Assembly (NCBI GenBank): GCA_016873715.1
Contig: VGWF01000051.1
Span: forward strand, 1-32,217
Source: Lentisphaerota bacterium
GTDB taxonomy: Bacteria > Verrucomicrobiota > Kiritimatiellia > PWTM01
DNA length: 32,217 nt
Direction of reading: 5' to 3'
The notes beneath the pieces were generated by a model. The model searched no databases and was not told the origin of the DNA. It was given only the letters and a program-made list of their open reading frames with translations. How positions within the stretch are numbered: position 1 is the stretch's first letter; each line of letters begins with the position of its first letter. Shown here piece by piece: positions 1 through 32,217 of the stretch. Made by a program: the position numbers and the translations under genes.

Positions 1-197
1 CTGGACTCGTGTCCGCGCCCCCTTCGGCAACGCCGCAGGCGGGGCGGGATCCCGCGCGATCCGGCCGGCCTGGTGCGCGTCGCACCCCCGCAACCGCGAG
101 GGCTCCAGCGTCCACCAGCCACTCCGCGCCCCGCCGACCGAAAGGTGCCACGACCTCGAGGAAAATGCGTCTGCCCTGATACCGCAACCCCCGCCGG

Positions 198-226
198 TTG
201 ACGCGGGGGCCGCGATCCCCCATGGT
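198..226 (+). promoter_or_regulatory. Predicted promoter of lutA, leaderless type
   Basis: A -35 box TTGACG (198-203) is followed after 17 bp by CATGGT (221-226), and the lutA ATG comes only 6 nt later. No Shine-Dalgarno sequence lies before the start. The same geometry precedes other genes in this window. A 7-bp inverted repeat (CCCCCGC at 188-194, GCGGGGG at 203-209) overlaps the -35 box and could be an operator. The rest of 1-232 shows no convincing gene. Confidence 0.5.
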
Positions 227-232
227 GGCCGG

Positions 233-979
233 ATGCCGGAGACGGTCCAGCTCTTCGTGACGTGCCTCGTCGACACGTTCTTCCCCGGGATCGGGGAGGC
301 GGTGGTCCGCGTGCTGCGCCGCGCCGGCGCGCGCGTCGAGTTCCCCGCCGGCCAGACCTGCTGCGGCCAGCCCGCCTTCAACGCGGGCCTCCGGTCCGAG
401 GCCCGTCCGATCGCGGAGCACACGATCCGCGTCTTCGAGGCGGCGCCCGGCCCCGTGGTCATCCCGTCCGGCTCCTGCGCGGCGATGGTGCGCCACGGCT
501 ACCTCGAGCTCTTCCGCGACGACCCCGGGTGGCTCGCGCGGGCCGAGGGGCTGGCGAGGCGCACGTACGAACTGACCGAGTACCTCGTCGACGTCCGCGG
601 CATCGCGGCCGGGCCGGGCGCGCCCACGCTGGGGGCCCGCTGGCCCGGCAAGCTCGCGTACCACGCCTCCTGCCACCTGCTGCGCGGCCTCGGCGTCGAC
701 CGCCAGCCGCGCGCCCTGCTCGCGTCGGTCGAGGGGGCGGAACTCGTCGACCTCCCCGGCCACGACGAGTGCTGCGGCTTCGGCGGCGTGTTCTCCGTCG
801 AGCACCCCGAGCTCTCCGCCGAGTTCCTCAACCGCAAGATCGCCAACCTCGAATCGACCGGCGCCCCCACGCTCGTCGTCGCCGACACCGGCTGCCTCAT
901 GCACATCCAGGGCGGCCTCCGCCGCCAGGACCGGTCGCCCCGCGTCGTCCACATCGCCGAGGTGCTGGCCTCCGTATGA
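233..979 (+). CDS. lutA: LutA-like L-lactate utilisation protein, (Fe-S) oxidoreductase with two CCG domains
   Basis: This 248-residue cytoplasmic protein matches LutA (YkgE), one of three subunits of the LutABC complex that oxidises L-lactate to pyruvate. Two cysteine-rich CCG motifs are visible, CCGQPAFN at residues 43-50 and CCGFGG at 180-185, each the iron-sulfur or heterodisulfide-reductase-type signature of the family. A CHLLRG motif lies between them. The length is that of a typical LutA. The stop codon overlaps the next start codon (ATGA at 976-979), so translation is probably coupled to the lutBC fusion. No lactate permease gene (lutP) is adjacent. The start at 233 is supported by the promoter spacing, since no upstream in-frame ATG or Shine-Dalgarno sequence is seen. 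Confidence 0.93.
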   Translation: MPETVQLFVTCLVDTFFPGIGEAVVRVLRRAGARVEFPAGQTCCGQPAFNAGLRSEARPIAEHTIRVFEAAPGPVVIPSGSCAAMVRHGYLELFRDDPGWLARAEGLARRTYELTEYLVDVRGIAAGPGAPTLGARWPGKLAYHASCHLLRGLGVDRQPRALLASVEGAELVDLPGHDECCGFGGVFSVEHPELSAEFLNRKIANLESTGAPTLVVADTGCLMHIQGGLRRQDRSPRVVHIAEVLASV

Positions 980-3060
980 ACGGACTCCGGCAGCGCATCC
1001 GCGCCTCGCTCGGCGACGCCAACCTGCAGGCGGCGCTGGACAACAACGCGACGCGCCGCAAGGCCGGCCGTCTCGCGGCCTTCGCCCAGGTGCCCGACCA
1101 CGCCGCGCGGCGCGCGCGGGCGCACGCGGTGAAGGCCGATGTCATCGCGCGGCTCGACGAGCACCTCGCCCGGTTCACCGACCGCGTGACGGCCAACGGG
1201 ATCATGGTCCACCACGCCCGGGACGGCGCCGCGGCCGTGAACCTCGTGCTCGCCATCGTCGGCGACGCCGTCCGCGCCCGCCCGCCCGCCGACGGCGCCG
1301 CGCCGCTGGTCGCGAAGGCGAAGTCGATGGTCTCCGAGGAGATCGCCCTCAACCACGCCCTCGCGGACCACGGCATCCGCGCCGTCGAGACCGACCTCGG
1401 CGAGTACATCGTCCAGCTCCGCGGCGAACGCCCCAGCCACATCATCACGCCGGCCGTCCACCTGCGCCGGCAGGACGTCGGCCGCCTCTTCGCCGACCGG
1501 CTCGGCATCCCGTACACCGAGGACATCCCGACGCTGACCGCCACCGCCCGGCGCGTGCTGCGCGAGGTCTTCCTCACCGCCGACGTCGGCGTCTCCGGCG
1601 TCAACTTCGGCGTCGTCGAAACCGGCACGCTCGCCCTCGTCACGAACGAGGGCAACGGACGGATGTGCACGACCGTCCCGCCGGTCCACGTCGCGCTGAT
1701 GGGCGTCGAGCGCCTCGTGCCGACGCTCGACGACCTCGCCCTCTTCCTTTCCCTGCTGCCGCGCTCGGCGACCGGCCAGAAGCTGAGCGTCTACACGAGC
1801 CTCCTCCACGGCCCCCGGCGCGCCGACGACGCCGACGGCCCGCGCGAGCGGCACCTGATCCTCGTCGACAACGGCCGCCGCGCCCTTCGCGACTCGCCGC
1901 TCGCGGAGGCCCTCGCGTGCATCCGGTGCGGCGCGTGCCTCAACATCTGCCCGGTGTTCCGCGAGACCGGCGGCCACGCCTACCTCGGCCGCGACGGCTC
2001 GATCGCACCCTACCCCGGCCCGATCGGCTCGGTCGTCTCTGCCGGTCTCTTCGGCTGCCGGACCTACGGTCCCCTCGCGCAGGCCTCGTCGCTCTGCGGC
2101 GCCTGCCGCGAGGCGTGCCCGGTGGACATCGACCTGCCCGGCCTGCTGCTGCGCGTCCGCGCCGGCGAGACGCCGCGCCCGCCGGGAACGCGGCGGGCCG
2201 AGGGCGTCGGCCTGCCCTCCGCCGTTCGCGCGGGACTCCGCGCCTTCCGCGTCGCCGCGCGCCACCCGCGCCTGTTCGCCGCCGGTCAGCGTCTCGCCGC
2301 GCTCGCGTCCCGGCTCGTCCCGCACCGCGACGGCTGGATGCGCCTGCCCGCCGCCACCGGCTGGGGACTCAGCAAGGACTTTCCCCGGCCCGCTGCGAAG
2401 GCCTTCCGGGCGCGATGGGGGGAGGAGGCGGAAGAGGAAAGCCGCGAGGCGGGAGTCGGGGAGCGGCGGGCGGGGACCGGGGATGGACAGCCGGCACCGG
2501 CGGACGACGATGTCGCGGGCGCGGAGGCGGGGGATCTCATCGGACGGTTCGAGAGCGAGCTGGCGGCCCTGGGCGGGATCGTGCATATCGTTCCGCCCGG
2601 CGGGGTGCACGCGACGGTCGACGCCCTTCTCGCGGAACGGGGCATCACGCACATCCAGATGGGCGGCGATGTGCCCCACGTCGACGTCGCGGCGCTCGGG
2701 GCCGCGGGCATCGAGGCGCAGCGCGGGCCGGTCGAGACGATCCGCGCCGGACTCACGGGTGCGATCGCGGGCATCGCCGAGACCGGCTCGATCGTCCTCG
2801 CCGGAGGGTACGGCCGGCCCCTGACCGCCTCGCTGGTCCCCCCGATGCACATCGCCGTCCTCGACGCCTCGCAACTCGTCGCGACCGTCGCCGAGGCGCT
2901 CGCGCTGCCGGCGGTCCGCGCATGCGCCGCGGGCGCGATCGTCACCGGCCCCTCCCGCACCGCCGACATCGAGATGACCCTGACCATCGGCGTCCACGGC
3001 CCCGGCGAGATCCACGTGATCCTCGCTGCCGACCGCCCGGACCGGCCGGACCGCGGATGA
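976..3060 (+). CDS. lutB: LutB-LutC fusion protein, L-lactate utilisation iron-sulfur protein
   Basis: This 694-residue protein joins two proteins that are separate in the characterised LutABC systems. Residues about 50-290 form a LUD domain, with ETGTLALVTNEGN starting at residue 215. A ferredoxin-like region follows, with CIRCGACLNIC at 315-325 and CGACREACP at 374-382, as in LutB. After a low-complexity acidic and arginine-rich linker (about 475-510), residues 515-694 form a second LUD domain with ETGSIVLAGG at 602 and the LutC signature GPSRTADIE at 658-666. Together with LutA it should oxidise L-lactate to pyruvate in the cytoplasm. The ATG overlaps the lutA stop codon. The linker coincides with a degenerate heptanucleotide repeat. 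The fusion seems intact, with one continuous frame and no internal stop. Confidence 0.92.
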   Translation: MNGLRQRIRASLGDANLQAALDNNATRRKAGRLAAFAQVPDHAARRARAHAVKADVIARLDEHLARFTDRVTANGIMVHHARDGAAAVNLVLAIVGDAVRARPPADGAAPLVAKAKSMVSEEIALNHALADHGIRAVETDLGEYIVQLRGERPSHIITPAVHLRRQDVGRLFADRLGIPYTEDIPTLTATARRVLREVFLTADVGVSGVNFGVVETGTLALVTNEGNGRMCTTVPPVHVALMGVERLVPTLDDLALFLSLLPRSATGQKLSVYTSLLHGPRRADDADGPRERHLILVDNGRRALRDSPLAEALACIRCGACLNICPVFRETGGHAYLGRDGSIAPYPGPIGSVVSAGLFGCRTYGPLAQASSLCGACREACPVDIDLPGLLLRVRAGETPRPPGTRRAEGVGLPSAVRAGLRAFRVAARHPRLFAAGQRLAALASRLVPHRDGWMRLPAATGWGLSKDFPRPAAKAFRARWGEEAEEESREAGVGERRAGTGDGQPAPADDDVAGAEAGDLIGRFESELAALGGIVHIVPPGGVHATVDALLAERGITHIQMGGDVPHVDVAALGAAGIEAQRGPVETIRAGLTGAIAGIAETGSIVLAGGYGRPLTASLVPPMHIAVLDASQLVATVAEALALPAVRACAAGAIVTGPSRTADIEMTLTIGVHGPGEIHVILAADRPDRPDRG
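2444..2485 (+). repeat. Degenerate heptanucleotide tandem repeat inside the lutBC linker
   Basis: Six consecutive 7-mers read GCGAGGC, GGGAGTC, GGGGAGC, GGCGGGC, GGGGACC and GGGGATG. The 42-bp array keeps the frame and encodes residues about 490-504 of the LutB-LutC fusion, in the hinge between the two parts. Similar heptamer arrays occur at 9402-9450, 19566-19593 and 19639-19666. Confidence 0.55.
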
Positions 3061-3122
3061 CGCGGGGACGGCCGTTCGCCCATCCGTGAACTCCGTGCCA
3101 TCCGGGGCGTCCTCCGGCGGGC

Positions 3123-3152
3123 TTGGCGCGGGCGGGTCGGCGGGTGCAAGAT
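3123..3152 (+). promoter_or_regulatory. Predicted promoter of the secreted TIM-barrel-like gene
   Basis: TTGGCG (3123-3128) and CAAGAT (3147-3152) are separated by 18 bp, and a TG directly precedes the -10 box. The palindrome at 3163-3177 begins about 10 bp downstream, so it would cover the expected transcription start and the first transcribed bases. Confidence 0.4.
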
Positions 3153-3162
3153 GCGCCCGGGG

Positions 3163-3177
3163 TTCCAACCCTTGGAA
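3163..3177. promoter_or_regulatory. Palindromic operator-like site TTCCAACCCTTGGAA
   Basis: This is a perfect 6-bp dyad with a 3-bp centre, TTCCAA-CCC-TTGGAA. It lies just downstream of the predicted -10 box, the classic position for a repressor operator. A second, similar site is centred 31 bp further on. A third and a degenerate fourth site lie at 30734-30778 ahead of a sulfatase gene. The binding protein is unknown. Confidence 0.55.
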
Positions 3178-3188
3178 GGCGGTGCGAC

Positions 3189-5474
3189 GTGGCGTCCAAT
3201 CCTTGGAAGATCGGAGCCGTGCTTGCCCTCGCCGCGGCGGCCCACGCGGGGCCGGGCATCCTGCCCGAGGGCTCCGCGCCGCCGCCCGTGCCCTGCCCGC
3301 ACTTCCCGGACCGCCTCCACGCCGTCGTCTGGCGCAACTGGCCGGTGGTGCCCGCGCGGACGCTCGCCGCGACGCTCGGCGCGACGGAGGCGCAGGTCGC
3401 GGGCCTCGCCGCCTCGATGGGCCTCCCGCCGCAGGGCGACATCGCGCCCGAATGGCGCACGCGGGGCTATATCACGATCCTCCGCCGCAACTGGCACCTG
3501 CTGCCCTACGAGCAGATACTGCCGCTGGTCGACATGACGCCCGAACGTCTCGCCGACTCGCTGCGCGAGGACGACTTCCTCTTCCACAAGTTCGGCAACC
3601 TGAAGCCGAAGTGCGAGCCGCTGGCATGGGCACCGCCGAACGAGGGCGCCCGCGCCCGCGCCGCGGAGATCGCCGCCTTTGTCCGCGCGAACCTCGCGGA
3701 TGCCCTGCGCGTTCCCGAGGAGCCGCGCTTCCGCTTCGTCGCCGACCTGTCCGCGGCCGCCCCCGCGGCCCGGACGGAGACGGGCCGGGCATCGGGACGG
3801 CTGCGCTACATCTACTCGTACTTCGCGCCCTACGGCGACCCGCTCATGCGTCCGGACCTCGACCCGTATCCGGACGGCCTCCTCGCCCGCCTCGCCGAGG
3901 CCGGCGTCAGCGGCGTGTGGCTGCACACCGTCCTGCGCACGCTCGCGCCGAGCCCGCTCTTCCCGGAGTTCGGCGAGGGCCACGGGACGCGGCTGGCCGG
4001 CCTGCGCGCCCTGGTGGAGCGGGCGCAACGGCACGGGATCCGCGTCTACCTCTACATGAACGAGCCGCGCGGCATGCCGGCGGCGTTCTTCGAGGCGCCG
4101 GGCCGCGCGGACCTCGCCGGCGTGCGCGAGGGCGACACGGTTGCCTTCTGCACCTCGCGCCCCGAGGTGCGCCGGTGGATGGAGGATTCGCTCGCGACCG
4201 TGTTCGAGCGCGTGCCCGGCCTCGGCGGCGTCTTCTCGATCACGGCGTCGGAGAACCTGACGAGCTGCGCCTCGCATCACAAGCACGCCCAGTGCCTGCG
4301 CTGCAAGGACCGTCCGGCGGCGGAGATCATCGCGGAGGTCAACGCGACGATCGAGGCGGGGGTGCACCGGGCGGCGCCGGGGGCGGATGTGATCGCTTGG
4401 GACTGGGGCTGGAAGGACGACTGGAGCGCCGACGCGATCGCGCGCCTGCCGAAGTCCGTGATGCTGCAGTCCGTCAGCGAGTGGTCGCTCCCGATCGTCC
4501 GCGGCGGCGTGACCTCCGCGGTCGGCGAGTACTCGATCTCGTCCGTCGGCCCCGGCCCGCGCGCGACACGCCACTGGGTGCTCGCCCGCGAAGCCGGCCT
4601 GCGCACGGTCGCCAAGGTCCAGCTCAACAACACGTGGGAGATCTCGACGGTGCCCTACCTCCCGGTGATGGACCTCGTCGCGGAGCACGGCGCGAACCTC
4701 GCGCGAAGCGGCGTCGACGGCCTCATGCTGAGCTGGAGCCTCGGCGGATACCCGTCGCCCAACCTGGACATCGCGCGCCGCTTCGAGGCGCGCCCGCCGC
4801 CGGAGCCCGCGGCCGTGCTCGACGCCGTCGCCCGCGAGCGCTTCGGCGAGGCCGGCGCCGCGCGCGCCCGCCGCGCGTGGAGCGCGTTCTCCGCCGCCTT
4901 CCGCGAGTACCCGTTCAACACCAGCGTCATCTACCGCTGCCCGGTGCAGATCGGTCCCGCCAACCTGTTGTACGCCGAGCCGACCGGCTACAAGTCGACC
5001 ATGACCGGGATCCCCTACGACGACCTTGCCGGCTGGCGCGGCCCCTACCCGGCCGACGTCTTCGCCACGCAGTTCGCGACGATGGCGCAGGGCTGGGCGG
5101 CGGGGCTCCCGGATCTCGAGGCCGCCGCCGCGGCGGCCCCGGCGGACCGGCGCGCCGACGCGCTCGCGGAGGTCCGGTTCGCGCGAGCCGCCGGGGTCCA
5201 TTTCGCGAGCGTCGCGAACCAGGCCCGGTTCACCGCGCTGCGCGACCGCATCCTGGACGTCCGGAAGCCGCCCGCGCCGGAGGAACGCACGGCGATGGCC
5301 GGGGAGGCGAAGCGGATCGCGGCGGACGAACTGCGGCTGGCCGTCGAACTGCTGGCCATCGCCCGCGCCGACTCGCGCATTGGTTTCGAGGCCGCCAATC
5401 ACTACTTCTACCTGCCCGTCGACCTCATGGAGAAGGCCGTCGCCTGCGATTTCCTCCTCCGCCGCGCGTGGTAG
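3189..5474 (+). CDS. Predicted secreted TIM-barrel glycoside-hydrolase-like protein of unknown specificity
   Basis: The GTG at 3189 is preferred because it gives a 761-residue protein with a clean signal peptide (hydrophobic run at residues 8-20, AHA then GPG). The longer reading from 3123 would add an arginine-rich stretch overlapping the promoter. Residues 45-80 and 95-130 look like two copies of one helical motif, each built around (R)NW-x-x-x-P. From about residue 210 the pattern of alternating strands and helices, with aromatic- and glycine-rich strand ends, suggests a TIM barrel. SENLTSC (354-360) offers a candidate acid residue, Glu355, and Cys360, Cys369 and Cys372 form a possible disulfide or metal cluster. 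I recognise no specific glycosidase family. The next gene encodes a beta-helix lipoprotein, so this is likely part of a polysaccharide-degrading set. A palindromic site overlaps its first codons. Confidence 0.7.
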   Translation: MASNPWKIGAVLALAAAAHAGPGILPEGSAPPPVPCPHFPDRLHAVVWRNWPVVPARTLAATLGATEAQVAGLAASMGLPPQGDIAPEWRTRGYITILRRNWHLLPYEQILPLVDMTPERLADSLREDDFLFHKFGNLKPKCEPLAWAPPNEGARARAAEIAAFVRANLADALRVPEEPRFRFVADLSAAAPAARTETGRASGRLRYIYSYFAPYGDPLMRPDLDPYPDGLLARLAEAGVSGVWLHTVLRTLAPSPLFPEFGEGHGTRLAGLRALVERAQRHGIRVYLYMNEPRGMPAAFFEAPGRADLAGVREGDTVAFCTSRPEVRRWMEDSLATVFERVPGLGGVFSITASENLTSCASHHKHAQCLRCKDRPAAEIIAEVNATIEAGVHRAAPGADVIAWDWGWKDDWSADAIARLPKSVMLQSVSEWSLPIVRGGVTSAVGEYSISSVGPGPRATRHWVLAREAGLRTVAKVQLNNTWEISTVPYLPVMDLVAEHGANLARSGVDGLMLSWSLGGYPSPNLDIARRFEARPPPEPAAVLDAVARERFGEAGAARARRAWSAFSAAFREYPFNTSVIYRCPVQIGPANLLYAEPTGYKSTMTGIPYDDLAGWRGPYPADVFATQFATMAQGWAAGLPDLEAAAAAAPADRRADALAEVRFARAAGVHFASVANQARFTALRDRILDVRKPPAPEERTAMAGEAKRIAADELRLAVELLAIARADSRIGFEAANHYFYLPVDLMEKAVACDFLLRRAW
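3195..3207. promoter_or_regulatory. Second palindromic operator-like site, TCCAATCCTTGGA
   Basis: TCCAA-TCC-TTGGA repeats the half-sites and 3-bp spacing of the palindrome at 3163-3177, with centres 31 bp (about three helical turns) apart. It lies within codons 3-7 of the downstream gene. This suggests cooperative binding of one regulator, but that is inference. Confidence 0.5.
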
Positions 5475-5552
5475 ACCCGCGCCTCCCCCGCCCCGGCGGC
5501 TTCTGCTATCGTCCCCTGACAACGGCGCGCGGCGCCGGCGGGAGATGCGGCG

Positions 5553-7682
5553 ATGACGGCACGATGGGCGGTGTGGACGGGCGGGTGGGCGGCGGCATGG
5601 GTGGTGGCGGCGGGCTGCGGCGCGCCCGCGCCGCAGGCGACGCGGGTCCCGGCGGCGGATCTCTACGTCGCCCCCAACGGCAGCGATGCGTGGAGCGGCC
5701 GCCTTGCCGCACCCGACGCCGCCGGGGCCGACGGCCCGCTCGCGACGCTGGAGGCCGCGCGCGACCGCGTCCGCAGCCTCCGCGCCGGCGGCGCGGCCCC
5801 CGCGCTGACCGTGTTGCTCCGCGGCGGCACGTATGTGCTCGATCGCGCGGTCGAATTCGGCGCGCGGGATTCCGGCACCGCCGCCGCGCCCGTGACGTAC
5901 CTCGCCGAGCCCGGCGCGACGGTCCGCCTCACCGGCGGGCGCGAGGTCTCCGGCTGGCGGCCGGCGGACGATCCCGCCGTCCTTGCGAAGCTGCCCGAGG
6001 AATGGCGCGGCCGCGTGATGGCCGCCGACCTGCGCGCGCAGGGCCTCACGAACTGGGGCCGGCTCGGCGTGCGCGGCTTCGGCATCGGCAGCCCGGCGGC
6101 GGAGGCGGAGCTGTTCCACGACGACAAGCCGATGACGCTCGCCCGCTGGCCGAACGAGGGGTTCCGCGGCGTGACGGACGCGAAGGATCCGCTCGCGGTC
6201 GTCGTCGACGACGCCTCGCGCCTCGCGAGCTGGGCCGGGGAGACCGATCCGTGGGTCTTCGCCTACTGGCACCACGACTGGGCCGAGCTCTACGAGCCCC
6301 TCGCGGGCGTCGACCCCGCGCGCAAGGCGCTGCTGCGGACGCCGGGCATCAAGCCGGTCTACGGCATCACGGCGAAGCGCGCCCGCTGGGTCGCCTTCAA
6401 CCTGCTCTCCGAGATCGACCGCCCCGGCGAGTACCACCTCGACCGGCGGACCGGCGTGCTGTACTTCCTGCCGCCTCACCCGGACGGGCGGGCCGTGCTG
6501 TCGGTCGCCGAGACGATCCTCCGGGCGGAGGACCTCTCGCACGTCACGTTCCACGGCTTCACGATCGAGGCGTGCCGCGGCACGGCGGTGTCGATCAAGG
6601 GCGGCACGAACTGCACGGTCTCCGGCTGCACGATCCGCAACACCGGCGGGCGCGGCGTCCATGTCGCCGGCGGCGCGCGACACACCGTCTACGGCTGCGA
6701 CATCGTCCACACCGGCGAGGGCGGCATCGGCATGAGCGGGGGAGACCGGAAGACGCTGACGCCCGCGGGCCACGTCGCGGAGAACAACCACGTCCATCAC
6801 TTCGGCCGGCGCGCCCGCACCTACCGCCCGGGGATCGCGGTGGACGGCGTCGGCAACCGGATCGCGCACAACCTCGTCCACGACGGCCCGCACATGGCGC
6901 TCTCCGCCGGCGGCAACGACCACGTCGTCGAGTACAACGAGATCCACAACGTCGTCGAGGAAAGCGGCGACGCGGGCGCCTACTACGTCGGCCGCGACTG
7001 GACCGCCCGCGGAAACGTGCTGCGCTTCAACTACTGGCACCAGATCGTCGGCGCGACGGGCCACGGCGGCATGACGATCTACCTCGACGACCAGCACTGC
7101 GGCCACACGATCCACGGCAATCTCTTCGAGCGCTGCATGCAGTCGCTCTTCATCGGCGGCGGCGACGACAACGTGGTGACGAACAACGTGTTCCTCGACT
7201 GCTGGAGGTCCGCCCACCTCGACAACCGCGGCATGGGCTGGCAGAAGGCCGCGACCGACGACCCCAAGGGCGAGCTGCGCACGCGCTTCGCCGCGATGCC
7301 CGTCGCCTCCGGCCTGTGGCGCGCGCGGTACCCGACGCTGGCCGGCACGCTGGAGGACGAGCCGAACGTCCCGAAGCGGAACGTGTTCGCGCGGAACGTC
7401 AGCGCCGGCGGCCTGTGGGACGACATCACGAAGTCCATCCGGGCCCACCAGACCGTGACGAACAACCTCGTGTTCGACGACGACAAGGACTGGGCGCGGC
7501 TCGTGCGCGACGCCGACGGCCGCCCCGCGCGGATCGAGTTCAGGGACCCCGCCGCCGTCGCGGCCATCGGCTTCGCGGAGATCCCGGTCTCGAAGATCGG
7601 GCTCTACGCCGACCCGCGGCGCGCGAGCTGGCCCGTGCGCCACGAGGTGCGGCCCGTCCGGCTTCCGGAGAAGAAGTCGTAG
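5553..7682 (+). CDS. Right-handed parallel beta-helix lipoprotein, GH141-like glycosidase candidate
   Basis: This 709-residue protein begins with a lipoprotein signal peptide whose lipobox VAAGC places the lipidated cysteine at residue 22, so it is probably anchored in a membrane and faces outward. The next region, LYVAPNGSDAWSG and a downstream GPLATLEAARD stretch, is the usual entry to a secreted right-handed beta-helix fold. A discontinuous beta-sandwich-like insertion follows. Repeated coils rich in N, G, H and V (for example NCTVSGCTIRNTGGRG, and further rungs to about residue 520) form the helix. The overall plan resembles GH141, whose known members include an alpha-L-fucosidase, but beta-helix polysaccharide lyases start similarly, so the activity is uncertain. 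A GGGAG sequence precedes the ATG. A possible -10 box TATCGT (5507-5512) lies between this gene and the one upstream. The gene is convergent with the oxidoreductase gene, with 15 bp between them. Confidence 0.8.
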   Translation: MTARWAVWTGGWAAAWVVAAGCGAPAPQATRVPAADLYVAPNGSDAWSGRLAAPDAAGADGPLATLEAARDRVRSLRAGGAAPALTVLLRGGTYVLDRAVEFGARDSGTAAAPVTYLAEPGATVRLTGGREVSGWRPADDPAVLAKLPEEWRGRVMAADLRAQGLTNWGRLGVRGFGIGSPAAEAELFHDDKPMTLARWPNEGFRGVTDAKDPLAVVVDDASRLASWAGETDPWVFAYWHHDWAELYEPLAGVDPARKALLRTPGIKPVYGITAKRARWVAFNLLSEIDRPGEYHLDRRTGVLYFLPPHPDGRAVLSVAETILRAEDLSHVTFHGFTIEACRGTAVSIKGGTNCTVSGCTIRNTGGRGVHVAGGARHTVYGCDIVHTGEGGIGMSGGDRKTLTPAGHVAENNHVHHFGRRARTYRPGIAVDGVGNRIAHNLVHDGPHMALSAGGNDHVVEYNEIHNVVEESGDAGAYYVGRDWTARGNVLRFNYWHQIVGATGHGGMTIYLDDQHCGHTIHGNLFERCMQSLFIGGGDDNVVTNNVFLDCWRSAHLDNRGMGWQKAATDDPKGELRTRFAAMPVASGLWRARYPTLAGTLEDEPNVPKRNVFARNVSAGGLWDDITKSIRAHQTVTNNLVFDDDKDWARLVRDADGRPARIEFRDPAAVAAIGFAEIPVSKIGLYADPRRASWPVRHEVRPVRLPEKKS

Positions 7683-7697
7683 CGGGCGCCGACCGGC

Positions 7698-9095
7698 TCA
7701 GACGGTTTCCGGAAGCTCATACGGCTTGCGGCGCGCGCGGTCGAGGAACGCGTTCGCCCCCGCATCGTCGAACCGCTCCTTGACCGGATCCCACGCGAGG
7801 CGCTTGCCGGTCCAGCGCGCGATGTTGCCGAGGTGGCAGACGGTGGCCGAACGGTGGCCGATCTCGACGTCGGCGATCGGCCGCGCGCGGGAGCGGATGC
7901 AGTCGAACCAGTTCTGCATGTGTCCGCCGCCGACCGCCGGCGAGGGCTCCTTCGGCGCGTCCTGGCCCGGCACGGGCGACGGCGGGGGCGTGGGATCCGC
8001 CACGCCGGACTCCCGCGCGCGGGCCAGGGCCCGCAGTTCGTCGATCCCCTTCTTCAGCGGACCGGCGACGAGGTCCGCCGGCTCGGAACTGCAGCGGCCG
8101 CGGTCGATGCGGACCGTCCCCTTTTCGCCGATGAATACGCCGCCGCCGCGCGGGCCGTCGCCGAGTTCGACCACCGTTCCGCCCGCATAGCGGAACGACA
8201 CGACCGGCGCGCTGCAGAGCTTGTTGCCGCGGTTGGCGGACTCGGGCTTGTCGTAGGCCGGCGGCTCGAACTTCCCGTCGCCCACCCACACCTCGACCGG
8301 CCCGCTCTCGTCCATGCCGAGCGCGCACTGGATCTGGTCGAACCCGTGCGCGCCCCAGCCCGTCATCTCGCCGCCGGAGTACGGGCGGAACGACAGCCAC
8401 CCGGGATACGCGCGCGGTGCGTAGAGGTCGGCGTGGTACGCGACGGGCTCGGTCGGTCCGCACCAGAGGTCCCAGTCGAGTTCGTCCGGCACCGGCTGCG
8501 CCGGCAGCGCGCAATGCCACGGGCTGGGATAGTTGAACGCGATGACCTTCTGCACGCGGCCGACGATGCCCTCGCGGACGAGGCGGCAGCCGATGAAGTT
8601 CTCCGCCTGCGACCGCTGCTGGCTGCCGCACTGGAAGACGCGGTTGTACTTCCGCACCGCCTCGACCATGCGCCGGCCCTCGAGGATCGTCAGCGTCATC
8701 GGCTTCTCGGCGTAGACGTCCTTGCCCGCCTGGCAGGCGTGGATGCAGGTCAGAGCCCGCCAGTGCTCCGGCGTCGCCGTGATGACGGCGTCGACGTCCT
8801 TTCGCTCGAGGAGCTTCCGGTAGTCCTTGTAGACCTCCGCCTTGTACTTCTCCGCCGCCTTGCGGGCGCGGGGAAGGTTGACGTCCGCCAGCGCCACGAT
8901 GCGCGCCTCGGGCGACCGGCCGGCCGACCCCAGCAGCCCGCCGCCCTGCCGGCCCGGGCCGATGACCGCGATGCCGATCTTGTCGTTCGCGCCGAATGCG
9001 GCGGCGGGAATGAACACCGGCGCGGCCGCGATCACCGCCCCCGTTGCGACTCCGCGCCGGACAAACTCCCTGCGGGTGACCTTGTGCGTCTTCAT
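7698..9095 (-). CDS. Tat-exported Gfo/Idh/MocA family oxidoreductase
   Basis: Starting at the ATG at 9095 gives 465 residues, MKTHKVTRREFVRRG, with a twin-arginine motif (Arg8-Arg9) and a hydrophobic stretch, so the protein is probably exported folded with its cofactor. A good Shine-Dalgarno sequence, GGGGAGG, lies 6 nt upstream and decides this start over one nine codons earlier. A dinucleotide-binding GPGRQG turn (G46-x-G48-x-x-G51) and an AEKP motif identify the NAD(P)-binding Rossmann and substrate domains. The GGEMTGWGAHGFDQIQ motif is typical of PVC members. Substrates in this family are sugars, inositols or glycoside ketones, and some relatives are NAD-dependent glycosidases (GH109), but the substrate here cannot be told. 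A proline-rich loop interrupts the C-terminal half. Confidence 0.9.
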   Translation of the reverse strand: MKTHKVTRREFVRRGVATGAVIAAAPVFIPAAAFGANDKIGIAVIGPGRQGGGLLGSAGRSPEARIVALADVNLPRARKAAEKYKAEVYKDYRKLLERKDVDAVITATPEHWRALTCIHACQAGKDVYAEKPMTLTILEGRRMVEAVRKYNRVFQCGSQQRSQAENFIGCRLVREGIVGRVQKVIAFNYPSPWHCALPAQPVPDELDWDLWCGPTEPVAYHADLYAPRAYPGWLSFRPYSGGEMTGWGAHGFDQIQCALGMDESGPVEVWVGDGKFEPPAYDKPESANRGNKLCSAPVVSFRYAGGTVVELGDGPRGGGVFIGEKGTVRIDRGRCSSEPADLVAGPLKKGIDELRALARARESGVADPTPPPSPVPGQDAPKEPSPAVGGGHMQNWFDCIRSRARPIADVEIGHRSATVCHLGNIARWTGKRLAWDPVKERFDDAGANAFLDRARRKPYELPETV

Positions 9096-9121
9096 CTTCG
9101 CCTCCCCTTCTCGTTCCGGCA

Positions 9122-9150
9122 AGCCTACCCGCCGCCCGCGCGATCATCAA
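9122..9150 (-). promoter_or_regulatory. Predicted promoter of the Gfo/Idh/MocA gene
   Basis: On the minus strand TTGATG (9150-9145) and TAGGCT (9127-9122) are separated by 17 bp. The start codon lies about 26 nt downstream and is served by a Shine-Dalgarno sequence, unlike the leaderless genes in this window. Confidence 0.45.
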
Positions 9151-9219
9151 TGGCCGGATCCTCCGCAAACGGGCGCATCTCCGTTGCATCGAGGACAACG
9201 ATGCTCGCGAGGGCTCCCC

Positions 9220-9300
9220 GTTCGGCCGGGCCGGCGGCCCGGCCCTACCACGGGCTCCATGGGTGCGAAAGGTGGGGCCGGGCCGCTGGCCCGGCCGGAC
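9220..9300. repeat. 81-bp inverted-repeat element, copy 1
   Basis: Two 30-bp arms (9220-9249 and 9271-9300) are inverted repeats with 3 mismatches, separated by 21 bp. Each arm is itself nearly palindromic around GGCCGGGCC and GGCCCGGCC. Copy 2 at 25050-25130 has the same arm length, spacer length and near-identical arms (left arms match at 29 of 30 positions), while the spacers differ. Confidence 0.85.
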
Positions 9301-9401
9301 GATGGACTCCGGTACCCATGCAGACTGCGCGATGCGCCCGCAGGATCAGGTCAACGAATCGCAGATGCGCCCCCCGCAAACTCGCCGCGCCCCTTCCAGA
9401 C

Positions 9402-9450
9402 TTCGATGTTCGATGTCGGGTGTTCGGCGTTCGCTGTTCGATACTCGCTG
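9402..9450 (+). repeat. Degenerate heptanucleotide tandem repeat, intergenic
   Basis: Seven consecutive 7-mers follow one another exactly in register: TTCGATG, TTCGATG, TCGGGTG, TTCGGCG, TTCGCTG, TTCGATA and CTCGCTG. It resembles in form the short tandemly repeated repetitive heptamers known from cyanobacteria, although the sequence differs. It lies downstream of the 1309-residue glycosidase gene. Confidence 0.75.
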
Positions 9451-9477
9451 GTCTCCACAGAGGCGGCGCCCGCCGCT

Positions 9478-12400
9478 TCAGGGGCCGGCCAACTCCAGCC
9501 GCACCGGGCCGAGGAGGCCGGACTCGGTCGAGCCGCGGTAGTGGGTCGGGATCGTGACGTAGTGGTTCGCCAGCGTGTTGTACACGAGGATCTCGATGCG
9601 GTTCGCACCCGGCCTGAGAACGCCCGCCAGGTCCAGGCGCCACGGCGGGGACACGCGGACTCCCACCGGCTTGCCGTTGACGATCACCCCGGCGGACGCC
9701 GCGACGCGGCCGAGGTCGAGCGCAACAGCGTGCGCCGCCTGCTCCGCCGTCAGCGTCACAGTCCGCCGGTACCACGCGCCGCCCGAGTAGGTCTCGAGCA
9801 CCCCGCACTTCGACCAGTCGCCCGCCTCGATCCCGCCGGGACCGCAATCGAGCCGCAGGTAGCCGTCGAACGCCGCGCCCCCGTAGGCGCCGCGCTCCTG
9901 GGCGACGCGGATCGCCACGACCGCGGATCGCGCCGGCGGCGCCGCGACACGGACTCGTGCAAGGCCGGAGGCGGCCTCCACCGCCTGCTCGCGCCCGTCG
10001 ACCCAGACCCGCAACGCACACCGCGTCGGCACCTCCATCGCCCGCAGCCCCGGCGGCGCGAGGAAGCGGTACCAGCCCGCCGGCGCGGCGGCCTGCGGCC
10101 GCGTGTCGAACGGCAGGATCCTGGCGTCGCCGTGCCAGCGCGACGCGAGAGCGACGTTCCACGGCACGGCCCCGTCCGGCGCCGCGGCGGCAGCGGGGGC
10201 CTCGAGCCGGGGCGGCCCCTGCGGATGCGTTGCCCAGAGGCTGCCCGCGAACGGACCGATCACGCGCGCGGGCGTCCATGCCGCATCGTCGAACCCCGAG
10301 GCGGGCCAGCCGGCCGGGGCCTTCGGCGCGGACATCCACGACGCATCGGTGCCGAGGCGCGTCCCATCGTCGCCCGTCCCGGGCGACAGTTCCGCAATCA
10401 GCGCGCCATTGCCGCCTTCGTTGCGCGCCTCGATCGCGATCGCGTTGTCGCCGGTCCGCAAGAGCTTTGCGAGATCGTGTTCCTGCACCCGCGACCATGA
10501 CGTTCCGCGCCCGGCCTCGCGCCCGTTGACGAAGAGCGTGTAGCCGTTGTCGCACGTGACGCGGAGCCGGGCGGACTTCGGCGCCGCGTCGAGCCGGACC
10601 ACGCGGTGGAAGTACCGGCGCGCCACGCCCTCGCGGTCGCCGGGCCACCAGATCCAGTTCGCCGCCGTGGTGAACGGCGCGGCATCGATGGATTCCGGGG
10701 TGCCGGACGACGGGATGCCGAAGACCACGTGCCCGCGGCCGGGCTTGTCGTAGCGCAGCAGCAGCGCGTTCGCGCCGGCCCTCAGGCGCGCCGTGCCGGC
10801 TGTCGCATCGAGCGGCGCGCCGTTGAGCCACGCGGCCGCGGGCGGCAGGCCGCCGCGACAGACCGGCACCTCGCCCGCCGCCGGCGCATGGACCGACGTC
10901 CAGAGATACGTGCGCGTCCCGACCTTCCCGGCGACGCGCTTGCAGGCGGGATGACCGTGCGTCACATCGCCGATGCCGATGAAGTCGTCGCCGACCTGCT
11001 CCTTGAGGCCGTGATAGCCCTGGTGGCCGCAGTCATCCTCGATCCCCAGCCGCCACGAGAACTCGTACGGGCGCCAGCGGTGCGCCGTGCCGCCGATCGT
11101 CACCGGCGCCGTGGGATCGACGTCGCGCAGCGCGGCGAGGGCGGCGTCCGCCTCCGTTCCGTCGGGCATCGGGCCGAGGATCCAGAATCGCGGGCCGAAC
11201 CCGCAGGTCACCGTGCGCCACGCGGAATCGTCGAGGGTGGGCTTCTCCCAGCCAGGGTTGGGCGCGGTCTCGTCGGCGTACTTCATCCGCCGCGCCTCGG
11301 CGCCGACCGTCGCGGCCGTCGGCGGCCAGTGGAAGTCGCCGAACCGGTTGTCGAGCGCCGGATGCAGCTCGAACTCCCACGGGCCGTCGAGCGCGATGGT
11401 TTCGACCGCAGGCGCCGCGCACGCCGGGGCGGATTCCGGCGCGCCGGGCGCGAACACGATCAGCTGCATCTCGGTCTCCGTCAGCGGCAGGTCGAGCCGC
11501 GTGTGAGTGGCGTTCTGCTCCGTCACGGGCAGCGGACGCACCCCGCCGGTCCAGGGATCCCACAGCTCGACGCGGCCGGTCGCGCGGAACCGGCACGACG
11601 TGCCGCGCGGGGCGCCGTGGACGGCGTAGACGTCGCGCGGGCCGATCCGCCGGTGCAGCGCGACGCCGGGGCCCTCGTAGTCGCGGAACGGGATCGCGGC
11701 GGCCGCGTCCGCCGTCGCGCCGCCCGGGAACAGCTCCTTCACGAGCGCCGCGACCTCGGGGTCGTCGCGCCCGAGGCGATCGCTCGCCTCGGGCAGTGCG
11801 CCGACCGCCAGCACGACGCCCCCGGCGTGCCGGAACGCGGCGGCCTTGGCCAGGGTCGGGTGCCGGATCGCGCGCATGCCGGGCAGGATGAGCACGCGGT
11901 AGATCTCGCCGGAGACGTGCAGTTCGGGGCCGGCGATCGCGGCGCGGTCGAGGGACTCGAAATCCATGAAGTCGAAATCGATCCCCTTCGCGTGGATCGC
12001 GCGCGCGGTGTCGAAGGCCGCCGCGACGGCCTCCCTGCCGCCGAGGTCCGCCTCCACCGGCGCGACCGGGTACAGGATCGCGACGTCGCATCGGTGGTGG
12101 CCCTGGCTGAGCAGGTAGGCGAGCCGCTGCTGGCAGTCCATGAACCCGCGCAGATGCGGCCAGTAGGGCATGCGGAAGGTGTTGTCCGGCGGCGCCCACT
12201 CCCACCTGCCGCCGTGGGTCGAGTAGTACATGCCGTGCAGGCCGAGCAGGTTGAAGCCCATCGCGTAGTTCGCGAACGTGGCGTCGACGAGCCCCGCGGA
12301 GGTCGTGCCCCACCCGCTGCCGTAGAAGCCTTCGAGCCACACGCGCGGCCTCCCGTAGAGATGCGCGATGGAGGCGGCGACCTTGGCCTTGATGAGGTCC

Positions 12401-13407
12401 TTCCCGAGGTGCGGCTGGTCCGCCCCGGGGCCCTGGTTCCATCGCTGCGTGCGGAAGTAGTCGCCGAACTCGCCGACATTCCGGCCGCGCCCGCCGTGGT
12501 CACAGCCCATGATCATGCCGCGGCGCTGGTGCCAGTCGAAGACCGGCTTGAAGAAGCCCTCCTCGCTCAGCGCGACGAGCACGTCGTTGTAGTCGAGCCG
12601 CACCTTGGGCGTGCGCGGCCCGGTGTCCTGGAAGAGCGCGGGCAGTTCGGGTGTGAGGTCGTAGCCCTTGCGCTTCCGGAACTCCGCGGCGAAGTCCTGC
12701 GACCAGAGCCGGCCGGCGACGCCGAAGCCGAGTTCGTCGGAGAAGAAGAAGTTGAGCCCCTTCCCGCCCTCGCCCGGAAAGCGCTTCTCAAACTGCCCGA
12801 AGAAGCGCTCGGCGTACCACGTGCCGGACATGGGGTGCATCGGGTTGAGCGACCACTCGACCGTCTCCGGCGCCACGCGGCCGTCGCGGTCCATCCGCAG
12901 CACCTGGCCGCGCACCTCGGGATGGTCCCGCAGCAGTTCGTCGACGATGTAGCCCTGCCCGAAGCCGAGCGTGTAGTCGCTGAGGCTGATGCCCGCGCCC
13001 TGCTTCTTCGCCTCGCCCATGAACCAGCCGGCCAGATCCCACCACGCCGCGGAGAAGAGCGCAGGCTCGCTCGGATAGGTCAGCCCGTACGACCGCCCGC
13101 CGCGGTCGGAGTGCGCGTAGTTGATCTGGTAGCCGGACACCCCCATCCCCGCCATCCGGTCGAGCTGCCACGCGAGGCGCTCCTTTGTCAGCGGATCGCC
13201 GAGCCACCAGTAGAACGGCACGATGCCGTAGCCCGGCGGCGGCGCGCGGAAGCCCGGCAATGCGTCGAGGCCGGGTGACCGGTCCGGGAAGCCGGCCGAG
13301 CCTGCGGGCGGCGGCGGCACCGACGTCGGATCGCCGAAGCTCAGGTCGGCGGCGGGCGCCGCGCACGCGAGGGCGGCCAGAAGGAACGGGACGGGGTGAC
13401 GAATCAT
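9478..13407 (-). CDS. Very large secreted glycosidase related to GH106
   Basis: The product has 1309 residues with a type I signal peptide (MIRHPVPFLLAALACAAPAA). The N-terminal part, PFYWWLGDPLTKERL at 64-78 and a GMGVSGYQINYAHS stretch, resembles the catalytic-domain entry of GH106 alpha-L-rhamnosidases. Two acidic positions are candidates for catalysis: Glu225 in FFSDELGFG and Glu359 in LEGFYGSGWG, matching in order the FDSWE and AEAFT glutamates of the GH106 gene at 16431. C-terminal regions look like several beta-sandwich, galactose-binding-type modules (FVNGREAGRG, RTGDNAIAIEARN, VIVNGKPVG). A GGAG sequence lies 9 nt before the ATG, and a weak promoter (TTGCGG-18-AATCAT, 13477-13448 minus) is seen. 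It is longer than usual GH106 enzymes (about 1100 residues). Family assignment is tentative, as is rhamnose specificity. Confidence 0.82.
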   Translation of the reverse strand: MIRHPVPFLLAALACAAPAADLSFGDPTSVPPPPAGSAGFPDRSPGLDALPGFRAPPPGYGIVPFYWWLGDPLTKERLAWQLDRMAGMGVSGYQINYAHSDRGGRSYGLTYPSEPALFSAAWWDLAGWFMGEAKKQGAGISLSDYTLGFGQGYIVDELLRDHPEVRGQVLRMDRDGRVAPETVEWSLNPMHPMSGTWYAERFFGQFEKRFPGEGGKGLNFFFSDELGFGVAGRLWSQDFAAEFRKRKGYDLTPELPALFQDTGPRTPKVRLDYNDVLVALSEEGFFKPVFDWHQRRGMIMGCDHGGRGRNVGEFGDYFRTQRWNQGPGADQPHLGKDLIKAKVAASIAHLYGRPRVWLEGFYGSGWGTTSAGLVDATFANYAMGFNLLGLHGMYYSTHGGRWEWAPPDNTFRMPYWPHLRGFMDCQQRLAYLLSQGHHRCDVAILYPVAPVEADLGGREAVAAAFDTARAIHAKGIDFDFMDFESLDRAAIAGPELHVSGEIYRVLILPGMRAIRHPTLAKAAAFRHAGGVVLAVGALPEASDRLGRDDPEVAALVKELFPGGATADAAAAIPFRDYEGPGVALHRRIGPRDVYAVHGAPRGTSCRFRATGRVELWDPWTGGVRPLPVTEQNATHTRLDLPLTETEMQLIVFAPGAPESAPACAAPAVETIALDGPWEFELHPALDNRFGDFHWPPTAATVGAEARRMKYADETAPNPGWEKPTLDDSAWRTVTCGFGPRFWILGPMPDGTEADAALAALRDVDPTAPVTIGGTAHRWRPYEFSWRLGIEDDCGHQGYHGLKEQVGDDFIGIGDVTHGHPACKRVAGKVGTRTYLWTSVHAPAAGEVPVCRGGLPPAAAWLNGAPLDATAGTARLRAGANALLLRYDKPGRGHVVFGIPSSGTPESIDAAPFTTAANWIWWPGDREGVARRYFHRVVRLDAAPKSARLRVTCDNGYTLFVNGREAGRGTSWSRVQEHDLAKLLRTGDNAIAIEARNEGGNGALIAELSPGTGDDGTRLGTDASWMSAPKAPAGWPASGFDDAAWTPARVIGPFAGSLWATHPQGPPRLEAPAAAAAPDGAVPWNVALASRWHGDARILPFDTRPQAAAPAGWYRFLAPPGLRAMEVPTRCALRVWVDGREQAVEAASGLARVRVAAPPARSAVVAIRVAQERGAYGGAAFDGYLRLDCGPGGIEAGDWSKCGVLETYSGGAWYRRTVTLTAEQAAHAVALDLGRVAASAGVIVNGKPVGVRVSPPWRLDLAGVLRPGANRIEILVYNTLANHYVTIPTHYRGSTESGLLGPVRLELAGP

Positions 13408-13563
13408 GACCGCATCTCCAGGTGTCCACCGTGACGCCGACCGGCCGATGATTCATCAGTAGCCCGGTCCTCCGCAAGCCCGACGAATGCGGCGGAACGC
13501 CGTCGTGGAAGCGGCCCGCCGCCGCCTCCGGGAAGGTCACCCCCACGCGGCCGGACGCCGCGT

Positions 13564-14589
13564 CTACGGCCGTCCCTCCGGGGAACCTGCCCCGCGGCGG
13601 GCCTCGTCGAGGAAGGCCAGGATGTTCGCGAGGGGCACGTCGCCCTCGACCGCGTGGGAGGGTGCGAAGATGTAGCCTCCGGCCGCGCCGAGGTCGAGGA
13701 GGCGGCGGCTCTCGGCGCGCACCTCCGCCTCGGTGCCGTAGGGCAGGATGCGCTGCGTGGAGAGGCCGCCGTGGAACGCGAGGCGGCCGCGGTACCGCGC
13801 GAGCAGCGCGGCGGTGTCCATGACTTCCGGCTGGAACGGGTTGAAACAGTTGAGGCCGAGGCCGACGAGGTCGTCGAAGAGTTCGTCGACGTCGCCGCAG
13901 GAGTGGATCATCTGGAACTTCCCGGCGTCGCGCACGAAGCCGTACATCCGGCGCAGGTGCGGCCGGATGAACTCATCCCACCAGGGCTTGCCCATGATCA
14001 GCCCGTGCTGCTGGCCCCAGTCGTCGCCGAAGTAGACGGCGTCGATGTCGTACCGCAGCGCCTCCCGGACCTGCGCGAGGTTGTAGTCGGCGATGGCGCC
14101 GAGCAGCTCGTGGACGAACGCGGGGTGGTCGACGAAGTCCAGCAGCAGGTTCTCCATGCCGCGCAACGTCCATGCGCGCTCGAAGAGCGAGAACCCGATG
14201 TAGAAGACGCGGAAGCGGTCGGGGTGCCGCCCGATCGCGGCCGGGATGTCGCGGAAGAAGCGCGGATCGAGCGGGTCGGGGAAGCGGAAGCCCGCGAGCG
14301 TCGGCTCCGGCAGCACGCAGCCCTCGACGATGCCGATGTCGCGGTCGACACTGCGGTCCCAGGCTACGCCGAAGACGTCGCGGACGCGGCCCCCGCCCAT
14401 GTCTTCGAAGAAGCCGATCGCCGAGCCGAGCTCGAGGATGTGGTTGCCGACCGCCGCCTCCGCCGCGTCCTCGCCGCCGAAGTGACGGACCAGCGCCTCC
14501 CACGGCTCCCGCGTGAACTGGACATGCCAGGGGACGTAGGGCGGCCGCCGCCCCGCGAGCACCTCGCGCACGATCTCGCGCCGGGTCAT
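13564..14589 (-). CDS. Uroporphyrinogen decarboxylase (URO-D) family protein, MtaA/MtbA-like
   Basis: This 341-residue cytoplasmic protein has the fold signature of the URO-D superfamily, which includes haem-pathway decarboxylases and the zinc-dependent methylcobamide:coenzyme M methyltransferases. It has HSCGD at residues 229-233, like the His-x-Cys zinc site of MtaA/MtbA, and YFGDDWG at 186-192. It lacks the N-terminal arginine-rich substrate motif of true uroporphyrinogen decarboxylases. Multiple paralogues of this type are common in PVC and Lentisphaerae genomes next to sugar genes, and their substrates are unknown. It lies 120 bp downstream of, and on the same strand as, an acidic unknown gene and may be co-transcribed. 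No clear Shine-Dalgarno sequence or promoter precedes its ATG. Confidence 0.8.
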   Translation of the reverse strand: MTRREIVREVLAGRRPPYVPWHVQFTREPWEALVRHFGGEDAAEAAVGNHILELGSAIGFFEDMGGGRVRDVFGVAWDRSVDRDIGIVEGCVLPEPTLAGFRFPDPLDPRFFRDIPAAIGRHPDRFRVFYIGFSLFERAWTLRGMENLLLDFVDHPAFVHELLGAIADYNLAQVREALRYDIDAVYFGDDWGQQHGLIMGKPWWDEFIRPHLRRMYGFVRDAGKFQMIHSCGDVDELFDDLVGLGLNCFNPFQPEVMDTAALLARYRGRLAFHGGLSTQRILPYGTEAEVRAESRRLLDLGAAGGYIFAPSHAVEGDVPLANILAFLDEARRGAGSPEGRP

Positions 14590-14709
14590 GGCCCGACCGC
14601 GGCGGGGCGCGCCGCCGCCCGTTCGCCGGAACCCTGCGCATTGACGACCGTGAAGTCCACGACTGCCGCCCTCCTCGCACGCCCGGTCCGCACGCGCCTC
14701 CGGGCCCGG

Positions 14710-15942
14710 TCACGTCTCGCCGCGGAACCGTTCCATCAAGACGAGCATTTCGTTGCGGATCGTGAAGAGCTCGCCGCGGAATCCGTCCAGAAGCTCCACC
14801 GGCAGACGGGCCGCCGCCCGCACCTTCTCCTCCGCGGCCAGCGCGTCGTTGAGAAAGCGCATCGCGCGCTTGAGATAGGCCACGACGAAGCCGCCGCCCG
14901 GGCTGAGTCCGTCGGCCAGCGAACAGAGCGCACCGGCAAGCTTCGCGCCGAGCGCCTGGGCGTTGAAGACGAAGCCCTCCACGTCCTCGTACCGCGGCCG
15001 GTTGGGATCCGGCTCCAGGCCGCCCTCGACCAGGCCGTGGGCCTCGCAGGTGTGCCAGAGCCGCATCGCCAGTTTCCGGGCGCGGAGGGACAGCGGGTGC
15101 GTGATGTCGCCGTCCTCGTCCCGCACCCAGTCGATGCCCTCCCGGGCGGGGTCGGGCTCCGGCCCGTTGAGGTCCGCATCGTCGTCCATCTCCTCGGGGG
15201 ACGGGATCAGGCCGCGCTGGTCCGCGTCGAGCAGGTCCTCGATGTGCTCCCACCCCATCTCGCGGGCGACGAGCCGCTCGCGGTCGGGATGGTCCCTGTA
15301 CTTCTCGATCAGCTCGCCGTACTTCTCGCCCCGGCGGTCCGACTCCTTGAGGAACTTCTCCCAGGCGAACTCGTCCATCGGCGGCTCGTCCGGGGCCTCC
15401 CCTTCCTCCTCGTCGCCGCCGTCGTCGCCGTCGTCGCCGTCGACCGCCCCCTGCAGGCGGTCCATCCAGCCGAGCATCGCCTCCTGCACGGCCTCCGCAT
15501 GGCGGAGCGCCTCCTCCTCCGTCATGGTCCAGGCGTGCTCGGAGATGGTGACGGTGAAGTCGGCCGTCTCGATCACGACGCGCCCGTTGCGTTCGCTGAA
15601 CCACTCGACGTAGAGCGTGTTCGCCCAGTGCGTGGGGAGCGGGTCGCCGCGGTGCCGGACGAACTCCTCGATCGGCACATCCGGCACCCGGCATTTCCGC
15701 GAGCAGGTGATGTCGCCCGGCACCCCATCCTGCTTCGGGAAGAGGTCCGTCGGATCCCCCTCCACCGGCTTCGGGTTCATGAACTCGATCCGGCAGCCGG
15801 CGACGTCGGGATTCGCATCGCCCTCGAGGTCGAGCCGGACGGCATCGTCGCGCCCGAGCAGCACGATCTCGCCCGTGACGCGTCCCCGGGCGCGGTTGTC
15901 GATCCACCCGCGCACGACACTCTGTGCCATCCGCCATGCCAT
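14710..15942 (-). CDS. Acidic conserved protein of unknown function
   Basis: The 410-residue product has no signal peptide or membrane segment. Its N-terminal 70 residues (VVRGWIDNRARGRVTGEIVL, then repeated hydrophobic strands) look like a small beta-domain. A strongly acidic low-complexity run of Asp, Glu and Gly follows around residues 170-190. The C-terminal half is helical and ends in an amphipathic region. I recall similar unnamed proteins in PVC genomes but no function. ATG at 15942 is chosen over ATG at 15930 because a well-formed promoter places its -10 box 6 nt before 15942. The gene lies just upstream of the URO-D-like gene on the same strand. Confidence 0.75.
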   Translation of the reverse strand: MAWRMAQSVVRGWIDNRARGRVTGEIVLLGRDDAVRLDLEGDANPDVAGCRIEFMNPKPVEGDPTDLFPKQDGVPGDITCSRKCRVPDVPIEEFVRHRGDPLPTHWANTLYVEWFSERNGRVVIETADFTVTISEHAWTMTEEEALRHAEAVQEAMLGWMDRLQGAVDGDDGDDGGDEEEGEAPDEPPMDEFAWEKFLKESDRRGEKYGELIEKYRDHPDRERLVAREMGWEHIEDLLDADQRGLIPSPEEMDDDADLNGPEPDPAREGIDWVRDEDGDITHPLSLRARKLAMRLWHTCEAHGLVEGGLEPDPNRPRYEDVEGFVFNAQALGAKLAGALCSLADGLSPGGGFVVAYLKRAMRFLNDALAAEEKVRAAARLPVELLDGFRGELFTIRNEMLVLMERFRGET

Positions 15943-15948
15943 GGTCGG

Positions 15949-15977
15949 ATTCTGGCACAAGCGCGCGGCCCCGCCAA
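15949..15977 (-). promoter_or_regulatory. Predicted leaderless promoter of the acidic-protein gene
   Basis: On the minus strand TTGGCG (15977-15972) is followed after 17 bp by CAGAAT (15954-15949), and the ATG at 15942 begins after 6 further nucleotides. No Shine-Dalgarno sequence is present. Confidence 0.5.
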
Positions 15978-16034
15978 CCCGCGCAAGTCCCGCCATGGCC
16001 GGGCTCGCATGGCGGAATGGGTTCGGCCGCACGT

Positions 16035-16370
16035 GCGGTCCCACCGGGCATGCACCGGGAGCCGGGGTTCGGTCGCGGGCCCGCCCCACCGGGATTGCAC
16101 GCTCCCGTCCGCAAAGCTTGGCGGTCCCACCGGGCTTGCATCGTGAAGAGGAACCCGGTTGCGGTCCTGGTCCCACCGGGCTTGCCCCCTCGCGCCCGCA
16201 CGGCTTGGCGGTCCCACCGGGCTTGCATCGTGAAGAGGAACCCGGTTGCGGTCCCGGTCCCACCAGGCTTGTCTCCTCTCGCCCGCACGGTTTGCAGTCC
16301 CACCGGGCTTGCATCGTGAAGAGGAACCCGGTTGCGGTCCCGGTCCCACCGGGCTTGTCCCGGTGGGGAG
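16035..16370. repeat. Minisatellite with an 86/87-bp unit, four copies
   Basis: Copies start near 16035 (degenerate), 16121, 16208 and 16294 (last one shorter). Copies 2 to 4 are almost identical. Each unit holds two copies of a core GGTCCCACCGGGCTTG, giving eight cores with starts alternating about 41 and 46 bp apart (16037, 16082, 16123, 16169, 16210, 16256, 16296, 16342). The array ends in a perfect 9-bp hairpin, CCCACCGGG (16345-16353) and CCCGGTGGG (16359-16367), with a 5-nt loop. Confidence 0.9.
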
Positions 16371-16394
16371 GCAAAACCAGCCTGCAGGCCCGCC

Positions 16395-16424
16395 TTGTCT
16401 CCCATGCCCGCCTCGCGGCATGAT
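16395..16424 (+). promoter_or_regulatory. Predicted leaderless promoter of the GH106 gene
   Basis: TTGTCT (16395-16400) is followed after 18 bp by CATGAT (16419-16424), and the ATG comes 6 nt later at 16431. The spacing between the -10 box and ATG is the same as in front of lutA. No Shine-Dalgarno sequence is visible. Confidence 0.45.
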
Positions 16425-16430
16425 GCCGGC

Positions 16431-19400
16431 ATGAGCCGCACAACCTCCGTCCTCCGGATCCTCCCCCTTCTCGCCGCCGCCAGCATGGGGGCCGCCCTTC
16501 CAACCTCCGCTGCACCCTCCCTCGCCGACGCCTTCCGCGCGCCACCGGATGCGGCCCGGCCGTGGGTCTACTGGTACTTCATGGACGGCAACCTCACGCG
16601 CGAGGGGATGACGGCCGACCTCGAGGCGATGAAGCGCGCCGGTATCGGCGGCGCGCTGTTCCTCGAGGTCAACGTCGGGGTCCCGCGCGGACCGGTCGAG
16701 TTCATGAGCCCGGAGTGGCGCGAGCTGTTCCGGCACGCCGCGAAGGAGACCGAGCGCCTCGGCCTCGAGTTCGCCGTCGGCACGGGCCCCGGCTGGTGCG
16801 GCAGCGGCGGGCCGTGGGTGAAGCCGGAGCAGTCCATGCAGCACCTCGTCGCCGCCGCGACGAATGTCGCCGGACCCGCGACGCTCGACGCCCTGCTCCC
16901 CCGCCCCGCCCCGCGCACCCCCTTCTTCGGCGAGCGGACGCTCACGCCGGACCTGAAGCGGCTCTGGCAGGACTTCTACCGCGATGTCGCCGTGCTGGCC
17001 TTCCCCGCGCCCGGGGGCGATGCGCGGGTCTCCGACGCGGACGAGAAGGCCCTCTACCACCGGGCGCCGTTCTCCTCCCAGCCGGGCGTGAAGGCCTATC
17101 TCCCCGATCCCGCCGCCGCGCCGGATGTCCCCGCGGCGCAGTGCATCGCCCGAAACGGCATCGTCGACCTCACCGGCCGCCTCCGTTCCGACGGACGCCT
17201 CGCGTGGGACGTACCGCCCGGATCGTGGACGATCCTCCGCTTCGGCCGCACCATCACCGGCCAGACCACGCGCCCTGCACCGCAGCCGGGCCTCGGGCTG
17301 GAGACCGACAAGTTCAACCGCGACGCCGTCGTGGCCCACTTCAGGACCTTCACCGCGACGCTGCTCGACGCGATCGGCCCGAGGCTCACGCCCGGCGCGG
17401 GCCTCACCACGCTGCACTTCGACAGCTGGGAGATGAGTTCGCAGAACTGGTCGGAGTCCTTCCGGTCGGACTTCCGCCGGCTCCGCGGCTACGATCCCCT
17501 CCCCTTCCTCCCGGCCTTCGACGGCCGCGTGGTCGACAGCCCTTCGGTGACGGAACGGTTCCTGTGGGATCTGCGCCAGACGGCGCAGCAGATGGTCGTG
17601 GAGAACCACACCAGCGTTCTGCAATCCCTCGCCCGGCGGCACGGACTGAAATTCTCCATCGAGCCGTACGACATGAATCCCTGCGCGGATCTCTTCCTCG
17701 GCGCCGCCGCGGACATCCCTCAGTGCGAGTTCTGGTCGCGCGACCACGGCTTCAAGACCGCCTACAGCTGCATCGAAGCGGCCTCGATCGCCCACACGAT
17801 GGGCCGGCCGGTCGTCGCCGCCGAGGCCTTCACCGCCACGTCGGGCGAGGACTGGCGCCTGCACCCCGGCGCTCTCAAGGCGCAGACCGACTGGGCCTTC
17901 TGCATCGGGATCAACCGGATCATCTTCCACACCTTCCAGCACCAGCCGTGGCTCGACCGCTGGCCCGGGATGGCGATGGGCCCCTACGGCGTCCACTGGC
18001 AGCGCACGCAACCCTGGTGGGACATGTCCCTCGCCTACCACCGCTACATCGCCCGCTGCCAGCACATGCTCAGCCGCGGCACGCCGGTCGCCGACATCCT
18101 CTACCTGGTCCCCGAGGGCGCGCCGCATGTCTTCCGTCCGCCCGCCGACGCCCTGGCCGGCGACGACTGGATGCCGGACCGGCGCGGCCATGCGTTCGAC
18201 GGCTGCGACCCCGCGGCGCTGGCCGTCCGCGCCAAGGTCCGGGACGGACGGATCGCCTTCTCCGGCGGCGCGGCGTACTCGATCCTCGTCCTCCCGGAGA
18301 CGGAATCGATGACGCCCGCCCTGCTCGCAAAGGTGAAATCGCTCCTCGAGGACGGCGCCACCGTCATGGGGCCGCGTCCCCTCGCGTCGCCAAGCCTGTC
18401 CGGCTACCCGGCCTGCGACGACAGGGTACGGAAGCTGGCGGACGAGCTCTGGGGCACTGCGGAGATCACCGCGCCGACGAAGCGGGGCATCGGCCGCGGA
18501 CTGCTCGTCGCGATGCCGCGCACCCTCCCCACGCCGCCGGCCGCGCCAGTGGTGAAGCGGTTGCCGGGCGCGGAGGCGCGGTGGATCTGGTCCGCCGGCG
18601 GCGACGCCATGACCGCGCCCCCGTGTACGCGCCGGTTCCGCCGCACATTCGTCGTCGCGGCGGGCGAATCCGTCACGGCGGCCTGGCTGACGATGTCCGC
18701 CGACAACTCCTTCACCGCCTTCGTCAATGGCCGGAAGACCGGCGAGGGCGCGAACTTCCACCATGCCGTGGCGATGGATGTGACCGCCCGCGTGCGGCCC
18801 GGCACGAACACGATCGAGGTCGCCGTCGTCAACGGCGGCGACGCCGCGAACCCGGCCGGCCTGATCGGCACGCTCGATCTCGAGTTCTCCGGCGGCGCAC
18901 GGCGCGCGATCTCGACCGACGCCTCGTGGGAGGCGGCGGAGAAGCCCGCGGGACCCTGGGCGGCCGCGCGCGCGCTCGGGGCCGCCGGCATGGCCCCGTG
19001 GGGCGAGCTGCAGCCGGCCGTCTCCACGGCGACCCCTCCGCCGCCCTATGTGGACTACGAGACCACGGTCCGCGTGCTGGCCGCGCGCGGCGTGCCGCCG
19101 GATTTCGAGTCCGACGTGCCCCTCCGCTACATCCACCGTCGCGTCGACGGGTCGGATCTCTACTTCGTGGCCAACCCCGCGCCCGAGCGGATCGAAGCGA
19201 CGTGCCTCTTCCGCGCCGACACCCCGCACGCGGCGCTCTGGGATGCCGCCGCGGGCCGCATCGCCGCCACCGACCGTGCGGCCGGGCCGGACGGACGCTC
19301 GCGCGTCACGCTGGCTCTCGAACCGCATGCCTCCGTCTTCGTCGTCTTCACGCAGAAGCCGGAACCGGCCGCCGCGGCGGTCGGGACACTGCACCCGCAG

Positions 19401-19961
19401 CTGAAGCCGGTCACGACACTGTCCGGTCCGTGGGAGATCTCGTTCCAGCCCGGCCGCGGCGCGCCGGAGCGCGCGACGCTTCCATCGTTGTCCCCGTTGA
19501 ACGAGCACGCCGACGAGGGCATCCGGCACTTCTCGGGCATCGCGGCGTACCGGAAGACGTTCAAAGTGTCAGGTGTCGAGTGTCGAGTGCCGGTGGCCCC
19601 GCCGGCCGCAGCACCGACTCCCGGCGCATCAGCCCCACCTCGTCCCTCGCCCCCCGCCCCTCGTCTCTTCCTCGACCTCGGCCGCGTCGAGGTGATGGCG
19701 CGCGTGCGGCTGAACGGGACGGACCTCGGCGTCGTCTGGACGACGCCCATGCAGGTGGATGCGACGGACGCGCTGCGCGAGGGGGAGAACGAACTCGAGA
19801 TCGAGGTTGCGAACCTGTGGCCCAACCGCCTCATCGGCGACCAGGCGCTGCCGGAGGAGAAGCGGATCTCGTGGACAACCTGGAATCCGTACAAGAAAGA
19901 CTCTCCGCTGCTCCCGTCCGGCCTCCTCGGCCCGGTCAGGATCCTGCAGTCGGCCCCCTGA
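16431..19961 (+). CDS. Secreted GH106 alpha-L-rhamnosidase-like glycosidase
   Basis: The product has 1176 residues and a type I signal peptide (MSRTTSVLRILPLLAAASMG). GH106 hallmarks appear at the N-terminus: RPWVYWYFMDGNLTREGM, a MKRAGIGGALFLEVN stretch and GTGPGWCGSGGPW. The enzymes of this family release L-rhamnose from polysaccharides such as RG-II or ulvan side chains. Candidate catalytic glutamates are Glu334 (FDSWE) and Glu465 (AEAFT), in the expected order. C-terminal beta-sandwich modules carry FTAFVNGRKTGEG and LNGTDLGVVW. About 32 Pro- and Ala-rich residues are inserted between two strands of the last module, exactly where two heptanucleotide arrays lie in the DNA. The start at 16431, not the longer reading from 16332, is supported by the signal peptide and promoter. 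It is convergent with the DUF4838 gene, with 25 bp between. Confidence 0.9.
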   Translation: MSRTTSVLRILPLLAAASMGAALPTSAAPSLADAFRAPPDAARPWVYWYFMDGNLTREGMTADLEAMKRAGIGGALFLEVNVGVPRGPVEFMSPEWRELFRHAAKETERLGLEFAVGTGPGWCGSGGPWVKPEQSMQHLVAAATNVAGPATLDALLPRPAPRTPFFGERTLTPDLKRLWQDFYRDVAVLAFPAPGGDARVSDADEKALYHRAPFSSQPGVKAYLPDPAAAPDVPAAQCIARNGIVDLTGRLRSDGRLAWDVPPGSWTILRFGRTITGQTTRPAPQPGLGLETDKFNRDAVVAHFRTFTATLLDAIGPRLTPGAGLTTLHFDSWEMSSQNWSESFRSDFRRLRGYDPLPFLPAFDGRVVDSPSVTERFLWDLRQTAQQMVVENHTSVLQSLARRHGLKFSIEPYDMNPCADLFLGAAADIPQCEFWSRDHGFKTAYSCIEAASIAHTMGRPVVAAEAFTATSGEDWRLHPGALKAQTDWAFCIGINRIIFHTFQHQPWLDRWPGMAMGPYGVHWQRTQPWWDMSLAYHRYIARCQHMLSRGTPVADILYLVPEGAPHVFRPPADALAGDDWMPDRRGHAFDGCDPAALAVRAKVRDGRIAFSGGAAYSILVLPETESMTPALLAKVKSLLEDGATVMGPRPLASPSLSGYPACDDRVRKLADELWGTAEITAPTKRGIGRGLLVAMPRTLPTPPAAPVVKRLPGAEARWIWSAGGDAMTAPPCTRRFRRTFVVAAGESVTAAWLTMSADNSFTAFVNGRKTGEGANFHHAVAMDVTARVRPGTNTIEVAVVNGGDAANPAGLIGTLDLEFSGGARRAISTDASWEAAEKPAGPWAAARALGAAGMAPWGELQPAVSTATPPPPYVDYETTVRVLAARGVPPDFESDVPLRYIHRRVDGSDLYFVANPAPERIEATCLFRADTPHAALWDAAAGRIAATDRAAGPDGRSRVTLALEPHASVFVVFTQKPEPAAAAVGTLHPQLKPVTTLSGPWEISFQPGRGAPERATLPSLSPLNEHADEGIRHFSGIAAYRKTFKVSGVECRVPVAPPAAAPTPGASAPPRPSPPAPRLFLDLGRVEVMARVRLNGTDLGVVWTTPMQVDATDALREGENELEIEVANLWPNRLIGDQALPEEKRISWTTWNPYKKDSPLLPSGLLGPVRILQSAP
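19566..19593 (+). repeat. Heptanucleotide repeat inside the GH106 gene, array 1
   Basis: Four 7-mers, GTGTCAG, GTGTCGA, GTGTCGA and GTGCCGG, run in register. They encode the start of the extra Pro/Ala-rich loop in the C-terminal module of the GH106 protein. Confidence 0.65.
19639..19666 (+). repeat. Heptanucleotide repeat inside the GH106 gene, array 2
   Basis: Four 7-mers, CTCGTCC, CTCGCCC, CCCGCCC and CTCGTCT, run in register at the end of the same insertion. Its reverse complement is purine-rich and resembles the array in lutBC. Confidence 0.6.
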
Positions 19962-19986
19962 CATGGCGCCGTGACGCGCCGCGCGG

Positions 19987-21870
19987 CTACCGGACCGACT
20001 TCGTTCCCACGGCCGCCGCGATGGCGGCATCGATGACGGCTTGCGAGCGCATGGCCGGATAGAGCGTCAGCGGATCCGGGAGAATCGCCTCGCGCGCATG
20101 GCGCTTTGCCTCCTCGATCCTTGCGGCGCTGATGGAGGGCGCTGCGGCGAACTCGAACAGGTACTCGCTCATCCGAAACGTCTTCGAGAACAGCTCGACC
20201 CGTTTCTTCTCGTTGCCGGCCCGTGCAAGGGCCGCCGCCTCGTCCAGGAGTTCCCTGCAGCGGCGGAGGGTCGCCCGGTCCTTCTCCGATGTCACGAACT
20301 GGGTGCTCCACCGGCTCAGCTTCCGTTCCGGGCCTTCGACATTGTCAAGCGAGGTCCAGAGCGCCTCCAGCATCGCGAAGTAGTCGAACATCGGCGATGC
20401 GGCCGGCCCGAACATGTCGGCGCAGAACTGCCGCCAGACCGCGGCCGGGTCGACGTCCGGATTCCACCACATCTGGGCGAGCACGTAGGCCTTGGCCCCG
20501 TCGAGGCCGAAGTTCGGGTAGGTCTCGGCGTGCTGGTAGGTGAACGCCACCCTGCCCTTGAGATGTCGCAGGAACCGCGACCAGTACCCGCTGTAGATCC
20601 GCGGGATCAGGTAGCCGTTGCCCTGATGCCAGTCGTGGTTCCCGAATTCGGCGGCAACGTCGAGCCAGCGGTCGAGCCGTGACACCCCGTCGTCCCCCGC
20701 CGTGAGGATGCCATCCGCGTCGAGCTCCGCGATGTGGAGATTGGCGAAGACGACGATGTTCCTGTGGAGCTTGAAGGGCGGAGGCACGCGGGTCATCGCG
20801 TAGGCCAGTCCCTCGATGCGCCGGCCGGGCAGGTTCGTCTCCAGCCGCGCGGCCAGCGTGTTCATGAAGCGCCAGTACATCTCGGAGTAGCCCGCGACCC
20901 GACCGAGTACCGCGTCGCGCCGCACGTGGGGCGCGATGAAGGCGAGGCAGCGCGGGCATTCGCACATCACGGAGCTGTCCTGGATGGCGAGGGAGCACCA
21001 GAGGTGGTCCGGGTGGGCACGGTAGTATTCGACGGCATATTCCTCGGCCGCGTCGAGCAGCTTCGGTTCGCTGAAGCACGGATTCCATTTCTGGTCGGCC
21101 GCATCGCTCGGGATGTACCGCGCGTCCTTGACGAGAGGGTAGATCTCCGGCCGGACGGACGCGTGCCGGGCCGGCGGGAAGGCCTGCCCCATGTTGTGCT
21201 GGTGCGTGCCCGCAAGTCCCGTGCGCGTGTCCCCCGCGATCGGCACCAGCCAGCGATCGCTATAGCCCGGGACAGGCAGCGACCCGCTCATGCTCGTGGC
21301 GCGGACGAACGGCTCCTCGACAACATCGATGACCGTCGGCAGACCGTGGGGCGACTCCGGGCAACTCGTGAAGAGCGGATCGGGCAGGTAGAACCGCACG
21401 CCGCAGTAGCGATCGAGGAACCGCACCGCCCCGAACAGGGTGCCGCGCGGCTTGCCGCCGGCGATGATGAGGGTGTCGTTCGTCCGGCGGATGATGAACC
21501 CGTCCTGCCAGAGCGTTTCCAGTCTCTTTGCATCCCCCCAGCGCGTGCGGCCGATCGCGAGGACGAATCCCCCGGCGGCTTCGTCGGCGTCCTTTTCGGC
21601 CACGATGGCGAATCCGTCGGTGACGCCTGTCGCGCGGCGCAGTTCGCGTTGCAGGAGGGCTGCCGCCTGCTGTTCGAAGCGGTCCGCGACCGCGGGGGTC
21701 ACCAGGACCGTGCGCGCGGCCGACAAGGCCAGGCCCGGGGCCGGACGGGGGGCGCCTCCCGCGCCTTCACGGCAGGGGGACGCAGCATCGGCCGATGGGT
21801 TCGCTCCCCCGTACGCACAGGCCGAGAGAAGAGCGGCCGTCACCACGCCCCCAATCCGCTGCGGCTTCAT
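19987..21870 (-). CDS. DUF4838 domain lipoprotein, glycosidase-like
   Basis: This 627-residue protein has a lipoprotein signal peptide with lipobox LSAC (Cys18). Residues about 50-170 have the pattern of the small alpha/beta domain that precedes the catalytic barrel in GH20 and GH67 enzymes (LLQRELRRATG, FVLAIGRTRWG, GTLFGAVRFLDRYCGVR). The remainder is DUF4838, with the characteristic CECPRC at residues 303-308 and HNMGQAFPP. The function of DUF4838 is not established; a carbohydrate-active role is inferred from its fold neighbours and frequent location near sulfatases. The ATG at 21870 has no Shine-Dalgarno sequence but a TATGAT box ends 8 nt before it. The gene is convergent with GH106. 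Confidence 0.85.
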   Translation of the reverse strand: MKPQRIGGVVTAALLSACAYGGANPSADAASPCREGAGGAPRPAPGLALSAARTVLVTPAVADRFEQQAAALLQRELRRATGVTDGFAIVAEKDADEAAGGFVLAIGRTRWGDAKRLETLWQDGFIIRRTNDTLIIAGGKPRGTLFGAVRFLDRYCGVRFYLPDPLFTSCPESPHGLPTVIDVVEEPFVRATSMSGSLPVPGYSDRWLVPIAGDTRTGLAGTHQHNMGQAFPPARHASVRPEIYPLVKDARYIPSDAADQKWNPCFSEPKLLDAAEEYAVEYYRAHPDHLWCSLAIQDSSVMCECPRCLAFIAPHVRRDAVLGRVAGYSEMYWRFMNTLAARLETNLPGRRIEGLAYAMTRVPPPFKLHRNIVVFANLHIAELDADGILTAGDDGVSRLDRWLDVAAEFGNHDWHQGNGYLIPRIYSGYWSRFLRHLKGRVAFTYQHAETYPNFGLDGAKAYVLAQMWWNPDVDPAAVWRQFCADMFGPAASPMFDYFAMLEALWTSLDNVEGPERKLSRWSTQFVTSEKDRATLRRCRELLDEAAALARAGNEKKRVELFSKTFRMSEYLFEFAAAPSISAARIEEAKRHAREAILPDPLTLYPAMRSQAVIDAAIAAAVGTKSVR

Positions 21871-21878
21871 GGCCCCGC

Positions 21879-21884
21879 ATCATA
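21879..21884 (-). promoter_or_regulatory. -10 box of the DUF4838 gene, leaderless type
   Basis: TATGAT matches the consensus -10 hexamer at five of six positions and ends 8 nt before the ATG. A -35 box is not convincing. Confidence 0.4.
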
Positions 21885-22039
21885 GCTTCCTCCACGTCCC
21901 GATCACAGGGCCATCGCCGCGCGGTCGCATCTCCGATTCACTGACCCGATCATGCGGGCGCCTTCGTCCTCGCTGCACAGGACCGGAGATGCGCCCCTCC
22001 GGCCATCCCCCCGCGCACGATCGGCGGTGGCCCCGCAGG

Positions 22040-22107
22040 GTAGTCCTCACGCTCCGCGTGATGACACCAGATTGCGGAGATGTCCTCACGCGGAGCGTGA
22101 GGACTAC
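22040..22107. repeat. Long inverted repeat, MITE- or REP-like
   Basis: Arms of 26 bp (22040-22065 and 22082-22107) are inverted copies with one mismatch, separated by 16 bp. Each arm contains its own dyad, TCACGCTCCGCGTGA. It would form a strong hairpin in DNA or RNA and could also terminate transcription. Confidence 0.85.
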
Positions 22108-22193
22108 GTTGGCGGCCGCCCCCGACCGTCACCCTGCGCAGTACCGGAGGTGCGCCCTCGCCGCGCGGTCGACGCCCCCGCGGCACCGGCCGC

Positions 22194-22222
22194 TTGCCTT
22201 GCCCTCCCCGATCTGGCAGCGT
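22194..22222 (+). promoter_or_regulatory. Weak leaderless-type promoter of the membrane-protein gene
   Basis: TTGCCT (22194-22199) is followed after 17 bp by CAGCGT (22217-22222), and GTG at 22230 begins 7 nt later. The -10 box matches the consensus poorly, so this rests mainly on its geometry. Confidence 0.3.
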
Positions 22223-22229
22223 GCGGGCG

Positions 22230-24191
22230 GTGAGCGACGCGCCCGATCCATCCGAAGCCCGCGCCCCGCGTTGGCCCTCGCTGACGGGATCCGCCGCAAC
22301 CGTCCTCGCGGCCCTCCTCTACGTTCTGCTGGCCGTCGCCTTCACGTGGCCGATGGCACTCCACCTCGCCAGCCGCATCCCGGACGGCATCGACAGCCCC
22401 GGCCTCCTGTGGTTCCCCTGGTGGGGCCGGGTGGCCTTCGCCCAACCGGGGCTCGACCTCCTGCACTCCCCCGTCCTCGGCCATCCCCTGGGCGTCAGCC
22501 TGGTTTCCAGCGATGCCCTGTTGTACCGCATCGTCGCGCCGGTTCTCTGCGGCCTGTGGGGACCGATGGCCGGGAACAACCTCTTCACCCTTGCATCGCT
22601 CGCCTGGGCGGCGTTCGCGATGCACCTGCTCGCGCTCGACCTCGTGCGCGTGCGATGGATCGCCTTCACCGCCGGCGCGACCTATGCATTCAACTGCCAC
22701 TCGGTCAACGCCCTCCTGGAAGGCGCCTGCCATCACACCGCGACCGGCTGGCTCCCGCTCTTCCTTCTGTTTCTCCTCCGCACGGCCGACCGCCCGGGGT
22801 GGCGGAACGTCCTCGGCGCCGCGCTCTGCCTTGGCCTGACCGTGCTCTCGGGCTGGTACCTCGCGCTGACGGCCGCGGTTTTCGCCGGCCTCTTCGCGAT
22901 CCATGCGCTGACGGCGGGCCGGGGAGCCGCCCCCGACCGGCCGGCGTTTCTGCGCCTCGCGGCCATCGCCCCCGTTGCGATCCTGCTTCTCGCGCCGGTC
23001 TTCGCGGCCCTCGGCGGCTGGCAAGGACTTGGCGAGGCGCGGGCCTTCGTCGCCGAAAGCCACGGCGGCGATCCGGCGGTCCTGGCGGAGCGGCTGCGGG
23101 CGATCGCCACGCTGGATTCGCCGTCCCTGCGCGACGTCCTGCTGCCGGCCGGCGACGCGGGAGGACCCCCGCGCTCCGCCTACGTCGGCTGGCTGCTCGC
23201 CGCGGTCGGCCTCGTCGGCCTCGCCGCGTCCGGCCGGCGGCGCGCCGTGTGGATCGCGTTCCTCGGCGTGTTCGCCGTCCTCATGCTCGGCCCGACGCTG
23301 AAGCTCGCCGGCAACGGCGATGTCCCCGGATCGCTGCGGATGACGACGCTCACCCTGCCCTACGGCTGGCTCGCCCGCGCGCTGCCCTTCCTCGCGAACT
23401 TCCAGTTCCCGGGTCGCTTCGTGCTCGCGGCTATCCTCGCGCTGGCCGCCGGCGCGGCGTGGGGGCTCGACCGGATCCGCAGCGGCCGGCGCGGCCGCTG
23501 GCTGGCCCCGCTGCTGGCGGCGGGCCTGCTGGCGGAGGCGCTCGTGCTCGGATCCCGCCCGTGGTTCCGGCCGATGGCCCCCTTCGATCCGCCCGCCCAC
23601 GGCCTCGCGATCGCAGCCGAGGAGGGCGACTTCGCCGTGCTCGATGTCGTCGGCGCCGACGACCCGTCGGTGGCGGAGCAGGCGAAGTCCTGCCAGACGG
23701 TCCACGGGAAGCGCATCCTCCACGCGGGGCACGTGCGGGGCAGCGTCGACATGCAGATGCTGGTCACCGACCACCTCCGGCACGAGATCGGCCGGCAGGA
23801 CGCATCACCCGCGGGCAGGTTCCGCGACATGCTGGACCGGATGAACGTGCGTTTCCTCGTCCTGCACCCCTGGTCGTTCCCGTCGCCGGACGAAGCCGCG
23901 CGATGGGCCGGATGGCTGGACCGGGAGTTCGGCCTGCCCGCGGTGCATCCCTACCGCCCGAACGTCGACCGGCAGACGCTCGATGCGGGGGTGCGGGTGT
24001 ATCGAATCACGACGGCCCCGCCGCATCCCGTACGCCTCCGCAATCCGGCCGCCGTGGCCGCCGACGTGCGCCGCGGCATGGCCGCCGGCGAGCCTGCGGA
24101 GGCGGTCCTTCAGCGGGTGCTCGACGCGCTGGAGCCCGACGACCGGCCGTCCAGCGTCCTGCGCGGCCCTCCGTCCCGCGTGTCCTTGTAG
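22230..24191 (+). CDS. Polytopic membrane protein, GT-C/YfhO-like glycosyltransferase candidate
   Basis: From GTG at 22230 the product has 653 residues. About ten hydrophobic segments are visible, starting with AATVLAALLYVLLAVAFTW, and a soluble C-terminal domain of about 190 residues follows. After the first membrane segment come DGIDSPGLLWFPWW and a following GHPLGVSLVSSDALLY, the acidic, tryptophan-rich loop typical of GT-C fold enzymes that use polyprenyl-phosphate sugars. Such proteins modify lipid-linked glycans or cell-envelope polymers, but donor and acceptor cannot be told. An upstream ATG at 22194 would add 12 residues but would overlap the predicted -35 box. The gene stands alone, without neighbouring cell-wall genes. 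Confidence 0.75.
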   Translation: MSDAPDPSEARAPRWPSLTGSAATVLAALLYVLLAVAFTWPMALHLASRIPDGIDSPGLLWFPWWGRVAFAQPGLDLLHSPVLGHPLGVSLVSSDALLYRIVAPVLCGLWGPMAGNNLFTLASLAWAAFAMHLLALDLVRVRWIAFTAGATYAFNCHSVNALLEGACHHTATGWLPLFLLFLLRTADRPGWRNVLGAALCLGLTVLSGWYLALTAAVFAGLFAIHALTAGRGAAPDRPAFLRLAAIAPVAILLLAPVFAALGGWQGLGEARAFVAESHGGDPAVLAERLRAIATLDSPSLRDVLLPAGDAGGPPRSAYVGWLLAAVGLVGLAASGRRRAVWIAFLGVFAVLMLGPTLKLAGNGDVPGSLRMTTLTLPYGWLARALPFLANFQFPGRFVLAAILALAAGAAWGLDRIRSGRRGRWLAPLLAAGLLAEALVLGSRPWFRPMAPFDPPAHGLAIAAEEGDFAVLDVVGADDPSVAEQAKSCQTVHGKRILHAGHVRGSVDMQMLVTDHLRHEIGRQDASPAGRFRDMLDRMNVRFLVLHPWSFPSPDEAARWAGWLDREFGLPAVHPYRPNVDRQTLDAGVRVYRITTAPPHPVRLRNPAAVAADVRRGMAAGEPAEAVLQRVLDALEPDDRPSSVLRGPPSRVSL

Positions 24192-24344
24192 CCCGGGTCG
24201 ATCGCCTCCCGGCCGCCCATGCCGCGGGCGCCGCCCTCGACGGCGACCCGGTCGCTTGCGTTGCCCGCCGCCTTCATCCTTCATCCAGCGGGACGGTCGC
24301 GGCCGCCGCGAACCACGGAAGCAAGGACAGGGCCCCGAAAGCAA

Positions 24345-24374
24345 CGTGGCGCAGACAGGAGTGCCTGCGCCACG
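24345..24374. repeat. Hairpin with 10-bp stem, possible bidirectional terminator
   Basis: CGTGGCGCAG (24345-24354) and CTGCGCCACG (24365-24374) are perfect inverted copies with a 10-nt loop. It lies between the convergent ends of the membrane-protein and ferritin genes. No T-run follows on either strand, so a REP-like element or Rho-assisted stop are both possible. Two tandem TTCATCC heptamers lie just upstream (about 24274-24287). Confidence 0.45.
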
Positions 24375-24415
24375 CCGCCTCCCTCGTCACGATCGCGGGG
24401 AGGTCCGTCCGGGTC

Positions 24416-24913
24416 TCAGTCGGCTGCCGGGGCGGCCGCGGCCGCGCCCTGGTTGAAGGACTGCAGCGCGAGGTAGTTCGGCCCGAACCGCTTGATGTTG
24501 TCGAGTTGCTTGTCGAACTCGTCGAAATGCATCTCCTCGTCATTGACCAGCGCCTCGAAGAGCTGCTTCGACGCCGAGTCCGCGTTCTGGCCGCACAGCA
24601 GCGCGGCCTTGTTGTAGGACGACACGCCGGCCTGCTCCATCTCGGCGGCCTTCTCGAGGATCCTCTGGGCTTCCGTGATCGGCGTCACCGGGGCGGCGAC
24701 CTCCATCGTCACATCGCCCTTCAGGAACAGGATGCGGTCGGCCAGCCGCTCGACGTGACCCATCTCCATGATCGCGATCCGCTTGAACATGGCGGACAGC
24801 GGGGCGAAGCCCTGGTCGTCGAGATGGAAGTGCCAGTACATGTACTGGTGGACGGCCTGCAGTTCGTCGGCCACGGCCTCGTTCAACAGATCGATGCTCT
24901 TCCGTGCGTTCAT
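24416..24913 (-). CDS. bfr: Bacterioferritin-like ferritin-family protein
   Basis: The 165-residue protein has the length and motifs of bacterioferritin, which oxidises and stores iron in the cytoplasm. Apparent ferroxidase ligands are Glu17, Glu50, His53, Glu93, Glu126 and His129. Met51 in EMGH matches the haem-ligand methionine of bacterioferritins. The C-terminus (QGAAAAAPAAD) is an Ala/Pro extension. A strong Shine-Dalgarno sequence AAAGGAG (24927-24921 minus) lies 7 nt before ATG. Its promoter is listed separately. It looks monocistronic and unrelated to the glycan genes. Confidence 0.9.
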   Translation of the reverse strand: MNARKSIDLLNEAVADELQAVHQYMYWHFHLDDQGFAPLSAMFKRIAIMEMGHVERLADRILFLKGDVTMEVAAPVTPITEAQRILEKAAEMEQAGVSSYNKAALLCGQNADSASKQLFEALVNDEEMHFDEFDKQLDNIKRFGPNYLALQSFNQGAAAAAPAAD

Positions 24914-24938
24914 CGCCGGTCTCCTTTGGGTACGATGG

Positions 24939-24968
24939 ATGCTACACCGGCCCCCGAAGGCGGATCAA
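24939..24968 (-). promoter_or_regulatory. Predicted promoter of the bacterioferritin gene
   Basis: On the minus strand TTGATC (24968-24963) and TAGCAT (24944-24939) are separated by 18 bp, with TG directly before the -10 box. It gives a leader of about 20 nt containing the strong ribosome-binding site. I see no Fur-type dyad. Confidence 0.45.
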
Positions 24969-25049
24969 GTTCGCGCCCGCGCACCCCTCTCACGGGGGCG
25001 CCTCTTCGGTCCGGTGCAGGGGAGACGAAGACGCCCGAACGGGCCTTCC

Positions 25050-25130
25050 GTTCGGCCGGGCCAGCGGCCCGGCCCTACCCATCGCTCCCGAGGAATCCAT
25101 GGCAGGGCCGGGCCGCTGGCCCGGCCGTTC
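25050..25130. repeat. 81-bp inverted-repeat element, copy 2
   Basis: Arms 25050-25079 and 25101-25130 are inverted copies with 3 mismatches in 30, and the spacer is 21 bp, as in copy 1 at 9220-9300. It ends 21 bp from the end of the amidohydrolase-like gene. Confidence 0.85.
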
Positions 25131-25151
25131 GAGCGATACCCGGCCGCCGTG

Positions 25152-26012
25152 TCACGGGGGCGGCTGCTCCGGGGATCCCGTCAACGGCCCGCGAGGCCCC
25201 GGGCCCTCCCGGGCGTCCGCGGCGGGCAGGAAGGCCCGCGCGAAGGCCGCGATCGCCGTGGCGAAGTCCCCGGCGGTCCGGTCCAGGACGCGCGTCGCGC
25301 GGAACGTGCGCCCGAACTCCACCATGATCGCGTCGAGCCCGTGCGGCGCGGCGGCGCCGTGCGCCCGGATGACCTCGCCTCCGGTGTAGTGGACCTCCCG
25401 GCCGCGCGAGGCGCCGGCGGGCGGCGAGACCGTGTAGCCAAGCGCCGCCAGCCGGCCGTGGAGACTGTCGGGGCCGGAGAGAGCCCGGTCGCCGAAGCGC
25501 TCCAGCAGGGGGCCGACGGTGCGGCCGTTCATCGTGCCGCGGAAGATCGTGTTCGTCTCCTTCGACTGCCCGTGGACGTCGATCAGGAGCCCGCGGCCCC
25601 ATCGCGCGCGGACGGCGCGGCACGCGTTGCTCAGCGCGCCATGGTAGGCGTCGTACACCGGTTGCGCGGCGGGGGATTCGTAGGCGTCGGCCGGCGCGCG
25701 GTTCGCGTCGATGTACTTGCGGTCGAACCGGGCGATCACGAGATACGGGCGGCCGCCGAGCGCCTTCTCCAGCGCGGCGGCGGTCTTCTCGGTCAGCACG
25801 TCCGTGGCGGTGTCCCGATCGGTGACGAAGTTCCGCGCCCCCGTTCCGGTCCGGACCGGCACCCCGGGAATCGCGGCCCGGCCGCCGTGCGGGGCCGAGA
25901 GCACGATGGGGAGGGTGCCCTCGACGACGGTAACGAGCGGCGCGGCATCGGCCGCGGACGCCGAGGCGAGGCCCGCCGTGACAACCGCGAGCGCCGCCAG
26001 GATCGCGCGCAT
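25152..26012 (-). CDS. Secreted N-formylglutamate-amidohydrolase-like protein
   Basis: The 286-residue product has a signal peptide (MRAILAALAVVTAGLASASA, then ADA). SAPHGG (39-44), RFDRKYIDANR (95-105) and DVHGQ (145-149) are the conserved metal- and substrate-binding motifs of the N-formylglutamate amidohydrolase fold, which also includes zinc peptidases. Classical members act in cytoplasmic histidine breakdown, so an exported one probably has another amide substrate. Its ATG lies 8 nt after the stop codon of the sulfatase gene, so the two are likely co-transcribed. The C-terminal tail is rich in Gly and Pro. Confidence 0.8.
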   Translation of the reverse strand: MRAILAALAVVTAGLASASAADAAPLVTVVEGTLPIVLSAPHGGRAAIPGVPVRTGTGARNFVTDRDTATDVLTEKTAAALEKALGGRPYLVIARFDRKYIDANRAPADAYESPAAQPVYDAYHGALSNACRAVRARWGRGLLIDVHGQSKETNTIFRGTMNGRTVGPLLERFGDRALSGPDSLHGRLAALGYTVSPPAGASRGREVHYTGGEVIRAHGAAAPHGLDAIMVEFGRTFRATRVLDRTAGDFATAIAAFARAFLPAADAREGPGPRGPLTGSPEQPPP

Positions 26013-26020
26013 CGCCGGGG

Positions 26021-27943
26021 TCACTGCCGCCGCCCTCCGCGGGCCTTCGGTTCGCGGGGCGCGGAACCGCCCTGCGGGTCCAGCAGGAACTGCGGAATGC
26101 GGTTGCCGGGTTCGCCGGCGGGGAGACCGCGCACCGCCTCCTGCGCCGCCGCGAGCGTCACGTGGCCGGCGCGCCACAGGGCTTCGAGCGCGTTCTGTGC
26201 GGCGAGGGCCTCGTACGTCCCCGTGCCCCGGAGCGCCGCGGTCACGACCTTCGCCGCGGCGGGCGCACCGCCGAGATACCCGAGGGCCTCGGCGGCGACG
26301 ATGCGCACGTCGGCCCATTCGTCGGCCAGGCGGGCCTCCAGGCCCGCCTTCGCCGGCGCGGCGCGGTCGCCGAGAATGAGGCATCCGGTCGCGGCCCAGT
26401 AGCGGATCACCGGGTGCGGGTCGCCCAGCGCGGCGGTCAGCGCCGGCAGATGCGCGGGGTTGCGGTCGGAGGCCCGGTCCGCCACATCGAGAATCCGCTC
26501 CAGCGGATAGGCGGCGCTGTGCGCGTAGGCATGGAGGGTCCCCTCCCCGGCGAGCTTCGCGGCCATGCCCTCGGGGATGAAACCGGTGTCGCGCGTCGCG
26601 AGGATGTTCGCCCGGAGCGCGGCGCGCAGCACTGCGAGACGCTCCGCGTGCGCCGGATCGCCGGCGAGGTTGCGGATCTCGAACGGATCGCCGGCGATGC
26701 GGTAGAGCTCCTCGCCCGGCTTCGGACGCCAGTAGGCGGCCTGCGCCTCGTTGCAGCGGCCGGCTTCGTACTCCGCGAACCACGACCGCATGCTCGGCTG
26801 GACCTCGAACGGGTAGGTGTAGTGCTGTCCCCACGGGCGGTGCGGCGAGTAGTTCCGCACGTAACGGTATTCGCGGTCCCGCACGGCGCGCGCGGTATCG
26901 TAGCGCTCGTCCATGCGGCCGCGGAACAGGAACACGTGGTCGCGCGGCGCGGCCTTCGCGGCGCCGAGGAAGGGACGCCCCTCGTAGTTCGCGGGAACCG
27001 GGACGCCGCAGAGGCTGAGGACCGTCGCGGGGAAGTCGACGAAGGCGACGAGGTCGTCGACCCACGCGCCCGGGTTCGCGGGCGCGACATGCGCCCACTT
27101 CGGCGGGATGCGCACGATCAGCGGCACGCGCGTGCCGGAGTCGTGGAGGTTGCGCTTGCCGCGCGGCAGCGCGCCGCCGTGGTCGCTGTAGTAGAAGACG
27201 ATCGTGTCGCCGGCGAGTCCCTCCCGGGAGAGTTCGTCGAGGATGGCGCCGGCCTGCGCGTCCATGACCGTCATCTGGTCGTAGTAGTTGGCCCAGTCGC
27301 GCCGGATCTCCGGCGTGTCCGGGTGGTACGGCGGCAGCGGGATCGTCTCCGGCGGCACGCGGAACGAGGTCTTGTCCCGCTTCGGCGCGACCTGGCTCTC
27401 GTGGCTGGACGTGAAGTTGAACACCGCGAAGAACGGCTGCCCGGGCGCGCGGTTGCGGTAGTGCGCCTTCGGGCTGCTCTCGTCCCACACCCTGCCGCGG
27501 CCGGCGACGTTGTAGTCGGTCTTCGAGTTGTTCGAGCAGTAGTAGCCCGCCGCGCGCAGCGGCTCGGGGTAGAGCGGGAAGGCCGCCGGGATGGCGACGC
27601 TGCTGCGGTGGTTGTGCGCGCCGAGCGAGCAGGCGTACATGCCGGTGATGAGCGTCGTGCGCGCGCTGGAGCAGACGGGCGCGTTGGCGAAGGCGTGGCG
27701 GTAGCGCAGCCCCTCGGCGGCGAGCCGGTCGAGGTTCGGCGTCTGCGCGAGCGGATCCCCGTAGCACCCGAGGTACGGGCTGTTGTCCTCGCTCGTGATC
27801 CACAGGATGTTCGGCCGCGGCGGGGCCGCATCCGGCGCCGCCGCGCCGGAGCACCGGATCGCGGGCAGGAGGACCGCGAGAAGGAGCGGGGCCGTTCGGC
27901 CGAAGTGTCGGACGACCGACGGAGATCGCGCGCGGGTGTTCAT
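26021..27943 (-). CDS. Secreted type I sulfatase with C-terminal HEAT-like extension
   Basis: This 640-residue protein has an N-terminal signal sequence. The formylglycine motif is CSSAR at 91-95 (Cys91, Arg95), a variant of C-x-P/A-x-R with Ser at the third place. Metal ligands are Asp53, Asn54 and the pair Asp254-His255 in YSDHGG. SSHES (His181) and Lys263 (GKRNLHDSG) match other active-site positions. From about residue 490, alternating helices such as NPAHLPALTAALGDPHPVIR and VRIVAAEALGYLGG form HEAT-like repeats, which suggests a protein or glycan contact surface. It would remove sulfate from polysaccharide, and needs activation by a formylglycine-generating or radical SAM maturase not present here. 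It is divergent from lpxD. A GCTAAT box about 29 nt before ATG is a possible -10. Confidence 0.9.
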   Translation of the reverse strand: MNTRARSPSVVRHFGRTAPLLLAVLLPAIRCSGAAAPDAAPPRPNILWITSEDNSPYLGCYGDPLAQTPNLDRLAAEGLRYRHAFANAPVCSSARTTLITGMYACSLGAHNHRSSVAIPAAFPLYPEPLRAAGYYCSNNSKTDYNVAGRGRVWDESSPKAHYRNRAPGQPFFAVFNFTSSHESQVAPKRDKTSFRVPPETIPLPPYHPDTPEIRRDWANYYDQMTVMDAQAGAILDELSREGLAGDTIVFYYSDHGGALPRGKRNLHDSGTRVPLIVRIPPKWAHVAPANPGAWVDDLVAFVDFPATVLSLCGVPVPANYEGRPFLGAAKAAPRDHVFLFRGRMDERYDTARAVRDREYRYVRNYSPHRPWGQHYTYPFEVQPSMRSWFAEYEAGRCNEAQAAYWRPKPGEELYRIAGDPFEIRNLAGDPAHAERLAVLRAALRANILATRDTGFIPEGMAAKLAGEGTLHAYAHSAAYPLERILDVADRASDRNPAHLPALTAALGDPHPVIRYWAATGCLILGDRAAPAKAGLEARLADEWADVRIVAAEALGYLGGAPAAAKVVTAALRGTGTYEALAAQNALEALWRAGHVTLAAAQEAVRGLPAGEPGNRIPQFLLDPQGGSAPREPKARGGRRQ

Positions 27944-28044
27944 CGTGGTGAAGAGTGCCCTCCCCGGCCGGGATTAGCGAGCCCCCCGGCGAGCCTGGGA
28001 GCGCGTCGCCGACGCCCCGCCCGCCGCGCGATCGGGGCTTCGGG

Positions 28045-28072
28045 TTGACATCGCCCGCCCGCGGACTACTGT
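28045..28072 (+). promoter_or_regulatory. Predicted promoter of lpxD
   Basis: TTGACA (28045-28050) is a perfect -35 box and TACTGT (28067-28072) follows after 16 bp. The ATG lies 28 nt further on, behind a GGGAG ribosome-binding site. This is the best sigma-70-type promoter in the window. Confidence 0.65.
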
Positions 28073-28100
28073 CGCGGCATCCAACGGGAGAACCGTCCTC

Positions 28101-29108
28101 ATGAACCATTCCATGGCCGACATCGCCCGCGTGGTGGAGGGAACCGTCGAGGGCGACCCCGCGCTTGCGGTCTCCGGCGTCGAGCAGATCGAATGTGCGG
28201 CGCCCGGCCAGATGACGTTCATCGGGGGCCCGGCCTACGTTTCCCTCTGGAGCACCTCGAAGGCCTCCGCGGCGCTGGTGAGCCGGGACTTGGCCGTCGA
28301 ACCCGGACCCGGACGCGCGCTCGTGCGGGTGAAGGACGCGGATCTGGCCATGGCCCGGGTGCTGGAACTCTTCGAGCCGCCGGCGCCGTTCCAGGCCGCC
28401 GGCGTGCATCCCCACGCGACCGTGGACGCCACGGCCGAGATCGGCGAGGGCGCCACGATCGGCCCGGGATGCTACGTCGGGGCCGGCGCGCGCATCGGGG
28501 CGGGATCCCGTCTCCATGCGAACGTGACCGTGCTCGACGAAACCCGGATCGGGACCCGGTGCATTCTCTGGCCGGGGGTGGTCGTGCGCGAGCGATGCAC
28601 GATCGGCAACGGCGTGATCCTCCATCCGCAGGTGTCGATCGGCGCGGACGGCTTCGGCTATCGCCCGTCCGCCGACGGCCGCGGCCTCGTCAAGATCCCC
28701 CACATCGGAACCGTGGTGCTGGGCGACGGCGTGGAGATCGGCGCGAACAGCTGCGTGGACCGGGGCAAGTTCAGCGCCACCTCCATCGGCGCCGGAACCA
28801 AGATCGACAATCTCGTGCAGATCGGACACAACTGCCGCATCGGCCGCTGCTGCGTCATCGCGGCCTGCACGGGCGTGGCCGGATCGGTCACGATGGGCGA
28901 CGGCGTGATGGTCGGCGGTTGCGTGGCCATCCGGGATCACCTCACGATCGGCAGCGGCGCGCGCATCGGCGGGGGGTCCGGCTTGATGGCCGACGTCGCC
29001 CCCGGGCAGACGGTCGCGGGAGCCCCCGCCACGGAGAGCCGGCAGGCCCTTCGCCAGTGGGCCGCCCTGCGGAAGCTCCCCGATGTCCTCCGGGACCTGA
29101 AACGCTGA
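28101..29108 (+). CDS. lpxD: UDP-3-O-(3-hydroxyacyl)glucosamine N-acyltransferase
   Basis: The 335-residue protein adds the second acyl chain to UDP-glucosamine in lipid A synthesis, so the organism makes lipopolysaccharide. An N-terminal uridine-binding domain (1-100) is followed by left-handed beta-helix hexapeptide repeats (IGEGATIGPGCYVG and many more). GADGFGY (181-187) and QIGHNC with catalytic His243 match LpxD. The C-terminal helices (RQALRQWAALRKLPDVLRDL) close the trimer. No lpxA, fabZ or bamA gene is adjacent, unlike the usual arrangement. It is convergent with the sulfatase at 29243. Confidence 0.95.
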   Translation: MNHSMADIARVVEGTVEGDPALAVSGVEQIECAAPGQMTFIGGPAYVSLWSTSKASAALVSRDLAVEPGPGRALVRVKDADLAMARVLELFEPPAPFQAAGVHPHATVDATAEIGEGATIGPGCYVGAGARIGAGSRLHANVTVLDETRIGTRCILWPGVVVRERCTIGNGVILHPQVSIGADGFGYRPSADGRGLVKIPHIGTVVLGDGVEIGANSCVDRGKFSATSIGAGTKIDNLVQIGHNCRIGRCCVIAACTGVAGSVTMGDGVMVGGCVAIRDHLTIGSGARIGGGSGLMADVAPGQTVAGAPATESRQALRQWAALRKLPDVLRDLKR

Positions 29109-29242
29109 TCCCACGGCGACGACGGGCGCCCGCCTGCGCTCACACCCCTCCAGGTGTCGGCCGGGTCTTCGGATACCGCCCCCCCCCTCACGGGCGAGTC
29201 GGGATCCGTGGCCCGGAGGCTCCCGCGCGATGCCTCAACGGC

Positions 29243-30697
29243 TCACTTCGGCGGTGCGTACAGGTGACGGCCCTTCCCCGCGGCGCGGTGGGCCTCGTGG
29301 GTGTCCTGCGGAATCCCGGGGTCGCCCTGCGCGGCGAGCCAGCGGTCGAGTTCGGCCGAGAGCCGCGCCTTGACCGCCGCGTGGGCCGGGTGGCCGGCGA
29401 GGTCGGTCATCTCGTGCGGGTCGGCGGCCGTGTGGTAGAGCTGCTCCGCCGGGCGGACCATGTATCGCTTCACGAGGCGGTAGGTGTCCGGGTTGTCCGA
29501 CGCGGTCGCAACCCAGGTCGGCCAGTAGGGGTTGTGCGGCGCGCCGCCGCCGAGGAGACCCATCAGGTGCTTCTCGATGTAGATCTCGTCCGGCGTGAGA
29601 TTGCGGATGTAGCGCCACTCGCCGTCGGTCACGCTGCGGACCGGGTAGGCCGGCCCCTCGGGAATGTTGTTGTGCGCGCCGTGGGCGAAGGTCCGGTGCG
29701 TGTCCTTCGCGCCGCGGAGCACGGCGGCGAAGCTCGTGCCGTCGAACGCGAACGCGGCGTCGGTCGGCGTGCCGCCGGCAAGGTCCACGAGCGTCGGCGC
29801 GACGTCGGCGTACTGGACGACGGCGTCCGTGTGCCGACCGGCCGCCACCTGGCCCGGCCAGCGGGCGACGAGCGCCGTGCGCAGGCCCGTGTCCCAGTTC
29901 GTCCACTTGCAGCCGGGGAACTGCGAGCCCTGCTCGCTGCTGAAGAGCACGAGCGTGTCCTTCTCCAGCCCCGCCTCGCGCAGCGCGGCGAGGATCTCCC
30001 CGACCTGGCCGTCCATGTACGTGATCTCCGCAAGATAGGCGCCAAAATCCTCGCGCGTCTTCGGCGTGTCGGCGAGGTGGGGCGGCAACGCGATCGTCGC
30101 CGGCGGGTACTGCGAGCGGTCGCCCATCACCCACGGCACGTGCGGCTCGACGAGCGCGACGACGAGGCAGAACGGCTCGTCCGCCCTGCGGGTCATGAAC
30201 GCGCGGACGCCATCCAGGCTGTGCGGCTGCGTCGGGTCGCGCGTGCAGCTCGTGTCGAAGCCGGGGACGGCCTCGAACGGGAACGCGGCCTTCGGCGCGA
30301 CGTGCACCTTGCCCGCGAGGCCGACACGGTAGCCGAGCGCGCCGAGGTGCTGCGGCAGGCTGCGCGTCTCCGGCCGGCTCGCGCTGTGGTTCCACGCGCA
30401 GCCGTTGCGCATCGGGGTCTGTCCGCTGTAGAGCTCCGCCCGGCACGGCTGGCACATCGCCATGCCGACGTAGGCGCGGTTGAACGTGAGCCCCTGCGCC
30501 GCGAACGCGTCGAGATTCGGCGTCCGCGCGTTCTTCCCGCCGTACAGCGGCAGGTCGTGCACCGTGCAGTCGTCCGCCAGGATCACCAGAACGTTCGGCC
30601 GAGGCGCCGGCACTCCTGTCGGCGCCGGACCGGCCTGCGCCACCGCCGCCCCCAGCCCCGCCGCCGCCACGAGCAAGCCCATCCCCATTCCTGTCAT
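29243..30697 (-). CDS. Secreted type I sulfatase with Glu-Gln in place of Asp-His
   Basis: From ATG at 30697 the product has 484 residues with a short signal peptide (GLLVAAAGLGAAVAQA). The formylglycine motif CQPCR (Cys82-Arg86) fits the C-x-P-x-R consensus. Asp42 and Asp43 are N-terminal calcium ligands, Lys130 and His132 (GKVHV) and His186 (EPHVPW) match the active site. The usual Asp-His/Asn metal pair is replaced by Glu255-Gln256 in SSEQGSQF, and Lys264 follows. It lies 53 bp downstream of the acetylesterase gene and is probably in one operon with it, but paired operator-like sites in between suggest its own control. The subfamily and substrate are not assigned. Confidence 0.9.
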   Translation of the reverse strand: MTGMGMGLLVAAAGLGAAVAQAGPAPTGVPAPRPNVLVILADDCTVHDLPLYGGKNARTPNLDAFAAQGLTFNRAYVGMAMCQPCRAELYSGQTPMRNGCAWNHSASRPETRSLPQHLGALGYRVGLAGKVHVAPKAAFPFEAVPGFDTSCTRDPTQPHSLDGVRAFMTRRADEPFCLVVALVEPHVPWVMGDRSQYPPATIALPPHLADTPKTREDFGAYLAEITYMDGQVGEILAALREAGLEKDTLVLFSSEQGSQFPGCKWTNWDTGLRTALVARWPGQVAAGRHTDAVVQYADVAPTLVDLAGGTPTDAAFAFDGTSFAAVLRGAKDTHRTFAHGAHNNIPEGPAYPVRSVTDGEWRYIRNLTPDEIYIEKHLMGLLGGGAPHNPYWPTWVATASDNPDTYRLVKRYMVRPAEQLYHTAADPHEMTDLAGHPAHAAVKARLSAELDRWLAAQGDPGIPQDTHEAHRAAGKGRHLYAPPK

Positions 30698-30733
30698 GTC
30701 CCCGCCTCCCGCACCGCCCTTGCCGCGTCGCGC

Positions 30734-30778
30734 TCCAAGGATCGAGCGCCTCACGGCGCGGCGGTTCCAACCGTTGGA
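30734..30778. promoter_or_regulatory. Paired operator-like palindromes ahead of the sulfatase
   Basis: TCCAA-CCG-TTGGA (30766-30778) has the same half-sites and spacing as the sites at 3163-3207. A degenerate second site, TCCAA-GGA-TCGAG (30734-30746), is centred 32 bp away, again about three turns. The first lies in the last codons of the acetylesterase gene, and both lie before the sulfatase ATG. Confidence 0.45.
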
Positions 30779-32217
30779 GCCTCCCCGTCGTCCGTCCGGA
30801 ACGGCGAGGCGGGCAGGCCCGCGGCGTTGACGAGGTTGCAGGCGGGGTTCATCGCCCACGCGTAGCGGACCGCGACCGGCGCCTTCACGTCGGGGCTGGA
30901 GACGACGGCCTTCGCCCCCTCGATCCGCGCGACGGCCGGCTTCCACTGCTTGTCCGCCCCCGCCACCTCGAAGCCCTTCACGTCCCCGTCCGCCGCCTTC
31001 AGCCCGCCGGCATGCGTGAACGACACGACGACCTCGGATCCGCGAATCTCGTGGCCGGCGGGGAGCGGACCGCTCGTCTCCGGGACCTTCCTCCCGTACA
31101 CATCGCCGAGCGCCCACAGGGAGAGCCGGCGCCCGACCTCCTGCTTGTTTTTCGGGTGGATGTCCTTCGGATCGCCGATGTCGACCGTGATCGCCATGCC
31201 CGTCTTGGGGAGCTTCAAGGTCTTGAGCATCGCCTCGCGGACGAGCAGCCAGTTGTCGCCCGTGCTCTCGCGTTCGAGGTTCGGGAGCTGGACCCACGCG
31301 AACGGGAACTCCGAGCCCCAGCGCGCACGCCAGTCGGTGACGAGCAGCGGAAGCTGGTGCTGGTAGACCGCGCCCTTGCCCGGATGCGAATTCGCCTCGC
31401 CCTGGTACCACACGGCGCCGCGGATCGCGTAGGGGATCAGCGGCGCGATCTTGCCGTTGAACAGCCCGCCGACATTGCCCTTCCTCGCCCGTGTTTCGAC
31501 GGGATCCCGCGGCGCCCGGGGCGCGGGCTTCCCCTCGGCTTTTGCCTTCTCTGCGAGTGTCTTCCACCGCGCCACCGCCTTCGCGTGGTCCGCCTTCGCG
31601 GCCTCGACGTCGAAATCCGCCTCCGCCTTCGCCGCGGCCTCGGCGGCCGCTTTGAGCTCCGGCACCGCCGCCTGGACGTCGGCCGCGATCCACGACTCGA
31701 TCGGCGTACCGCCGACGGACGAGTTGATCAGGCCGACCGGCACCTTGAGTTCGCGGTGCACTTCGCGGCCGAAGAAGTAGAGCGTCGCGGAGAACGTGCC
31801 GACCGTCTCCGGCGCGCAGACCTTCCACGCGCCTGTTCCCTTCTCTTGCGGCGTCGCCACGGCCCGCGAGCCCTCCGTGAACATGCGGACAAGCGGCAGG
31901 TTCGCCGCCGCTTTCTCGGCCTCGTAGTCCTTCGCGCGGGACACGCTCATCGCCATGTTCGACTGGCCCGAGCCGAGCCACACCTCGCCTACGAGCACGT
32001 CGGCGATCTCGATCTTCCGGTCCGGCGCGGCCGACCGCACCACCAGCGCGCGCGGCTCCGCGCTGGCGGACATGGGATCGAGCTTCACCCTCCACGTCCC
32101 GTCCGCACCCGCCGTCGCGGTCTTCGACTGCCCCGCGAACTCGACCGCGATCTTCTCGCCGGGATCCGCCCAGCCCCACACCGGCACCGCCATCTCCCGC
32201 TGCAGGACCCTGTGGGG
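30751..32217 (-). CDS. Sialate O-acetylesterase (SASA) family protein, 5' end cut by window
   Basis: The reading frame runs off the window edge, giving 488 residues without start codon or signal peptide. The visible start, LQREMAVPVWGWADPGE, is typical of the N-terminal part of SASA-type esterases, so little is missing beyond a leader. The catalytic Ser lies in GSGQSNM (codon at 31960-31962), WYQGEAN forms the oxyanion region, and DIHPKNKQ carries the Asp-x-His pair. These enzymes remove O-acetyl groups from sialic acids or, in glycan-degrading bacteria, from plant and algal polysaccharides. An Ala- and Lys-rich helical insertion (KAAAEAAAKAEADF onward) interrupts the fold. Its last codons overlap an operator-like palindrome. 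Confidence 0.88.
   Translation of the reverse strand, partial: PHRVLQREMAVPVWGWADPGEKIAVEFAGQSKTATAGADGTWRVKLDPMSASAEPRALVVRSAAPDRKIEIADVLVGEVWLGSGQSNMAMSVSRAKDYEAEKAAANLPLVRMFTEGSRAVATPQEKGTGAWKVCAPETVGTFSATLYFFGREVHRELKVPVGLINSSVGGTPIESWIAADVQAAVPELKAAAEAAAKAEADFDVEAAKADHAKAVARWKTLAEKAKAEGKPAPRAPRDPVETRARKGNVGGLFNGKIAPLIPYAIRGAVWYQGEANSHPGKGAVYQHQLPLLVTDWRARWGSEFPFAWVQLPNLERESTGDNWLLVREAMLKTLKLPKTGMAITVDIGDPKDIHPKNKQEVGRRLSLWALGDVYGRKVPETSGPLPAGHEIRGSEVVVSFTHAGGLKAADGDVKGFEVAGADKQWKPAVARIEGAKAVVSSPDVKAPVAVRYAWAMNPACNLVNAAGLPASPFRTDDGEAPTVGTAAP

Follow-up and report, generated by a model that had tools for sequence, protein, structure and literature searches.

The matS, Noc and SlmA sites are symmetric, gene-independent and spread along the chromosome, with tens of sites and a regional bias. 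The paired palindromes described here, in contrast, reach 1,339 copies and are uniform on the one chromosome sampled. REP/BIME elements are, like our arrays, short dispersed palindromes, mainly intergenic and in tandem, but the arrays have no common spacer, appear to have originated in place in coding genes and are independent of the Y1 transposase. NrdR boxes are tandem palindromes ~31–32 bp apart upstream of ribonucleotide reductase genes, both on the same face of the helix (PMC2892513). The arrays share this geometry, but their sequence is another one, and hundreds of gene-independent sites stand against the few promoter sites of NrdR per genome. The DUS of the Neisseriaceae comprise hundreds to thousands of short sites, genes included, and have lineage dialects (PMC3630211). 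The arrays are likewise many, short, in part intragenic and written in lineage dialects; DUS, however, are single asymmetric words, whereas the arrays are phased pairs of 7-1-7 palindromes.

The window, that is, the whole 32,217-nt stretch of DNA that was analysed, contains one such pair. Palindrome 1 (TTCCAAcccTTGGAA, TTCCAA-CCC-TTGGAA) is exact and lies at 3163–3177, and palindrome 2 (gTCCAAtccTTGGAA, gTCCAA-TCC-TTGGAA) lies at 3194–3208, where the outer T is the single mismatch. They are 31 bp from each other and are separated by a 16-bp spacer (3178–3193); no strand is assigned to palindromes or spacer. This is the position given in the earlier note. The gene adjoining the pair (3189–5474, + strand) starts at GTG 3189 or GTG 3219. 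The gene finder favoured GTG 3219, in which case both palindromes are upstream of the gene. With GTG 3189, the product is VASNPWKIGAVLALAAAAHAG, which is signal-peptide-like, and palindrome 2 makes up codons 2–7; a placement of this palindrome over the first codons, as described in the earlier note, is correct for this start and wrong for the other. The label 'glycosidase-like' is unsupported, because the gene has no Pfam match. The upstream gene (976–3060, + strand) encodes a LUD-domain/4Fe-4S protein (LutB-like). A third palindrome (TTCCAA-CCG-TTGGAg, one mismatch) was found at 30765–30779, where it covers the final codons of a gene (30751–32193), and a sulfatase gene (PF00884, 1e-39) lies downstream of it at 29243–30697 on the − strand. 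A second pair had been claimed before this sulfatase, 27 kb away. The good palindrome and the sulfatase are present, but the possible partner 32 bp off (30733–30747) is degenerate, consisting of the left arm only and having 5/12 mismatches. With up to one mismatch, TCCAANNNTTGGA occurs three times in the window versus 0.15 expected, and three copies were reached in 0/100 shuffles. A short direct repeat, GCTTGGCGGTCCCACC, is also present at 16118 and 16205, its copies 87 bp apart.

The genome of the window (5.13 Mb, ~71% G+C) was scanned for TTCCAANNNTTGGAA. We found 96 exact matches and 229 with at most one mismatch, while the reversed control pattern yielded 0 and 2, respectively; ~0.016 exact sites are expected from the base composition. 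Stretches totalling 832 kb of this genome contain 31 exact sites, every one of which is matched by a partner (≤2 mismatches) at 31 or 32 bp, compared with 0.009 expected per offset. A near-exact partner at 31/32 bp accompanies 63 of the 66 exact sites in G013, and slightly more than half of the exact sites in G040 and G056 have a partner at this distance. Pair distances over all loci fell at 21–22, 31–32, 42, 52–53, 62–63, 73, 83–84 and 93–94 bp, which corresponds to a period of ~10.4 bp. The period persisted when the 29–34 window was removed, in stretches not picked for pair spacing (Rayleigh p ~1e-16), although this p value is merely indicative, since pairs within an array are non-independent and multiples of 31 derive from the main spacing; the 21–22, 52–53 and 83–84 classes constitute the independent part of the phasing evidence. 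Such phasing is the trace expected of proteins sitting on one helical face, and the pair geometry fits the cooperative one-face binding that the earlier note proposed. In rumen-type genomes (L033, L115; G128:C1 and C3), we observed longer arrays with mixed two-turn and three-turn steps (e.g. 22-31-31-30-22), some of them nearly mirror-symmetric.

The motif is a 15-bp 7-1-7 palindrome, TTCCAAN-S-NTTGGAA. Of 519 exact sites, 512 have C or G at the centre. The inner bases depend on the lineage: T-S-A accounts for ~99% in AM-2014_bin-1020 and G-S-C for ~79% in G013 and G040, while the genome of the window is mixed. Less GC-rich genomes add A/T flanks (tTTCCAA..TTGGAAa). Within a genome, the similarity of the spacers equalled a column-preserving null in most cases, including the genome of the window, with a slight excess in CAIVKH. 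The spacers are thus unrelated; therefore, the constraint falls on the palindromes and their phase, and the arrays do not represent copies of one repeat. This genome also holds a second, BIME-like repeat (TCACGC-N3-GCGTGA), in which gtagtccTCACGCtccGCGTGAggac and TCACGCggaGCGTGA are ~39–44 bp apart. It occurs at 22047–22100 of the window and at L137, L142, L143, L152, L157 and L162, in near-identical and at times tandem copies. The presence of both element types in the same genome makes the spacer contrast an internal one.

Sites inside genes are informative on the origin of the arrays. In G056, 24 of 38 classified arrays lie inside called genes, many of clear family; the hosts include KsgA, an FMN-dependent dehydrogenase, a SpoU methylase, GATase, an MFS transporter, GluRS, agmatine deiminase and HMG-CoA reductase. 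The intragenic pairs keep their 30–32 bp spacing, although 31 bp shifts the reading frame, and the constraint therefore acts on the DNA. Eight intragenic windows of G056 were aligned against three congeners, and in seven of them, the alignment length across the site was exactly equal. According to complete lists of exact central-C sites for two congeners, the windows orthologous to those in KsgA, HMG-CoA reductase, GluRS, the FMN-dependent dehydrogenase, GATase and agmatine deiminase hold no such site. For agmatine deiminase, the site is absent from the sisters, but the window length differs by 15–18 nt somewhere. GluRS, agmatine deiminase and HMG-CoA reductase have no inserted segment at their sites when compared with solved homologues. 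In the best structure for KsgA, the alignment gap beside the sites runs in the other direction, and for GATase, the alignment with the solved structure stops before the sites. The absence of sites from sisters at equal alignment length indicates that, in this one genus and as judged from the alignments, the intragenic sites arose in place by substitution and not by insertion. SpoU departs from this pattern: compared with the congeners, its region is longer by 51–54 nt, forms an insert relative to the solved structure and carries a GCAGGC hairpin within the array. Some arrays of the G056/G119 genus (L195:13247–13334) have a GCAGGC hairpin in the spacer and resemble many places in G119.

These data bear on the possibility that the arrays are a REP/BIME- or MITE-like mobile repeat copying itself into intergenic DNA. 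The arrays are dispersed and palindromic and turn over quickly, and the SpoU copy within an insert implies that a subset may be mobile. However, their spacers resemble each other no more than the null, versus the near-identical copies of the real BIME-like repeat in the same genome, and orthologous windows of equal length lack the site. In addition, three motif-rich genomes (G003, G007 and G022) have no RAYT/Y1 transposase. We consider a mobile repeat quite unlikely, and REP/RAYT was rejected as the main explanation on the basis of the spacers, the equal-length windows and the missing transposase.

The gene context was assessed with gene calls from a home-made hexamer model, so that exact positions carry some uncertainty. 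Across five genomes, convergent gaps held 0.95 arrays per kb, tandem gaps 0.71 and divergent gaps 0.47, as against 0.034 for coding DNA. Some stretches of the genome of the window had been picked for holding a site; this affects the densities, while the gap types can still be compared with each other. Where a gap is tandem, the arrays are closer to the upstream stop than to the downstream start (mean relative position 0.41, p = 7e-5). The downstream genes are a housekeeping mix. Clustering of the flanking genes across genomes revealed no recurring family that could represent an autoregulated regulator. At orthologous loci of G013 and G040, which belong to the same genus, the array was on the same side in two cases, and the remaining compared loci were unshared. 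Sulfatases were next to arrays in 6/118 cases versus 3/118 controls (Fisher p = 0.5).

The earlier note had read the arrays as sites of a dedicated cooperative regulator of polysaccharide genes, and a sulfatase does adjoin the third palindrome in the window. Genome-wide, however, the sulfatase enrichment predicted upstream was absent, and so was an enrichment upstream of genes in general, a lack that the note itself had named as refuting. Sites occur next to tRNA synthetases, transporters and decarboxylases and inside GluRS, KsgA and HMG-CoA reductase. The gap-type densities, the stop-side bias, the mixed flanking genes and the unshared arrays together led us to reject a promoter regulon for polysaccharides, and we regard a dedicated regulator of this kind as hardly credible. 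A broader version, in which a global transcription factor of the classical type uses the arrays as operators throughout a large regulon, deserves slightly more weight than a mobile repeat, yet it is also unlikely. Its geometry would be that of the tandem NrdR boxes, ~31–32 bp apart (PMC2892513), and the sites are enriched between genes in the genome of the window (p ~1e-19). On the other hand, convergent gaps are denser than divergent ones, and the bias is toward the upstream stop codon. Arrays are mostly unconserved beside orthologues, G056 has many sites inside genes, and the functional classes of the neighbours do not recur.

The class bearing the motif is most likely Kiritimatiellia. Exact matches were present in 36 of 58 relatives, with 1 to 1,339 each, counts of a few being partly chance. 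Over the class, copy numbers range from 0 to 1,339, and the site density varies ~tenfold between genomes. Among 115 Verrucomicrobiota genomes compared, the ones that do not belong to the class had 0–4 exact matches, which is chance level. Where records with tandem pairs are named, they are MAGs of Kiritimatiellae, Lentisphaerae or Verrucomicrobia, except for a single 3-kb contig under a Firmicutes title and some records titled just 'uncultured' or Spartobacteria. Copy numbers differ sharply between sister species of the same genus (319 vs 3 and 4; 110 vs 1; 151 vs 5; 584 and 542 vs 81 and 65). To look for a drifted motif, 200 kb from each of the motif-free genomes G016 and G002 was searched de novo, and no comparable phased array was found. 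The GC-rich hairpins that lie between genes in G016 (L200–L209) are of two different families, CGCCCC-N3-GGGGCG and GCGTGC-N4-GCACGC. A viral origin was rejected, as 2.9 million viral contigs held four matching stretches on three contigs. In a literature search, the consensus strings appeared in no paper, and no paper describing a motif of this kind from the class was found. In four low-copy genomes, the true arrays examined (L238, L239, L240 and L241) mostly adjoin defence or mobile-type genes, with neighbours of the SMODS-like, RAMA/GIY-YIG and RhuM/Fic, HSDR_N and ResIII types. This suggests that these arrays arrived with transferred DNA.

Three candidate reader proteins were compared with the distribution of the motif, and none of them tracks it. 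NrdR was found in 30 of 30 genomes tested, motif or not; it does not discriminate between them and was rejected as the reader. ComEC is present in 49 of 50 class genomes and does not separate motif-rich from motif-free ones. The Y1 transposase is missing from the three motif-rich genomes named above. In G018, we observed in-frame TAG codons in the genes for ComEC (three; C1:1409676–1410500) and the Y1 transposase (one; C1:1893839–1894171), which may reflect TAG recoding or decay.

The main rival explanation is that the arrays are DUS/USS-like self marks. A dimeric receptor or competence protein would prefer DNA with paired sites, and biased recombination would accumulate the sites by substitution. 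The arrays have the corresponding traits: they appear to accumulate by substitution without insertion, coding sequence included, and their inner bases form lineage dialects like those of the Neisseriaceae DUS (PMC3630211). The uniform spread along the chromosome, the big swings in copy number, the near-universal ComEC and the defence or mobile-type neighbours of true arrays in the four low-copy genomes are also consistent with an uptake mark. Known DUS, however, are single and asymmetric and come in thousands of copies, as opposed to phased palindrome pairs, and ComEC fails to discriminate between the genomes. An uptake mark is conceivable but unlikely. More tentatively than the chromosome-level reading set out below, though with greater weight than an uptake mark by itself, the arrays might be regarded as a class-specific DNA identity code, in which phased palindrome pairs with lineage dialects are written by substitution chromosome-wide, including in housekeeping genes. 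A protein acting as a dimer of dimers would read this code, and its task would be either to pack the chromosome or, in gene transfer, to distinguish self from foreign DNA.

We favor, with a probability of about 0.5, the explanation that the pair in the window is one of many genome-wide, class-restricted sites for a putative cooperative, dimeric DNA-binding protein with a chromosome-level role. One symmetric dimer would occupy each 15-bp palindrome; another dimer, 31–32 bp off (or 21–22, 42 or 52–53 bp), would sit on the same helix face, and both would bind as a cooperative unit. The role could be compaction, looping or another DNA-wide function, and the neighbouring promoter would not be controlled. 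A function at the chromosome level would mean that sites can be used wherever the sequence tolerates change; new sites would come mostly from point substitution, chiefly between genes but also within them. On the single 3.9-Mb contig of G119, which looks like a complete chromosome, 86 sampled sites were distributed uniformly (KS p = 0.73) with no origin or terminus bias, which is the gene-independent spread seen for nucleoid and chromosome-protein sites. Against a chromosome protein stand the lack of a tested family that tracks the motif, the ~tenfold variation in density and the derivation of the in-place origin from one genus only. It is also odd that sister species have 3–4 versus 319 copies, which is unexpected for an essential chromosome protein.

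These results have practical consequences. Open reading frames that cross arrays yield the repeated peptides FQxLEK, FPxxGK and SNxWK, which should be kept in mind during annotation. The motif can be used as a marker for the DNA of this class in metagenomes and for transfers among its members. Hundreds to more than 1,000 phase-locked symmetric sites that appear to evolve in place, even in essential coding sequence, point to a strong force acting on the DNA beyond the control of any single gene. The reader protein, once found, would define a new chromosome-organising system or a new uptake or self mark in a little-cultured phylum.
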